This document shows, in pieces, positions 1 to 64,000 of a stretch of 64,000 nucleotides of DNA. Within the stretch, counting starts at the first letter, position 1; the number at the start of each line of letters is the position of its first letter. Source of the stretch: Paracoccaceae bacterium (GTDB taxonomy: Bacteria > Pseudomonadota > Alphaproteobacteria > Rhodobacterales > Rhodobacteraceae); the NCBI GenBank assembly GCA_947371955.1, contig CANBRQ010000004.1, positions 1-64,000 of the forward strand, in the 5' to 3' direction. The position numbers and the translations under genes are program-made. The notes under the pieces were generated by a model. It did not search any database and was not told the DNA's origin. It saw only the letters and a program-made list of their open reading frames with translations.

Positions 1-1904
1 AAAGCCACCAAGGCCACAATATCCTCGATGCAGGTCGGCTTCATGCGGCGCAGCGCGTCCATCATGCCGCTGCTTTCCACCTGAAACACCGCGACCGTCT
101 TGGCGCTGGCGTAAAGGTCATAGCTCGGCTTGTCATCCAGCGGGATCAGGTCGATGTCAAACGCAACCCCGCGCAGCTTCAGCAGTTCCAGACAGTTCTG
201 GATCACCGTCAGGGTCTTCAGGCCCAGAAAGTCAAACTTCACCAGCCCGGCCGCTTCCACCCATTTCATGTTGAACTGCGTGGCCGGCATATCCGAGCGC
301 GGGTCCTGATACAAAGGCACAAGTTCGTCCAGCGGCCTGTCGCCGATCACCACCCCGGCGGCATGGGTGCTGGCGTTGCGGTACAAACCCTCAATCTGCT
401 CGGCAAAGCCCAGCAAACGCGCCACCACCTCTTCCTTGGCCGCCTCCCGCAGCCGAGGCTCATCGGCCAGCGCCTTGGTGATGGAGACGGGTTTGACCCC
501 TTCCACCGGGATCATCTTCGACAGCCGGTCGACCTGCCCGTAGGACATCTGCAAGACCCGGCCCACGTCTCGCACGGCGGCTTTGGACAGCAAGGCGCCG
601 AAGGTGATGATCTGCGCCACCTTCTCGCGCCCGTATTTCTTCTGGACGTACTGGATCACCTCTTCCCGACGATCCATACAGAAGTCGATGTCGAAGTCGG
701 GCATCGAGACCCGCTCGGGGTTTAGGAACCGTTCGAACAGCAGGGCATAGCGCAACGGGTCCAGACCCGTGATCGTCAGCGCATAGGCCACCAAAGACCC
801 GGCACCCGAGCCGCGTCCCGGCCCCACAGGAATCCCTTGTTCCTTGGCCCATTTGATGAAATCGGCCACGATCAGGAAATAGCCCGGAAACCCCATCTTC
901 TCGATGATGTTCAACTCGAAGTCGAGCCGCGCCTGATACTCCTCCACCGGCACCGCATGGGGGATCACTGCCAACCGCGCCGCAAGACCTTCATTGGCCT
1001 GACGTCGCAACTCATTCACCTCGTCATCGGCGAACTTGGGCAGGATCGGCTTGCGCTTGTAGACCGCAAAAGCACAGCGCCTCGCAATCTCCACGGTGTT
1101 CGCCAATGCCTCCGGCAGGTCGGCAAACAGGGTCGCCATCTCGGCTTCCGACTTGAAATAATGCTGCGCGGTCAAGCGCCTGCGTGGCTGGCTCTGGTCG
1201 ACATAGGCGCCCTCGGCAATGCAGATCATCGCATCATGCGCCTGGTACATGTCAGCCTTGGGGAAATAGACGTCATTGGTGGCGACCAGCGGCAGGCCAA
1301 GGTCATAGGCCAGATCCACCATGACAGCTTCCGAGGCGGCCTCGCCCTCAGGCAAAGCTCCGCCCTCGCCCGGATGGCGCTGCAATTCGACATATAGCCG
1401 GTCCGGATAGGCCATGGACAACCGCTCCAGAAGCGCGCGCGCCTTGGGCAGATGTCCCGCCAGCACCGTGCGCCCCAAAGGCCCGCCCGCACCCCCGGTC
1501 AGGCAGATCAACCCCGCCGCATGCGCTTCCAGTTCAGCCAAAGTCACCTGTGGCAGCGCGCCCGCCTTGTCGATGTAAAGGCAGGAGTTCAGCTTCATCA
1601 GGTTGAGATACCCCGCCTCGTTCTGCGCCAGCAGAACAATCGGGGCAGCAGGCTTGACCTTCTCACCAGCCACGAATGCTTCATAAGCCACTGAAATTTG
1701 ACAGCCTACGATCGGCTGTACCCCCTCGCCCAAGGCGCTGACCGAAAACTCCAATGCCGCAAACATGTTGTTGGTGTCAGTCACGGCAACTGCGGGCATC
1801 TCCGCCGCCTTGGCCAGCTTGATCAGTTTCTTGACCGGAACCGCGCCCTCCAGCAGGGAATGTTCCGTGTGCACGCGCAGGTGAATGAATCGGGTTTGGG
1901 TCAT
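1..1904 (-). CDS. dnaE: DNA polymerase III subunit alpha, N-terminal part (runs off left edge)
   Basis: Minus-strand reading from ATG at 1904: [53 protein letters not shown]... (PHP domain) and ...[35 protein letters not shown]... (Pol III alpha catalytic motif). Open to the window edge, so missing from the ORF track. Confidence 0.96.
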
Positions 1905-2174
1905 GCGCCGAACCTAGCCCCATCGCGTGCCCAAGGAAACGCCCTGCCGCCGCTCCCAAGAGTTTTCGCCGAAAATTCTCGCGCCCCGCAACCCGCGCGA
2001 AAGCGCCCGATTTCCCGCCATTCTTTCCCAAAGCCGGAAAGACCTTTCGACCATTTGCCAAAGGAAACACTGGACACCCGCCGCCTTGTCCCGTTCAATC
2101 GCCTCAAAGCCCCGCCCCTTTCCGCCGCATCGGGGGGCCCGGCGCAAGACCCACAGAACGCGGCAGGACAGATC

Positions 2175-3602
2175 ATGGCTCAGGTTGCGTTTCTTCTGAA
2201 CGGAACCCCCGTTCACCTATCGGACGTGAACCCCACCCAAACCCTGCTGGACTATCTGCGTGATACCGCAGGCCTCAAAGGCACCAAAGAGGGCTGCAAC
2301 GAGGGCGACTGCGGCGCCTGCACCGTCATGGTCCGCGACGAGACCGGGGCCAAGGCCCTGAATTCCTGCATCCTTTTCTTGCCACAACTCCACGGCAAAG
2401 CCGTCCGCACAGTCGAAGGTTTCAGCGGCCCGCAAGACGAACCCCACCCCGTGCAAACCGCGATGATCGCCCACCATGGCAGCCAATGCGGCTTCTGCAC
2501 CCCCGGCTTCATCGTCTCGATGGCCACAGCACACCTGAACGGCGACACGGACCACGACACCACCCTTGCCGGCAATCTCTGCCGCTGCACCGGCTACGCC
2601 CCGATCATCCGCGCAGCGCAAGCCGCCGTGGCCGAGCCCATCCCCGCGTGGCTCTCTTCCCCTTTCACATTTGCAGAAATATCCTCGGGGGATACCAAGG
2701 GGGCGGAAAGCCCCCATGGCGAGGGGGTTGGGGGGGCGAGCAGCCCCCCCATCTTCCGGCCCACCAACAGCGATGACCTCGCCGACTGGTATCTGCAGAA
2801 CCCGCAAGCCACCCTGATCGCCGGCGCCACCGATGTCGGCCTTTGGGTCACCAAGCAGCTGCGCCAACTCTCCCCGGTGGCCTTCCTGAACGGCATCACC
2901 GACCTGCAGCACATTGAACACCAGGGCGGCCAGTTCCACGTCGGCGCCGGTGTCACGATCGAGACCCTTCGCAAAGCCCTTGCCCCGCATCACCCTTCCT
3001 TCGCCGAGCTTCTGCGCCGCTACGCCTCAACCCAAGTCCGCAATGCCGCAACCATCGGTGGCAACATCGCCAATGGCTCGCCCATCGGTGACGGCCCGCC
3101 CCCACTGATCGCCATGGGCTGCACCCTGCACCTGCGTCGGGGCGACGAGATGCGCTCGATGCCGCTTGAGGATTTCTTCCTCGACTACCGTAAGCAAGAC
3201 CGCCGCCCGTCCGAATTCGTGGCCGGCCTCTCGATCCCGGACGCGGCCCCCGCCCTGCGCTGCTACAAGATCTCCAAGCGCTTCGATCAAGACATCTCTG
3301 CCGTTCTCGGCTGTTTCAACCTGACCATCGACGAGGGCACCGTCACCCAAGCCCGCATCGCCTTCGGCGGCATGGCTGGCATCCCCAAACGCGCCAGCGC
3401 TGTCGAAGCTGCCCTGACCGGTCAACCGTGGCGTGAGGCGACCATTACCGCCGCCCTTCCGGCCTTCGCGCAGGATTTCCAACCCCTGACCGACATGCGC
3501 GCCTCCGCAGCTTACCGCCTCATGACGGCGCAGAACCTGCTGACCCGTTACTTCCACGACCTGAACGGCGTCCCCGTCAACGTTTTGGAGGTTCAGCCAT
3601 GA
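2175..3602 (+). CDS. xdhA: Xanthine dehydrogenase small subunit (2Fe-2S + FAD domains)
   Basis: [30 protein letters not shown]...[14 protein letters not shown]...[12 protein letters not shown]...NLCRCTGY, then FAD-domain motifs ([15 protein letters not shown]). Start set at 2175, not the 1698 ORF start. ATGA overlap with xdhB. Confidence 0.95.
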
Positions 3603-5878
3603 CCATCGGCGCCCCCCTCCCGCACGACTCCGCGCCGCTCCACGTCACGGGGCAGGCCCGTTATGTCGACGACGTGCCCCTGCCTGGCAACGCGCTCCAC
3701 CTCGCCTTCGGCCTCTCGACCCGCGCCCATGCCGAGATCACGGCCTTTGACCTTTCCGCCGTCCGCCGCGCGCCCGGCGTCGTCCTTGTCCTTGAGGCCT
3801 CTGACCTGCCCGACATGCCCGACCTTTCCCCCACCGTGCAGGACGAGCCCTTGCTGGCGCAGGGAAAAGTCCATTACGCCGGTCAGGCGATTTTCCTTGT
3901 CGTGGCCGAAACCCACCTGCAAGCCCGCAAGGCCGCCCGTCTGGCCAAGATCACCTACAACGACCTGCCCGCCCTCCTGACTGTCGAAGAGGCGCTCGCC
4001 GCCAATTCCCGCTTCGAACAGGGTCCCATCCTTTGGACACGCGGCGATGTCGCCATGATGTCCACCGCCCATACCGTCATCGAAGGCGAGTTCGAAGTCG
4101 GCGGGCAGGAACACTTCTACCTCGAAGGCCAGATCGCTGCCGCCATCCCGCAGGAGGATGGCATGCACATCATCTCCTCCACCCAGCATCCCACGGAAAT
4201 CCAACACAAAGTCGCCCATGCCCTGCACCTGCCGATGTCCGCCGTGCGGGTGGAAATGCGCCGGATGGGCGGCGGTTTTGGCGGCAAGGAAAGCCAAGGC
4301 AACGCCCTTGCTGTCGCCTGCGCCTTGGCCGCCCATGCCACCGGCAAGCCCTGCAAGATGCGCTATGACCGCGACGATGACATGATCATCACCGGCAAGC
4401 GCCACGACCTGAAGATCCGCTACAAGGCCGGCGCCGACGCGGAAGGCCGCCTGATCGCCGTCGATTTCCAGCACCTCATCCGCTGCGGGTGGAGTCAGGA
4501 CCTGTCGCTCGCCGTCGCAGACCGCGCCATGTTGCATGCCGACAACTGCTACTGGATCCCCAACATCCGTATCGAAAGCCACCGGCTGAAGACCAACACC
4601 TGCTCCGCCACCGCTTATCGCGGCTTTGGCGGCCCGCAAGGCATCATCGGCATCGAGCGGGTCATCGACCATCTGGCCCATACCCTATACCTCGACCCGG
4701 TCGAGGTCATGCACCGCAACCTCTATGCACCCATGGGAGCCCCGCCACAAACCACGCCCTATGGCATGGAGGTCGAGGATTCCATCACCGACAAGATACT
4801 GAATACAGTCATCAAATCCTCAGACTACCACGCCCGCAAGGCGCAGATCGAGGCCTTCAATACCTCCTCGCCCATCCTGAAGAAGGGCATCGGCGTCACC
4901 CCTGTAAAGTTCGGCATATCTTTCACCCTGACCTTCCTCAATCAGGCCGGCGCACTCGTCCATGTCTATCAGGACGGCTCCGTCATCGTGAACCATGGCG
5001 GGACAGAGATGGGTCAAGGGCTGAACCAGAAGGTCGCCCAGGTCACAGCGGCGGTCTTCGGCCTGACCGCAGCGCAGGTCAAGATCACTGCCGCAGACAC
5101 CGCCAAAGTGCCCAACACCTCGGCCACCGCCGCGAGTTCCGGCAGCGATCTCAACGGCAAGGCCGCCGAAAACGCCGCTCTGACGATCCGCGACCGCATC
5201 GCCGCCTTCATCGCCGAAAAGCATCAGGTCCAGCCGGAAACCGTCCGCTTCAAGGACGGCATGATCCGGGTCGGGGGTGAGAGTTACGACTTCGCCCGCG
5301 TGGTGAACTGGGTCTATCAGGCGCGGATTTCCCTTTCCTCAACAGGGTTTTATGCCACCCCGAAGATCAACTGGGACCGTATCCGGGGCCAGGGCCGCCC
5401 CTTCCTTTACTTCGCTTACGGCGCCGCAGTAACCGAGGTGGTGATCGACACCTTGACCGGCGAAAACCGCATCCTGCGCGCCGATATCCTGCACGATTGC
5501 GGCAACTCGCTGAACCCCGCGCTCGACATTGGTCAGGTCGAGGGCGCCTATGTGCAGGGTGCGGGTTGGCTGACGACTGAGGAACTGGTCTGGGACGCCA
5601 AGGGCACCTTAACCACCCACGCCCCCTCGACTTACAAGATCCCCGCTGTCTCGGACCGCCCGACGGTCTTCAACGTTGCGCTCTGGACCGATCCCAACAG
5701 GGAAGACACGGTCGGCAAATCCAAGGCGGTGGGAGAGCCGCCCTTCAACTTGGGCATGTCGGCCTTCTTCGCCCTGTCGCATGCCGTGGCCTCTTGCGGA
5801 GAAGCGTACCCCGCCTTGAACGCCCCCGCGACGGCCGAACGGGTGCTGATGGCCGTGACCCGGGTCCGGCATGTTTGA
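3599..5878 (+). CDS. xdhB: Xanthine dehydrogenase molybdopterin-binding subunit
   Basis: [67 protein letters not shown]; directly follows xdhA. Confidence 0.95.
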
Positions 5879-6791
5879 CCTGACCACTCTGACGCAAGCC
5901 GTTCGCGCCCATGGACGCGTGGCGCGCGTGGTGATCGCTGGCCATGACGGCTCCGCCCCACGAGAGACGGGGGCGGCGATGCTGGTCTGGGCCATGGGCC
6001 AGGCCGGCACGATCGGTGGCGGCGCGCTGGAGCATCAGGCGACATTGGCCGCCCGTGCACAGACGGAAAGGGCGACGGTGGCGCGCATCCCGCTTGGCCC
6101 CGCCCTGGGCCAGTGCTGCGGCGGTGCAGTGACGCTGGTGACAGAGGTTTTCACCGAGGCGACCTTGCCCGAAGGCCCCGTCGTGGCCCGCAGTCTGGAC
6201 GGATCGCCCCTGCCGCTGGCGGTGAAGCGCCTGCTGGCAAGCGCCAGAAATCAGGGTACAATCCCGCAGTTGGAGCTTATCCAGGGCTGGCTGATCGAGC
6301 CTGTCTCCAGCCCCACGCGCCACCTCTGGCTCTGGGGTGCGGGCCATGTTGGCCGGGCAATAGCATCGGTCATGGCCCCCCTGCCGGATGTGCAGATTAC
6401 ATGGGTCGACATCGCCCCCGACCGTTTCCCCGACAGGGTGCCGGACAGCGTCACCATGCTTCCTGCCGCCGCCCCCGAAGCCGCCGTGACCCTTTCCCCT
6501 TCGGATGCGGAGCATCTGATCCTTACATTTTCCCACCAACTCGACCTCGAACTCTGCCACAGACTGCTGATCCATGGCTTTTCCCGATGTGGCCTGATCG
6601 GAAGCGCTACGAAATGGGCGCGGTTCCGCAGCCGTCTGTCGGCCCTTGGCCATAATGCGGCGGAGATTGGCCGGATCACCTGCCCGATTGGCGATCCGAC
6701 GCTTGGCAAGCATCCGCAAGCCATTGCCCTTGGCGTGGCCACCGGCTTTCTGCGCCAATCCCAACCCGTTCTGCGGCGTCACATCCTGTGA
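5871..6791 (+). CDS. xdhC: Xanthine dehydrogenase accessory protein XdhC
   Basis: GSAPRETGAAMLVW, GTIGGGALEHQ, GPALGQCCGG, LWGAGHVGRAIA; overlaps xdhB stop. Confidence 0.92.
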   Translation: MFDLTTLTQAVRAHGRVARVVIAGHDGSAPRETGAAMLVWAMGQAGTIGGGALEHQATLAARAQTERATVARIPLGPALGQCCGGAVTLVTEVFTEATLPEGPVVARSLDGSPLPLAVKRLLASARNQGTIPQLELIQGWLIEPVSSPTRHLWLWGAGHVGRAIASVMAPLPDVQITWVDIAPDRFPDRVPDSVTMLPAAAPEAAVTLSPSDAEHLILTFSHQLDLELCHRLLIHGFSRCGLIGSATKWARFRSRLSALGHNAAEIGRITCPIGDPTLGKHPQAIALGVATGFLRQSQPVLRRHIL

Positions 6792-6799
6792 CGGCAAAG

Positions 6800-6826
6800 T
6801 AGGGTGGGGTTTAACCCCACCCTACG
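6800..6826. repeat. Perfect inverted repeat gtagggtggggtttaaccccaccctac; possible terminator or REP-type element
   Basis: Palindrome read directly, just downstream of xdhC. Confidence 0.6.
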
Positions 6827-6926
6827 GGGCACCGGGATCTGACGCAGCAATATCAACCGCTTACCGGAATTCCGGCCTTGACGGGCCCGCGCCACCACCC
6901 CTAACTTCCCCGAAAAGGAGCCCGCC

Positions 6927-8216
6927 ATGTTCGACCTGATCCTGCGCCAAGCCAACTTGCCCGACGGTCGTAAAGGCCTCGACATCGCCATTTCCGGCAG
7001 CAAGATCAGTGAGATCGCGCCCAGGATCGAGGCCCGTGCCCGCGAAGAGATTGACGCCACTGACCGTCTGGTTACCCCGCCCTTCATCGACCCGCACTTT
7101 CACATGGACGCCACACTTTCGCTTGGCCTGCCAAGGATGAACCGCTCGGGCACCTTGCTGGAGGGCATTGCCTTGTGGGGCGAACTGCGGCCGACACTAA
7201 CTGTTGATGCCTTGGTGTCCCGCGCGTTGAAATACTGCGATCTTGCGGTGACACAGGGGCTGCTGGCCGTGCGCACCCATGTCGACACCTCTGACCCGCG
7301 TCTGGTGACGGTGGAGGCGATGCTGGAGGTCAAGCGGCTGGTGGCCCCCTACCTTGACCTGCAACTGGTCGCCTTCCCGCAGGATGGCTATTACCGTGCC
7401 AAGGATGGTGTGTCGTCCCTCAACCGGGCACTGGATATGGGGGTCGACATCGTTGGCGGCATCCCGCATTTCGAGCGGACGATGGACGAAGGACGGGCTT
7501 CGGTCGAGGCTTTGTGCCGCATTGCGGCGGATCGCGGGCTGCCGGTGGACATGCATTGCGATGAGACGGATGACCCCCTGTCGCGGCATGTGGAGACTTT
7601 GGCCGCCGAGACGGTACGGTTTGGGTTGCAGGGCCGCGTGGCGGGGTCGCATCTGACCTCGATGCACTCGATGGACAATTATTACGTCTCGAAGCTGATC
7701 CCCTTGATGGCGGAAGCACAGATGAGTGTGATCCCTAACCCATTGATAAACATCATGCTTCAGGGGCGGCATGATGCTTACCCCAAGCGGCGGGGGATGA
7801 CGCGGGTGCGCGAATTGATGGCGGCGGGGCTGAATGTCTCTTTCGGGCATGATTGCGTGATGGACCCTTGGTATTCCATGGGATCAGGCGACATGCTGGA
7901 GGTCGGGCATATGGCGATCCATGTGGCGCAGATGGCGTCACTGGACGAGAAAGCCGCGATCTTTCAAGCGCTTACGGTGAATTCGGCCAAGACGATGGGG
8001 CTGGAGGGCTATGGGCTGGAGGTGGGCTGCAACGCCGATCTGGTCCTTCTGCAGGCCCGTGACCCGGCCGAGGCCTTGCGGTTGAAGGCGGTCAAGCTGG
8101 CGGTGATCCGGCGCGGCCGCGTCATCGCCCGCACTCCGGCGCGGGTGGGGCAGTTGTTTCTGGACGGAAGACCGGAAGCGGTGGATGCCTCGCAGGGCTT
8201 CGCGCCGGACTACTAA
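6927..8216 (+). CDS. Cytosine deaminase-like amidohydrolase (CodA family)
   Basis: VTPPFIDPHFHMDATLSLG, DMHCDETDDPLSRHVETLA, GSHLTSMHSMDNYYVSKLIPLMAEA, GHDCVMDPWYSMGSGDMLEVGHM. Confidence 0.85.
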   Translation: MFDLILRQANLPDGRKGLDIAISGSKISEIAPRIEARAREEIDATDRLVTPPFIDPHFHMDATLSLGLPRMNRSGTLLEGIALWGELRPTLTVDALVSRALKYCDLAVTQGLLAVRTHVDTSDPRLVTVEAMLEVKRLVAPYLDLQLVAFPQDGYYRAKDGVSSLNRALDMGVDIVGGIPHFERTMDEGRASVEALCRIAADRGLPVDMHCDETDDPLSRHVETLAAETVRFGLQGRVAGSHLTSMHSMDNYYVSKLIPLMAEAQMSVIPNPLINIMLQGRHDAYPKRRGMTRVRELMAAGLNVSFGHDCVMDPWYSMGSGDMLEVGHMAIHVAQMASLDEKAAIFQALTVNSAKTMGLEGYGLEVGCNADLVLLQARDPAEALRLKAVKLAVIRRGRVIARTPARVGQLFLDGRPEAVDASQGFAPDY

Positions 8217-8460
8217 GGGCTTGCGGGCGCTGGATTAATCCTTGGGTTTGGGGCGAAAGTGGTGGTCTTGCTTGCTTCTTCTTTCTGTCTTCCTTCCGTC
8301 TCTACGCGCTGGGCGGGAAGGTGGCGTTAACCATGATTTGGCGACTCAAAAGTGGCGCGGCCACGGCTTGCGCGAAGAACGGCGGGCAAGGGGTTGATTG
8401 GGAACACAAAAGAGGTGTGACGGGTGGGCGAACTTCCGGCACAGGGCCGTGACGGGGGAG

Positions 8461-8489
8461 CCCAAGAATTTTCGGCGAAAATTCTTGGG
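8461..8489. repeat. 29-bp near-perfect palindrome cccaagaattttcggcgaaaattcttggg between convergent genes
   Basis: Read directly; a related copy lies at 1954-1982 (cccaagagttttcgccgaaaattctcgcg). Confidence 0.75.
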
Positions 8490-8496
8490 TGCGGGG

Positions 8497-8970
8497 TCAG
8501 CCCCAGGCGCCCTCGTGGACGGCGGCGGCTTCGGCTTCCAGCATGGGGCCGATGACCTCCACCTGGCGTTGGCCGGCTTCGAAGACCACGTGACAGGGCA
8601 GGTCGAGGGTGGGGTTTTCGGGGTGGTCGCCGGTGATTTTCTTGAGGTCTTTCTCGGTCAGCCCGAAAACCACGCGCTTCAGGCCGGTCCAGTAGATGGC
8701 GCCGGCGCACATGGCACAGGGTTCGGCGGAGGTGTAGATGGTGCACTCGGCCAGCAGGGCTTTCGGCAGAGTGGTGGAGGCGCGGGTCATCAGGACGCGC
8801 TCGGCGTGGCCGGTCATGTCGTGGTCGGGCATATAGGCGTTGTGCTGGGTCATCAGGACTTCGCCATCCGGACCGACGAGGATGCAGGCGAAGGGGTGGT
8901 TGCCAGCTTCGCGCGCTTTGCGGCTTTCCGCGATGGCACGGCGGAGGAGGGCTTCGTGGTCTAGGGGCAT
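8497..8970 (-). CDS. Nucleoside/guanine deaminase (CMP/dCMP deaminase fold)
   Basis: MPLDHEALLRRAIAESRKAREAGNHPFACILVGPDGEVL...TGHAERVLM...TSAEPCAMCAGAIYWTGLKRVVFG: zinc deaminase HAE / PCxxC motifs. Start set at 8970. Confidence 0.88.
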   Translation of the reverse strand: MPLDHEALLRRAIAESRKAREAGNHPFACILVGPDGEVLMTQHNAYMPDHDMTGHAERVLMTRASTTLPKALLAECTIYTSAEPCAMCAGAIYWTGLKRVVFGLTEKDLKKITGDHPENPTLDLPCHVVFEAGQRQVEVIGPMLEAEAAAVHEGAWG

Positions 8971-9342
8971 GACAGGCTCCAGGGCTGGGTTTGAGCCAGA
9001 GTTGCCGGGAATGGGGCGACTGGCAAGGCTGCACCGCTTGGCGTTTTGCCTGAAGGGCGGGCAGATGCCTTGATCTTGGGCAAACCGGGCCTGTGGCCCA
9101 AGGGAATCCCTTGTTTCGGGCCAAGGTTCCGGTCTAGCCTTTGTCTTGGAAAACGGCCGCAGCAGATGGCCGGAACCGGGAAACTGGGGGTCGATTTTGG
9201 GGATTTCGCGGCTTTGCGGCGCGCAAACCGGGGGCATGTCATGCTTCGCCGGGGGTTTGTGTCAGTTTTTTGAAGCTGCTTCAAACTCTGGCGACATATA
9301 CAAGGCAGGGGCGCAAGGTCATCACTTCTGCTGGCCGCAAAG

Positions 9343-10896
9343 ATGAACGGAGCGCCGATGTCCGCCACTTCTGAAACCGCTCGCCTGCAGCTGACGGGGA
9401 TCACCAAGCGCTTTCCGGGCGTGCTGGCGAATGACCATGTTGGGTTCTCGGTCCGGCCGGGGGAAATCCATGCGCTGCTGGGGGAAAATGGCGCGGGCAA
9501 GTCGACGCTGGTGAAGATGATCTATGGGATCATGCAGCCGGATGAGGGCGAAATCCGCTGGAACGGGCAGCGGATCACGGTGGCCAATCCGAAGGCGGCC
9601 CGGAAGCTTGGGATTGGGATGGTGTTTCAGCATTTCTCGCTCTTTGAGGCGATGACGGTGCTGGAGAATATCGCGCTTGGGATGGATGCGAAGATTCCGC
9701 AGCGGGAGTTGGAGGGGCGCATTACGGCGGTGATGAGCCAGTATGGGCTGAAGCTGGAGCCGCAGCGGATTGTGTCCACGCTTTCGGTGGGGGAGCGGCA
9801 GCGGATCGAGATTGTGCGGGCGTTGTTGTTGAACCCCAGCTTGTTGATCATGGACGAGCCGACGAGCGTCTTGACGCCGCAGGAGGTGGAGCAGTTGTTC
9901 GTTGTCTTGCGCAAGCTGGCGGCGGAGGGGTGTTCGATCCTGTATATCTCTCATAAACTGCATGAGATCAAAGCGCTGTGCGATACGGCGACGATTTTGC
10001 GCGGCGGCAAGCTGGTGGATACCTGTGATCCGAAGGTGGAAACCAGCCGGTCGATGGCCGAGAAGATGATCGGCGGGAGTTTGAAGGATATCCAGCGCGG
10101 CGCCTCGCGCGGGTTCGGGGCGGAGAAGTTGAAGGTTCAGAGCCTGAGCCTTGCGGCGGACGGGCCGTTTGGGACGGCTTTGAAGGATATTTCCTTCACC
10201 GTGCGGGCGGGGGAGATTTTCGGGATCGCAGGTGTGGCGGGCAATGGGCAGAATGCGCTCTTGCTGGCCTTGTCGGGCGAGGAGCCCAATCTGGACCATG
10301 CTTCCGTGACGGTGGATGGCGTTCAGGTCGGGCAGATGCATGCGCGGGCGCGGCGGGGGCAAGGTGTCGCCTCGGTCCCCGAGGAGCGGAACGGGCATGC
10401 GGCGGTGCCGATCTTTTCCTTGGCCGATAATGCGATTTTGACGGCGCGGGACCGGTTGGGGATGGTGCGGGCGGGGTTGATTGATCCGAAGGCGGCGCGG
10501 ACCTATGCCGGCGAGGTGATCGAGGCTTTTGCGGTGAAGGCCACCGGGCCGGGAGCTATGGCCGAAAGCCTGTCGGGCGGGAATTTGCAGAAGTACATCA
10601 TGGGGCGGGAGATCTTGCAGAAGCCTTCCGTGCTGGTGGTGAGCCAGCCGACATGGGGTGTGGATGCGGGGGCGGCGGCGGCGATCCATCAGGCGCTGGT
10701 CGATCTGGCGGCGACCGGGTCGGCGATTGTGGTGATTTCGCAGGATCTGGATGAACTCTTGTCGCTGTGTGACACGCTGGCGGTGATCAATGGCGGGCGG
10801 TTGTCCAAGCCGATGAAGGTCTCAGAGGCGAAGATTGACGAGATTGGCCTGTTGATGGGCGGCATTCACGGAGAGGAGCCGGCCCATGCGCATTAA
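9343..10896 (+). CDS. ABC transporter ATP-binding protein (nucleoside/purine, BMP family, duplicated ATPase)
   Basis: GENGAGKSTLVKMIYGIMQPDEGEI Walker A, LSVGERQRIEIVRALL signature, LIMDEPTSVLTP Walker B; second half LSGGNLQKYIMGREI. Start may be 9358. Confidence 0.9.
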   Translation: MNGAPMSATSETARLQLTGITKRFPGVLANDHVGFSVRPGEIHALLGENGAGKSTLVKMIYGIMQPDEGEIRWNGQRITVANPKAARKLGIGMVFQHFSLFEAMTVLENIALGMDAKIPQRELEGRITAVMSQYGLKLEPQRIVSTLSVGERQRIEIVRALLLNPSLLIMDEPTSVLTPQEVEQLFVVLRKLAAEGCSILYISHKLHEIKALCDTATILRGGKLVDTCDPKVETSRSMAEKMIGGSLKDIQRGASRGFGAEKLKVQSLSLAADGPFGTALKDISFTVRAGEIFGIAGVAGNGQNALLLALSGEEPNLDHASVTVDGVQVGQMHARARRGQGVASVPEERNGHAAVPIFSLADNAILTARDRLGMVRAGLIDPKAARTYAGEVIEAFAVKATGPGAMAESLSGGNLQKYIMGREILQKPSVLVVSQPTWGVDAGAAAAIHQALVDLAATGSAIVVISQDLDELLSLCDTLAVINGGRLSKPMKVSEAKIDEIGLLMGGIHGEEPAHAH

Positions 10897-11959
10897 GCTG
10901 GAAAAGCGGCGCGAGCCGAGCATGGCGATGCTGGTGATCACGCCGGTGGCCTCGGTGCTGTTGACGATGCTGATCGGGATCGTGGTGTTTGATCTGATCG
11001 GGATCAAGGGGTTCAAGGCGGTGGTGGATATCTTCCTGTCGCCGCTGCTCGCCAGCTACAAGTGGCAGGATGTGGCGCTGAAGGCGGCTCCGCTGATCAT
11101 CATCGCCTTGGGGCTGTCGATGGGGAACCGGGCGCAGGTCTGGAACATCGGGGCCGAGGGGCAGTATGTTATTGGCGCCTTGTGTTCGGCGGGCGTGGGG
11201 ATTGCGTTTGGGGCCGCGGGCGGGTTTTTCGTCATTCTGTTGATGGTGCTGGCGGGGATGATCGGCGGCGGGGCCTGGGCGGCGATACCGGCGGTGTTGC
11301 GCACGCGGTATAATGTGAATGAGATCCTGTCGAGCCTGATGCTGACCTATGTGGCCTTGCAGGTGCTGGGCTATCTGGTGGGCGGGCCTTGGAAAGACCC
11401 GAACGGGCGGAATTTTCCGGCGACGGCACCTTTGATTGACGCGCAGACGCTGCCGGTCTGGCCGGGGTCTACCGTGCATCTGGGGGTGCTGGTGGCTTTG
11501 GTACTGCCGTTCGTGTTCTGGGTGATCATGGCGCGGAGCGAGTTTGGCTATCAGGTGCGGGTTGTGGGCTCCTCGCCCACGGCGGCGCGGCATGGCGGGT
11601 TTGACAGCCGGCGGACGATCTGGGCCACGCTGATCATTGGTGGGGCGATGGCGGGGCTGGCGGGGTCGCTGGAGTTCACGGGCGTCTTGCACAAGATCGA
11701 CCTTGGGTTTCCGAGCGGTTATGGGTTCACGGCGATCATCGTGGCGTTTCTGGGCAGGCTCAATCCGATTGGATGTCTGATTGCCGGGATCGTGCTGGCG
11801 GTGACTTATGTCGGCGGGCAGATGGCGCAGACTTCGGTTCATATCCCGAACTCAACGGCGGGCATCTTTCAGGCGATGATGCTGTTCTTCATTCTGGCGA
11901 GCGACATTTTGGTGCGCTACCGCGTCAGGATCATCCCTTCGGCTAAGGCGGTGGCGTGA
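10886..11959 (+). CDS. ABC transporter permease (nucleoside-type)
   Basis: Hydrophobic multi-TM protein; GNRAQVWNIGAEGQYVIGAL, NEILSSLMLTYVA; within BMP operon. Confidence 0.88.
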   Translation: MRIKLEKRREPSMAMLVITPVASVLLTMLIGIVVFDLIGIKGFKAVVDIFLSPLLASYKWQDVALKAAPLIIIALGLSMGNRAQVWNIGAEGQYVIGALCSAGVGIAFGAAGGFFVILLMVLAGMIGGGAWAAIPAVLRTRYNVNEILSSLMLTYVALQVLGYLVGGPWKDPNGRNFPATAPLIDAQTLPVWPGSTVHLGVLVALVLPFVFWVIMARSEFGYQVRVVGSSPTAARHGGFDSRRTIWATLIIGGAMAGLAGSLEFTGVLHKIDLGFPSGYGFTAIIVAFLGRLNPIGCLIAGIVLAVTYVGGQMAQTSVHIPNSTAGIFQAMMLFFILASDILVRYRVRIIPSAKAVA

Positions 11960-12883
11960 ATGAGCCTTGATTTCATCATTGCGGCGATCATCACGGTGGT
12001 GGGGCTGACCACGCCGATCCTGCTGGCAGGGCTTGGGGAACTGGTGGTTGAGAAGTCGGGCGTGCTGAACCTTGGGGTCGAGGGGATGATGCTGGTGGGG
12101 GCCATTTCCGGCTTTGGGGTGACAGTGTTCACCTTCAACCCGTGGCTTGGGGTTCTGGGGGCGGCGGCGGGCGGGGCGGCGGCGTCGATGCTCTTTGCCG
12201 TGCTGGTGTTGCAGCTCAATTCCAATCAGGTGGCGACCGGACTGGCCTTGACGATCTTTGGCACGGGGTTGTCCTCGTTGCTGGGGCTGTCGTTCACCGG
12301 GCGGATTATTGTGCCGTTTCTGTCGGTGTTTCCGGACTGGCTGGCGAAAGACCCGGTGTGGCGGCTGTTCTTCGGGCATTCGCCGATTGTGTACTTTGCC
12401 ATTCTGATGATCCCGCTGACGTCATGGTTCCTGAAGTCGACCCGCGCGGGGCTGATCTTGCGCGCAGTGGGCGAGAATGACCTGTCGGCGCATTCGATCG
12501 GCTATTCGGTGGTAGGCGTGCGCTATGCGGCGATTGCCTTTGGCGGGGCGATGGCGGGGATTGGCGGCTGCTACTTCAGCATGGTCATCACGCCGATGTG
12601 GGCCGAGAAGATGACGGCGGGGCGCGGCTGGATTGCGCTGGCGCTGGTGGTCTTTGCCGGCTGGCGCACCGGGCGGCTTCTGGCGGGTGCCTATTTTTTC
12701 GGCATTCTGATGGCGCTGGAGCTTTATGCGAAAGCCTCCGGCTTCTCGTTCTTGCCGAGCCAATTCTGGGCCGCTATGCCCTACGCCATGACGGTGGTTG
12801 CCCTTTCTTTCATCTCTTCGCGCGGCACGGCGGGGGCAAATGCGCCTGCCTGCCTCGGCAAGCCGTTCTTGCCGTCGTCCTGA
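11960..12883 (+). CDS. ABC transporter permease (nucleoside-type)
   Basis: TTPILLAGLGELVVEKSGVLNLGVEGMMLVGAI...; abuts preceding permease. Confidence 0.88.
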   Translation: MSLDFIIAAIITVVGLTTPILLAGLGELVVEKSGVLNLGVEGMMLVGAISGFGVTVFTFNPWLGVLGAAAGGAAASMLFAVLVLQLNSNQVATGLALTIFGTGLSSLLGLSFTGRIIVPFLSVFPDWLAKDPVWRLFFGHSPIVYFAILMIPLTSWFLKSTRAGLILRAVGENDLSAHSIGYSVVGVRYAAIAFGGAMAGIGGCYFSMVITPMWAEKMTAGRGWIALALVVFAGWRTGRLLAGAYFFGILMALELYAKASGFSFLPSQFWAAMPYAMTVVALSFISSRGTAGANAPACLGKPFLPSS

Positions 12884-12941
12884 GATGGAGCGCAAACCCT
12901 TCCTTCCCTCAACCCAAACAAGAAACCAACAGGAGAGTCTG

Positions 12942-14021
12942 ATGACGAAGATTTCCCGCCGCACGCTGTTCAAGGGGGCCGGTGCTGCCTCTTTGGCTGC
13001 CCTGGCCTCGCCCGCGCTGGCTGAAGACAAAGTCAAAGTCGGCTTCATCTTCCTTGGCCCGATCGGCGACTATGGCTGGACCTGGGCGCACAACAAGGGC
13101 CGCATGCAGATCGACACCGAACTGGGTGACAAGGTTGAGACGATCTATGTCGAGAACGTCGCAGAAGACGCGAGCGCCATCCCGGTGATCCGCGATCTGG
13201 CCCAGCAGGGCTGCAAGCTGATCTTCACGACCTCCTATGGCTACATGGACCAAACGGTTCAGGTCGCGGGCGAGTTCCCGGATGTGAAGTTCGAGCATTG
13301 CACCGGCTTCAAGCGCGCCGACAACGTGGCGACCTACAACTCGAAGTTCCACGAAGGCCGTGCGGTTCTGGGCACTATTGCGGGCAAGCTGTCGAAGTCG
13401 GGCGTACTGGGCTATCTGGGGTCCTACAAGGTGCCGGAAGTCGTCTTGGGCGTGAACTCTTTCGCGCTGGCGGCGCAGAAGCAGAACCCGGCTGCGACGG
13501 TGAAGCTGGTGATGATCGACAGCTGGTTCGATCCGCCGAAAGAAGCGGCTGCGACCGAGACGCTGATCAACCTCGGCTGTGACATCGTCACGACCCACAC
13601 CGACTCGCCCGGGCCCTTGCAGATTCTGGAGCAGAAGGGTCTGCATGGCTTCGGTCAGGGCGCCGACATGTCGACCTTCGCCCCGAACGCGCACCTGACC
13701 GCCATCGAGGACATCTGGGGACCCTATTACGTCGAGCGCACCAAGGCGCTGCTGGACGGGTCCTGGAAGTCGATCGATACTTGGGACGGGTTCAAGGAGG
13801 GCACGGTGGTGATCTCGGCCTATTCCAAGGACGTGACGCCGGAAGCGGCCGCCGAGGCCGACAAGGTGCAGGCGGGCTACAAGGCCGGGACCTACAACAT
13901 CTTCACCGGCCCGATCTATGATCAGACCGGGGCGTTGAAGGTCAAGGAAGGCGACGTGATCGCCGATGCCGATCTGGCCGTGATGGACTGGTTCGTGAAG
14001 GGCGTCGAAAGCGCTTCGTAA
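12942..14021 (+). CDS. BMP-family ABC transporter substrate-binding protein
   Basis: Signal sequence MTKISRRTLFKGAGAASLAALASPALAEDKVKVGFIFLGPIGDYGWTWAHNKGR. SD aggagag upstream; start set at 12942. Confidence 0.92.
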   Translation: MTKISRRTLFKGAGAASLAALASPALAEDKVKVGFIFLGPIGDYGWTWAHNKGRMQIDTELGDKVETIYVENVAEDASAIPVIRDLAQQGCKLIFTTSYGYMDQTVQVAGEFPDVKFEHCTGFKRADNVATYNSKFHEGRAVLGTIAGKLSKSGVLGYLGSYKVPEVVLGVNSFALAAQKQNPAATVKLVMIDSWFDPPKEAAATETLINLGCDIVTTHTDSPGPLQILEQKGLHGFGQGADMSTFAPNAHLTAIEDIWGPYYVERTKALLDGSWKSIDTWDGFKEGTVVISAYSKDVTPEAAAEADKVQAGYKAGTYNIFTGPIYDQTGALKVKEGDVIADADLAVMDWFVKGVESAS

Positions 14022-14039
14022 TCTGGCTTGGTGTTTGGG

Positions 14040-14066
14040 AAAGGCCCGCTTCGGCGGGCCTTTTTC
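14040..14066 (+). terminator. Rho-independent terminator after BMP operon
   Basis: aaaggcccgcttcggcgggccttttt: GC hairpin with T-tract, 19 nt after stop codon. Confidence 0.85.
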
Positions 14067-14126
14067 GTTTCTGGCGCATGGGCCGACGGCCCATCCTACC
14101 TATCACCAATGGTGTGCCTTTGGCGG

Positions 14127-14180
14127 GCCCCGGGGAGGTTTCACACCTCCCCGGACCCCACCGTGGAGTATTTGGCAAAG
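14127..14180 (-). repeat. Dispersed palindromic repeat, copy B (reverse orientation)
   Basis: gggccccggggaggtttcacacctccccggaccccaccgtggagtatttggcaaag; see finding on repeat family. Confidence 0.7.
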
Positions 14181-14189
14181 AGCAAGGGG

Positions 14190-14684
14190 TCAGACGCCGT
14201 CGCCAAGGGCGGTGGCGAGTTTGCCGAGTTCCTGCTCCCAGCCCATGCGCTGACGGTCGCTCCACACGGCGTCGTGCAGGGGGTCGAAGGTGAGGCGGAG
14301 GAGCGTGGCATCAGGTTGGGGTTCGAAGTCTGCGGCCATGTTGGTGTAATAGGGCGCGTGGCCGGGGACGAAGTCGACGAGGTTGCGCCAGGTCAGGCGG
14401 GCGGGCGATGTCGCGGAGGTGGGCCTGATGACGGTGTCGTAGATGGCCTGGCATGGGGTGGCGGTGGGCATGGCGTTCTTTTGCATGAAGGCCACCATCT
14501 CGGGCGCTTCGGCGATCATCGTGTAGCGCAGCGCGCCACCGGGGGTCAGGGACATTTCCTGCACGGTGACGCGGAAGCCGGGCGGGCCCCACCAGGCCTC
14601 CAGCCCCTCGGGCGTGGTCCAGAGCGTCCAGAGGTCGGCGAGGGAGGCGCGGTAGAGGCGTTCGATCACGATGGGGTCAGGCAT
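14190..14684 (-). CDS. SRPBCC / AHSA1-like domain protein
   Basis: MPDPIVIERLYRASLADLWTLWTTPEGLEAWWGPPGFRVTVQEMSLTPGGALRYTM; paired with ArsR regulator. Confidence 0.85.
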   Translation of the reverse strand: MPDPIVIERLYRASLADLWTLWTTPEGLEAWWGPPGFRVTVQEMSLTPGGALRYTMIAEAPEMVAFMQKNAMPTATPCQAIYDTVIRPTSATSPARLTWRNLVDFVPGHAPYYTNMAADFEPQPDATLLRLTFDPLHDAVWSDRQRMGWEQELGKLATALGDGV

Positions 14685-15012
14685 TTGGCGGGCCTTTCAG
14701 CTGGCGTTCGGTCAGGGCTGCGGCGAGACGGTCGAGCCTTGCGGACCAGAGGGGATGGAAGCCTTGCAGCCAGGCTTCGAGTATCTGGAAGGGTTCGGGG
14801 TTGAGGGAATAGAGGCGGCGCTGGCCCTCGGCCCTTACGGTGACAACCCCGGCCCGATGCAGGATGGCGAGGTGGCGTGAGACGCCGGATTGGGCGATGC
14901 CTATGGACTGGGTGATGGCCGTGACCGAGGCCTCACCGCCTTGCAGGGCGGTGAGGATGTCGAGCCTTGTGGGGTCTGCCAGCAGGGGGAGGAGGGATTT
15001 GTGAGATTCCAT
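14677..15012 (-). CDS. ArsR-family HTH transcriptional regulator
   Basis: LLPLLADPTRLDILTALQGGEASVTAITQSIGIAQSGVSRHLAILHRAGVVTVRAEGQRRLYSL. Confidence 0.9.
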   Translation of the reverse strand: MESHKSLLPLLADPTRLDILTALQGGEASVTAITQSIGIAQSGVSRHLAILHRAGVVTVRAEGQRRLYSLNPEPFQILEAWLQGFHPLWSARLDRLAAALTERQLKGPPNA

Positions 15013-15037
15013 GTATATACATTGATACGTATATGTT
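15011..15037. promoter_or_regulatory. Candidate ArsR operator (imperfect inverted repeat at arsR-like gene start)
   Basis: atgtatatacattgatacgtatatgtt: ATATAC...GTATAT arms in an AT-rich patch between divergent genes. Confidence 0.35.
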
Positions 15038-15101
15038 TGGGAGTCAATCGCCTTGTGCCTTGGGTCGGATCGTGGAAAGTTCCGGGAAAACGGAGGCTTC
15101 G

Positions 15102-16178
15102 ATGGATGCGGATTTCCTGATCATTGGTGGTGGCATTGCGGGTGTCTCCGCATCGGCCCGGTTGGCGCCCTTTGGCCGCGTGGTGCTGGTGGAGGCTGAG
15201 ACCGCGCTGGCGCATCACGCCTCTGGCCGGTCGGCGGCTTTGTACGAGCCGCGGTATGGGTTGCCGCCGGTGGTGGGGTTGTCTATGGCCTCGGGTGAAT
15301 ACTTTCGCGCGCAGCCGGGGGTGCTGAGCCCAAGGGGGCTTTTGGTGCTGGGCCGCGCGGATCAGGCCGAAGAATTTGCGGCGGAGGCCAAGGATTTGGG
15401 GGTTGAGGGCATCTCGGTCGACGAGGCGCGGGCCATGGTGCCGATCCTGAACCCGCAGACGGTGGCCTATGCGGCCTGGGCGGAGCATGCCTGGGATATC
15501 GACACCGATCTGTTGTTGCAGGGCTTTGCGCGGGTGGCGAAGGCCAATGGGGCAGAGTATCGGCTGGGAGCCAAGGTTACTTCGATTGCCAGGATTGATG
15601 GCGGCTGGCGGGTGACGGCGGGCGGGGTCGAAATCACGGGCCGGTTGCTGATCAATGCGGCGGGGGCCTGGGTGGATGAGGTGGCCAAGCTGGCGGGGGT
15701 GACGCCTATTGGCTTTCAGCCGAACCGGCGATCGATGGCCCGCATTCCCGCACCGGGCGGGCATGATGTCAGCAAGTGGCCGATGATCTTTGGCTGTGGC
15801 GAGACATGGTACGCCAAGCCGGATGCCGGGGCGCTGATCGTGTCGCCAGCGGAGGAGCATCCGATGGAGCCGCATGACGCCTGGGCCGATGACATGGTGC
15901 TGGCCGAGGGGCTGGCAAGGTATGAGGAGATGGTGACCGAGCCGGTGACTAGGCTGATCACCTCCTGGGCGGGCCTGCGGACGTTTTCGCCGGACCGGTC
16001 CTTGGTGATCGGGCGCGATCCGGACGAGGCGAGCTTTGTCTGGGTGGCGGGACAGGGCGGGTATGGGTTCCAAAGCTCTCCGGCGGCCAGTCAGTTGGTG
16101 GCGGATCTGGTGTTGGGACGGACGCCGGAGATTGATGAAGGGTTGGTGGCGCAGCTTTCCCCGGCCCGGTTCCGGTAG
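15102..16178 (+). CDS. FAD-dependent oxidoreductase (D-amino acid oxidase / DAO family)
   Basis: MDADFLIIGGGIAGVSASARLAPFGRVVLVEAE (Rossmann GxGxxG), GRDPDEASFVWVAGQGGYGFQSSPA. Confidence 0.88.
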   Translation: MDADFLIIGGGIAGVSASARLAPFGRVVLVEAETALAHHASGRSAALYEPRYGLPPVVGLSMASGEYFRAQPGVLSPRGLLVLGRADQAEEFAAEAKDLGVEGISVDEARAMVPILNPQTVAYAAWAEHAWDIDTDLLLQGFARVAKANGAEYRLGAKVTSIARIDGGWRVTAGGVEITGRLLINAAGAWVDEVAKLAGVTPIGFQPNRRSMARIPAPGGHDVSKWPMIFGCGETWYAKPDAGALIVSPAEEHPMEPHDAWADDMVLAEGLARYEEMVTEPVTRLITSWAGLRTFSPDRSLVIGRDPDEASFVWVAGQGGYGFQSSPAASQLVADLVLGRTPEIDEGLVAQLSPARFR

Positions 16179-16213
16179 CGGGCGACGGGTCAGGGACCGC
16201 CTTGAAACCGTTT

Positions 16214-16240
16214 GATGGAGGCTCCTGCGGAGCCTCCATC
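16214..16240. terminator. Hairpin gatggaggctcctgcggagcctccatc downstream of DAO gene
   Basis: Perfect stem, ~36 nt after stop; no long T-tract. Confidence 0.45.
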
Positions 16241-16302
16241 GGTTTCTTGCCGAGAGCCGCAAGGCGACGGCAAAAGGGGTAGGGCAGCAGAGCCAAGGTT
16301 GG

Positions 16303-16393
16303 AAATCTGCCCGCGCCTGACTGGGTGGGCGCGGGAAACGCGCCTGCCCGGGGCAGGCAGGCGCGGGCAGATTTGTCGCCGGACAAATCTGCC
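16303..16393. repeat. Nested, mutually exclusive inverted repeats between convergent genes
   Basis: AAATCTGCCCGCGCCTG (16303-16319) pairs with CAGGCGCGGGCAGATTT (16358-16374); GGCAGATTTGTC and GACAAATCTGCC form an overlapping alternative stem. Confidence 0.65.
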
Positions 16394-16428
16394 AAGAGCG
16401 ACCGATGGTTCGGACGTGGCAATCTGAT

Positions 16429-17382
16429 CTAGTTTGCCGGTTTCAGGATCAGGTCGGCGAGACGTTGCGAGGCGGGGGTGAGGGAGACGCGCTCTCGGGT
16501 GATGAGGCCGAAGGGTTCCACCTCGATCTGAAGGTCGACCGGCAGGAGGTCGAAGGCCGCGCCGTCGCCGGTGGCGAATTGCTCGGCACTGGCGCGGGAG
16601 ACGGCGGCGATGGCGTCGGACTTTTGCAGGACGGCGATGGTCAGAAGGAACGACGCGGTCAGCAGGCGCTGGGTGGGTCGGGACAGGCCCAAGGCCTGCA
16701 GGCGGGCAATGACGGTGCGGGTCAGAAGGGAATCGGGGCCGGGCATGACCCAGTCGAAGGCGAGGGTTTCCTCGGCGTGCAGGGGGGCGGGACGGCTGAG
16801 AAGGGGGTGGCCGCGGCGGGCGATCAGGACGACAGGCTCGGTCGCGATGGGCAGGAAGGTGAGCGGCTCGGCGCGGGGGCCTTCCGGCAGGCGGCCCACG
16901 GCGAAGTCGAGGCGACCGGCGAGGAGGTGTTCGCACAGGATGTCAGAGGGGGAGACGTCAACCTCGACCGAGACATTGGGGTGCAGGAGGCGTTCGGATT
17001 GCAAGGCGGGCAGGACACGGTCAAGGGCGGGGCCGGAGACGGCGCCGATGCGGACATCGCCTACGCCGCCCCCGGCGATTTCGGCGAGGTCGCGGGCAGC
17101 GTCATCGAGTTCGAGGCGAATGCGTTGGGAGCGCAGGGCAAGCGCGCGGCCGAGGGCGGTCAGGACGATGCCGCGACCGGTGCGTTCGTGGACGGGGGCC
17201 CCGATGATGCGCTCAATCTCGGCAATCAGGCGGGAGGCGGCGGGCTGGGTCACGCCGATGGCGGCGGCGGCTTGAGTCAGGTGTTCGGCCTCGGCCAGGG
17301 CCGCCAAAAGGCGCAGGTGGCTGAGTTTCAGGCCTCTGCGCAGGAGCGTGTCAGAGCGATGAGGTTGCAGCATACCGATCAC
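16429..17382 (-). CDS. LysR-family transcriptional regulator
   Basis: LKLSHLRLLAALAEAEHLTQAAAAIGVTQPAASRLIAEIERIIGAPVHERTGRGIVLTALG; divergent from sugar operon. Confidence 0.9.
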   Translation of the reverse strand: MIGMLQPHRSDTLLRRGLKLSHLRLLAALAEAEHLTQAAAAIGVTQPAASRLIAEIERIIGAPVHERTGRGIVLTALGRALALRSQRIRLELDDAARDLAEIAGGGVGDVRIGAVSGPALDRVLPALQSERLLHPNVSVEVDVSPSDILCEHLLAGRLDFAVGRLPEGPRAEPLTFLPIATEPVVLIARRGHPLLSRPAPLHAEETLAFDWVMPGPDSLLTRTVIARLQALGLSRPTQRLLTASFLLTIAVLQKSDAIAAVSRASAEQFATGDGAAFDLLPVDLQIEVEPFGLITRERVSLTPASQRLADLILKPAN

Positions 17383-17521
17383 GTCATGTTTCCATGCTTA
17401 ATCATCATTTGACTGATATACGGCGGCGTTGCAAGTCTGCGTGGATAAAGGCCGCGCAGACAAAGTCGAGGACAACTTGTCGCAGGCCAGCTAAGATTCA
17501 GAAAGCTCAGGGAGGAATGCG

Positions 17522-18508
17522 ATGCTTCTGTCGCAGGTGAAGGGTCCGGACGGGACCTTGGTGGTGGCGCGTGAGGGCGATCTGGCGCGGGTCGTGACGG
17601 GGGTATCCTCGGTCTATGATCTGGCGCTGGCTGCGATTGCGGCCGGGCATGGGCTGGCTGCGGAAGTGGCGGCACGCGGTTTGGGCGAGGCGGTGGACTT
17701 GGCCCAAGCGGCGGCCGAGGGGCGGCTGGCGCTGCCGGTGACGCATCCTGATCCGGCGCATCTGCATCTGACCGGCACCGGGTTGACGCACTTGGGGTCC
17801 GCTGCGGCCCGCGATGCGATGCATGTGAAGCTGGGGGCGGAGACGCTGACCGACAGCATGAAGATGTTCCGCATGGGGCTGGAGGCCGGGCGGCCTGCGG
17901 CGGGCGAGGTCGGGGCGCAGCCGGAGTGGTTCTACAAGGGCAACGGGTTTGCCGCTGTGGCGCCGGGGGCGGCCCTGTTGGCACCCGGGTTTGCCGAGGA
18001 TGGCGGCGAGGAACCCGAGATTGCCGGGGTCTATATCGTGGGCCCCGATGGCACGGTGCACCGGATCGGCTGGGCCTTGGGCAATGAATTCTCGGACCAT
18101 GTGACCGAGCGGGTGAATTACCTGTGGCTGGCACATTCCAAGTTGCGGGTCGCATCTTACGGGCCGGAGATTCTGGTGGGCGATCTGCCTGCGGATATTC
18201 GCGGCACCTCGCGCATCCGCCGCGAAGGTGCTGTGATCTGGGAGAAGCCTTTCCTGTCGGGAGAGGCGAACATGTCCCACACCATCGCCAATCTGGAGCA
18301 TCACCACTTCAAGTATGACATCTTCTGCCAGCCCGGCGATCTGCATGTGCATTTCTTCGGCACGGCCACGCTGTCCTTTGCCGACGGCATCAAGACCCAA
18401 GCGGGCGATGTCTTTGAAATTGAAGCGCCAGACTTTGGACTGCCGCTGACCAACCCCCTCGCCTTCGCCCCGGCCACCGCTGGCGCGCAAACCGTGAAAG
18501 CCCTGTAA
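17522..18508 (+). CDS. AraD1-type / fumarylacetoacetate hydrolase-fold protein (sugar-acid pathway)
   Basis: MLLSQVKGPDGTLVVAREGDLARVV...HLTGTGLTHLGSA...; first gene of an operon with an IlvD/Edd dehydratase and a KGSA-type dehydrogenase. Confidence 0.78.
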   Translation: MLLSQVKGPDGTLVVAREGDLARVVTGVSSVYDLALAAIAAGHGLAAEVAARGLGEAVDLAQAAAEGRLALPVTHPDPAHLHLTGTGLTHLGSAAARDAMHVKLGAETLTDSMKMFRMGLEAGRPAAGEVGAQPEWFYKGNGFAAVAPGAALLAPGFAEDGGEEPEIAGVYIVGPDGTVHRIGWALGNEFSDHVTERVNYLWLAHSKLRVASYGPEILVGDLPADIRGTSRIRREGAVIWEKPFLSGEANMSHTIANLEHHHFKYDIFCQPGDLHVHFFGTATLSFADGIKTQAGDVFEIEAPDFGLPLTNPLAFAPATAGAQTVKAL

Positions 18509-18509
18509 G

Positions 18510-20252
18510 ATGACATTCACCCCCGCCCCTTGGCCCCGCAAACTGCGCTCGCAGGAATGGTTCGGCGGCACCTCGAAGGACAATATCTACTACCGCGCCT
18601 GGATGAAGAATCAGGGCCACCCGGCGGATATGTTCGATGGCCGCCCGGTGATCGGCATCCTGAACACATGGTCCGAGATGACGCCCTGCAACGCGCATCT
18701 GAATGATCTGGCCCAGCGCGTGAAGCACGGGATCTTCGAGGCGGGCGGCTTTCCGGTCGAAGTGCCGGTGTTCTCCACGTCCGAGTCGGCGTTGCGCCCG
18801 ACCGCGATGATGTTCCGCAACCTCGCCGCGATGGCGGTGGAAGAGCAGATGCGCGGGCTGCCGATGGATGGCTGCGTGCTGATGGTGGGCTGCGACAAGA
18901 CCACGCCGAGCCTTCTGATGGCGGCGGCGTCGACCGACCTGCCGTCGATCATCGTGACCGGCGGGCCGATGCTGAACGGCTATTACAAGAATGAACGGGT
19001 GGGCTCTGGCACGCATCTGTGGAAATTCTCGGAGGCCGTGAAGGCCGGGACCATGACGATCGAGGAGTTCCAGGAGGCGGAACAGTCGATGAGCCGCTCT
19101 CCGGGGTCGTGCAACACGATGGGGACGGCCTCGACGATGGCTTCCATGGCCGAGGCTTTGGGCATGGCCTTGTCGGGCAATGCGGCTATTCCGGCGGTGG
19201 ATTCGCGGCGCCGGGTGATGGCGCAGCTAACCGGGCGGCGGATTGTGCAGATGGTCAAGGATGACCTGAAGCCGTCGGATATCATGAAGAAAGAGGCGTT
19301 CGAGAACGCCATCCGCACCAATGCGGCGATTGGCGGGTCGACCAATGCCGTCATCCACCTGTTGGCGATTGCTGGCCGGGTTGGTGTGGATCTGACGCTG
19401 GAGGACTGGGACCGCTGCGGGCGCGATGTGCCGACGATCGTGAACCTGATGCCCTCGGGCAAGTACCTGATGGAAGAGTTCTTCTACGCCGGTGGCCTGC
19501 CCGTGGTGATCAAGCGGCTGGGTGAAGCGGGCGTTCTGCACAAGGATGCGCTGACCGTGTCGGGTCAGACGGCTTGGGATCAGGTCAAGGACGTGGTCAA
19601 CCACAATGACGACGTGATCCTGCCGGTCGAAAGGGCTTTGACCCAGTCAGGCGGCATCGTGGTGGTGAAGGGCAATCTGGCCCCGAAGGGCGCGGTTCTG
19701 AAGCCCTCGGCCTCGACCCCTGCCCTCTTGACCCACCGGGGCCGCGCTGTGGTTTTCGAAGACATCGACGACTACAAGGCCAAGATCAATGACGAGGCTT
19801 TGGACATTGACGAGACCTGCGTGATGGTCCTGAAGAACTGCGGTCCGAAGGGCTATCCGGGCATGGCCGAGGTGGGCAACATGGGCCTGCCGCCCAAGGT
19901 GCTGCGCAAGGGCATCACCGATATGGTGCGGATTTCCGATGCGCGGATGTCGGGCACGGCTTATGGCACCGTGGTGCTGCACACCTCGCCGGAGGCTGCT
20001 GCCGGTGGCCCGCTGGCCGTGGTGCAGAACGGCGATTTCATCACGCTTGACGTGCCGAACCGTCGGTTGCATCTGGAGATTTCCGATGCCGAGCTTGCGG
20101 GGCGGCTCGCCAAATGGGAAAATCGCATCCAGCCGCCGGAATCGGGCTATGCGCTGTTGCACCACAACCACGTGCAGGGCGCGGACACCGGAGCGGATCT
20201 GGATTTCCTGAACGGCTTCCGTGGCGCCAAGGTCGGAAAGAACTCGCACTGA
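18510..20252 (+). CDS. IlvD/Edd-family dehydratase (L-arabonate / sugar-acid dehydratase)
   Basis: GIFEAGGFPVEVPVFSTSESALRPT, GCDKTTPSLLMAAAS, SPGSCNTMGTASTM, GPKGYPGMAEVGNMGLPPKVL. Confidence 0.9.
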   Translation: MTFTPAPWPRKLRSQEWFGGTSKDNIYYRAWMKNQGHPADMFDGRPVIGILNTWSEMTPCNAHLNDLAQRVKHGIFEAGGFPVEVPVFSTSESALRPTAMMFRNLAAMAVEEQMRGLPMDGCVLMVGCDKTTPSLLMAAASTDLPSIIVTGGPMLNGYYKNERVGSGTHLWKFSEAVKAGTMTIEEFQEAEQSMSRSPGSCNTMGTASTMASMAEALGMALSGNAAIPAVDSRRRVMAQLTGRRIVQMVKDDLKPSDIMKKEAFENAIRTNAAIGGSTNAVIHLLAIAGRVGVDLTLEDWDRCGRDVPTIVNLMPSGKYLMEEFFYAGGLPVVIKRLGEAGVLHKDALTVSGQTAWDQVKDVVNHNDDVILPVERALTQSGGIVVVKGNLAPKGAVLKPSASTPALLTHRGRAVVFEDIDDYKAKINDEALDIDETCVMVLKNCGPKGYPGMAEVGNMGLPPKVLRKGITDMVRISDARMSGTAYGTVVLHTSPEAAAGGPLAVVQNGDFITLDVPNRRLHLEISDAELAGRLAKWENRIQPPESGYALLHHNHVQGADTGADLDFLNGFRGAKVGKNSH

Positions 20253-21163
20253 TGAAAATAGCACTCGTCGGAATTGGCAAGATCGCGCTGGCCCAGCACG
20301 TTCCGGCGATTGCCGCCTCAGCGGATTGGGACCTCGCCGCTACCGTCAGCCGCAAGGGGACGGTGGAGGGCATCGAGGCCTTCACCGACTTCGCCACCTT
20401 CCTTGCCGCCCGTCCTGATGTGACGGTGGTATCGCTCTGCATGCCCCCCGTCCCGCGCTATGCCTATGCCGAGGCGGCGCTGCTGGCGGGACGCCATGTC
20501 ATGCTGGAAAAGCCGCCGGGGGCGACTTTGGCCGAAGTCCACGCCCTGACGGCGCTGGCCGCCGAAAAGGGTCTGACGCTTTACACCACCTGGCACAGCC
20601 GGATGGCCTATGCCGTGGCGCCCGCCAAGGCGTGGCTTGCGGAGAAAACCGTCACCAAATGCCACATCACCTGGCGCGAGGATGTGCGCCGCTGGCATCC
20701 GGGGCAGAACTGGGTCTTTGAACCCGGTGGCATGGGCGTCTTCGACCCCGGCATCAACGCCCTGTCGGTGATGACCGAGATCCTGCCCAAACCGGTGCAT
20801 CTCACCGCCGCCACCCTGACCTTCCCGGAAAACTGCCAGACGCCCATCGCCGCCGCCCTGACCTTCACCGGCGGAGTGACGGCAGATTTCGATTGGCGTC
20901 AGGAGGGCCCGCAAACCTGGGACATCGAGATCGAGACGGCGCAAGGCCCCCTCGCCCTGCGCATGGGCGGCAACCGGCTGGAGATTGGTGGCCGCGAAGT
21001 GGCGGGCGAAAACTCGATCATGGGGGAATACCCGGCCCTCTATGCCCGCATGGCCGAACTTGTGGCCCAAAAGCAGTCGGACGTCGACCTGCGCCCCATG
21101 ACCCATGTCGCCGATGCCCTCACCTTGGGTCGGCGCGACACCGTGCCCCCCTTCCATCTCTGA
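20252..21163 (+). CDS. Gfo/Idh/MocA-family sugar 1-dehydrogenase
   Basis: MKIALVGIGKIALAQHVPAIAAS (Rossmann), EKPPGATLAEVHAL, WREDVRRWHPGQNWVFEPGGMGVFDPGINALS. Start set at 20252, overlapping preceding stop. Confidence 0.88.
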   Translation: MKIALVGIGKIALAQHVPAIAASADWDLAATVSRKGTVEGIEAFTDFATFLAARPDVTVVSLCMPPVPRYAYAEAALLAGRHVMLEKPPGATLAEVHALTALAAEKGLTLYTTWHSRMAYAVAPAKAWLAEKTVTKCHITWREDVRRWHPGQNWVFEPGGMGVFDPGINALSVMTEILPKPVHLTAATLTFPENCQTPIAAALTFTGGVTADFDWRQEGPQTWDIEIETAQGPLALRMGGNRLEIGGREVAGENSIMGEYPALYARMAELVAQKQSDVDLRPMTHVADALTLGRRDTVPPFHL

Positions 21164-21168
21164 CCTTG

Positions 21169-21229
21169 CCCTTTCATATTGGCCCAAATATCCCACGGGG
21201 GTCCGGGGGTGTGAAACCCCCGGCGGCCC
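21169..21229 (+). repeat. Dispersed palindromic repeat, copy C
   Basis: ccctttcatattggcccaaatatcccacgggggtccgggggtgtgaaacccccggcggccc. Confidence 0.75.
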
Positions 21230-21245
21230 GATCAAGGAGACTGAC

Positions 21246-22754
21246 ATGCTGACCGGAAAACACCTCATCGCGGGCAACTGGGTCGCGGGGGACACAACCT
21301 TCAAATCCTCTCCGGCGTCCGGCGAGGCGCTGACCTTCTCGATAGGCACCCCGGCCCATGTGAATGCCGCTGTCGAGGCCGCCGAGGCCGCCTATCCCAG
21401 CTACTCGGCGCTCAGCCGCGAGCAGCGCGCCACCTTCATGGACCGCATCGCAGATGAGATCGAGGCGCGCGGGGTTGAGATCACCGCCATCGGCGCCAGT
21501 GAAACCGGCCTGCCGGTCGCCCGGCTGGAAGGCGAGCGCGGCCGCACCACCGGCCAGTTGCGCCTGTTCGCGGCGCATATCCGCGAGGGCAAATACCTCG
21601 ACCGCCGCCATGACGCGGCCCTGCCCGACCGCAAGCCTGCCGCGCGGCCAGATATCAAGATGGTGCAGCGTCCGATCGGGCCGGTGGCGGTGTTCGGCGC
21701 CTCCAACTTCCCGCTGGCCTTCTCGACTGCGGGCGGGGACACCGCCTCGGCGCTGGCCGCCGGGTGCCCGGTGGTGGTGAAGGGCCATTCGGCGCATCCC
21801 GGCACGGCGGAAATCGTGGCGCAGGCGATTGAAACCGCGATCCTCGCCTGTGGCCTGCATCCGGGCGTGTTCAGCCTTGTGCAAGGTGGCAAGCGCGATG
21901 TGGGCGAAAGCCTTGTGCAGCATCCGCTGATCAAGGCGGTGGGGTTCACCGGGTCGTTGGGCGGGGGACGCGCGCTGTTTGATCTGTGCGCACGTCGGCC
22001 CGAACCGATTCCGTTCTTTGGCGAGTTGGGTTCGGTGAACCCGATGTTCCTGCTGCCAGCCGCTTTGGCCGCACGGGGCGAGGCGATTGCGAAGGGCTGG
22101 GCCGGGTCGCTGACCATGGGCGCGGGCCAGTTCTGCACCAACCCCGGCATTGCCGTGGTGATCGACGGGCCGGAGGCGGAAGCCTTCATCGCCGCCGCCA
22201 AGGAGGCCCTTGCTCCGGTTGCGGCACAGACCATGCTGACCGATGGCATCGCCGCCGCCTACCGCGCTGGCCGCGACCGGGTGCAGGCCCAGACCGGCGT
22301 GCGCGAGGTGCTGACCACGGTCTGTGACCAGCGTCATGCGACACCCTATCTGTTCGAGGTGTCGGGCGATGACTGGCTGGGCAACCATGCTTTGTCCGAA
22401 GAGGTCTTCGGCCCCCTTGGCCTGATCGTGCGCGTCAAGGATGCCAGTCAGATGCTGGCCGTGGCGCAAAGCCTTGAGGGCCAGTTGACCTGCACCCTGC
22501 ACCTGGATGATGCCGACACCGCTTTGGGCCAGAGCCTGATGCCGATCCTGGAACGCAAGGCGGGCCGGGTTCTGGCCAATGGCTTCCCGACTGGCGTGGA
22601 AGTGGTGGATGCCCAAGTGCATGGCGGGCCCTACCCGGCCTCGACCAACTTTGGGGCGACTTCAGTCGGTACCTTGTCGATCCGGCGCTGGCTGCGTCCG
22701 GTGGCCTATCAGAACCTGCCCGACGCCCTGCTGCCCGCCGATCTGAAGGGCTGA
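21246..22754 (+). CDS. Aldehyde dehydrogenase, 2-oxoglutaric semialdehyde (2,5-dioxovalerate) type
   Basis: MLTGKHLIAGNWVAGD, GPVAVFGASNFPLAFSTAGGDTASALAAGCPVVVKGH, FTGSLGGGRALFD, GQFCTNPG catalytic Cys. Confidence 0.88.
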   Translation: MLTGKHLIAGNWVAGDTTFKSSPASGEALTFSIGTPAHVNAAVEAAEAAYPSYSALSREQRATFMDRIADEIEARGVEITAIGASETGLPVARLEGERGRTTGQLRLFAAHIREGKYLDRRHDAALPDRKPAARPDIKMVQRPIGPVAVFGASNFPLAFSTAGGDTASALAAGCPVVVKGHSAHPGTAEIVAQAIETAILACGLHPGVFSLVQGGKRDVGESLVQHPLIKAVGFTGSLGGGRALFDLCARRPEPIPFFGELGSVNPMFLLPAALAARGEAIAKGWAGSLTMGAGQFCTNPGIAVVIDGPEAEAFIAAAKEALAPVAAQTMLTDGIAAAYRAGRDRVQAQTGVREVLTTVCDQRHATPYLFEVSGDDWLGNHALSEEVFGPLGLIVRVKDASQMLAVAQSLEGQLTCTLHLDDADTALGQSLMPILERKAGRVLANGFPTGVEVVDAQVHGGPYPASTNFGATSVGTLSIRRWLRPVAYQNLPDALLPADLKG

Positions 22755-22774
22755 CCCAAACGAAGGAGAGTCCC

Positions 22775-24793
22775 ATGGCGATGCGGTACCGGCAAATCCA
22801 CCTCGACTTTCACACCTCTGAACATGTCCCCGGCATCGGCTCTGCCTTTGATGCCGGGGAGTTTGTCGCGACCTTGCAGGCGGCGCATGTCAACTCGGTG
22901 ACCGTTTTCGCCAAGTGCCATCACGGCTGGTCCTATTACCCCACCAACATCGGCCAGCCGCATCCGCACCTGACCCGGCCCGACCTTCTGGGCGATATGC
23001 TGATGGCGTTGAAGGCCGCCGATATCGAAGCGCCAGTCTATCTGACCGTCCAATGGGACGAGTTGACCGCGCGCGAGCATCCCGAATGGCGGGTGCTGGC
23101 GGCCACCAACCGCTATCACAACGGCTTGCCCCACGATCCCTCTGCCGCCCAGCAACTCAGCCCGGCGTGGCATACGCTGTGCCTGAACCACGCCGCCTTG
23201 CGCGCCCGTATTCTGGCGCAGGCGCAGGAAATCGCCCGCCGCTATGCGCCGCCGGGTCTGTTCTTCGACATCGTGGGCAACCACGGCTGCGTCTGCCCGG
23301 CCTGTATCGAGACCATGCTGGCCAAGGATCTCGATCCGGAATCCGAAGCAGATCGCCACACCAATGACGTGGCCGTCAACCGCCGCTTCCGGCATGAGAT
23401 CGCCACGGCGCTGCGGCCCGAATTCCCCGGTCTGCGGTTCTATTTCAACTTCGGCCATATCTCCAAGATCGACCGCACGGCGTATGAGGATTACACCCAT
23501 CTGGAACTGGAAAGCCTGCCCACGGGCGGCTGGGGCTATGACCACTTTCCGTCTTCGGCGCGTTATGTGGCGACGCTGGGGCTGGACTATGTCTCGCACA
23601 CCGGCAAGTTCCACACCTCTTGGGGGGAATTCGGCGGCTTCAAGCATCCGGAAGCGCTGGAGTATGAATGCGCGCAGATGATGGCGTTGGGGTCGAAGTG
23701 CCTTGTGGGGGATCAGTTGCACCCCAACGGCGCGATCAATCAGGACACTTACCGGTCGATTGCCCCGGCCTATGCTCGGGTCAAGGCGATGGAGCCCTAT
23801 CTGGAAGGGGCCAAACAGGTCACCCAGATCGCGATCCTGTCGGCCGAGCATATGAACCCCGGCACCTTCCGCAACCATCCGAGCGACGATGGCGCGGCGC
23901 AGATGCTGCTGGAGATGCAGCAGAACTTCGAAATCGTCGACACTTTGGCCGATTTCTCGGCCTACCGTGTGATCCTGCTGCCGGATGAGATTCCGGTAGC
24001 GCCGGCACTGGCGGCGCGATTGAAGGCCTATGTGGCGGGCGGTGGCAGCCTGATCGCCTCGTGGCGGTCCGGTCTTGGTGCGGAGGGCTTTGTGCTGGAT
24101 TTCGGGCTGACCCATCTTGGCGAGGTGGGTTTCAACCCCAGCTACATGCAGGCCGCCCCGGGTCTTGACCCGGCTCTGGTTGCCAGCCCCTTTGTCTGCT
24201 ATGACCGGGCGCTGCAGGTGACGGCGGACGGGGCCGAGGTTCTGGCGCAGATCGTCCCGCCCTATTTCAACCGCAGCTACCGGCATTTCTCCTCGCACCA
24301 GCACACGCCGGATGATCCCAAGGCCGCGCCCTTGGGGGCGGCGGTCACGCTGAAGGGGCGGATGGCCTATGTCGCCTATCCGATCTTCCGGATGTACGGC
24401 GCGGTGGGTCAGCCGCTGTACCGCCACGTGATCCGGGGCTTGCTGCGCCGTCTGCTGCCTGATCCGGTGTTGCAGACCACCCTGCCCTCGGCTGGCCGGG
24501 CCAGCCTGACCCGGCAGGACGGGCGGCATGTGCTGCATCTGCTCTGCGGCTTTGCACAGGTGCGCGGCAAGGCCCTGCCCGCCAATGGCTCCACCCGGCT
24601 GATGGAGATGATCGAGGATATTCCCGCCCTCGGCCCGGTCAGCGCCACGCTGCGGTTGCCCAAGGCACCGGTACGGGTGTTTGATGCGATGTCGGCAGAG
24701 CCGGTGGCGTGGGTCGACAATGGCAACGGCAGCTATACCGTCCGCCTGCCCGGCCTGCACATCCACCGCGCCGTGGTGTTCGAGAGCACCTGA
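22775..24793 (+). CDS. Putative glycosyl hydrolase (hypothetical GH 6-like TIM barrel plus beta-galactosidase-trimerization-like domain)
   Basis: MRYRQIHLDFHTSEHVPGIGSAFDAGEFVATLQAAHVNSVTVFAKCHHGWSYYPT...LFFDIVGNHGCVCPACIETM...; SD aaggag upstream; co-directional with sugar operon. Confidence 0.65.
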   Translation: MAMRYRQIHLDFHTSEHVPGIGSAFDAGEFVATLQAAHVNSVTVFAKCHHGWSYYPTNIGQPHPHLTRPDLLGDMLMALKAADIEAPVYLTVQWDELTAREHPEWRVLAATNRYHNGLPHDPSAAQQLSPAWHTLCLNHAALRARILAQAQEIARRYAPPGLFFDIVGNHGCVCPACIETMLAKDLDPESEADRHTNDVAVNRRFRHEIATALRPEFPGLRFYFNFGHISKIDRTAYEDYTHLELESLPTGGWGYDHFPSSARYVATLGLDYVSHTGKFHTSWGEFGGFKHPEALEYECAQMMALGSKCLVGDQLHPNGAINQDTYRSIAPAYARVKAMEPYLEGAKQVTQIAILSAEHMNPGTFRNHPSDDGAAQMLLEMQQNFEIVDTLADFSAYRVILLPDEIPVAPALAARLKAYVAGGGSLIASWRSGLGAEGFVLDFGLTHLGEVGFNPSYMQAAPGLDPALVASPFVCYDRALQVTADGAEVLAQIVPPYFNRSYRHFSSHQHTPDDPKAAPLGAAVTLKGRMAYVAYPIFRMYGAVGQPLYRHVIRGLLRRLLPDPVLQTTLPSAGRASLTRQDGRHVLHLLCGFAQVRGKALPANGSTRLMEMIEDIPALGPVSATLRLPKAPVRVFDAMSAEPVAWVDNGNGSYTVRLPGLHIHRAVVFEST

Positions 24794-24808
24794 GCCCCAC
24801 ACACCGGC

Positions 24809-24850
24809 CCAAGGAACAAGGTAGGATGGGCGATCCGCCCATCCTTGGGC
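24809..24850. repeat. Nested inverted repeat (cccaaggaacaaggtaggatgggcgatccgcccatccttgggc)
   Basis: Between convergent genes; inner aaggtaggatgggcg/cgcccatcctt with alternative outer ccaagga/tccttgg pairing. Confidence 0.6.
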
Positions 24851-25312
24851 TCATGCCACTTCCGGCAGGGGCAGGCTGGCCTTCATATGCACCGTCTCCA
24901 TCACGAAGCTGGACCGCACCGCGCGCAGCGGCACGGCTTGCGTAAAGCGGCGGTAGAAGGCGTCGTAGGCTTGGGTATCGGGAACCGTTACCCGCAGGAT
25001 ATAGTCGTAGTCCCCGCCCAGCCGCAGCACCTCCATCACCTCGGGCGAGGCGCGCACGCCATCCAGAAAGGCCTCGCGCCAGGCGGCAGAGTGGTCCATC
25101 GCCGTCACCTCCACCAGTACGGTCAGGCTCAGCCCCAGCTTCTGCGCATCGACGCGGGCCACGCGGCCGATGATCACCCCGGTCCGTTCCAGCTTCTGCA
25201 CCCGCTTCCAGCAGGGCGAGGCTGACAGCCCGACCCGGCTTGCCAGTTCCACGATGGGCAGCGTGGCATCGCGCTGCAACTCCGTCAGGATACGCCGGTC
25301 AATCTGGTCCAT
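24851..25312 (-). CDS. Lrp/AsnC-family transcriptional regulator
   Basis: MDQIDRRILTELQRDATLPIVELASRVGLSASPCWKRVQKLERTGVIIGRVARVD. Start set at 25312. Confidence 0.92.
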   Translation of the reverse strand: MDQIDRRILTELQRDATLPIVELASRVGLSASPCWKRVQKLERTGVIIGRVARVDAQKLGLSLTVLVEVTAMDHSAAWREAFLDGVRASPEVMEVLRLGGDYDYILRVTVPDTQAYDAFYRRFTQAVPLRAVRSSFVMETVHMKASLPLPEVA

Positions 25313-25328
25313 GTGCCGATATGCCCCT

Positions 25329-26048
25329 TCAGGCTGAGATGAAATCGCGCACGAAGGCCGTAGCGGGCCTTGCGCGGATGTCTTGCGGGCGGCCGATCTG
25401 CTCGATCCGGCCCATCGACATGACGACGACAAGGTCGGCCAGTTCCATCGCCTCGTCCTGATCATGCGTCACGAAAACCGTGGTCAGGCCCGTGGTGTCG
25501 TGAATGTCGCGCAGGCCCTGCCGCAACTCCTTGCGCACCTTGGCGTCGAGCGCGCCGAAGGGTTCATCCAGCAGCAGCATCCTTGGTTCAATCGCCAGAG
25601 CCCGGGCGAGAGCGACACGCTGGCGCTGGCCGCCTGACAGTTGCGTGGGATACCGCGCGCCGATCTGCGGCAGTTGGATCAGGTCCAGAAGCTTGTTCAC
25701 GCGGCGCGAGATTTCGGCTTCCGGCGGGCGGGTGGCGCGGGGCCTTGCGCGCAGGCCGTAGGCGATGTTTTCAAAGACCGTCATGTGGCGGAACAGGGCA
25801 TAGCTTTGGAACACAAAGCCTGCCCTGCGTTCCTGAACCGTCAAGGCCGTGGCGTCGGACCCGTCGAACAGCACCCGGCCCGAGGTGGGGAATTCAAGGC
25901 CGCCCAGAATGCGCAGAAGCGTCGTCTTGCCCGAGCCAGATGGCCCCAGCAAAGCCACCAGCGCGCCCGAGGGCAGCGAGAGGGACACCGGGAACAGGGC
26001 GGCGGTGGTGCCGAACTCTTTGGAAATCTCGTCGATTTCGATCTGCAT
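25329..26048 (-). CDS. cysA: Sulfate/thiosulfate ABC transporter ATP-binding protein
   Basis: [65 protein letters not shown]; adjacent to CysT/CysW permeases. Confidence 0.9.
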
Positions 26049-26058
26049 CGGGTGGCTC

Positions 26059-26940
26059 CTAATGGCGGTGTTGTGCGGCCAGCTGATCGGCAAAGCGCCA
26101 TTCCAGCAGGGTTTTCAGGACAAGGGTGACAAGGGCCAGAAGGGCCAGAACGGCGGCGAGGGAGAAGGCTGCGACCGAGGAGTATTCGTTGTACAGCATT
26201 TCAATGGTGATGGGCATCGTGGCGGTTAGCCCCCTTATCTTGCCGGACACGACGGCGACCGCGCCGAATTCACCCATCGCCCGGGCGTTGCACAGCAGCA
26301 CGCCGTACAGCAGTGCCCAGCGGATATTGGGCAGTGTCACGGTGAAGAACACCCGCCAGCCCGTGGCACCAAGGGTCAGGGCCGCCTCTTCCTCGGCCTT
26401 GCCCTGTTCGATCATCACCGGGATCAACTCGCGGGCGACGAAGGGGAAGGTCACGAACATCGAGGCCATCACGATCCCAGGCACTGCAAAGACCACCGGC
26501 ATGCCATGCGCCACCAGCCACGACCCGACCCAGGAATTGGCCCCGAAGGTCAGGACGATGCAAAGGCCCGCCACAACCGGAGAGACCGAGAAGGGAATGT
26601 CGATCAGCGTGATCAGGATTGCCTTGCCGCGAAAGCTGTATTTGGTGATGAACCATGCCGCAGCGATCCCGAAGATGGCATTCAGCGGCACGGCAAAGAC
26701 GGCGACCAGCAGGGTCAGGCGGATGGCGCTGAGGGATTCCTTGTCGGTCAGGCTGGTCAGGGCCGCGCCTACGCCCTCGCGCAGGGCCTCGTAGAAGACG
26801 GTAATCAGGGGCGCAAACAGCAGCACCGCCAGCACCAGAAAGACCAGTGTGATCAGCAGCCAGCGCACCCATGGCACCTCGGTTGCGACGGGTTTGAAGG
26901 CTTTCGGCACATAGGCCAAGGGAATATCAGACATTTCCAA
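26059..26940 (-). CDS. cysW: Sulfate ABC transporter permease CysW
   Basis: [76 protein letters not shown]. Confidence 0.92.
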
Positions 26941-27766
26941 TCCTCCGGCGGCTCCAGACCTGAACCGCGTTGATGACGAACAGCATCCCGAAGGAAATCA
27001 GCAGCATGGCGATGCCAATCGCAGCCGCTCCGGCGTCGTTGTATTCTTCCAGCTTGATGACGATCAGCAGGGGGGCAATCTCGGTCTTCAAGGGAATGTT
27101 GCCCGCAATGAAGATGACCGAACCGTACTCGCCGACCGCCCGCGCGAGCGACAGAGCGAACCCGGTCAGGGCTGCGGGGGCCAGCATCGGCAGGATCACC
27201 CGGCGCAGCGTGTAGGCGCGGGTGGCGCCGAGGGTGGCAGAGGCTTCCTCAACCTCGCGTTCAATCTCTTCGATCACCGGCTGGACGGTGCGGGTGACGA
27301 AGGGCAGGCCGACAAAGATCAGGGCGATCAGGATGCCCCATTGCGTGTAGGCGATCTTGAAACCCCAGTCCTTGGCGATATGGCCGAAGGCACCGTTTGG
27401 GGCATAAAGTGCCGTCAGGGCGATGCCTGCGACGGCTGTGGGCAGGGCGAAAGGCAGGTCCACCGCCGCGTCCAGCAGTTTGCGCAGCGGGAAACGGTAG
27501 CGCACCAGAACCCAGGCAAGCACCACGCCGAACACCAGATTGAACACCGCGGCCACCAGCGCCAGCCGGAATGACAGATAAAGAGCGGCCCATGTCCGTG
27601 GCGTGTTCACCGTGGCAAAGAGCGCGGGCAATCCGGGTGCCAGACCCTTGACCAGCAGGGCCGCGATGGGCAACAGCACCATCAGGCTCAGCATTGTAAG
27701 GGTAATCCCGGCCGAGAGTCCCAGGCCGGGAATGGGGGATTTGTGAACGAGGGGCTGGCCCATCAA
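26927..27766 (-). CDS. cysT: Sulfate ABC transporter permease CysT
   Basis: PGLGLSAGITLTMLSLMVLLPIAALL, YRFPLRKLLDAAVDLPFALPTAVAGIALTALY, ARAVGEYGSVIFIAGN. Confidence 0.92.
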   Translation of the reverse strand: MMGQPLVHKSPIPGLGLSAGITLTMLSLMVLLPIAALLVKGLAPGLPALFATVNTPRTWAALYLSFRLALVAAVFNLVFGVVLAWVLVRYRFPLRKLLDAAVDLPFALPTAVAGIALTALYAPNGAFGHIAKDWGFKIAYTQWGILIALIFVGLPFVTRTVQPVIEEIEREVEEASATLGATRAYTLRRVILPMLAPAALTGFALSLARAVGEYGSVIFIAGNIPLKTEIAPLLIVIKLEEYNDAGAAAIGIAMLLISFGMLFVINAVQVWSRRRIGNV

Positions 27767-27773
27767 TCAGATC

Positions 27774-28892
27774 TCACTTGGCCGTATAGATCTGGTCGAA
27801 CACGCCGCCGTCGGCGAACTGCTCTTTCTGAACCTTGGCCCAGCCGCCGAAGTGGGCGATGTCGACCAGTTCCAGCTTGGGGAAGCGCGCCACATCGGCG
27901 GGATCCGCCTTGGACGTGTCCCAGCCCCGGTAGAAGTCCTTGAAGATGATGGCTTGGGCTTCCGGGGTATAGAGGAAGTTCAGATAAGCCTCGGCCAGCT
28001 TTTTCTGGGCATCGTCATGGATGTTGGCATCGACCACGGCCACCGGCGGTTCGGCCAGAACCGAGATCGAGGGCACGACGATGTCATACTGATCGGCACC
28101 CAGTTCCTTTTGGGCAAGGTAGGCCTCGTTCTCCCAAGCCAAGAGGACGTCGCCGATTTCACGCTGCGTGAAGGTGGTCGTTGCGTCGCGCGCGCCCTTG
28201 TCCAGCACCGGAACGTGGGAATAGAGCGCCTTGACGAATTCCTTGGGGTCCTTTCCGTTCTTTTCCGCCCAGGCCCATGCGCCCAGATAGTTCCAGCGCG
28301 CGCCTCCGCTGGTTTTCGGGTTCGGCGTGATGACTTCGATGCCATCCTTCACCAGATCGCCCCAGTCCTTGATGCCCTTGGGGTTGCCGTGGCGGACCAA
28401 GAACACGATGGTCGAGGTATAGGGCGAGGAATTGTGCGGCAGTTTGATCTGCCAATCCTTGGCCAGCTTGCCCTCTTTGGCAATCTTGTCGATGTCGGCG
28501 GCCAAGGCCAGCGTCACGACCTGCGCATCCAACCCCTCGATCACCGCGCGGGCTTGCGCGCCCGAACCGCCATGCGAGGCCTGAAGCTCGGGGGCTGCAT
28601 TGCCTTGGGCGACCCAATAGTCGGTGAAGGCCTTGTTGATGTCTTCGTAGAGTTCCCGCGTCGGGTCATAGCTGACGTTGAGCAGCGCCTGCGCGCTGGC
28701 CGCCTGCGGTTGGGCCGCAAGAACGCCCAGACCCAGCACGAAGGCCGCCACAGCGCCCTTGATCATCCGCTTGACCGGCCAACCGGTCAGCAGATGCGCG
28801 CCGGTGTTGATGGTCACGCGGCCGTCGCTGTGGTCACGCACATGGGTGCCTTGGGCCGAGATGGTTCCGGCAATGGTGATGGTCCTGAACAT
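27774..28892 (-). CDS. Sulfate-binding periplasmic protein with 42-aa pre-signal extension
   Basis: [25 protein letters not shown]...[31 protein letters not shown]... Strong SD (caggagaagacc) precedes ATG at 28892; signal peptide starts at internal M (28766). Confidence 0.88.
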
Positions 28893-29654
28893 GGTCTTCT
28901 CCTGAACTCGCGTGGTGGTCCGCTTTACACGCATATCACGACAGAGTTTATAGATATTATCAAGTGGAAAATAGCGGCAAGTTTGGTCGTGTTTATAGAA
29001 TCAGATTCTGCGCATGGGGCAAAAGTTGCGAGAAACTTGCCAGTCAGGGGTGGCACAGCGAATCGGCTGCTGTTTTTCGGGGAATTTGCAGATCGGGATG
29101 CTTGAAACAGCTGGTGGGGCGGGCACCAGATTTCTCGGCCAAGCAGGGGGTGCGCAGCCGTGGCGGTTTTGCCGTGAAAGCCGGTCATGGCTCTTCGCTG
29201 GGGGACAATCGGTCGTTTTGAGGTTTGAGGCCGCTACCCGGAAAATGCCATCGTGATCGGCGATGTCGTTTTGCAAACCGGCAGCCGGTGCCGCTTGGGA
29301 TGTTTCGATCCGTCCTGCGGCTTGCGGTCATGGTCTTTGGAACCGCCGCCATCCTTTTTGCGGAGCTGACCGCTTGGTGCCGGTTTCGTGCTCACTCGAA
29401 CAGCGCTTTGTGGGGCCTTGCTGCATGGCCGACAAAGTAAAACGTCAAGAGTGCTGCGCAGCAACGGCAGCCTGCCCAAAGCAAAGTGCTGCCTCGCGCT
29501 GCCAGATTGGCCTTTGGTGTCAAGAATGGCGGTTTGCAATGGCGGATGTTCCCGGTTAATTCGCCATGGGTGCGTGCGGGCCAAGGAGAGCGAACCGTAA
29601 AAAGGTCCACCTCTTCCGTCTGTCCCGAGGAATTTTCAACCTGATCGACCGAAC

Positions 29655-30962
29655 ATGACCCCAGCTGCGCGTCTGCAAGCCACCCTTGACCTCTTGAGCG
29701 ACGTCGAAAGCGCCCAGCGCCCGGCGGATGCCGTCACCTCGGCCTTCTTCCGGGCCCGGCGTCATTTTGACGACAGCGACAGGGGCGCAGTTCTGGTGCA
29801 GCTTTATGCGCTGCTTCGGCACAGGGCGCGGCTGGGCTGGTGGCTGGCGCGGCTTGCGCGTGGTGACACCCCCCGCAATCGTCTGCTGGTGTGGATGGTG
29901 CTGGCCGAGGGCAAGACGCCCGACCAGATCAAGCGCCTGTTCGAAGAGGCTGAGGCCCTGACCGACCCCGAACAAGCGCTGCTGGTCAAACTGAAGGGCT
30001 GCACGCTGGTGCATCCCGCAATGCCCGAAGAGGTGCGCCTTGAATGCCCGACTTGGGCGCTTGCCCCCCTGCGGCGGCGTTTTGGCGAGGTGTTCGGGGA
30101 TGAGATGGCGGCGACCCTGACGCCGCCGCCGCTGGATCTGCGGGTCAATCCGATCAAGTCGACCCGTGAGGCCCTGGTGCGCGAGTTGAAAGCGCTTGGT
30201 CTTCCGGCTGAGGCCACGAGGCTTTCACCCTACGGCATCCGGCTGACGGAACGCCTGTCGTTGGCAAGGCTGCCGGGGCTGAAAAGCGGCGAGATCGAGA
30301 TTCAGGATGAAGGCTCGCAGCTTGTGGCCCTGCTGCTGGACGCAAAGCCCGGAGAGCGCGTCGTCGATTTCTGCGCAGGGGCTGGGGGCAAGACCTTGGC
30401 CATCGCGGCCCAGATGAAGAACAAGGGCCATGTCGTGGCCTGCGACATCAACGAAGCCCGGCTGAAGCGCTGTGCCGAACGGCTGCGCAGCGCGGGCATC
30501 CACAATGCCGAGACGCGGGTGCTGGCCTCGGAGACCGACCGCTGGGTCAAGCGCCACAAGGGCGGGTTTGACCGTGTGCTGATCGACGCGCCTTGCAGCG
30601 GCACGGGCACGTGGCGGCGCAATCCCGATGCCCGCTGGCGGGCGCCGGACTTGGGGGTGGACGGGCTTGTGGCCCTGCAATCCCGGATCTTTGCGAGCGC
30701 CGCGCGTTTGGTGAAGCCCGGCGGCCGGCTTGTCTATGCGACCTGCTCGATGCTGTGCGAAGAAAATGAAGAGCAGGTGGCGGCTTTCCTTGTCGCACAT
30801 CCGGCCTTCTTCGTCGTGCCGCTGCGCGAGGCCGCGCCACTGTGGGCGGGCGACGGCGCGTACCTGTCGCTGACGCCCTTGCGCCACGAGACTGATGGTT
30901 TCTTCGCGGCTGTCCTGCAGCGCGAGGCCGTGGCCCCGGCATTGCCGCAGGACAGCGCCTGA
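29655..30962 (+). CDS. rsmB: 16S rRNA (cytosine-C5) methyltransferase, RsmB/NOP2 family
   Basis: VVDFCAGAGGKTLAIAAQMKNKGHVVACDINEARLKR, DAPCSGTGTWRRNPDARW, VYATCSMLCEENEEQV. Confidence 0.92.
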   Translation: MTPAARLQATLDLLSDVESAQRPADAVTSAFFRARRHFDDSDRGAVLVQLYALLRHRARLGWWLARLARGDTPRNRLLVWMVLAEGKTPDQIKRLFEEAEALTDPEQALLVKLKGCTLVHPAMPEEVRLECPTWALAPLRRRFGEVFGDEMAATLTPPPLDLRVNPIKSTREALVRELKALGLPAEATRLSPYGIRLTERLSLARLPGLKSGEIEIQDEGSQLVALLLDAKPGERVVDFCAGAGGKTLAIAAQMKNKGHVVACDINEARLKRCAERLRSAGIHNAETRVLASETDRWVKRHKGGFDRVLIDAPCSGTGTWRRNPDARWRAPDLGVDGLVALQSRIFASAARLVKPGGRLVYATCSMLCEENEEQVAAFLVAHPAFFVVPLREAAPLWAGDGAYLSLTPLRHETDGFFAAVLQREAVAPALPQDSA

Positions 30963-30963
30963 T

Positions 30964-32988
30964 TTACGGCTTGGGCATGGGCACGCCCTTGGTCGTGAAC
31001 TTCTGCCCCTTGAAGTTGAGGCGCGCGGGGCGCTTCTTGTCGCCGGGTTGCCCGCCGCCGTTCGGCTGATGGGCCGGCACCAGTTGTTCAGGGCGCGGCC
31101 CGATCAGGTCGGCGCGGCCCATGTCCTTCAAGGCCTCTCGCAGGAACGGCCAATTTTCCGGGTCGTGATAGCGAAGGAAGGCCTTGTGGAGCCGACGCTG
31201 CCGCCCGCCGCGCACCGTCTCGACCGCTTCCGATCCTCCGCGCCGCACCCCTTTCAACGTGTTTACGCCGGTATGGTACATGGCCGTTGCGGTCGCCATC
31301 GGCGAGGGCAGGAAGGTCTGCACCTGATCAGCACGGTAGCGATTCTTCTTCAGCCACAGGGCGAGGTTCAGCATGTCTTCATCGGTCGTGCCGGGATGGG
31401 CTGCGATGAAATAGGGGATCAGGTAGTACTTCTTCCCCGCCTCCTTGGCCGCCGCGTCGAACATCTCCTTGAAGCGGTCATAGGTGCCGATGCCGGGCTT
31501 CATCATGACATCCAAAGGCCCGCGCTCGGTATGTTCGGGTGCTATCTTCAGGTAGCCGCCGACGTGGTGGGTGACCAGTTCCTTGATGTATTCCGGGGAC
31601 TTGACCGCAAGGTCATAGCGCACGCCCGAGGCGACCATGACCTTCTTGATCCCCTTCACCTCACGCACCTTGCGGTACAGGCTGATCAGGGCGTCATGGC
31701 TGGTATTCAGGTTCGGGCAGATGTCCGGGAAGACACACGATGGCAAACGGCAGGCCTTCTCGATGTTGGGGTCCTTGCAGGCCATGCGGTACATGTTGGC
31801 CGTGGGTCCGCCGATGTCCGAGATCACCCCGGCAAAGCCCGGTGTCTTGTCACGGATCAACTCGATCTCGCGCAGGATGGAAGCTTCCGAGCGGCTCTGG
31901 ATGATCCGGCCCTCGTGTTCCGTGATCGAACAGAAGGTGCAGCCGCCAAAGCAGCCGCGCATCACCGTGACCGAGGTCTTGATCATCTCCCATGCCGGGA
32001 TTTTCGCATCGCCATAAGACGGGTGCGGTGCGCGGGCATAGGGCAGGTCGTAAACCGCGTCCATTTCGGGCGAGGTCAGCGGGATGGGTGGTGCATTGAG
32101 CCAAAGATCGCGGTCGCCATGGCGCTGGACCAACGGCCTTGCGTTGCCGGGATTGGCCTCGCGGTGCAGCACGCGGGAGGCGCGGGCATAAGCGTCCTTG
32201 TCGTGCTCGACCGTTTCAAAGGAGGGCAGGCGGATGACCGTCTTGCCCGGAACCCGGGCGGCGGCTTCGTCGGCGGAATCCAGATCATCGGCTGGCAGTT
32301 CGGTGTAGTCTTCCGGCACCGGACGGAACAGGGCCACGCCCCGGACGTCCTTGATCTCGCGGGCCTTCTCGCCCGCAGCCATCCGCAGGGCCACCTCGAC
32401 CACGGCGCGCTCGGCATTGCCGTACAGCAGCAGATCGGCCTTGGCATCCGCGAGGATCGAGCGGCGCACCTTGTCGGACCAGTAGTCGTAATGGGCAATC
32501 CGGCGCAGCGAGGCTTCGATGCCGCCCAGGATCACCGGCACGTCCTTGAAGGCTTCGCGGCAGCGCTGGGTGTAGACAATGGTGCAGCGGTCCGGCCGCT
32601 TGCTGCCATCGCCGTTCGGCGTATAGGCGTCGTCATGGCGCAGACGGCGGTCCGACGTATAGCGGTTGACCATCGAATCCATATTGCCGCCGGTGACGCC
32701 AAAGAACAGCCGCGGCCGCCCAAGCGCTTTGAACGGCTCCGCCGACAGCCAGTCGGGCTGCGAGATGATGCCGACGCGGAAGCCTTGTGCCTCCAGCAGG
32801 CGGCCGATGATCGCCATGCCGAAGCTGGGATGATCGACATAGGCGTCACCGGTCACAAGAACGATGTCGCATTCATTCCAGCCAAGAGCCGACATTTCGG
32901 CACGGCTCATCGGCAAGAAAGGCGCTGCGCTTTCGCCGGAGGACGTTCGGCGAGACTGCCGCGTCATGGAGTTTTGGGAGTTTGCCAT
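30964..32988 (-). CDS. YgiQ-family radical SAM protein
   Basis: [39 protein letters not shown]; radical-SAM [41 protein letters not shown]. Confidence 0.93.
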
Positions 32989-33283
32989 GGGTCGGGTGTA
33001 TAGAACGCCGCTGACGCAAATTCAATTCGCTTTGGGGTTTAGATTGAACAGATGAGGGGCGCCCGCTGGGTCGTCGGAGACGACGGGCGTCAAGCCGAGA
33101 AAACACCTCAGCCTCATCCCGCCGTTGCAGGGGGTCAGGCCTGCAGCGGTGGCAAAAGTACTCACCACCCTCTGACACGGAAACCCGGAACCGGATGCCA
33201 AGACCAAACGGCCCGAACAAAGCCACTCAAGTAACAACCCGAACCAGAGTTTACAGCGGATGGGGTTGTGTGAGGATCACATT

Positions 33284-33350
33284 GGACAAACCAGACCGCT
33301 GGAACCCTCGCAAAACAAGGGTTCCAGCATGTCACTAGATCATATCGAAG
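33284..33350 (+). repeat. Left copy of imperfect ~67-bp direct repeat (att-like, candidate island boundary)
   Basis: ggacaaaccagaccgctggaaccctcgcaaaacaagggttccagcatgtcactagatcatatcg vs 47488: ggacaaaccagatcactggaaaccctaatattacaggggttttcgcatgtcacttgatcatatcg. Confidence 0.6.
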
Positions 33351-33581
33351 AGGGGGCACTCGCATCCATTCTTTAACCCATTGTTTTAGAATGATATAGT
33401 AATGCATCTCTTGGCGGATACCCCATCGATACCCACAAATCGCGAACATGCCATGCTTCTATCACAAACTGCCACCTGTTTTGAGCTTCATCGGCGGCCG
33501 ATTCAATGCGTTTAAGCTGCGGTGCCGGCTTTAATCAGGGACATTAATGATGTCGACTTCCCCGAGAGTTCAATAGCCGGA

Positions 33582-34955
33582 TCAGGCTGTGGGTGCAAAC
33601 AGGTCTGTCACGGCAAACCGGGACACGTCAATCAGGCCCTTGTCCGAGATGCGCAGTTCGGGGATCACCACCAAGGCCAGCAGGGAGTGCTGCATGTAGG
33701 CATTGTTCAAAGTGCAGCCGCAGTCGGCCATTGCCGCGACGAGGGCTTGGGCCTTGTCGGCCACCGCATGCGCCGGGCGGTCCGACATTAGGCCCGCGAT
33801 GGGCAGTTCGACCAGTGCCAGTTCCTGCCCGTCACGCCACAGGGTCACGCCGCCACCGACCTCGGCCAGGCGGTTCGCGGCCAGTGCCATCTGGTGGCGG
33901 TCTGTGCCCACCACGATCATGTGGTGGCAATCATGCGCAACCGTGGACGCTATGGCCATCCGCCCCGTGTAGCCAAAGTCCGAGACGAAAGCGTTGACCA
34001 CATCTCCCGTGGCCCGGTGCCTTTCGACCAAGGCGATCTGCGCGACCTCGCCCTGCCCCCCGACCTTGCCGTCCGTCACGGACAGATCGGCGGTCAATGC
34101 GCGGGTCGGGGCCTGATTTTCCACGATGCCGATGACGCGGGCCGTTACCTGTGTCGCCCCATTTGGGGCTGGAATGGCGAAATCCTCGGCTGTTTTGGCC
34201 GCACCCATCCGAACAGTGGCGCGAGCGTCTGCCGGCCAGTCGTAATGCGGGCAGGTCACGGTCAGGCGTCCAGCCTCGGCCACGGAGATCCCCCGCGCAA
34301 AAACCCGCTCGATCGGCAAGGCGCGCAGGTCCGAGGTCAGGATCAGATCAGCCCGCCATCCAGCTGTGACGGAGCCCAGTTCCCGCTCCAGCCCGAAATG
34401 GGTGGCAGTGTTGATTGTGGCCATCTGAAGCGCAATCAACGGATCGCAGCCACAGGCTATGGCGTGGCGGACGGCCCGGTTCATATGCCCTTCATGCATC
34501 AGCGTGCCAGAATGGCAATCATCGGTGCACAGCAGAAAATTGCGCGGATCAAGGCCCTTTTGCGTGATCGACGTGATCTGGCTCTTGATGTCATACCACG
34601 CCGATCCCAGCCGCAGCATTGACCGCATACCCTGCCGCACCCGGTCGATGGCATCGCTTTCCCGCGTGCCCTCATGGTCGTCCGAGGGGCCGCCCGCGAC
34701 ATAGGCGTGGAAGGGAATGCCTCGGTCTGGGCTGGCGAAATGCCCGCCCACCACCTTGCCGGCGCGCATCGTCGGGGCAATCTCCTCCAGCATCTGCTGG
34801 CTGCCATTGATCACATCGGGAAAGTTCATCATCTCACCCAGACCAATGATGCCCGGCCAGCCCATCGCCTCGGCCACGTCGTCAGGGCCGATCTCGAACC
34901 CCGTCGTCTCTAGCCCGGGGGCGGAGGGCGCGCAGGAGGGCATTTGGGTGTCCAC
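33582..34955 (-). pseudogene. Adenine deaminase, N-terminally truncated and fused in frame to an IS3 OrfB fragment
   Basis: QMPSCAPSAPGLETTGFEIGPDDVAEAMGWPGIIGLGEMMNFPDVINGSQQMLEEI...CTDDCHSGTLMHEGHMNRAVRHAI...; metal-site N-terminus missing; preceded by IS sequence. Confidence 0.8.
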
Positions 34956-35401
34956 GCGCAGCTTCCGGTCGAGGTTCAATGCGGTCTCGCCCTGCGGCGC
35001 ATAATGGAATGATGACCGCGAGATCGACAGCAGGTGGCCCTGCGCGCCAACCGACAGAACGGGATGGTTGCGTTCGATCATGCCCCGCCTCACTTCCCGG
35101 TCCAAGGTTTGAGGTTTCTTGCCAAAAAATCGTTGGCGACTGCCAACTCTCCGATCTTGGCATGCAGATCACCGAACGTGTCCTCGGCGATTTCGGCGCT
35201 GGCCGCCTTGGCGCAACGCTCAAAGATGCCCGCAGCCCCCTCGAGCAGCGCCTTCTTCCATTGATGGATCATCGTCGGATGGACCTCATAAGCGGCCGCC
35301 AGATCCGACACCGTGCGCTCGCCCTTCAGCGCTTTCAACGCGACGCGGGCCTTGAACGCCGCGTCATGGTTCCTGCGTTTCGGCAGCTCTGTTCTCCTCA
35401 T
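34956..35401 (-). mobile_element. Truncated IS3-family element: intact orfA and N-terminal orfB stub
   Basis: OrfA 35090-35401: [63 protein letters not shown]... OrfB stub: MIERNHPVLSVGAQGHLLSISRSSFHYAPQGETALNLD. Confidence 0.85.
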
Positions 35402-35491
35402 GCTCGGAGACCAGCAGACTTCACATCGTAGCTTTCGTCACTGTCCGATTGTCGGGGAGTAGCGCAGTCCCCATCAACAATAGGTGCATCG

Positions 35492-35622
35492 TTGATCAAG
35501 ATCGGCGCCCGTGTCGTGTGGCAAGTCCGCGCCATCATCTTCCAACTGCCCAAAGTCGCGGGCATTTGTGCTATCGTCCGGGCTGTCCTCGCCGCGATCC
35601 GTCGATTGGCAGCGCCACCTTC
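35492..35622 (+). mobile_element. Relic of IS1380-type transposase C-terminus
   Basis: Plus frame from 35492: LIKIGARVVWQVRAIIFQLPKVAGICAIVRAVLAAIRRLAAPP, resembling the IS1380-family C-terminal end. Confidence 0.55.
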
Positions 35623-35780
35623 ATGCCTGTGGCCCCGAAATTGACGAAAACCGAACGAATCCGGCAAGACAATTCTATCGGTTGTGCTGAAAGACGCAGC
35701 CGCAGGACCAAGACGCCAGTTGATCCGGAAGAATAATGGCGGGCTTATGAACGCGGCGCGCCGTCTAGCACACGTGAGAG

Positions 35781-37682
35781 ATGGGCAAAACTGGGCCCTC
35801 TTGCAGTCAAATGGCCGACCACTTAGAAAATGAGATCAAATATCCAATGCCTGAGGATGACGTGGTTCGCATTCCCGACAGCGCGCAAGACAATGCGCAA
35901 GATATATCGCAAGATTTCAACAAAATTCAATCTGACGTTGCAGTCGCGAAGGTGGCTGGAGACTGGCAAGGGGTCGCGGCGCTGCTGGCAGAGGTTCGAA
36001 CGCAACCCGATCACCCATGGCCGCAATCGGCCTTATCGGATCTAGCAACAGCACTGCAAAATCTGGGGCAGCTGGAAGAGGCTGACAGTCTGTATGCGAC
36101 GCTGCGCGAACGGTGGCCTGGGCGCGCGATCGGCTGGTCGGGACGCTCGTCCATCGCCCGACTGCGGGAAGATTGGCCTGCCGTGGTCGAGGGCTGGCGT
36201 GATTGCCTTGCCCGTTTTCCCGCTCAGGAAGTCGCATGGTGGCGTATTGGTCTTGTCGCGGCGCTGCGCAAGCTTGGCGATGTCGCGGCAGCAAGATCAG
36301 CCGCGACAGAGTTGCGGGATCGCTGGCCGAATGATCCGGCAGGCTGGCAGTTTGGCGCGGAACTGGCCCAGCAAGCTGGCGATCTTGAGGCGGCGGCGGT
36401 GGACTGGCAGGCCTGCCTGAATCAATTTCCATCACAACAGAAGCCAGCTTGGTGGGCGCAATTTGCAAGCACCTTGCAAAAACTTGACCGGCTGGACGAA
36501 GCAGTACAGGCCTGCGCCTCCTTGCAGGCTGGCTGGCCGGACGAACCGGCCTCTTTGCGCGTTGCAGCCGAAGTGGCTGCAGCGCGATCAGATTGGTCAT
36601 CCGCTGCAGATTTGTGGAAGACGTTCTTCGCGCGTTTTCCTGGTGCCGCGACGCCAGATCAATTCTTCAGTTACGCGACCCTTGTGGTCAAAGCCAACCG
36701 ACGGGACGAACTGCCAGAACTGGTCGAGCGGGTGGGCAAGTTGTGGCCCCGGGCTTTGGCGCTTGACCCTGAGTTGCGCGGCGGACCCAAGGCCCAGATG
36801 GCGCTAAGGGTCTGGCTGTGGCAGGCGCAATTCAGCCTCAAGAACGGAGAGCCTGCTAGAGCGCATAGAATTCTTGAAGGCTTTCCCGCGGACATTAACT
36901 TGTCGGTCAAAGCCGAAGAATCACGTATCGTCGCTCGCGAGATGATGGACCTCGGCGAGGGCTATGGCCCAGAACGTTCTGCGGGTCTTGGGGATCGAGG
37001 ATTTGAAAGCTGGCCATCAGCGCAAGTTTGGCGCTGCCCGGAAGGGTCTGACCGGGCCATTTTCCTGTTTCCCGGTGGTGGGGATGCCTTCTGGATCGCG
37101 ATGCGGACGCTGCACGGTTTCTTGCGTCAATTGGGGTGTCAACTTGTATTCCTGATGGACGAAAGTCGGTCAATATACCTGCCTCCCTCTGCCGACGAAA
37201 GCCACGCACTGGGCAACCAATTGCGCGAAATCGCCGCGTCTCTCGGGGCCACTCAGATCTATTGCGCCGGCACTTCCTTTGGTGGCTATGCGGCGTTGAG
37301 GTTTGGACTGGAACTGGGGGCAAAGGCAGTTCTGGGGTTCGGGGCAATCACAGATCCAAGACGACAGAAGCTGGATCACTTTCAGCGCCAGCTTCTGGAG
37401 CGTATTCGGCGCGAACAACCGGATCTGGTGATAGATGCCGCTGAACTGTATCTGAATGCCGAAGTCCGGCCCTTGGTGACGCTGATTTATGGAGCGGAGC
37501 ACAAGGTCGATGTGACTGACGCACAAAGGATGCGCCATGTGCCTGGCGTCACCTTGATGCCCATCGCAGGATATGGCGACCATTCGATCATGCGCTGGTC
37601 GATTGCCAACAAACGCTTGGTTCCGCTGTTTCGGGAAATGTTGGGCGACACGCCGATGATGGCACAAAGGGCGGTATCATGA
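35781..37682 (+). CDS. Trp-rich TPR-like repeat protein with C-terminal alpha/beta-hydrolase (thioesterase-like) domain
   Basis: Repeats RWPNDPAGWQFGAELAQQAGDLEAAAVDWQACLNQFP...WW; C-terminus FLFPGGGDAFW...CAGTSFGGYAALRFGLELG (GxSxG)...GYGDHSIMRW. Start may be 35811. Confidence 0.75.
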   Translation: MGKTGPSCSQMADHLENEIKYPMPEDDVVRIPDSAQDNAQDISQDFNKIQSDVAVAKVAGDWQGVAALLAEVRTQPDHPWPQSALSDLATALQNLGQLEEADSLYATLRERWPGRAIGWSGRSSIARLREDWPAVVEGWRDCLARFPAQEVAWWRIGLVAALRKLGDVAAARSAATELRDRWPNDPAGWQFGAELAQQAGDLEAAAVDWQACLNQFPSQQKPAWWAQFASTLQKLDRLDEAVQACASLQAGWPDEPASLRVAAEVAAARSDWSSAADLWKTFFARFPGAATPDQFFSYATLVVKANRRDELPELVERVGKLWPRALALDPELRGGPKAQMALRVWLWQAQFSLKNGEPARAHRILEGFPADINLSVKAEESRIVAREMMDLGEGYGPERSAGLGDRGFESWPSAQVWRCPEGSDRAIFLFPGGGDAFWIAMRTLHGFLRQLGCQLVFLMDESRSIYLPPSADESHALGNQLREIAASLGATQIYCAGTSFGGYAALRFGLELGAKAVLGFGAITDPRRQKLDHFQRQLLERIRREQPDLVIDAAELYLNAEVRPLVTLIYGAEHKVDVTDAQRMRHVPGVTLMPIAGYGDHSIMRWSIANKRLVPLFREMLGDTPMMAQRAVS

Positions 37683-39487
37683 ATACAGCAGACGTTCCGT
37701 TCGACGTGGAAGAAACCGAAGGCACGGTAGCAGCACGGTTTCGCAAGGTCGCAACTGCTATGCCGGACACGCCTGCCGTGTCGGATGGAAAGTCCACTCT
37801 GACATTTGCCGAACTGGATGCGCGAACCGATCAGGTCGCAGCTGCGTTGGCAGGGCTGGACCGTGCCAGGCCCGTGGCGATCGTTATGGCGCATGAGATC
37901 GCTTCTATCGTTGCTTTCATCGGGGTTTTGAAATCCGGTGTGACCGGATTGCCGGTTGACCCGAAGGCCGCCCCCGAAGGGGTTGAACAGGCATTGGCGC
38001 AAGCGCAAGTCATCCTCACCGAACTGCAGTTCATCGACTGGTGTCGCGAGAAGGCGCCCGGCGTGCCGGTGATGACCGAATTTGACGCGCAAAGGACCGA
38101 ATGGCACGAACCGGAACCCCGTGACGCCGCGATGATCTATCTGACCTCGGCCACGACAGGCCTGGCGAAAGGGGTGGTCCATTCCCAGCGCAATCTTTGC
38201 CGGTTCGGCTGGCAAAGGTCGCGCGACCACGGCATCGTCGCGGGCGACCGCGCTTCGGTCTTTTCTTCGATCGCGCATGTTCTTTCGGGGGTGTTCATTC
38301 TTGGCGCGCTTTTGAACGGTGCGACTGTGGAACTGTTCGAGATGCGCGGAAGGGGATTGACCTCGATGGGGCTTTGGGCCGCCGCGAGGAGGATCACCGT
38401 CCTGCAGGTGCCCACCGCCGTGCTGAGAGAGTTGATTCAAGTCCTCGACACGAGCCAGTCAAACTGGGAGCCACGGCAGGTGATCTTCGGCGGAGAAGCT
38501 ATTGCGTTCGGGGATCTGCGCAAGGTCCGCGATCGGCTTGGCTGGACATGCGTCCTGATCAACATGATGGGCAGCGCCGAAGCTGGCATCGTGACGAAAT
38601 GGGCGGTCGATCTGCTGCTGCTGGACGAAGATGGCGTGGTGCCGGTGGGGTTCCCGGTTGCAGGTCAAACCATTACGATCGTCGACGATGATCAGGTCGA
38701 ACTTCCCGCAGGCGACTACGGCGAAACTGTCGTGTCGGGAAGCCATATGGCGCTGGGCTATTGGCAGCGCCCTGATCTGACGGCGGATCGGTTTCGGGAT
38801 CACGTGGCGAAAGGCCGGTCTTTCCGGACGGGCGATCTTGGCCTTGTACGGCCCGACGGGCTGCTTGAACTGCATGGTCGCAAGGATCACCTGATCAAGA
38901 TAAGGGGCAACAGTCTGAACCTTGCCTATGTCGAAACCGTGTTACGCGGCATGGATGGAATTGCCGAAACCGCGATCACGGCGGTCAAGGACGGTGGGGG
39001 AACCTCTCGGCTGGTGGGCTACGTGAAGCTGGAATCCGGGGCAGAGGGCACTGAAATTGATCTGCGCCGGCGCTTGAGCGCGGCTTTGCCGAATTTCATG
39101 GTACCGTGGAAGGTCGTCAAACTGGACGAATTCCCGTTGACCGCCGGCGGTAAAGTAGCGCGCCGTGATCTGCCAAAGCCCAGTCGGCAACGCGCTCTGT
39201 GGATGCCGCCCTTCGTGGCACCCAAGCCCGGACCTGAATCGGTTCTGGCAGAGGTCTGGAGCGAGATCCTTGAGATGGATGCCATCGGGCGCGATGACGA
39301 TTTCTTCGACTTGGGAGGGGACTCGATGGATCTCGTTTCCGTGGCCGCCGGCTTTGCCGAGCGTCAGGAAGTGTCGTTGGAAGATATCGATCTTTTTAAG
39401 GAAAGCACACTTGCAGGCATGGCTTGGGTGTTCGAAAGCTACCTTCTGGCGGCTCAAATGGCACATCGCTCCAGCGTCAGAAGTTAG
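37679..39487 (+). CDS. Adenylation (AMP-forming) + phosphopantetheine carrier didomain protein
   Basis: YLTSATTGLAKGVVHSQRN (A3-like), MGSAEAG, FRTGDLGLVRPDGLLELHGRKDHLIKIRGNSLNLAYVE (A7/A8), GGKVARRDLP (A10), DDFFDLGGDSMDLVSV carrier site. ATGA overlap with previous gene. Confidence 0.88.
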   Translation: MNTADVPFDVEETEGTVAARFRKVATAMPDTPAVSDGKSTLTFAELDARTDQVAAALAGLDRARPVAIVMAHEIASIVAFIGVLKSGVTGLPVDPKAAPEGVEQALAQAQVILTELQFIDWCREKAPGVPVMTEFDAQRTEWHEPEPRDAAMIYLTSATTGLAKGVVHSQRNLCRFGWQRSRDHGIVAGDRASVFSSIAHVLSGVFILGALLNGATVELFEMRGRGLTSMGLWAAARRITVLQVPTAVLRELIQVLDTSQSNWEPRQVIFGGEAIAFGDLRKVRDRLGWTCVLINMMGSAEAGIVTKWAVDLLLLDEDGVVPVGFPVAGQTITIVDDDQVELPAGDYGETVVSGSHMALGYWQRPDLTADRFRDHVAKGRSFRTGDLGLVRPDGLLELHGRKDHLIKIRGNSLNLAYVETVLRGMDGIAETAITAVKDGGGTSRLVGYVKLESGAEGTEIDLRRRLSAALPNFMVPWKVVKLDEFPLTAGGKVARRDLPKPSRQRALWMPPFVAPKPGPESVLAEVWSEILEMDAIGRDDDFFDLGGDSMDLVSVAAGFAERQEVSLEDIDLFKESTLAGMAWVFESYLLAAQMAHRSSVRS

Positions 39488-39519
39488 CACGTTCGTGCGT
39501 GGTAGTCGGGGAAATTGGA

Positions 39520-42500
39520 ATGGGTGACGGGGCCGTTTTGACCAAAGCTCCCAGCTACAAGGCGTTGGAACCAGCGGTCCTTTCGGCAAATGAAACCTTG
39601 GATTGGCAACGGGTGACAACCCTGCTGGCTTGCGTTCACGAGCATCCACAGCAGGCTTGGCCTTTAGCCGCTTACTTGCATCTGGCAACTGCCCTGCAAC
39701 ACTTGGGGCGGCTGGACGAGGCGGACGGCATCTACGGCAAGCTGTGTGACCAGTGGTCCGATCGGTTGGCAGGTTGGTGGGGCCGCATCTCTGTTGCCAA
39801 AGCACGGGCGGATTGGCCCGCGGTTGCCCAAGGCTGGCGGGAGTTTATCGCTCGTTTTCCCGATCAGGAAGTTGTGGGATGGCGGCTTGGCCTTATCGGG
39901 GCCTTGCGGCGACAAGGCGATCTGGCGGCGGCCAGACAAGCCGCTGCCGCGCTGCGGGACCGCTGGCCTAACGAACCGGCCGGCTGGCAACTCTGCGCCG
40001 AAATTGCTGTAGATCTTGAAACCGCCGCGCGGAATTGGCAAGCGTGCTTCGATCGGTTTCCTGACCTGCAAATACCGATCTGGTGGTCACGCTTTGCCCA
40101 GGTCTTGCACAAACTGGGCCGCGCGGCCGACGCCGCAGAAGCCTGCGCCACCTTGCGCACTCGTTGGCCCGACGACCCCTCCGGCTGGCGCCTTGCCGCC
40201 CAATTCTTAAGTGATGCACAAGATTGGCCGGGCGCGGCCCAAGCTTGGGCGGATTGTATCGAACGGTTTCCTGAACTTCACACCGTCTCGTGGTGGTTGG
40301 CGCTTGCACTTGCGCAAAGCCGATTGGAACAGGTCGACGCCTTGGCGCAAACGAGAGCCGCAATCCGGACGCGGTGGCCTGATCATCCATCGACTTGGTT
40401 TGAATTGGCCCTTGCCAGCAGTAGAAAAGGCAACTGGCCCGAAGCGGCCCGTCAATGGGATAATTGCCTCAAGCGGTTTGATTTGCACAAGGATGCGCTT
40501 TTTCTGACAAGATACAGCAATGCGTTGATCCGGGCAGGACGGATGCCAGAGGCGGCGATCTGGATCGCCAAATTACGGGCACTGGACCAGAAGAACAAAG
40601 ACTGGCTTGTGCTTCGGCTGGAATTGTTGATCGCTGAGGGAGACGCGCGAGGTGCGCTACGCGAGTTGCAGGACCTGTCTGGCCATCCCGCTTTTTTCGA
40701 TGCATTTCCGGCGTCGAAAATGGCGACAGTTGTCTTCAACGCGGGTGTGGAACGCGACGCTGCGCTGTCTGTGCTTGCACCGTGGATTGGGGAGACGGAG
40801 GCCGAGCGTCAGATCGCGGCATCCTATGATCTGGAAGCACCTAGTGTGGATCGCCTTGCAGCACCGGACCGACAGGGGCGGCGCATCCCCGCTCGTGTCG
40901 ACACGGCTTTGGAGATGCGTCGCCGGCTTCGGTCGTTGGCCCGCGAAAGGACCTGTGCCCGTTTTGATGCGGTGGTCCTCTCTGCGCTGATGATGTTTGA
41001 CCGGACCAATCTGACACGACTCTTGCAATTGGCCTGCCGTCGGTTCCCGGCGTCCCGGTCGCGCATCCTGCTGGAAACAACGTTGAACTGCAGGACCATC
41101 GCGGCGAGCGAGCCCGATCAGGTTTTCGCCCAACGCTGGCGAAACATCTTGCCGCAACCTGAGATTTCCATTGCTGGTCAACTGGCAGGGCGACCTTGGC
41201 GGCGACTGGTCTGCGCCGTGATGGTGTGCGACGAAGACGAACTCTTGCCGCTTTTCATGGACCACTACTGCAAGCTTGGGGTGGAAAGCTTCATCATTAT
41301 CAACAACGGCTCCGCCCGACACCCATCCGAAGTGCTGACCGGTTGCGATGCAGAGATCACCTATGTCGAGGCACCGTTCTCGTTCCGGGCTGCGCGGCAT
41401 GGCATGGCTTGGATCAATGAGATCCTGGAGCTTGGCCTGTGTGACTGGCTGCTGTTCGCAGACTCGGACGAGTTGCTGGTATATCCTGGCGAAGACGAGG
41501 TCAAACTGCCGCAATTGCTGGATCATTTCGATCGTCGCGGTGAAACGGCCATGACGGCTCTAATGGTCGATGTCTTTGATCCCGGCATGGTTCAAGACGG
41601 GACAGTTTCAAGCAATCCTGAAGATCACACCCTCTTCTCGGCCAACCACAACAGGAACGGCGGCGTCTTTTCGCGTTGGCAACGCAGGCATGACGGCTAT
41701 CCGGCACCGGGCATCGTCAGCCATGACCCGAACAAGACGCCGCTGGTCAAGGGCTCGGCCGGGTTGCGATACACCAACAATCACTATGTCACCTCTTGCA
41801 CGCCTGCGGAAACCTCGGGGGTTTTTCGTCATCTGAAGCTGTTGCGCGACCGTGAGTTGATCAACAAAACGATGGCTGAGGTGATGGATCATCCCAGAGT
41901 GCGCGGGCGCGGGGTTACGTGTGTCGGCCGCCATGTGGACCTGGCAGGTATTGGCAACGAAAGCATCTTCGAACGTAGCACCCTCGCTGAGTTTTCGATG
42001 AAGCGTTTGCTGAGACTTGGCTATTGTCTGGCTGATGCGGACTGGCGAGAAGGGCTCCCGGCGCCATTGCCCGCCGACCGCCGGACCCCTGCCGCCCGTT
42101 TGCGGCACGACATGTCGATACGGTTTGTCCCAGAGCTGGTCAATTTTCCCTTGATGAATGAACCCCTGCCGGACGTTCTGATAGCGCTGGAGTATCTGTC
42201 AAAAGTTGGGAACAGAGATGTTTTCCGGCGTTTACTGACAGCCCAGCTTGAACGGATCGGGCTGCAAGAGGTGGCCCGGGCCATGGTTTTGTTCTCGGCG
42301 GCAATCTGGGGTCGACGGAAAGCGGTTGACCGGACGATGGCCGCAACACTTCGCGCCATCGCGAAGGCCGGCGCATCTGTATCCGTGGCAGCCCTTTGTG
42401 AGATTGCCGACGCACTGGCCTTCAAGCCAAATCTTGCCCTCTTGCTGCTGAATGCCGTCAATCAAGCCAATCCGGATGATCCAGAAGTTGCGCGGCGGCG

Positions 42501-43512
42501 GTTGAATTTGTTGGTCATGCAGGGTGACAGGGTTGCAAGCTTCGGCGCTCTGAAAGGCTTCACGCCCAGTCTGGACGATGGGTCCGTCTACAATCATCTG
42601 CACTTGTTGGCTGGTGTCCGCGATTGGGCGCAACACAATGACGTGATGGAAGACCTGCTGAATGCGCCTGACCTGCGGGCAAACCCGATGCAGTTGCTAC
42701 GGATCAATGTTATCCCGGATGTCCCAACGCGTCGGCACTTCCTGCGCAAACTTCTGACATGCGTCGAAAATAGCGTGCAAACTGGCCACTATGCTGCAGT
42801 CTACCTGTCATTGCTCCACCTTTTGGGCGAGAAAACCCGGCTGGCCGACGCTTGCAATGACCTTGCGCCCGGCCTGCCCGCCGGGCCGAGAGAGTACTTC
42901 CGCAGGCTTTTGGCCGCACAGGCCGGTGGGCCGCCAGTGAACCGTATCTGGGGGGTCGGTCTGTCAAAAACTGGCACGACCAGCATGAACGATTACTGTG
43001 TCAGTCTGGGTATGTTGGGTGCGCATTGGGTCAATCCCGTGACGCGCGCGCTTTTGGGCAGTGAGGATGCCGATCTGTTTGACGTTGTCTCTGACACCTC
43101 CATCGTCCATCTGGCCCGCGTCAACGGTGTTCCAGCAGGGCGCCGCATCATTACCACCACACGCGACTTCAACTCTTGGTCAAAGTCGTTTTACAGCCAT
43201 TTTGGCTCAAATCTGTTCGTGCAGCAGCCGGCTACCTTCGACACGATGCGTGATTTGGTTCTAAGCGGAGAGCAATTCCGGTTTGGCCAACAATGGACAT
43301 CGATCCACATTGAACTGTATTTCCGTTTCCGGAATCTGCGGGAGGCATATGATTATCACACTGACTGGACGCAATCTTTCGCAAATGACAACCATCCGCA
43401 TCTGCTTTTGCCGCTAGAAATGCCGGACTCGGAAAAAGCCAGCAAGCTATCGGAATTTGCAGGCCGGCCCAAGGCAGCGAAAGTCTATCCTCACGCGAAC
43501 CAGAGAAAATGA
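39520..43512 (+). CDS. Multidomain TPR-like repeat + glycosyltransferase family 2 + sulfotransferase fusion
   Basis: Trp-rich repeats; middle CAVMVCDEDELLPLFMDHYCKLGVESFIIINNGS...WLLFADSDELLVYPGEDE (GT2 DxD-like); C-terminus NRIWGVGLSKTGTTSMNDYCVSLGMLGAHWV...RRIITTTRDFNSWSKSFYSHFG (PAPS sulfotransferase motifs). Confidence 0.82.
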   Translation: MGDGAVLTKAPSYKALEPAVLSANETLDWQRVTTLLACVHEHPQQAWPLAAYLHLATALQHLGRLDEADGIYGKLCDQWSDRLAGWWGRISVAKARADWPAVAQGWREFIARFPDQEVVGWRLGLIGALRRQGDLAAARQAAAALRDRWPNEPAGWQLCAEIAVDLETAARNWQACFDRFPDLQIPIWWSRFAQVLHKLGRAADAAEACATLRTRWPDDPSGWRLAAQFLSDAQDWPGAAQAWADCIERFPELHTVSWWLALALAQSRLEQVDALAQTRAAIRTRWPDHPSTWFELALASSRKGNWPEAARQWDNCLKRFDLHKDALFLTRYSNALIRAGRMPEAAIWIAKLRALDQKNKDWLVLRLELLIAEGDARGALRELQDLSGHPAFFDAFPASKMATVVFNAGVERDAALSVLAPWIGETEAERQIAASYDLEAPSVDRLAAPDRQGRRIPARVDTALEMRRRLRSLARERTCARFDAVVLSALMMFDRTNLTRLLQLACRRFPASRSRILLETTLNCRTIAASEPDQVFAQRWRNILPQPEISIAGQLAGRPWRRLVCAVMVCDEDELLPLFMDHYCKLGVESFIIINNGSARHPSEVLTGCDAEITYVEAPFSFRAARHGMAWINEILELGLCDWLLFADSDELLVYPGEDEVKLPQLLDHFDRRGETAMTALMVDVFDPGMVQDGTVSSNPEDHTLFSANHNRNGGVFSRWQRRHDGYPAPGIVSHDPNKTPLVKGSAGLRYTNNHYVTSCTPAETSGVFRHLKLLRDRELINKTMAEVMDHPRVRGRGVTCVGRHVDLAGIGNESIFERSTLAEFSMKRLLRLGYCLADADWREGLPAPLPADRRTPAARLRHDMSIRFVPELVNFPLMNEPLPDVLIALEYLSKVGNRDVFRRLLTAQLERIGLQEVARAMVLFSAAIWGRRKAVDRTMAATLRAIAKAGASVSVAALCEIADALAFKPNLALLLLNAVNQANPDDPEVARRRLNLLVMQGDRVASFGALKGFTPSLDDGSVYNHLHLLAGVRDWAQHNDVMEDLLNAPDLRANPMQLLRINVIPDVPTRRHFLRKLLTCVENSVQTGHYAAVYLSLLHLLGEKTRLADACNDLAPGLPAGPREYFRRLLAAQAGGPPVNRIWGVGLSKTGTTSMNDYCVSLGMLGAHWVNPVTRALLGSEDADLFDVVSDTSIVHLARVNGVPAGRRIITTTRDFNSWSKSFYSHFGSNLFVQQPATFDTMRDLVLSGEQFRFGQQWTSIHIELYFRFRNLREAYDYHTDWTQSFANDNHPHLLLPLEMPDSEKASKLSEFAGRPKAAKVYPHANQRK

Positions 43513-43634
43513 GCCGTGGGGTGCCTGATCTGAAAATGACCTGACGCGCCGCGCGCAAGCCGGGTGTGTGTTGCTATAGGTCATCACCACCCATGGAACA
43601 GCGTGGCTCGATTGCGTAACGGAATGTTTGTGGC

Positions 43635-43963
43635 TCATCTTGACCCCACAGGGAGGGGGAAGCGGTCGATGAAGGGCACATCGTCCTCCTCTGCCGCCTG
43701 AGCCCCGACATAGCGGCCCGGGGTCAGGACGTGCCCGTGGGCGCGGATTTCGTCAAGGCTGGCGGATTTGCAGAAGCCGGGGATGTCGGCGTAGCCCTCG
43801 CCCAGACGCCACGCGTGGTAGGTCTCGGCGATCTGGGCCATGTCAGCCTCGATGAACTCTTTCCGGGTGCGGTCGATCATCGCGCCCAGTTTGCGGGCGT
43901 CGATGAAGAGCACCTCGCCGCGCCGGTCGCGCAGCTTCTTGCCCCAAGCGAGGCCGTTGGATT
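43635..43963 (-). pseudogene. C-terminal fragment of type I restriction-modification methyltransferase (HsdM)
   Basis: [96 protein letters not shown]; cut upstream by IS66 end. Confidence 0.8.
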
Positions 43964-45367
43964 GTAACCGTCCGGCCTGACCGCTACCGGTTCCGGCGCT
44001 AGGGCAGCAGGTCATCGACATTGGTGATTTTGCAGTCCGGGATGCGTGGGAGGGTGTCGGCAAGCCATGCGTGGGGGTCGACGGCGTTGACCTTGGCCGT
44101 TTCGATCAGGGTGTAGGCGATGGCTTCAGCCTTGCCGCCAGCTTCGGAGCCGACGAAGAGGTAGTTCTTGCGGCCCAAGGCGATGGCACGCATGCCGCGT
44201 TCGGCGGCGTTGTTGTCGAGTTCCAGGATGCCATGGTCGAGGTATGGGCGCAGGCGCTCCATTCGGGTGAGAGGGTATCGGATTATTCCGGCCAGCGGAG
44301 ATTTTGCCGAGATCGTGGTGAGTTGCTTGGCCAGCCAGACCTTCAGGTCGTCGAAGACCGAGGCGGCGTGGGCTTGTCGAAGTTCGACACGGCGATCCGG
44401 CGGGGAGCCGCGTGCGTCCTTCTCGACGGCATAGAGATGCGCGATCCTGCCGATAGCCCCTTCGGCGATCGGGGAGCCTTGGGACCGATGGATGCCGACG
44501 AACTTGCGCCTGACATGGGCCATGCAGGCGACCTCGCGGATCGCCCCGGTTCGATAGAGGTCTTCGAACCCGGCATAGCCGTCGGCATGCATCCATCCGC
44601 GATAGCGGGCAAGGTGATCCTTCGGGTGCTGGCCCTTGCGGTCGCCGGAGAACCGATACCATGCCGCTGGTGGAGCGTCCCCGCCCCAGGGGCGTTCGTC
44701 GCGGGCATAGGTCCAAAGCCGTGCCGTCTGGGTTTTGCCGGTGCTGGGTGCGAGCATGCTGATGGGTGTGTCATCGGCGAAGATCGCCTCGGCTGACAGA
44801 ACATGTCGACCGATGGCGTCGGCCAAGGGTTCCGGCAGGGCGGTGGTCTTGGCCTGACCAGTCGGTCAGGGTGGACCGGTCGAGGTCGAGCCCCTCGCGG
44901 TCAAAGATCTGGCTCTGGCGATATAGCGGCAAATGATCGGCATACGTGCTGACCAGCACATGGGCGAGAAGGCCCGGCCCCGGGCGACCGCGTTCGATTG
45001 GGCGTGAGGGCAGCGGGGCTTGCACGAAGCGTTCGCAGCAGGCGCAGGTCAGCCGGGGACGGACGATGCGGTTCACGACGAAGCGTCCCGGAGCGTATTC
45101 CAGTTCTTCGGTGACATCCTCCCCGATCCGGCGCAGGCGCCCGCCGCAATCGGCACAGGCATCTGCGGCGGGCTGAGCTCAACCTCCATCCGCGGGATAT
45201 GATCGGGAATCGGGCGGCGCTTGGGTTTGTCCTTCTCCCCGATGTCCGGCAGCTTCATCCGCGCGGTCATCGCCGCGGCGGCTATCTCGCTCGTCTCGAG
45301 GGCCAGTTGCAGTTGCTCGGCGGTCTCGCACGAGGCTCCGTACCGGTGCGCCCGGTGCCCGGCCAAC
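43964..45367 (-). mobile_element. IS66-family element remnant, tnpC with two frameshifts
   Basis: MADAIGRHVLSAEAIFADDTPISMLAPSTGKTQTARLWTYARDERPWGG...[45 protein letters not shown]; upstream parts in other frames (NRIVRPRLTCACCERFVQAPLPSRPIERGRPGPGLLAHVLVS...). End near gtaaccgtccggcc at 43964. Confidence 0.85.
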
Positions 45368-46737
45368 TGAACCGCGCCGGGTTTGCCGGGTGCTGATTGA
45401 TCTTAGTTACGCGGCCATGGCTTCAGTTTCCAGTGCTGCGTAGTGGTTTGCTTCGGCTTCTGCGGGCGGGCTGTTCCCGATGGGCTCGAGGAGGCGGCGG
45501 TTGTTGAACCAGTCGATTCATTCGAGGGTTCCATATTCGACGGCTTCGAAGCTGCGTCACGGACCACGGCGGTGGATGACCTCTGCCTTGAACAGACCGT
45601 TGATCGTCTAGGCAAACGCGTTGTCATAGCTGTCACCAACGCTGCCCTCGGACGGTTCGATGCCTGCCTCGGCCAGCCGCTCGGTGTATTTGTTGGACAG
45701 ATATTGGGCGATCCGCGGTCCGAATGGTGGACAAGGCCCATGCCCTTGGTTGGTCGGCTTTCATGGACCGCCTGTTCGAGGGCATCCAGAACGAACCCGG
45801 CATGAGGTGAGGTGCTGACGCGCCAGCCGACGATCTTGCGGGCATAGGCGTCGATAACGAATGCCACATAGGCGAACCCTTTCCAGGTTGCGACATAGGT
45901 GAAGTCTGAAACCCAAAGCATGTTCGGCGCGGGCACGCGGAACTGGCGGTTCACGCGGTCCAGCGGGCAGGGCAGTTTCTTGTCGGGGACCGTCGTCTTC
46001 TGCGGCTTGCCCCGGATAATGCCCTGGATATTCATGGCATTCATCAGCCTGGCTACGGTGCAGCGCGCCACATCGAAGCCTTCGCGTCGCAACTGCCGCC
46101 AGACCTTGCGGGCGCCGTAGACCTGCCAGTTGGCGTCGAAAACGCGGCTCGGATCTCGGGCCGAAGCGCCTCATCCCACTTGGCACGACCTGACAGCCGC
46201 GCCGGATCGGCACGCTTTGCGAGGTGGTCGTAAAAGCTGGACGGGGCGATCGGCAGAACTTCGCAGATCGGCGTCCTTCAGGGCCAACGATCCACTGGAT
46301 CGTTGGCAGGACCCTTCGGACCCCCGTGCGCATTGCGATGCGCATCGATGAAATCCACCATCACTTCGACCGGCGGTCGAGCTCCGCCATCGCAAAATAC
46401 GCGCTGGCTTTGCGAAGAATCTCGTTCGCCTGGCGCAACTCGCGGTTCTCGCGTTCCAACGCCTTCATGCGCTCGGCCATCTCGCTGGAGACGCCCGCCC
46501 GCTTACCGCTGTCGACCTCGGCCTTCTTGACCCACTCATTCAGGGTGTGCCCCGATCAGCCGATCTGCGCGGAAATCGACATGATCGCCTGCCAACGTGA
46601 GCCATGCTGCCCCGCATTGTCGAGGACCAGCCGCACGGAGCGTTCGCGCACTTCCGGGGAAAACTTGTTCGTTGTCTTGCTCATGATGCTCCATCCTACT
46701 CAGGAGTTGGAGCCTTCGGCAAACCCGGAGCGGTTCA
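45368..46737 (-). mobile_element. IS3-family insertion sequence, degenerate (stop in orfA, frameshift in orfB), with terminal inverted repeats
   Basis: OrfB: MRREGFDVARCTVARLMNAMNIQGIIRGKPQKTTVPDKKLPCPLDRVNRQFRVPAPNMLWVSDFTYVATWKGFAYVAFVIDAYARKIVGW...HHSDRGS. OrfA: MSKTTNKFSPEVRERSVRLVLDNAGQHGSRW. Ends TGAACCGCGCCGGGTTTGCC (45368) / TGAACCGCTCCGGGTTTGCC (rc, 46737). Confidence 0.88.
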
Positions 46738-47396
46738 ACAGCCCGCAATAGACCGCCCAGCTTCTTCTCGTCAGTAATTGCTGCCCGTGGCTTTGCCGTC
46801 GGTCGGATCAAGGCAGCTTGCAGCGAAAATGTCGGATCAGTCTCGGCAAGGCCAACAGCGACGGCGTACTTGAAGACGGCCCCGATCTTTGCGCGCAGAC
46901 GTTTGGCCGTCTCATAGTTTCCCTTCGCTTCGATCTTGCGAAGGCAGACCAAGATCATGGGTGCCGTAACCTCAGAAATGGGGCGACTGCCAAAGCTTGC
47001 GATGGCCGTTGCAAGCAACCACTCGGTCATTGCTTGCGTTGCGGGCGCTCTGCCTTCGGCCGCCGCCTTGGCCATAAAGTCCCTCGCCATGGCTTCAAAT
47101 GTATTGCCACGACGGGCACGGTCCTGACGTTGCTGATCTTTTTTCGCTTCTCCAGGATCTTTGCCAGCAGCCAGCAGAGCGCGGGCTTCATCCTTCTTCC
47201 CACGGGCCTGCGCCAGAGTGACTTCCGGATACATGCCGATGGAGAGCAGCTTTTCTTTCCCATCAATCCGGTACTTGAAGTGCCACAGCCTTGATCCAGT
47301 CGGCTTGACCGTCAGGAACAGTCCTTCAAAGTCCGAAACCTTGTAAGGCTTCTCTTTTGGCTTCAGAACACGAATCGCAGCATCGGACAAAGGCAT
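46738..47396 (-). pseudogene. Tyrosine site-specific integrase (P4-like, DUF4102 N-terminus), truncated by IS3
   Basis: MPLSDAAIRVLKPKEKPYKVSDFEGLFLTVKPTGSRLWHFKYRIDGKEKLLSIGMYPEVTLAQARGKKDEARALLAAGKDPGEAKK...; catalytic C-terminus lost, ORF tail is IS3 sequence. Confidence 0.88.
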
Positions 47397-47487
47397 CGTG
47401 GGGGTATCACCTTTTCAGGGTCTACCGGATACCCCCAACAACACCCCCACTTTGGTGGTATCCCACTAGATGATGTTGGATGACGTC

Positions 47488-47553
47488 GGACAAACCAGAT
47501 CACTGGAAACCCTAATATTACAGGGGTTTTCGCATGTCACTTGATCATATCGG
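47488..47553 (+). repeat. Right copy of att-like direct repeat adjacent to tRNA
   Basis: See 33284-33350; lies between integrase start and tRNA 3' end. Confidence 0.6.
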
Positions 47554-47562
47554 ATGTGAAAG

Positions 47563-47639
47563 TGGTGGCGAGGGAGGGACTCGAACCCTCGACCCTGCGA
47601 TTATGAGTCGCATGCTCTAACCAACTGAGCTACCTAGCC
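47563..47639 (-). tRNA. tRNA with CAU anticodon (Met elongator, or Ile2 if lysidinylated)
   Basis: GGCTAGGTAGCTCAGTTGGTTAGAGCATGCGACTCATAATCGCAGGGTCGAGGGTTCGAGTCCCTCCCTCGCCACCA: D, anticodon (CTCATAA loop) and T arms intact, CCA encoded; one acceptor mismatch. Confidence 0.93.
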
Positions 47640-47674
47640 ACTGGGGCGGGAGGTACTGGAGCCGGTCCGGAGCG

Positions 47675-48250
47675 TCAAGGCGAAATCGACAGGGATGTGT
47701 CGCGGCAATGGTCCAGCACCCGGGCGACAAGGTCTGGCAACGGGGCGGCGCTGTCCAGTTCCAGCACCGGACACGGCAAAGTGGCAAGCCAGGCCCGGTG
47801 ACGCGTCAGGTTGCGGCCGGTGAAGGCCGGGTCGGCTTGGTCATAATGAGCGGCCCAGGCCATGAAGGTCTTGAACCCCTCGTGATAGGGACCGCCGGGC
47901 GCTATGGCAGCGGCGCCGTAGCGGTTGGCTTCGCGCAGGCGCAGGCGGGACAGGCGGGTCGCGGGGTCCAGGGTCAGGAAAACGGCAAGGTCCAGTTGCG
48001 GCAGGATCGGCTGGCCCCAACTCATCAAGCTACCCGACAGGACCCAGGCCCGACGCGGCAGGAACATCGCCTGCATCAGGGCAAGACGCTCGGCAGGGGG
48101 GCCGGCTTGGGTATAGGGTGGCTCGGTCGGCTGCCAGTAGTAATCATCCGTGTCGTGGAAGGGCACCGACCATGCGTTCGCCAGCGCCCGGCCAAGGGTC
48201 GAAGTGCCGGTGCCGGAAGCGCCGAGGACATGAATGCGACGGGCAGTCAT
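47675..48250 (-). CDS. Adenylate kinase-like P-loop NTPase
   Basis: MTARRIHVLGASGTGTSTLGRALANAWSVPFHDTDDYYWQPTEPPYTQ (P-loop). Confidence 0.8.
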   Translation of the reverse strand: MTARRIHVLGASGTGTSTLGRALANAWSVPFHDTDDYYWQPTEPPYTQAGPPAERLALMQAMFLPRRAWVLSGSLMSWGQPILPQLDLAVFLTLDPATRLSRLRLREANRYGAAAIAPGGPYHEGFKTFMAWAAHYDQADPAFTGRNLTRHRAWLATLPCPVLELDSAAPLPDLVARVLDHCRDTSLSISP

Positions 48251-48299
48251 CGTGGCAGGATGACAGGGCAGCCAGCGATTTCAAGCCCCCGGTTCCGGG

Positions 48300-50297
48300 T
48301 CAGTGCGCCACCCTTGGCCGTCCTGATGCCGTGACGGTCACGGTTGCCTCGATGAACATCGGGCGGCCTTCGACGTTGGCCTCGCGAATATCACGGGTGG
48401 CGGTGACGTGCAGATCCTCTGCCCCGGCTTGGCGGGCGCGGGTGCCAGCCTCATGCCGCAGGGCGGTTTCCAGCGCGGCAAGGGCTTCGTCACGGTCGTT
48501 GAAGGTCTGCAGCCCCTCGGGCAGATGGGCGGTGAAGCGGCCCTCGCCGGGGCTGGAGACGAGGCCAGAGGCGCGCTGGCTGATTTGGCCGACCACCGCA
48601 CCGATGGCATTGGCGACACCGGCATGTTCGGGCAGGATCATCTCGCAGCCGAGACGCTCGCCCACGGCACCATAGTAGCTGGGGGCCGATGCGCCAAGGC
48701 CAATGACGGGGACGCCAAGCCGCAGCGTCACTTCCACCACACCGCGATAGCGGCTGAGGCCGGCCGTCGTCAGCGCATGACGGGCGAGCGTTTCGGAGGG
48801 TTCGTCAAACCCGCCGTCCTCGTCAAAGGCGGCCTCCAGCAGGCAGGCCACCGTCTGCGTGGTCAGTTGGTCGACAATCGCCTGAGCCAATGTGGCACCA
48901 TCGGGCGCGATCCGGTCGCCCGAGCCGTTGCGGCGTTTGGCCAGCAGTTTCAGCGCCTTGTCCGATGCCGTGCCATCCCAGGCCTCCAACCGCCCCAAGA
49001 CGTGGCTCGCGTCCGAGGGGGTGACACCGGAAATCATCACCAGCCCGCGCGCCACCAGCCGCTCCATCGCGGCCACCTCAAGGCGAGAGGAGAGGGCTTG
49101 GGCAAGAGGCATAGCGTCTTTGACCCTCGCCAGAACGGTCGCCTCTCGCGGGGTCAGGCCGCCGGTCTGGCCGTGCATCGGGATGACGAAGCGGCCGTCG
49201 AACTCGCCAGCGGTGTCGGAGGACAGCCAGCGGTCCAGGGCGGCGTGGACCATGGGGCCGTGATCCACGGCCAGCAGCGACACTGGGATCAGGCGGCGGG
49301 GGCCGAGGCGGAGGCCGCCGGTTAAGCCGGAGGTCACCAGATGCACCTCGGAATCGCCGCCAAGACCCGAGGTGCGCATCGCCACGGCTTCCACCATGGT
49401 GCGCAAGCCGCCGACGCGGGCGCCTTCGGGGTCAATCTCGGGCAATCCGTTCCGCAGCAGGGCCACGTCGGTTGTGGTGCCGCCAATGTCGCTGACCAAA
49501 GCGTCAGATGCCCCAGTCAGCCAGCGCGCGCCGACGATGGAGGCGGCGGGGCCAGAGAGGATCGTCTCGATCGGCCGTTCGCGCACCATGGCGGCAGAGA
49601 TGAGGGCACCGTCGCCGCGCACCACCATCAGGGGGGCGGTGATGCCCACGGCCTGCAGGTGGCGTTCACAGGCGGCAACCAGACGGTCGATCATGCCGAT
49701 CAGGCGGGCGTTCAGCACTGCGGTCAGGGCGCGCTTGGGGCCGTTCAGCTTGGCCGACAGTTCATGGCTGCAGGTCACCGGGCGGCCCGATAGACGACGG
49801 ATCAGGTCGCGGGCGGCAATCTCATGCGCGGGGTTGCGGGTGGCAAAACGGGCGGCGACGGCAAAGCCCATGACATCGCCCGACAGGTCCAGCACAGCGC
49901 GTTCCAGCACCGCCATGTCGAGAGGTGCCGCCTCGCCACCGGCATGGTTGTGGCCACCGGACAGGCGCACCACGGGGTCGCCCTTCAAGGCCTCGATCAA
50001 GCCGCCGCGTTCAAGGTCATCGGCGTCAAAGCCTATGAAGATCAGCGCGACGCGGCCGCCCTGCCCTTCGACCAGCGCATTGGTGGCCAAGGTGGTTGAC
50101 AGCGAGACCATGGCGATCTGCGACGGCGCCACGCCTGCCCCCGCCAGCGCCGCGTCCACCGCCCGCCCGATGCCCAAGGCCAGATCGGCCCGCGTGGTCA
50201 GCGATTTCGCCTTGCCGATCACGGCATCCGCCGCCTCGTCAAGGATCACCGCATCGGTGTAGGTGCCGCCGGTATCGACGCCCAGAAGATAGGCCAT
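48300..50297 (-). CDS. Hydantoinase/oxoprolinase family protein
   Basis: MAYLLGVDTGGTYTDAVILDE, SLSTTLATNALVEGQGGRVALIFIGFD, VSDIGGTTTDVALLRNG. Start set at 50297. Confidence 0.9.
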   Translation of the reverse strand: MAYLLGVDTGGTYTDAVILDEAADAVIGKAKSLTTRADLALGIGRAVDAALAGAGVAPSQIAMVSLSTTLATNALVEGQGGRVALIFIGFDADDLERGGLIEALKGDPVVRLSGGHNHAGGEAAPLDMAVLERAVLDLSGDVMGFAVAARFATRNPAHEIAARDLIRRLSGRPVTCSHELSAKLNGPKRALTAVLNARLIGMIDRLVAACERHLQAVGITAPLMVVRGDGALISAAMVRERPIETILSGPAASIVGARWLTGASDALVSDIGGTTTDVALLRNGLPEIDPEGARVGGLRTMVEAVAMRTSGLGGDSEVHLVTSGLTGGLRLGPRRLIPVSLLAVDHGPMVHAALDRWLSSDTAGEFDGRFVIPMHGQTGGLTPREATVLARVKDAMPLAQALSSRLEVAAMERLVARGLVMISGVTPSDASHVLGRLEAWDGTASDKALKLLAKRRNGSGDRIAPDGATLAQAIVDQLTTQTVACLLEAAFDEDGGFDEPSETLARHALTTAGLSRYRGVVEVTLRLGVPVIGLGASAPSYYGAVGERLGCEMILPEHAGVANAIGAVVGQISQRASGLVSSPGEGRFTAHLPEGLQTFNDRDEALAALETALRHEAGTRARQAGAEDLHVTATRDIREANVEGRPMFIEATVTVTASGRPRVAH

Positions 50298-50389
50298 TCG
50301 CGCATTCCAGTCTTTTGTTCGGGGTCTAGATAAGGCGAAGCGCGCCAAGGTACAGGTCCAGCCGCGACGCAACAGGTCGCGGAGCGGCA

Positions 50390-51331
50390 TTACCTTGGGG
50401 CGGCAGCCCGGCGCAAACGGTCATTGATGGCGCGGCCAAGGCCGGTTTCGGGGATAGGCGCTACGGCAATCGGGCGGCCTTGCGCCAGACTGTCCGCCTC
50501 GCGCAGCAGGTGAAACAGGTTGGCCGCAGCCTCCACCAGATCACCTGAGGGCGAAAGGGACAGGTCAGCCTCTCCCGGACCAAAGCCCAGACGCACCTCG
50601 CCCGCGCGGCGGTCTGACGCCTCCAGCCGGACAGGAGACGCAGGCGCGTAATGGCTGGCCAGTTGGCCGGGCGCATTGGGGCGCGGGCCGTGGCCGCCAA
50701 GGGCCAGCGGGCCGGTCAGCGCCTCGATCTCTTCAGCCGCCACGCCACCGGGGCGGAGGAGTTCTGTCGCCTCAAAAAGGCCGAGGATCGTTGACTCCAC
50801 GCCCACCGCGCAGGCACCACCGTCGATCACGGCGGCGATCCGGCCCGCTAGCCCGTCCATCACATGCGCGGCACGGGTCGGCGAGACCCGGCCCGAGGGA
50901 TTGGCCGAAGGGGCCGCCAAGGGTCCGCCAAAGGTCGCGATCAGGGCGCGGGCCACGGGATGGGCGGGCAGGCGGATAGCGACCGTGGGCAGTTCGGCGG
51001 TGACATAGGGTGAGAGGCCCGCATCCTCCCGCAGGGGCAGGACCAAGGTCAGGGGGCCGGGCCAGAAGCGGGCGGCCAAAGCCTCGGCCCGGTCATCGAA
51101 CACCGCCAGACGGCGCGCCATGTCCATGTCGGACACATGGGCGATCAGCGGGTTGAAGCGGGGTCGGCCCTTGGCCTCATAGATCCGCGCCACGGCAAGG
51201 TCTGACCTTGCATCGCCGCCCAAACCATAGACGGTTTCGGTCGGGAAAGCCACCAGCAGCCCCTGCCTCAACAGGGCGGCCGCCTTCGCGATACCGTCGG
51301 AAGTGGGCGGCAGGATTTCAGTCATGGCCAT
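50390..51331 (-). CDS. L-threonylcarbamoyladenylate synthase (Sua5/YciO/YrdC)
   Basis: LLRQGLLVAFPTETVYGLGGDARSDLAVARIYEAKGRPRFNPLIAHV; GGPLAAPSANPSGRVSPT; C-terminal Sua5 extension PGQLASHYAP. Confidence 0.93.
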   Translation of the reverse strand: MAMTEILPPTSDGIAKAAALLRQGLLVAFPTETVYGLGGDARSDLAVARIYEAKGRPRFNPLIAHVSDMDMARRLAVFDDRAEALAARFWPGPLTLVLPLREDAGLSPYVTAELPTVAIRLPAHPVARALIATFGGPLAAPSANPSGRVSPTRAAHVMDGLAGRIAAVIDGGACAVGVESTILGLFEATELLRPGGVAAEEIEALTGPLALGGHGPRPNAPGQLASHYAPASPVRLEASDRRAGEVRLGFGPGEADLSLSPSGDLVEAAANLFHLLREADSLAQGRPIAVAPIPETGLGRAINDRLRRAAAPR

Positions 51332-51441
51332 TATGACGCAGCGTCTTTCTTGCTGGAAACCGGGATAGGGATAGGCGTAGATCGGCGCAGCCTTACCCCG
51401 CGCCGCCCCCCTTGTGAAGCAGCCCTTCGGATGGAGCCCTG

Positions 51442-53130
51442 ATGCCCTACCAAGCCCCCCTGTCGGACTACCGCCTGCTTCTGCCTCTGCTGGGCTTCGA
51501 CAAGGTTACCGCCACGTCCCGCTTCGCCGATGCCACCCCGGACACGGTCGAGGCGATGCTTCTGGAAGCCGCCCGCCTGTCTTCTACCGTGCTGGCACCG
51601 CTGAACCGGGCAGGCGATCTGCACCCGGCGCGGCTGGAGAACGGCACGGTCCGCACCTCGCCCGGTTTTGCCGAGGGTTTCCGCGCGATGGCCGAGGGCG
51701 GCTGGATCGGCATGTCAGCCTCGCCCGAGTATGGCGGCATGGGGCTGCCGATCACGCTGGCGAGTTGTGTGAACGAGATGACGGGGTCTGCCTGCTTGGC
51801 GCTGCAACTGAACCCGCTGCTGACCCAAGGCCAGATCGAGGCGCTGGAGCATCACGCCGGCCCCGAGATCCGTGCGCTTTATATTCCCAAGCTGACCTCG
51901 GGCGAGTGGCATGGCACGATGAACCTGACAGAGCCGCAGGCCGGATCGGACGTGGGCGCGCTGCGCAGCACCGCCGTGCCGAACCCGGATGGCAGCTATG
52001 CCGTGACCGGGGAGAAGATCTATATCTCTTGGGCGGACAGTGATTTTTGCGCGAACACCTGCCATCTGGTGCTGGCCCGCATGCCCGATGCAGCACCCGG
52101 CACCAAGGGGATCAGCCTGTTCATGGTGCCGAAGTTCCTGCCCAACCCCGATGGCACCTTGGGGGCGCGCAACAGTCTGAAGGTCGTGCGGCTGGAGCAT
52201 AAGCTGGGCCTGCACGGGTCCCCCACCGCCGTCATGGCCTTCGAAGGCGCTGTGGGCTGGATGATCGGAGAGCCGCACAAGGGCATGGCCGCCATGTTCA
52301 CCATGATGAACAACGCACGGCTGGGCGTCGGCGTGCAGGGCGTGTCGGTGGCGGAAGCGGCGTTTCAGCAGGCCCTGACCTATGCGCAAGACCGCAAGCA
52401 GGGCCGTACGGCCAGTGGAGAGGCTGGCATCATCGGCCACGCCGATGTGCGCCGGATGCTGATGGAGATGAAGGCCGAAACCTTTGCCGCGCGGGCGATT
52501 GCGCTGGCCTGTGCGGTGGCCATCGACATGGGGCGCGCAACCGGCGATGCCGCGTGGCTGGCGCGGGCGGCATTCCTGACGCCGATTGCCAAGGCTTATG
52601 GCACGGATACCGGGCACAACGTCGCGCAACTGGGCATTCAGGTGCATGGCGGCATGGGCTTCATTGAAGACTCAGGGGCGGCGCAATTCGCCCGGGATGT
52701 CCGGGTGACGTCGATCTACGAAGGCACCAACGGCATTCAGGCGCTGGACCTGGTAGGGCGCAAGATGATGGACGACGGGGCTGTGGCGCATGGCCTGCTG
52801 GACGAAATGGCCGGCACGGCCGAGCTGGCGGAATCCGACCTTGCGGAACCCCTGCGGCAGGCGGTAGCAGGCCTGCGCGCCGCAACCGCGCTCCTGCTGG
52901 CGCAAGGCGCGCAAGACCGGGCGGGGGCTGCCGTCGCCTATCAGCGGGCCTTCGCGCAGGTGCTGGGCGCGCATTTCCATGTGCTGGCCGCGCAGGCCGA
53001 CCCTTTGCGCCTGCCGCTCGCCCGCTTCGCCCTCACCCGCCTGCTGCCGCGCCACGCCGGTTGGGTTGCCGAGGCCAGCGCCGGGGCGTCCGGCCTGTAT
53101 GACCTGACAGCCGAGGCGCTTTCGGCGTGA
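51442..53130 (+). CDS. Acyl-CoA dehydrogenase (DmdC-like long form)
   Basis: [97 protein letters not shown] (approximate reading). Confidence 0.9.
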   Translation: [562 protein letters not shown]

Positions 53131-54152
53131 CCGAAGCCTTGCAGCATCCCTTCCCCGACGCTCCGGGCGAATTCGCCGCCGTGAAGGTCGCCCCCGGCAT
53201 CCTTTGGCTGCGTTTGCCGCTGCCGATGGCGCTGGATCATGTCAATGTCTATGCACTGGACGATGGCGACGGCTGGACCATCGTCGACACCGGCATGTCC
53301 TCCAAACGCACCAAGGCAATCTGGCAGGGGCTGATGACCGTGCCGTTGGCGGGCAAGCCTGTCACAAGGCTGATCGTCACCCACCACCATCCCGATCATG
53401 TGGGCCTTGCCGGCTGGTTTCAGGGTCAGGGCGTGGAGCTTTTGATCCCGCGCACCGCGTGGCTTTACGCCCGCATGCTGACGCTGGACGAACAGCGCGA
53501 GCACGTCCCGGAGTCCCTGCTGTTCCAGACCCGTGCCGGCATCGACCCCGATGACATCACCGCCCGAGAGCGTCCGTTCAACTTCTGCGACGTGGTGGCG
53601 CCCATGCCCTTGGGCTTCACGCGCCTGAACGAAGGCCAGACCCTGACCGCCGGGGGCCGTCGCTGGGCGGTGCATCTGGGTCAGGGCCACGCGCCCGACC
53701 ACGCCACGCTCTGGAGCCTTGACGACCACGTGATACTTGGTGGCGACCAGTTCCTTGCCACCATCACCCCCAACATCGGCGTCTATGCGACCGAGCCCGA
53801 GGCAGACCCGCTGAGCGAATGGCTGACCTCGTGCCGCCACTTCCGCACGCTGGCCACCCCGGACCAGCTTGTCCTGCCCGGCCACAAGCTGCCCTTCACC
53901 GGCCTGCCGACCCGGCTGGACCAGATCATCGCCTCACACGATTCTGCCCTGACCCGGCTTGAGGCGCAGCTGTCCACCCCCGCCACAGCAGTGCAATGTT
54001 TCCCACCGCTGTTCCGCCGTGCCATTGGCCCCGGCGAATTCGGGCTGGCCTTGGCGGAGACGGTGGCCCACCTCAACTGCCTGTTGCACCAAGGCCGCGT
54101 CCGCCGCCATCTTTCCGGGCAAGGCGCGTGGCTTTGGCAGGCCCTGCCCTGA
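53127..54152 (+). CDS. MBL-fold metallohydrolase
   Basis: IVTHHHPDHVGLAGWF, HLGQGHAPDHATLWS; overlaps upstream stop (translational coupling). Confidence 0.9.
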   Translation: MTEALQHPFPDAPGEFAAVKVAPGILWLRLPLPMALDHVNVYALDDGDGWTIVDTGMSSKRTKAIWQGLMTVPLAGKPVTRLIVTHHHPDHVGLAGWFQGQGVELLIPRTAWLYARMLTLDEQREHVPESLLFQTRAGIDPDDITARERPFNFCDVVAPMPLGFTRLNEGQTLTAGGRRWAVHLGQGHAPDHATLWSLDDHVILGGDQFLATITPNIGVYATEPEADPLSEWLTSCRHFRTLATPDQLVLPGHKLPFTGLPTRLDQIIASHDSALTRLEAQLSTPATAVQCFPPLFRRAIGPGEFGLALAETVAHLNCLLHQGRVRRHLSGQGAWLWQALP

Positions 54153-54275
54153 AGCTGCGATATCGGGGCACTTGCCCTCGTGACAGGCCCGGACTTATCG
54201 GGTAAGGGCTTGGCCAAAGGTCGGCGGCTAAGCCTGCGGACCGTCAACAGATTGGCTTATCAGGAGGCTGGAAAC

Positions 54276-54410
54276 ATGAGCGAACACGTTCCGGGCAGCA
54301 TGGACACCCGTGCACAGGAAAAGACCTTCAACAGCTTTCTGCGCATGGTCACATGGGGCGCCGTGATTGCGGTTCTCGTGCTGATCGTCATGGCATTGGC
54401 CGACGCCTGA
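54276..54410 (+). CDS. aa3-type cytochrome c oxidase subunit IV
   Basis: MSEHVPGSMDTRAQEKTFNSFLRMVTWGAVIAVLVLIVMALADA; SD aggag upstream. Confidence 0.85.
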   Translation: MSEHVPGSMDTRAQEKTFNSFLRMVTWGAVIAVLVLIVMALADA

Positions 54411-54418
54411 CAGCCTAT

Positions 54419-54444
54419 GGCCGCGCCCGTCGCGGCCTTTTTTT
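54419..54444 (+). terminator. Rho-independent terminator
   Basis: ggccgcgcccgtcgcggccttttttt: stem plus T7. Confidence 0.88.
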
Positions 54445-54475
54445 CGATTGAATAGATCAGCGAACAGGTGCCCCG

Positions 54476-55087
54476 ATGTTGAGCCGCCTTCTTGCCTTTC
54501 TGGCCGTGGTGTTTTTGTCGGCCTGCGGGGCAGACCACAAATGGGCCACCGATGCCGAGGTCGCGAATGCCCGCTACGTTCAGGGCCCCCCGGCGTCGAT
54601 CACGCTGATCACCTCGATCAATGGGCGCAGCGGTTCGGGCGCGCATTCTGCCCTGTTGATCAACGGCAGCGAGCGGGTGCTTTATGACCCGGCGGGTTCG
54701 TGGGAACTGTTGGACGGCGGCGCCCCAGAGCGGGCAGACCTGCACTATGGCATGACCCCCGGCGCGCTTGCCAGCTATCTGAAATTCCAGTCAGACGGCG
54801 TGTTCCATGTCGTCCTGCAAACCGTCGAGGTGTCGCAATCCGTGGCCGATGACGCGATTGCCGCGGCCATCGCGCAGGGGTCCACGCCGAAGGCGGCCTG
54901 CAGCAACTCGATCTCGACCATCCTTCACAAGGTGCCGGGGTTTGAAAAGGTCCCCGGTTCGTTCTTCCCCAAGGCCTTGTCGCATGGAATGGCCCAAGTG
55001 CCGGGCGTGCGGGAAGAAACGATGGAAGACATCAGCGGCCGACAAAGCATATCGCTGTTGCGCAGCACCACAGTGGCGACGAACTGA
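54476..55087 (+). CDS. Putative lipoprotein with permuted NlpC/P60-like features
   Basis: MLSRLLAFLAVVFLSACG lipobox; SGAHSALLINGSERVLYDPAGSW; KAACSNSISTILHKV. Confidence 0.55.
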   Translation: MLSRLLAFLAVVFLSACGADHKWATDAEVANARYVQGPPASITLITSINGRSGSGAHSALLINGSERVLYDPAGSWELLDGGAPERADLHYGMTPGALASYLKFQSDGVFHVVLQTVEVSQSVADDAIAAAIAQGSTPKAACSNSISTILHKVPGFEKVPGSFFPKALSHGMAQVPGVREETMEDISGRQSISLLRSTTVATN

Positions 55088-55141
55088 CACCGGCACATTC
55101 CCGGCCTCGATTGACCGGGCTCAGACTGGCATGAGGCAAGC

Positions 55142-55723
55142 TTGCGTATTTTCGGCGTGATTCTTGCAGGCGGAGAGTCGCGTCGGATGGGCGCGGACAA
55201 GGCGCTTGTCCCGCTGGCGGGCCGTCCGATGATTGAGTGGGTGGCCGAACGTTTCGCACCCCAGGTCGAGGTTCTGTCCCTCTCCGCCAACGGCGACTCC
55301 GCCCGCTTCGCTTTCCTTGGCCTGCCGGTGCTGCCGGATGACGCCCGCAAGGGCCCGCTGTCGGGCATTCTGTCCGGTCTGCGCTGGGCGGCCCCGCTGG
55401 GTGCTACCGCGCTTGTTTCGGTCCCCTGCGACGGTCCTTTCCTGCCGCCCGATCTGGTGCCGCGCCTTTGCCTTGCGGCGGAGGGTGGCTTACCCGCCAT
55501 GGCGACCTCGGACGGCGATCTGCATCCGACCTGTGCGATCTGGCCCATATCACTGATCCCGGCGCTGACAGCGTTCCTCGCCTCGGACGCCGTGCCGCGC
55601 CTGCGGGATTTCGCCAATGCCCACGGCGCGCGACAAGCCGCCTTCCCGCACGGCAGCTTCAGCAATGCCAACACGCCGGAAGACCTGTCGCGGCTGCAAG
55701 CGCGTCTGGGGGGCGCGGGATGA
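55142..55723 (+). CDS. mobA: Molybdenum cofactor guanylyltransferase
   Basis: TTG start; MRIFGVILAGGESRRMGADKALVPLAGRPMIEWV...VPCDGPFLPPDL. Confidence 0.9.
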   Translation: MRIFGVILAGGESRRMGADKALVPLAGRPMIEWVAERFAPQVEVLSLSANGDSARFAFLGLPVLPDDARKGPLSGILSGLRWAAPLGATALVSVPCDGPFLPPDLVPRLCLAAEGGLPAMATSDGDLHPTCAIWPISLIPALTAFLASDAVPRLRDFANAHGARQAAFPHGSFSNANTPEDLSRLQARLGGAG

Positions 55724-56580
55724 GCAGCTTTGACCTTGTCGCCGTCGTCGACTGGTCGGCCTCTGCCGCCCCGCCCCGACAGCGTCCGCAGGCGGATGCG
55801 ATCTGGCTCGGGCTGGCCTCGGCCTCTGGAGTTGCGACCAGCTACCACCCTTCCCGGCACGCTGCAGAGGCTGCGATCAAGGCCTTGATCCTTCAGGCGC
55901 AGCAGGCGGGCGAAAGCTTGCTGGTCGGCTTTGACTTCCCCTTCGGCTACCCGGAAGGCTTCGCAACCCGCCTGACCGGCAAATCCGGCGCGGCGGCCGT
56001 CTGGCACTGGCTGTCCGAGGCCATCGAAGACGGGCCGGACAACCGAAACAACCGCTTCGCCGTGGCCGATGCAATCAACCAGCGCTTTGGCGGCCAGGGT
56101 CCGTTCTGGGGCAGGCCCGACAGCCAGCCCTTCTCGCATCTGCCCAGCCGCAAGACCATCGACTATCCGGCGCTGGGCCTTGCCGAACGGCGGCTGGTGG
56201 AAAAGCTGGTGCCGCGCGCACAACCGGTCTGGAAGCTTTACACGACCGGCGCTGCGGGTGGGCAAAGCCTGATGGGCCTGCCGATGATCCACCGGCTTTC
56301 CAACCTGCCCGGCACCTCGGTCTGGCCCTTCGCCCCAGCTGCCCCGGTGACGCTGGCCGAGATCTACCCATCGCTCCTCGCCCCTTCCGTCACCGCGGCC
56401 CTGGGACCCGGCGTCATCAAGGACGAGGTGCAGGTCCGCCTTCTGGCGCAATCGCTCTGGCGGTTGGGCCAGGCGGGGCAACTTGGCCCCTTGTTGGCAG
56501 CACCGCCCCCCGAAGCCCGCCAGGACGAGGGCTGGATTCTGGGCGCAGGTGCAGCCGAGACGCTGCGGGCCGCCCTATGA
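55720..56580 (+). CDS. Conserved protein adjacent to mobA (DUF429-like; MobB-position protein)
   Basis: MSSFDLVAVVDWSASAAPPRQRPQADAIWLGLAS...LVGFDFPFGYPEGFA; ATGA overlap with mobA. Confidence 0.6.
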   Translation: MSSFDLVAVVDWSASAAPPRQRPQADAIWLGLASASGVATSYHPSRHAAEAAIKALILQAQQAGESLLVGFDFPFGYPEGFATRLTGKSGAAAVWHWLSEAIEDGPDNRNNRFAVADAINQRFGGQGPFWGRPDSQPFSHLPSRKTIDYPALGLAERRLVEKLVPRAQPVWKLYTTGAAGGQSLMGLPMIHRLSNLPGTSVWPFAPAAPVTLAEIYPSLLAPSVTAALGPGVIKDEVQVRLLAQSLWRLGQAGQLGPLLAAPPPEARQDEGWILGAGAAETLRAAL

Positions 56581-57167
56581 CGGAAGGCTACCGCCTGCAA
56601 CTCGGCCTGCCCGCCAACCTGCGGGCCGAGGCGGCGCGGTTGTACTGGCAGGCTTTCGGCAGCAAGCTTGGCCTTGTCATGGGGCCGGAACCGAAGGCAC
56701 TGGCCTATCTGCATCTGGTCATCCGCGCCGATCACGCCATCATCGCCCTGTCCGACAGCGGGCGACTGCTTGGCCTCGCAGGGTTCAAGACCCCGCAGGG
56801 CAGCTTCGCCGCAGGAAGTCCGGCAGAGATGCGCGCAAGCTACGGCCCCTTCGGCGGTACGTGGCGGGCGCGCCTTTTGGGCTATCTGTCTGACGAGATC
56901 GACAATGAGAACTTTCTGCTCGACGGCCTTTGCGTGGTGGCAGACCAGCGCGGCCACGGAATAGGCTCGGCCCTGATGGGCGCCATCGCCGCCGAGGCGC
57001 GCCTGCGCGGCTATGGCTCGGTCAGGCTGGATGTGATCGACAGCAACAAAAGGGCGCAAGCGCTGTATGACCGCCTGGGCTTCGTCGTGACCAAGCGGGC
57101 CGAGATCGGAATCCTGCGCCACATCTTCGGCTTTCGCGCGGCGGTGACGATGATCCGGCAGGTTTAG
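56577..57167 (+). CDS. GNAT-family N-acetyltransferase
   Basis: [55 protein letters not shown]. Confidence 0.9.
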
Positions 57168-57991
57168 CCCACCAAGGCCGCCGCTTGCACCCAATAGTTG
57201 GGATTGGACAAGGACAGCGTCTTCACGGACGCAAAAGCCAAGTCCCAATCTTCGAAAAGTCCAAAGCAGGTCGCACCCGACCCCGACATCCGCGCCAGAA
57301 GACAGCCCTTTTGCCCCGCCAAAGCTGCGATCACCGTGCCGATTTCCGGGGCGAGGCCAAGAGCCGCAGGCTCCATATCGTTGCGGCAAAGGTGCAGATA
57401 GGCGGCCAGTGCGGCGGTATCGTGCAAGCCCTCCGGCTCTGGCAAAGCAGGATTGTCGCGCTTGACCATGGCGCGGAACACATCCGCCGTGCCAAGGCCA
57501 AAACCGGGATTGACCAGCACCAGATAGCCCGGCGGCAGGGCGACGGGCGTGATCTTCTCACCAATCCCCTGCATCCGTGCGGCCACGCCTGACAGGCAGA
57601 CGGGCACATCCGCCCCCAGCGCCAGAACCTCAGCCGCCGACGGGAGATCGCAGCCATAAAGAGCCGCCATTGCCGCCAGCGTCGCCGCCGCATCCGCCGA
57701 CCCGCCCCCGATGCCCGAGGCCACCGGCAGCCGTTTGTTCAAAGTGATCGCCGCCCCGCGCCCCATAAGCGAGGCCGCCCGCAGCACAAGATTGTCCGGT
57801 CCCGCCGAAAGCCCTGCCCCCATCGGGCCGGTCACCGTCAGACCAAGGCTGTCTGCAACCTCCACCCGAACCACGTCGCCGAAATCAGCGAAGGCCACCA
57901 GACTGTCCAGCAGATGATAGCCATCCGCCCGACGTCCGGTCACATGCAGGGCCAGATTGATCTTGGCCCGTGCAATCCGCTCAACCGCCAT
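57164..57991 (-). CDS. ispE: 4-diphosphocytidyl-2-C-methyl-D-erythritol kinase
   Basis: [51 protein letters not shown] (GHMP). Confidence 0.94.
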
Positions 57992-59729
57992 TGGCAGCCG
58001 CCGCTTTTTCGTCCTTCAGCACCTGATCCAAGCCCACGTCAAGCTTGCGGTTGATCCGGGCCACGTCCTTGTCTTCCGGCTTGAAAGACAGGGCGCGGTG
58101 CCACTGGTACTGCGCCTCGCGCTTGCGGCCCACCATCCAGTAGACATCGCCCAAATGGTCCGTAACCACCGGATCGACCGGCATCAGGACCGAAGCCTTT
58201 TCCTGTGGCACCACCGCTTCGGCATAGCGGCCCATTCGGAAATAGGCCCAAGCGAGGCTGTCGATGATATAGCCCTGATCGGGTGCGGCATCGACGGCCT
58301 TCTGAATCATCGCCAAGGCGATATCAAGGTTCTCACCCCGGTCGACATAACCATAGCCCAACTCGTTCAACAGACGCGGCTCGTTCGGGGCCAATGCCAG
58401 GGCGGTCTTGTAATCCGCCTCTGCCGCCGGCCAGTCGCCCTTCTCGAAGTTGCAGCCACCGCGCCGGTAATAGATTGGCCAGTCGCCCGCAGAGGGCTTG
58501 GTTATCAGCCCGATCGCCTGCGAATAGACGCCAATCGCGGTGTCGCAATGGCCCTGCCGGCGCAACGTGTCGCCGTAAGCGGTCAGCACGCCGGAATCCT
58601 TTGGATGCGTGTCGGCCAGCAGCTTCAGAAGACCCACGGCCACATCGACCTTGCCCGCCTCGATGCTGGCATTCGCCTGCCCCACCACGGCCGAGACATA
58701 AGCGGCATCGCCCACCGGCACCTTGGCGAAGGCCTCGGCGGCCAGATCGTATTGCTGCAGCTTGTCCAGAAGGCGTGCGGTCATCAGTTGCGCTTCGACA
58801 TGGTCGGGGCGGAGTGCTGTGGAGATGCGGGTGTTGATCAGGGTGAAAGTGTCGTCTGCCTGATCGGCGAGAACCGTGGCGAGGGTGAAGAAGGCCTCGG
58901 CCAGACCCTCCTGCGGGGTGCGGGCCACGTCGAAGGGCACGGGCTCGCCGGCGGCCAGCCTGCGGCGCAGGTCGGCCAAGCCGTCGTCCAATACCGGGCC
59001 GTAGACCCTGTCAATCAGCGCCACGGCATCCTTGCCCCGCTCCAGCTGGCTTAGGATTTCGGCATGCGCTAACACGCCGCGCCTGAGGCCGTTGATCGCG
59101 GCGGCCTTGGGATCGGACAGAAGCTTTTCGGCCCCTTCGAAATCGCCGGTCTGGGCCAGCGCCAAGGCCTTGTGATAGAGACCAAACGTCTCCATCCCCG
59201 GCGTGGCGATGATCTTGTCGAAGGCGGCAGAGGCATCAGACATCTTGCCAGTGCCCACCTCGGCCCAGGCGGTGACCAGCCCGTCCATCAACTGGCCGAT
59301 CGAGGCGCCAGCGGCCTGCGCCTTCAGAATGCCCGCGAAGTCGCCGTTGATCGCGTCATCGGTCAGGATCGTCATGGCGCCGATCTGGCTTTTCGACCCA
59401 AGCGCGGACAAGGTGCGGGCCAGCTTGCCCGCCTCGGCCACATGGCCCTGCGCCAGCAGCGCGGTCACGGCTCCCTCCAGCAGGTCGGGGTTCTGCGGAT
59501 CGACTTGCAGCGCCACGCCAAACCAATAGGCCGCCGCAGCGAAATCATGCGATCCGAGGGCTTGCCGCGCCGCAAGATAGGCCCCGGCACTGTCCGGCAG
59601 GTCCGCCACATCGGCAGGTTTGGCCGCCGGAGGCGGTGTCGTGGCCGTCGTCCCGGCGGCCAAAGGGCCGCATGCCAGCCCAAAGGCCAGACTTGACGCA
59701 AGGATCAGGGACAGGGTGGGACGCGGCAT
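57981..59729 (-). CDS. TPR-repeat protein (exported)
   Basis: Signal-like [27 protein letters not shown]-terminal tandem TPRs [51 protein letters not shown]. Confidence 0.88.
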
Positions 59730-59835
59730 AAAGTACTCCTCGGACGATGCCCTACGCTAAAGGGGCAAGGGCCGAAGGGCAATGCGGCCCGATGACCTTC
59801 GCACCGGGCCGCCTATGACGTTTCAGTGAGAAACC

Positions 59836-61488
59836 TCACATATTGGGATAGTTTGGCCCACCACCGCCCTGCGGCGTGGTCCAGGTGATGTTCTGCGACG
59901 GGTCCTTGATGTCGCAAGTCTTGCAGTGCACGCAGTTCTGGAAGTTGATCTGGAAGCGCGGGTCCTTGCCTTCTTCGCGCACCACCTCGTAGACGCCCGC
60001 CGGGCAATAGCGTTGCGCCGGTTCGTCGTATTGCGGCAGGTTCACCAGGATCGGGATGTTCGGATCCTTCAGCTTCAGATGTGCGGGCTGATCCGGGTCA
60101 TGGTTGGTGGCCGAATAGGCGATGTTGGTCAACCGGTCGAACGACAGCACGCCATCGGGCTTGGGATAGTCGATCTTCGGGAAATCGGCCGCCTTGCCGG
60201 TATGGGCCGCGTCGGTCTTTTTGTGCTTCAGGGTGCCGAAAACCGTCATGCCGAAGGTGTTCAGCCACATGTCCAGCCCACCACCCAGCAAGCTGGCCAT
60301 CAGCCCGTAGTTCGACCACAGCGGCTTGACGTTGCGCACCTTCTTCAGGTCGTGTCCCACGGCACCGGTCCGCACCTCGGTCTCGTAATCGGTCAGTTCA
60401 TCGCCACGACGCCCGGCGCGGATCGCCGCATAGGCCGCCTCCGCCGCAGCCTTGCCAGAGAGCATGGCGTTATGATTGCCCTTGATGCGCGGCACGTTGA
60501 CCAGACCGGCCGAGCAACCCAGAAGCGCCACGCCCGGTGCGACCATCTTCGGGATCGACTGCCAGCCACCCTCGGAAATCGCCCGCGCGCCGTAAGCGAC
60601 ACGCTTGCCGCCTTTCAGCAGGTCAGCCACCATCGGGTGATGCTTGAAGCGCTGGAATTCCATGTAGGGGTAGAGGTGCGGGTTTTCATAGTTCAGGTGC
60701 ACCACAAGTCCGATGTAAACCTGATTGTTCTCAAGGTGATAAATGAAGCTGCCACCGCCCGCGTTCTTTCCCAGGGGCCAGCCCATCGTGTGGGTCACGC
60801 GGCCCTCGTGGTGTTTGGCAGGGTCGATCTGCCAGATTTCCTTCATCCCCAGACCGTATTTCTGGAAGGTCTTGCCAGCATAAAGGTCATATTTTGCGAT
60901 CACCTCTTTCGACAGGCTGCCGCGCACGCCTTCGGACAGGAAGACATACTTGCCGATCAGCGCCAGCCCCGGCTCATAGGACGGGCCGGGCGTACCATCT
61001 GGGTTCTTGCCGAACTCACCGGCCACCACGCCGCGCACTTCGCCGCCGGCACCGTAAACCAGTTCCGAACAGGACATGCCCGGGAAAATCTCGACCCCCA
61101 GAGCTTCGGCCTGCTGCGCCATCCAGCGGCAGACATTCGCCATCGACACGATGTAGTTGCCATGGTTGTTCATCAAGGGCGGCATCGGCCAGTTCGGGAT
61201 GCGGATTTGGCCTGCCGGCCCGAGGATGTAGAAGTTATCCTCCGTCACCGCCGTCTTGATCGGCGCGCCGCGTTCCTTCCAGTCCGGGATCAGCGCGTTC
61301 AGGCCCGAAGGGTCCAGCACAGCGCCCGACAGGATATGCGCACCCACTTCCGAGCCTTTTTCTAGGACGACCACGGACAGATTGCTATCCAGCTGCTTCA
61401 GCCGGATCGCGGCAGACAGGCCCGAGGGGCCAGCGCCCACGATGACCACGTCATATTCCATCTCTTCGCGCACGATGTCCTGTGCCAT
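59836..61488 (-). CDS. Electron transfer flavoprotein-ubiquinone oxidoreductase
   Basis: MEYDVVIVGAGPSGLSAAIRLKQLD; 4Fe-4S CPAGVYEV...NCVHCKTCDIKDPSQNITWTTPQGGGGPNY. SD ggag with 6-nt spacing to ATG at 61488. Confidence 0.95.
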   Translation of the reverse strand: MAQDIVREEMEYDVVIVGAGPSGLSAAIRLKQLDSNLSVVVLEKGSEVGAHILSGAVLDPSGLNALIPDWKERGAPIKTAVTEDNFYILGPAGQIRIPNWPMPPLMNNHGNYIVSMANVCRWMAQQAEALGVEIFPGMSCSELVYGAGGEVRGVVAGEFGKNPDGTPGPSYEPGLALIGKYVFLSEGVRGSLSKEVIAKYDLYAGKTFQKYGLGMKEIWQIDPAKHHEGRVTHTMGWPLGKNAGGGSFIYHLENNQVYIGLVVHLNYENPHLYPYMEFQRFKHHPMVADLLKGGKRVAYGARAISEGGWQSIPKMVAPGVALLGCSAGLVNVPRIKGNHNAMLSGKAAAEAAYAAIRAGRRGDELTDYETEVRTGAVGHDLKKVRNVKPLWSNYGLMASLLGGGLDMWLNTFGMTVFGTLKHKKTDAAHTGKAADFPKIDYPKPDGVLSFDRLTNIAYSATNHDPDQPAHLKLKDPNIPILVNLPQYDEPAQRYCPAGVYEVVREEGKDPRFQINFQNCVHCKTCDIKDPSQNITWTTPQGGGGPNYPNM

Positions 61489-61729
61489 GACCATCTCCTG
61501 CAAATAGGTACCGGTTCCTTGCCCTAAGCCACTGTCAGGGTCAACGCTGCGGCGCACCAAAGACCTATCCGTCGCAGGCCGGCGCCAAGATTCTATCGCC
61601 CGGGCGACGATCCGCCGTTAATTCGCGCCCTGCCCCTTGCAATCGCGGCCACTTCGGGCTTTCTAGACGCTGCATGCAAGGTCATGGTCCGAAAAGGGCC
61701 GTGGCCTTGTTATTTGATTGAGTGAGCCG

Positions 61730-62200
61730 ATGGAAAAGATTCCGCTAACCCGCGCAGGGTTCACCCTGCTGGACGATGAATTGAAGCAGTTGAAGTCGGT
61801 GGAACGCCCCGCCGTGATCCGCGCCATTGCGGAAGCACGAGAACATGGCGACCTTTCGGAAAACGCCGAATACCACGCCGCCCGCGAGAAGCAGAGCTTC
61901 ATCGAGGGCCGGGTGAAGGAACTGGAATCCGTCCTGTCGCGGGCCGAGGTGATCGATCCGTCCAAATTCACCGGCGGCGTCAAGTTCGGCGCCACCGTTG
62001 TCGTGACGGATGAGGATTCGGGCGAGGAAAAGACCTTCCAGATCGTGGGCGAGGTCGAGGCTGATCTGGAACGCGGGTTGCTCAACATCCGCTCGCCGCT
62101 CGCCCGTGCGCTGATCGGCAAGGAAGAGGGCGATTCGGTTGAGGTGAAGACCCCCGGCGGCCAGAAAAGCTATGAAATCCTGAGTGTGCGCTTCGTCTGA
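61730..62200 (+). CDS. greA: Transcription elongation factor GreA
   Basis: MEKIPLTRAGFTLLDDELKQLKSVERPAVIRAIAEAREHGDLSENAEYHAAREKQSFIEGRVKELE. Confidence 0.96.
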   Translation: MEKIPLTRAGFTLLDDELKQLKSVERPAVIRAIAEAREHGDLSENAEYHAAREKQSFIEGRVKELESVLSRAEVIDPSKFTGGVKFGATVVVTDEDSGEEKTFQIVGEVEADLERGLLNIRSPLARALIGKEEGDSVEVKTPGGQKSYEILSVRFV

Positions 62201-62317
62201 GCCTTTCGGTCAGAAGCCCGCGTCGCAGGACTGATGCCCTTGGGCTTTTGCACATGACGTGCGAAGGTCGACCGCAGATCAGCCCGTCTTGTCACTGACA
62301 TCGGTAGTGGAACAAGG

Positions 62318-63343
62318 ATGCCCAGGAAACCTGTAGACGCAGCCAGCCTGAAATCTCCGCCCAAAGGCGGCACGCAGGTCCATGCTCTAGACTGGGCGGC
62401 GGGGTTCTTCACGGCGGTCTGGCTGCTGGGCGTGGGCATCTACGTCTGGTCCGGTCTCAGCCCGGCCGGACTGGTGGGTATGGCGATGACGGCGCTGGTC
62501 GTGGCGCTGCCATTGGGCATGGCGTGGTTCACCGTCTCGACCCTGAAATCGATCCGCAACCTGCGGGCCGAGGCGAGCCGGCTGCAGGGCACCGTCGATG
62601 CCATGCGGGTGTCTTACGCATCGACCCAGCAGCAGGTACTGGCCGCAAGCGCCCTGCGCCCGGTCGAACGCCCGGCAGAGCGATCGGGCGAGCGCAAGGC
62701 CGACGAGACAAGCGGCGAGCCCGCGTCAGTGCCCTTCGCCTCGCGTCGCGATGGCGGCCTGACGGTGCCCTCGGCCGACCGCAAGGCCGCCATGTTGCCG
62801 CCCCGTCCCGCCTTGCCAAGCGAAGAGCAGCCCGGTCTGGCACTTGGCACGCCGATTGACGACCAGCACGCTCCGTTGCAGGTGCCGGATTTCTTGCGCG
62901 CGATCCATTTCCCGGAAGGCCCAGAGGACAAAGCCGGCTTTCAGGCCCTTCGGCTGGCACTCAGCGACAGAACCACAGCCAAGCTGATCCGCGCCGCACA
63001 GGATGTGCTGACCCTGCTGGCGCAGGAGGGCATCTACATGGATGACCTCTCCCCCGACCGCGCCCGCCCCGAGCTATGGCGCCAGTTCGCCGCAGGCGAG
63101 CGTGGCCGCGCCATTGCGGGGCTTGGCGGGGTGCGCGACCGGTCCTGCCTCGCCCTGACCGCCACGCGGATGCGCGAAGACGCCGTCTTCCGCGACGCCG
63201 CCCACCATTTCCTGCGGTCCTTTGACAAGGCGGTCGCTGCCATCGAACCCCGCGCAACCGATGCCGAGTTGAGCCTGCTGTCCGACACCCGCACCGCGCG
63301 GGCCTTCATGCTGTTTGGCCGGGTGACCGGGACGTTTGACTGA
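62318..63343 (+). CDS. Conserved membrane protein of unknown function
   Basis: Two predicted N-terminal TM helices (AAGFFTAVWLLGVGIYVWSGL, GMAMTALVVALPLGMAWFTV), Pro/Ala-rich linker, folded C-terminus. Confidence 0.7.
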   Translation: MPRKPVDAASLKSPPKGGTQVHALDWAAGFFTAVWLLGVGIYVWSGLSPAGLVGMAMTALVVALPLGMAWFTVSTLKSIRNLRAEASRLQGTVDAMRVSYASTQQQVLAASALRPVERPAERSGERKADETSGEPASVPFASRRDGGLTVPSADRKAAMLPPRPALPSEEQPGLALGTPIDDQHAPLQVPDFLRAIHFPEGPEDKAGFQALRLALSDRTTAKLIRAAQDVLTLLAQEGIYMDDLSPDRARPELWRQFAAGERGRAIAGLGGVRDRSCLALTATRMREDAVFRDAAHHFLRSFDKAVAAIEPRATDAELSLLSDTRTARAFMLFGRVTGTFD

Positions 63344-63360
63344 AGCGTTGCGTCTCTGCC

Positions 63361-63418
63361 CGGCGCCGGGAGGGTTTCACACCCTCCGGTGGAGTATTTG
63401 CGCCTCGGGGAAAGGGAA
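63361..63418 (-). repeat. Dispersed palindromic repeat, copy D (reverse orientation)
   Basis: cggcgccgggagggtttcacaccctccggtggagtatttgcgcctcggggaaaggg. Confidence 0.7.
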
Positions 63419-63423
63419 GCGGG

Positions 63424-64000
63424 TCAGTTGATCCGGCTGACCACGTAATCCGCGAGGTCCGACAGCGTCTGGCGCAGCGGATGGTCTGGCAGGACTGTCA
63501 GGGCCTGACGGGCCTTTTCAGCCCAGACAAAGGCCTCGTCCCGTGCGGCTTGCAGGCCGCCGGTTTCGGTGAGGAGCATCATGGCGTGATCAAGGTCGCC
63601 GTCGCGCTGGTCGCCCTTTTCGATCACACGGGTCCAGAAGGCGCGCTGTTCGGGCGTGGCTTTGGCCACAGCCTTGATCATCGGCAGGGTGACTTTGCGC
63701 TCGCGGAAGTCGTCTCCGATGTTCTTGCCGATCTGGGCCGAGGTGCCGCTGTAATCCAGCAGGTCATCGGCAATCTGGAAGGCGATGCCCAGCGCGTCGC
63801 CATAGTTGTAGAAGGCGCGGACCTGATCCTCGGGCGCGCCGGCAATGACAGCGCCGACCTCGCAGGCGGCGGCGAAAAGGGCAGCAGTCTTGCCGCGCAC
63901 CACTTGCAGGTAGATGGCCTCATCCGTCTTGAGGTCTTGCGCGGCGGTGAGTTGCAGAACCTCACCCTCGGCAATCGTGGCCGAGGCATTGGCGAGGATA
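63424..64000 (-). CDS. Polyprenyl synthetase (octaprenyl diphosphate synthase-like), partial at right edge
   Basis: AFQIADDLLDYSGTSAQIGKNIGDDFRERKVTLPMIKAV (second DDxxD and downstream). Confidence 0.9.
   Translation of the reverse strand, partial: ILANASATIAEGEVLQLTAAQDLKTDEAIYLQVVRGKTAALFAAACEVGAVIAGAPEDQVRAFYNYGDALGIAFQIADDLLDYSGTSAQIGKNIGDDFRERKVTLPMIKAVAKATPEQRAFWTRVIEKGDQRDGDLDHAMMLLTETGGLQAARDEAFVWAEKARQALTVLPDHPLRQTLSDLADYVVSRIN

Follow-up and report, generated by a model that had tools for sequence, protein, structure and literature searches.

A candidate three-gene module with a TPR-linked hydrolase, an adenylation-carrier protein and a glycosyltransferase-sulfotransferase in an IS-rich alphaproteobacterial stretch

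Three intact genes lying head to tail in the window (the whole stretch of DNA that was analysed, 64,000 nucleotides) encode a TPR protein with an alpha/beta-hydrolase domain, an adenylation protein with its own carrier, and a TPR protein that combines a glycosyltransferase with a sulfotransferase. The reading that we prefer, tentatively and at somewhat less than an even chance, is that this trio is an imported, compact module by which a glycan, most probably a surface polysaccharide or glycolipid, would be acylated and sulfated. The hydrolase of gene 1 apparently belongs to a recurrent, carrier-linked and uncharacterised family, and it is this family, more than the single locus, that appears to be the main value of the finding. 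The main weakness is that only one draft genome is known to carry this exact set, and it does so in an IS-rich stretch.

Gene Organization and Origin of the Locus

The plus strand carries the three genes at 35781-37682, 37679-39487 and 39520-43512. The end of gene 1 and the start of gene 2 overlap by ATGA, as the earlier note had stated together with correct coordinates and strands for these three consecutive plus-strand genes, and the gap measured between gene 2 and the ATG of gene 3 (39520) is 32 nt. Judged by their length (602-1330 codons) and their domain matches, chance is excluded as the origin of these frames. The first gene calls followed a simple GC3 rule and included some spurious ORFs, and our argument makes use of domain-supported genes only.

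The GC3 of genes 1, 2 and 3 is 0.60, 0.68 and 0.64, respectively, below the values of about 0.73-0.89 found in flanking chromosomal genes. To the left of the trio lie an IS3 OrfA and an adenine deaminase truncated to its C-terminal part; to the right are an N6-methylase fragment, pieces of an IS66 transposase and a piece of an IS3 integrase. These remnants confirm the setting of insertion sequences and gene wreckage that had been described for the locus. When 15 genomes of the same genus were searched with gene 2 at E <= 1e-60, none gave a relative that matched the full set, and the sole same-genus match was a large NRPS. The trio looks foreign, imported into a transposon-riddled alphaproteobacterial stretch, because its GC3 is lower than that of the flanking chromosomal genes, its flanks consist of IS and wreckage, and it is missing from the same-genus genomes examined.

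Much of this evidence would also suit a second explanation, which we consider distinctly unlikely, namely that the trio is a stranded piece of what was a larger cluster for a glycan or natural product, brought in with insertion sequences, intact through recent arrival and useless to its host. The insertion-sequence remnants and broken genes that flank it, the low GC3 and the absence from all same-genus relatives examined agree with such a fragment, as does the lack of an export gene and of any promoter-like match upstream of the trio in a simple scan. The trio has no transporter, polymerase or flippase, and the gene calls of the island include no polymerase, flippase or ABC export gene of the kind that a complete capsule or exopolysaccharide cluster would have. 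Against it stand three complete frames, stop-free over ~7.7 kb, with intact catalytic motifs and tight operon spacing. In addition, the host could in principle activate carriers and make PAPS: its genome encodes an APS kinase and two phosphopantetheinyl transferases of the ACPS family, of which one has the size of Sfp, and therefore both holo-carrier and PAPS are possible.

Gene 2 Encodes a Predicted Adenylation-Carrier Protein

Gene 2 (37679..39487, plus strand, 602 aa) encodes an NRPS-type AMP-forming adenylation domain followed by a C-terminal carrier with the motif FFDLGGDS. Pfam matches to AMP-binding (1.8e-53), AMP-binding_C (1.3e-8) and PP-binding (2.7e-10) were all above cut-off, and the relatives found in the PDB are NRPS A domains. 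The succession of AMP-binding and PP-binding is that of an NRPS A-T unit, and the carrier, or phosphopantetheine attachment, domain (39236..39448, plus strand) was confirmed separately with our own carrier HMM and by Pfam PP-binding at 1.4e-11. The carrier serine is normal. The framework of the adenylation domain is kept, with some departures from consensus such as TSATTG in the ATP loop.

In the pocket of NRPS adenylation domains, an Asp (Asp235 of PheA) binds the alpha-amino group of the substrate. In a sequence alignment to the LgrA adenylation domain, this position is occupied by Val in gene 2, and the aminoacyl option is weakened for this reason. The substrate is probably no standard alpha-amino acid, and a carboxylic acid, a hydroxy acid or an unusual amino acid appears more likely.

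Two alternative assignments of gene 2 were rejected. Fatty-acyl-AMP ligase (FAAL) models match proteins from the sibling clusters described below strongly, whereas none was present among the 25 NCBIfam models listed for gene 2, where NRPS models lead. The D-alanine:carrier ligase DltA model scored 169 bits, compared to an equivalog cut-off of 560.

Gene 1 Encodes a Putative Serine Hydrolase with a TPR Arm

Gene 1 (35781..37682, plus strand, 633 aa) was defined from its ORF, its Pfam TPR matches and an alignment of its catalytic triad. The TPR region covers approximately residues 46-323 and the alpha/beta-hydrolase domain approximately residues 334-622 (36774..37646, plus strand), the latter being supported by profile searches, alignment and a tree of 35 loci. 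Only TPR families were above the Pfam cut-off (TPR_14 at 5.1e-9 plus other TPR families), and the hydrolase domain was not recognized by Pfam. An alignment of 14 hydrolase relatives, however, has G166, S168, D246 and H270 invariant. With Ser, Asp and His in the order of the alpha/beta-hydrolase pattern, gene 1 can be described as a putative serine alpha/beta-hydrolase. The domain assignments made earlier for the trio are thereby upheld, by Pfam in genes 2 and 3 and by the invariant Ser, Asp and His columns in gene 1.

Searching the PDB with the hydrolase profile returned weak matches to assorted hydrolases and nothing better, and a single-sequence AlphaFold model of the domain had a mean pLDDT of 43. 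Assignment of gene 1 as a type II thioesterase (TEII) was rejected: it is not filed in that family, since no thioesterase family was among its Pfam matches at E up to 0.1.

The Hydrolase Family Recurs Beside Carrier Genes

Relatives of the hydrolase domain were detected by profile in about 3-6% of the sampled genomes, varying by sample. Of the 35 loci compared, 13 have a carrier gene immediately upstream of the hydrolase, as detected with our own HMM, which had been built partly from these same 35 loci. Nine of the 13 are L019, L020, L039, L041, L044, L045, L047, L048, and L072, and the other four (L124, L125, L127, and L132) were found after the HMM had been built and represent a held-out sample. 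The 13 include two same-genus pairs, L019/L020 and L045/L047. Pfam PP-binding, which is independent of our HMM, confirms nine of the 13 upstream carriers. Within the stretch examined, generally 7-10 kb on each side, no carrier was detected in 18 of the 35 loci.

What precedes the carrier varies. It is an adenylation enzyme gene in L045 and L047 (divergent in L044), an ATP-grasp ligase gene in L019, L020 and L039, and, by inspection, a P450-like gene in L048, L124, L125 and L132, those of L048 and L124 having no Pfam match. The sequences behind the neighbour pairings in this analysis share only 25-34% identity. Adjacency to carriers is the strongest evidence available that the hydrolase domain may use substrates tethered to a carrier.

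Well-known precedents exist for a discrete adenylation-carrier unit served by a thioesterase of its own, for example NikP1/NikP2, KtzB/N/C/F and Bph (PMC4147253). As in the arrangement proposed here, a small carrier unit is loaded with an acid, and a separate hydrolase frees the acid; on gene context, gene 1 would resemble a discrete thioesterase. The trio differs from these units in that gene 1 has a TPR arm and no thioesterase-family match, the partner gene is a glycosyltransferase-sulfotransferase and not an oxygenase, and the A-domain pocket of gene 2 lacks the alpha-amino Asp.

This likeness bears on a further possibility, which we regard as unlikely: instead of modifying a surface polymer, the trio may make a small molecule or secreted glycolipid, such as a sugar metabolite or signal that is both sulfated and acylated, with gene 1 as a discrete, NikP2-like thioesterase that frees the tailored acid. 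A carrier-bearing adenylation protein with a discrete hydrolase fits the precursor-supply units NikP1/NikP2, Ktz and Bph (PMC4147253). The short operons in which a hydrolase and a carrier accompany a P450 or dioxygenase, with no glycan gene in view (L044, L048, L124, L125, and L132), argue in the same direction, and so do the FAAL-PKS components present in L038 and L135. The trio itself, however, has no tailoring oxygenase, and both the relatives of gene 3 and the TPR-fused hydrolases are found mainly among polysaccharide genes.

TPR-Hydrolases in Polysaccharide Clusters

Three genomes (G770, G049, and G294) have a TPR-fused hydrolase clustered with carrier, polysaccharide pyruvyl transferase and AMP-ligase genes, the AMP-ligases being assigned as fatty-acyl-AMP ligases (FAALs) by NCBIfam models. 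In the single cluster of G770 (L038), the TPR-hydrolase is fused to the pyruvyl transferase and accompanied by a ketosynthase and an AMP-ligase-carrier protein. The other two genomes belong to the same family as the window. In G049 (L122/L134), pyruvyl transferase, AMP-ligase, P450, carrier and GT2 glycosyltransferase genes follow that of the TPR-hydrolase, and in G294 (L014/L135) a pyruvyl transferase-TPR-hydrolase fusion lies ~11-15 kb from the AMP-ligase and carrier genes. We found no description of such FAAL/TPR-hydrolase/pyruvyl transferase clusters in the open-access literature.

Similar to the trio, these clusters (L038, L014+L135, and L122+L134) unite an adenylating enzyme, a carrier, a TPR-hydrolase and a polysaccharide-tailoring enzyme. 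They differ from it in that the adenylating enzyme is a FAAL, the tailoring adds pyruvate and not sulfate, and the hydrolases occupy a separate branch. In the tree of 35 loci, the three FAAL-cluster hydrolases form a supported clade (95/88). A larger group (94/94) contains both this clade and the hydrolase of the window, whose own placement, outside the clade, is weak (80/84).

Other TPR-hydrolases occur in capsule-type loci on a Novosphingobium plasmid (L018) and in G106 (L121). In L013 and L123, inspection placed the TPR-hydrolase beside a gene that looks like a radical-SAM gene.

Gene 3 Resembles a Fusion of Neighbouring Genes

Gene 3 (39520..43512, plus strand, 1330 aa) was characterized from its ORF and from Pfam and NCBIfam matches, and comprises TPRs, a GT2_4 glycosyltransferase and a sulfotransferase, the two catalytic parts being separated by another stretch that is weakly TPR-like (an NCBIfam match at residues 969-1038). 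Pfam recognizes the TPRs, Glyco_tranf_2_4 and Sulfotransfer_4, all above cut-off. The glycosyltransferase part (41200..42219, plus strand) matches Glyco_tranf_2_4 at 6.1e-14, carries the motif FADSDE and is also supported by relatives. The sulfotransferase domain (42895..43509, plus strand) matches Sulfotransfer_4 at 2e-8 over profile positions 3-212 of 215, with 34.8 bits compared to a cut-off of 22.8. It has a PAPS-type P-loop (SKTGTTS), and its relatives carry the same motif. A profile search of the PDB gave no relative of this domain. A 1359-aa "sulfotransferase" on a Novosphingobium plasmid was considered and set aside, as it has no similarity to gene 3.

Two genomes of one genus (G745 and G642; loci L102 and L103) have relatives of the glycosyltransferase and the sulfotransferase as two TPR-type genes in the order of gene 3, with one short, low-GC gene between them and ~30% identity to the gene 3 domains. 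Since these related TPR-type genes are neighbours in the same order, gene 3 appears to have arisen from the joining of a glycosyltransferase/sulfotransferase pair of this kind. The pair shares with gene 3 both catalytic families, their order and the TPR or TPR-like arms. It differs from the trio in being split into separate genes around the short gene, in its low identity and in having no carrier or hydrolase nearby; relatives of the latter two were undetected in both loci and, by profile, in both genomes.

These glycosyltransferase/sulfotransferase neighbours without carrier or hydrolase raise the question of whether the locus consists of two merely adjacent units, one with the TPR-hydrolase and the adenylation-carrier protein, the other with the glycosyltransferase-sulfotransferase, and no single pathway. 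The hydrolase/carrier loci, which gave no match to the gene 3 sulfotransferase model, agree with such a division. We nevertheless find it very improbable. Genes 1 and 3 have TPR arms that are related to each other, with 46% identity over 278 aa, the atypical GC3 is similar in all three genes, and these are tightly packed on one strand. Moreover, inspection placed a hydrolase near a different sulfotransferase in the capsule-type locus L121 and in Azospirillum plasmid loci.

Distribution of the Complete Trio

No second complete trio was found in ~1,996 genome searches at the level of family, order, class and phylum, in which samples overlap and queries differ. Peptide-pattern scans of the GTDB collection, a method that sees close relatives only, returned none for genes 1 and 3. 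Plasmid searches gave relatives of single domains only, and no near-identical DNA on plasmids.

The claim of an unusual three-gene set is thus supported, no other searched genome having the complete trio. The earlier note had named as grounds for refutation that homologues of the three genes never co-occur elsewhere. The outcome is split: no second complete trio was found in the genomes searched, but its halves do recur, homologues of the hydrolase being found with carrier and adenylation genes and those of the glycosyltransferase with those of the sulfotransferase. Their recurrence as neighbours points to a largely undescribed form of surface-glycan decoration.

A hydrolase match on contig 23 of the same genome (1.8e-11) was rejected as a second copy because its locus has no matches to the carrier, adenylation, glycosyltransferase or sulfotransferase models. 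Anti-phage defence was also rejected, with no PADLOC match.

Proposed Function

In the glycan-modifying module that we favor, gene 2 would use ATP to activate a carboxylic acid, which is then attached to the phosphopantetheine carrier of the same protein. Removal of the acyl group from this carrier would fall to the hydrolase domain of gene 1, by hydrolysis or by transfer to an acceptor that is a sugar or a lipid, and gene 3 would contribute a sugar as well as a PAPS-derived sulfate. The likeness of the TPR arms of genes 1 and 3 suggests common docking, and these arms would probably bring the two enzymes together, either directly or through a shared partner. We infer all of these chemical steps from sequence, together with the acceptor, the step order, the docking and the surface-glycan destination. 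The sequence of loading, release or transfer, and glycosyl and sulfate transfer would be plausible chemistry. The overall proposal of the earlier note, in which gene 2 activates a carrier-tethered unit, gene 1 frees it or passes it on and gene 3 makes use of it, is partly supported. In favor of this reading are the intact domains and tight spacing of the three genes, the repeated occurrence of the hydrolase family beside carriers, the neighbouring glycosyltransferase and sulfotransferase relatives, the related TPR arms, and the carrier-activating enzymes and APS kinase of the genome. Against it count the lack of a second complete trio, of export genes and of a promoter-like site in the trio, the low identities behind the pairings, the loci in which no carrier was detected, and the weak tree placement of the hydrolase outside the FAAL-cluster clade.

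A more specific version is conceivable but unlikely: the TPR-armed hydrolase may be a transacylase that moves a carrier-bound acid onto a surface glycan sulfated by the TPR-armed product of gene 3, in a type of pathway not described before and belonging to a wider carrier-plus-hydrolase family in Alphaproteobacteria fed by adenylation, FAAL or ATP-grasp enzymes. A carrier-activated acyl unit has also been predicted to reach a surface sugar in systems with seryl-tRNA-synthetase-like amino acid:carrier ligases, for which cell-surface sugar modification was proposed (PMC2922099). There the activating enzyme is an aaRS paralogue and the predicted transferase differs from that of the trio, whose own domain combination we did not find described in the open-access literature.

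If the favored reading is true, nonribosomal carrier chemistry and glycan sulfation would be linked in one operon. It would also give a name to a hydrolase family that has no Pfam model of its own and recurs next to carriers, these being supplied by activating enzymes of three kinds. It would further offer a way, open to experiment, by which bacterial surface glycans may become acylated, sulfated or pyruvylated, and provide a handle to locate more such clusters. The trio cannot be a complete surface-glycan pathway by itself because it has no transporter, polymerase or flippase. Another contig of the host carries a separate capsule-like locus (L106), with two GT2_4 relatives and a KdsB-type gene.

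Flanks of the three-gene system

On the left, the trio is flanked by the C-terminal part of an adenine deaminase (window 33585-35401, minus strand; Adenine_deam_C and a cut Amidohydro_1) that is joined to an IS3-type insertion, and by which the deaminase gene looks to have been disrupted. The 3' side holds a C-terminal fragment of an N6-methylase, pieces of an IS66 transposase and a piece of an IS3 integrase (window 43638-46092). A tRNA-Met (CAT) on the minus strand (window 47563-47639) lies at the right border of this IS-rich stretch.

Related genes at other loci

The genome that carries the trio also has a capsule-like locus (L106 94-9179, on contig 1 of G000; locus coordinates here and below), with an ABC permease-like gene, a KdsB-type cytidylyltransferase, two GT2_4 genes and possibly a sulfotransferase. 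In two loci from one genus, the TPR-glycosyltransferase and TPR-sulfotransferase genes are separated by a short gene of low GC content whose beginning resembles that of a sulfotransferase (L102, 8072-8671; L103, 1975-2604).

Inspection of two genomes from the same family as the window showed the TPR-hydrolase adjoining a gene whose CxxxCxxC motif is radical-SAM-like (L013 6032-8532 and L123 6719-9200). A short operon of a P450-like gene (so labeled from its sequence), a stand-alone carrier and an alpha/beta hydrolase was seen repeatedly (L048 7892-9847; L124 5941-8145; L125 6830-9046; L132 6015-8205). Carrier and hydrolase adjoin other genes in three further loci. In L039 (8376-11578) these encode an unknown protein and an ATP-grasp ligase of the GSP_synth type; L041 (7202-9247) has an unknown protein similar to the one in L039, and L019 (6411-8762) a gene with a weak ATPgrasp_ST match.

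Follow-up and report, generated by a model that had tools for sequence, protein, structure and literature searches.

TPRs fused to a glycosyltransferase are known from FlmG of Caulobacter crescentus, a GT-B flagellin glycosyltransferase in which the TPR part is both required and sufficient for binding of the protein acceptor (PMC7591256). Gene 3 of the three-gene operon described here, which lies in a window of 64,000 nucleotides (the whole stretch of DNA analyzed) from an alphaproteobacterium, similarly carries N-terminal TPRs fused to a glycosyltransferase. However, this glycosyltransferase is of the GT2 type (Glyco_tranf_2_4), and an FlmG-like assignment of gene 3 by a GT-B catalytic domain was rejected; gene 3 also differs from FlmG in having an additional sulfotransferase and a TPR array shared with a hydrolase. 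The sulfotransferase resembles Sulfotransfer_4 (PF17784) in family match and in a PAPS-loop-like motif but is fused behind TPR and GT2 domains.

Gene 2 resembles NRPS didomains, such as those of LgrA and tyrocidine synthetase 1, in combining an adenylation (A) domain with a carrier domain and in having the carrier Ser and the A10 Lys, but it is a stand-alone didomain in which Val201 replaces the substrate-code Asp and no condensation domain is present. On plasmid pBSY17_1 of Sphingobium RAC03 and in genome G034, TPR-fused hydrolases of the gene 1 family have a carrier protein, an AMP-forming ligase, and glycosyltransferases encoded nearby. Those loci encode a separate ACP and ligase (fatty acyl-AMP ligase), whereas the operon here encodes an A-PCP didomain; they also include P450 and pyruvyl transferase genes, and their TPRs are not Trp rich and are unrelated to the gene 1 module. 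Nothing specific to this architecture was found in the literature, and a limited literature search found no papers on a TPR-hydrolase family with carrier proteins and acyl-AMP ligases.

Table 1. Coordinates of the three genes and their predicted domains in the window
Feature	Coordinates	Strand	Description
Gene 1	35781..37682	+	ORF, 633 aa; N-terminal Trp-rich TPR array, C-terminal alpha/beta-hydrolase-type domain
Shared module, gene 1	35916..36749	+	Leading helix, then TPRs A0-B1-A1-B2-A2-B3-A3 (BLASTP and unit dissection)
Gene 1 hydrolase domain	37020..37679	+	Residues 414-633 (7-sequence alignment)
Gene 2	37679..39487	+	AMP-binding adenylation domain (residues 21-492) and phosphopantetheine carrier domain (522-582)
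Gene 3	39520..43512	+	TPR array, GT2-type glycosyltransferase, helical region, sulfotransferase
Shared module, gene 3	39556..40380	+	TTG-frame residues 45-319; array runs on to about 40620
Gene 3 Glyco_tranf_2_4 domain	41230..41520	+	Pfam, 6.4e-14; DxD-type motif (DSD)
Gene 3 Sulfotransfer_4 domain	42949..43506	+	Pfam, 2.2e-8, above cut-off

The TPR module of genes 1 and 3

A Trp-rich repeat common to the first and third proteins of the operon had been reported in a preliminary description of this DNA, and the similarity proved to be real. Gene 1 residues 46 to 323 and the corresponding part of gene 3 aligned collinearly in one BLASTP alignment with a single 3-residue gap (129/278 identical residues, 46%; E = 3e-63), and the alignment score of 682 compared with a maximum of 89 in 300 composition-preserving shuffles. 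The period of 70 residues in that description was recovered as well, with the refinement that the unit comprises two ordinary TPRs; the period is 70 because B-type TPRs of 34 residues (...GWxxxAExAxxxxDWxxAAxxWxxCxxRFP) alternate with A-type TPRs of 36 residues (...WWxxxAxALxxLGRLxEAxxxxAxLRxRWP). Both arrays belong to the TPR family, whose helix-turn-helix repeats are 34 residues long and have consensus residues at positions 4, 7, 8, 11, 20, 24, 27, and 32, as judged from unit dissection and from Pfam matches above the cut-off (TPR_14, TPR_6, and TPR_19 in gene 1 and also TPR_16 in gene 3). Trp made up 6 to 8% of the module, compared to 1.6 to 1.9% of the remainder of the two proteins; 16 of the 17 Trp residues in the gene 1 module are common to gene 3, and hand mapping placed Trp at TPR positions 4, 17, and 24 and Pro at position 32 of the B repeats. 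By these sequence features, the module is a canonical TPR array, in which ordinary TPRs come in pairs and have Trp at consensus positions, and is not a new repeat fold.

In a repeat-by-repeat identity matrix, a diagonal peak was found for the first five repeats (A0, 0.50; B1, 0.59; A1, 0.67; B2, 0.65; A2, 0.47), compared to identities of just 0.22 to 0.45 among the repeats inside either protein alone. The likeness fell off past A2, and B3 (0.38) and A3 (0.17) showed no such peak. As the first five repeats of the two proteins pair in register, the array would have been copied whole, and the earlier proposal of a duplicated module common to both genes was borne out. Similarity merely at the generic TPR level was excluded, given that no TPR protein in the genome other than gene 3 reached an E value of 1e-3 with gene 1; the genome has only these two copies of the module. 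The module DNAs of genes 1 and 3 were 58% identical overall and 43% identical at third codon positions, and the copy is thus not very recent, given how little DNA identity is left. Divergence between the modules (NG86; dN = 0.45 and dS = 1.5, with dS near saturation) suggests purifying selection.

Occurrence and history of the module

A full-length gene 3 ortholog containing the module (42% over 1337 aa) was found in a congener, G684, whose genome is 89% complete. Genes 1 and 2 were not beside this ortholog, and no second module-bearing protein was found in that 89% complete genome. G1060 encodes a more distant homolog of gene 3 (31% over residues 401 to 1359) that is without the module; the N terminus of this homolog is unrelated, which ruled this genome out as a module carrier. 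A class-wide profile search with the module returned weak matches in 21 of 385 genomes, counting the present genome itself, and the five inspected were generic TPR proteins that lack the RWP/RFP pattern. Two further candidates were rejected as module relatives: a phylum-level match in G363, which is another TPR protein by its weak similarity to a C39-peptidase/TPR model, and a weak match in G681. Scans of genome contigs (with gene 1 and the module alignment) and of viral contigs (with the module) by short peptide patterns, which may miss relatives, revealed no relative. The searches yielded neither a homolog of the complete operon nor another genome with the gene 1/gene 3 module pair. Gene 2 had no match on plasmids at an E value of 1e-60 or better, genes 1 to 3 did not match defense-system models, and the tRNA-Met 3' region had no exact repeat elsewhere in the window. 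As judged from these sequence searches, the module is a rare, Trp-rich TPR scaffold on two unrelated enzymes of one operon.

Over gene 1 residues 60 to 253, 44 alignment columns were common to genes 1 and 3 only, compared to 17 common to gene 3 and the G684 ortholog only (P = 0.0007, for a region picked after the data were seen). On the outer face of A0 to A2, identity was 45% for genes 1 and 3 and 29% for gene 3 with its ortholog. The column counts point to copying or conversion of the first part of the module between genes 1 and 3 once their lineage had separated from that of G684, with the caveat that lineage rates may differ and that a tree of three sequences cannot be rooted. Most likely, gene 1 gained a module of the gene 3 type by acquisition or exchange inside this locus, because G684 has the module without genes 1 and 2 and the repeats of gene 1 hydrolase relatives are unrelated to it (E of 0.01 or worse, versus 3e-67 for gene 3); the module-less gene 3 homolog in G1060 was also counted toward this history. 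An unlikely alternative is an ancestral operon with both modules, followed by loss of genes 1 and 2 in the G684 lineage, leaving here a vertical pair with no recent copying. The low identity at third codon positions, as expected of an old copy, fits such a pair, as does B3-A3, in which gene 3 is slightly closer to the G684 ortholog than to gene 1 (15 versus 8 columns, P = 0.21). Residues 60 to 253 show the opposite pattern, and therefore at least later conversion would be needed; the restriction of the module pair to this genome among those searched also speaks against vertical descent.

Predicted activities of the three proteins

Assignment of the C-terminal domain of gene 1 was taken from its relatives; the hydrolase profile gave only weak alpha/beta hydrolase matches in the PDB (E of 0.03 or worse). 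The domain contains a G-T-Ser499-F-G-G nucleophile-elbow motif followed by Asp577 and His601, and the Ser of G-x-S-x-G/S, the Asp, and the His were invariant in 7/7 aligned family members. The nucleophile, acid, and His of the alpha/beta-hydrolase motif are thus all present in the predicted domain. Relatives of this hydrolase bear many unrelated repeat arrays, at either the N or the C terminus. A carrier protein, in part together with an acyl-AMP ligase, was encoded near the relatives in Sphingobium RAC03, G034, Azospirillum TSH100, and A. lipoferum; other relatives were inside capsule or pseudaminic-acid clusters, and the genes near those in G210, G020, and G035 included no carrier or ligase. 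Genomic association with carrier proteins suggests that gene 1 may act as an acyltransferase or an editing (type II) thioesterase on a carrier-bound acyl group.

The start of gene 2 overlaps the stop of gene 1 (ATGA). Its product matched AMP-binding (1.8e-53) and PP-binding (2.7e-10) in Pfam and NRPS proteins in the PDB, and it retains the carrier-motif Ser and the A10 Lys. Val201 aligns with the Asp of LgrA that binds the alpha-amino group (GrsA position 235); annotation as an NRPS alpha-amino-acid adenylation domain, which calls for Asp at that position, was rejected, and the substrate is probably a carboxylic acid other than an ordinary alpha-amino acid.

Gene 3 likely begins at the ATG at 39520, based on the sequence and alignment with the G684 ortholog, and encodes about 1330 residues; the open frame extends back to a TTG at 39424. 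The Glyco_tranf_2_4 domain is conserved in the G684 and G1060 homologs. In the C-terminal domain, a GLSKTGTTSM PAPS-loop-like motif and a TTRDFNSWSKSF motif were read by eye and are largely kept in the same two homologs. With the family match, the 5'-PSB loop, and the 3'-PB motif all present, this domain is predicted to be a PAPS-dependent sulfotransferase.

Possible roles of the shared arrays

In the preliminary description, the repeats were proposed to hold the enzymes to each other or to a shared partner or glycan; two results count against the simplest forms of this proposal. Identity between the gene 1 and gene 3 modules was 75% at structural TPR positions, 38% on the outer helix-B face, and 26% at groove positions (2, 5, 9, 12, and 13, which usually line the ligand groove). 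Groove positions were the least conserved class, with no significant difference from the outer helix-B face (P = 0.28), a pattern that does not favor an identical ligand for the two modules. The module probably did not arise to dock gene 1 onto gene 3, since the G684 module exists without gene 1; with genes 1 and 2 both missing beside that ortholog, the module need not serve both enzymes.

A module that is a mere solenoid spacer or stabilizer, copied by chance and without a common ligand, would retain identity as history kept by fold constraints, and the excess of structural over groove identity is as expected under this somewhat unlikely explanation. It also agrees with the unrelated arrays tolerated at either end of the hydrolase relatives and with the different N terminus of the G1060 homolog, but the copied patch has kept both its order and its Trp pattern, and its outer face is more alike in genes 1 and 3 than in gene 3 and the ortholog. 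Binding of the arrays to each other, producing a hetero-oligomer that gathers the hydrolase and the gene 3 glycosyl/sulfotransferase around the carrier domain of gene 2, would suit homologous modules in a single operon with overlapping genes and the somewhat higher, though not significantly higher, conservation of outer helix-B than of groove positions. The G684 ortholog, however, keeps its module in a genome with no gene 1 module, and mutual binding is considered very unlikely.

Gene order and overlap are the basis on which genes 1 to 3 are taken as a putative functional unit, which probably decorates a cell-surface glycan or glycoprotein. Gene 2 would adenylate a carboxylic acid and load it onto its own carrier domain, the hydrolase fold of gene 1 would transfer or release the acyl group (as acyltransferase or editing thioesterase), and gene 3 would add sugar and sulfate. 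In a less certain step, the matched TPR arrays would draw both enzymes into one assembly, most likely at a protein acceptor or partner common to the two, by analogy with the FlmG TPR domain, which brings its glycosyltransferase to flagellin. The combined reading, in which a rare TPR scaffold was copied or converted in part, the operon decorates a glycan, and the arrays lead to the same assembly, is put forward tentatively. Its extension to a matched-adaptor system at the operon level appears doubtful; here a common TPR adaptor, shuffled and homogenized by conversion inside the operon, would direct two branches, one for acyl loading (genes 1 and 2) and one for glycosyl and sulfate transfer (gene 3), to the same acceptor.

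The hydrolase relatives indicate a recurrent TPR-hydrolase family whose members accompany carrier proteins and acyl-AMP ligases in glycan loci of alphaproteobacteria, a setting in which sugars could plausibly receive acyl groups. Should the matched arrays direct both enzymes to a single acceptor, the operon would be a natural and testable example of catalytic domains that share an adaptor, for which the module-less homolog (G1060) and the ortholog without gene 1 (G684) are ready-made controls.

Genes 1 to 3 and their flanks

Genes 1 to 3 all run rightward in an operon-like block, with the start of gene 2 within the stop codon of gene 1 and an open frame for gene 3 that extends from TTG 39424. 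The GC content of the block (58 to 60%) is below that of most of the window, and insertion-sequence remnants lie on both sides. On the left, the adenine deaminase frame opens with what appeared by eye to be an IS3-type transposase fragment, and the transposase-like remnant continues past the frame to about 35430; these features mark a rearrangement junction where the low-GC block begins on the left. The right flank (43999 to 47639) looks like a decayed integrative island, containing C-terminal IS66 transposase and IS3-like fragments and a tyrosine integrase, adjoining tRNA-Met, in which the arm-binding and central domains were matched and the catalytic domain was not. No exact repeat of the tRNA-Met end was found elsewhere within the window.

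Genes, flanking features, and loci containing relatives of the gene 1 hydrolase or of gene 3
Feature	Location	Strand	Description
Adenine deaminase	33582-35105	-	Adenine_deam_C and part of amidohydrolase domain; lacks N-terminal part
Gene 1	35781-37682	+	633 aa; TPRs, then alpha/beta-hydrolase-type domain
Gene 2	37679-39487	+	602 aa; adenylation domain and carrier domain
Gene 3	about 39520-43512	+	1330 aa; TPRs, Glyco_tranf_2_4, helical stretch, Sulfotransfer_4
tRNA-Met	47563-47639		Right flank, beside tyrosine integrase
Azospirillum TSH100			ACP abuts hydrolase relative
A. lipoferum 4B			ACP near hydrolase relative
Sphingobium RAC03	L101:8858-17472		ACP and fatty acyl-AMP ligase near hydrolase relative
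G034 (genome)	L103:6551-15830		AMP-binding ligase, P450-like ORF, ACP, GT2, pyruvyl transferase
Novosphingobium P6W			Hydrolase relative in capsule cluster
Novosphingobium pP6W2	L042:9789-13868		1359-aa protein; Sulfotransfer_3 domain at N terminus
Tritonibacter, Marinovum			Hydrolase relatives in pseudaminic-acid clusters
G050 (genome)			Hydrolase relative near ABC-2 type exporter
G239 (genome)			Hydrolase relative fused to pyruvyl transferase
RTX-type or type I secretion genes	L064:13139-14008; L102:9885-11261; L106:14330-16999; L099:18575-20878; L043:8785-16753		Near gene 3 ortholog or hydrolase relatives

Origin and age of the shared repeat module

The preliminary description proposed a Trp-rich repeat shared by genes 1 and 3 and duplicated between them. 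Alignment of gene 1 residues 46 to 323 with gene 3 residues 45 to 319 confirmed the similarity (46% identity, one 3-residue gap, E = 3e-63; score of 682 versus ≤89 in 300 shuffles). The module consists of alternating TPRs of 34 (B) and 36 (A) residues, with a period of 70 residues; in a hand mapping onto the TPR consensus, B-repeat Trp residues occupied the usual aromatic positions 4, 17, and 24, and A-repeat Trp position 31, just before conserved Pro32. Duplication was supported in a sharper form: the module is a single copied array, not two TPR regions alike by chance, because the diagonal of matches across the first five repeats (identity, 0.47 to 0.67) exceeds identity between repeats inside either protein (0.22 to 0.45). 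Gene 3 was the only match to the gene 1 array in its own genome.

A genus search recovered a full-length gene 3 ortholog with every domain in a congener (G684; 1,372 aa, 42% identity over 1,337 aa), the only module-bearing ortholog available for comparison. In this 89% complete assembly, neither genes 1 and 2 beside the ortholog nor a second module-bearing protein was found. A homolog from another genus (G1060) aligned only from gene 3 residue 401 on (31% over 989 columns), and its N terminus was unrelated to that of gene 3. The gene 1 hydrolase family, in which Ser499, Asp577, and His601 are kept, was present in Rhodobacteraceae, Sphingomonadaceae, and Azospirillum. Several members bear TPRs or other N-terminal extensions, and the Tritonibacter and Marinovum relatives have repeats C-terminal to the hydrolase; none of these resembled the gene 1 module (best E = 0.01 versus 3e-67 to gene 3). 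Trp made up 0.7 to 2.7% of the first 300 residues of the relatives versus 6% of the module. The searches recovered no homolog of the operon as a whole. In the simplest history, the module would originally have belonged to the gene 3 lineage, and the hydrolase would have gained its copy at this locus.

Across 281 aligned module columns, 52 residues were common to genes 1 and 3 only, 35 to gene 3 and the G684 ortholog only, and 28 to gene 1 and the ortholog only. Within gene 1 residues 60 to 253, the first two classes numbered 44 versus 17 (P = 0.0007, which is optimistic because the boundary was picked after inspection of the repeat matrix); past residue 253, they numbered 8 versus 15 (P = 0.21). 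These counts are consistent with copying or conversion across repeats A0 to A2 after divergence from the G684 lineage. The event is old in absolute terms, since third codon positions of the two modules were 43% identical, with an NG86 dS of about 1.5 and a dN of 0.45. The dN/dS ratio suggests purifying selection, though dS is near saturation.

Predicted operon reactions and module function

Four loci outside the window contain a hydrolase relative beside or near a carrier protein; no carrier, ligase, or glycan-type neighbors were found in the loci of three other relatives (G210, G020, and G035). Where a ligase accompanies the ACP, the two are separate genes, whereas gene 2 is an adenylation-carrier didomain. 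Because Val201 of gene 2 aligns with the alpha-amino-binding Asp, the acid that gene 2 activates is probably something other than an ordinary alpha-amino acid. From these domains and neighbors, we infer the operon's reactions and their target: genes 1 and 2 would mediate acyl decoration of a surface glycan or glycoprotein, and gene 3 would transfer glycosyl and sulfate groups onto it.

The G034 and RAC03 loci, from two bacterial orders, share a similar gene set (TPR-hydrolase, polysaccharide pyruvyl transferase, acyl-AMP ligase, P450, acyl carrier protein, and glycosyltransferase), possibly an unstudied glycan-acylation locus. The 1,359-aa pP6W2 protein, with >1,100 residues lacking a confident Pfam match, is encoded within a capsule/Kdo locus, two genes away from a hydrolase of the gene 1 family. 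The RTX-type or type I secretion genes in five loci could be protein acceptors or their exporters, although RTX genes occur commonly in bacteria of this kind.

The concave groove of a TPR array is the usual binding site for its protein ligands. Between genes 1 and 3, identity was 26% at groove positions (2, 5, 9, 12, and 13), 38% at outer helix-B positions (P = 0.28 versus groove, not significant), and 75% at structural positions, values that do not favor the same ligand in both grooves yet remain compatible with one. The repeats had been proposed to dock the enzymes together or onto a common partner or glycan; the simplest forms of docking are made less likely by the poorly conserved groove and by the presence of the module in G684 without gene 1. 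The strongest experimental precedent comes from Caulobacter FlmG, whose TPR domain is both necessary and sufficient for binding flagellin acceptors; its separate glycosyltransferase domain shows no binding to them (PMC7591256). By analogy with FlmG, the gene 1 and gene 3 arrays may bring two activities to a common acceptor.
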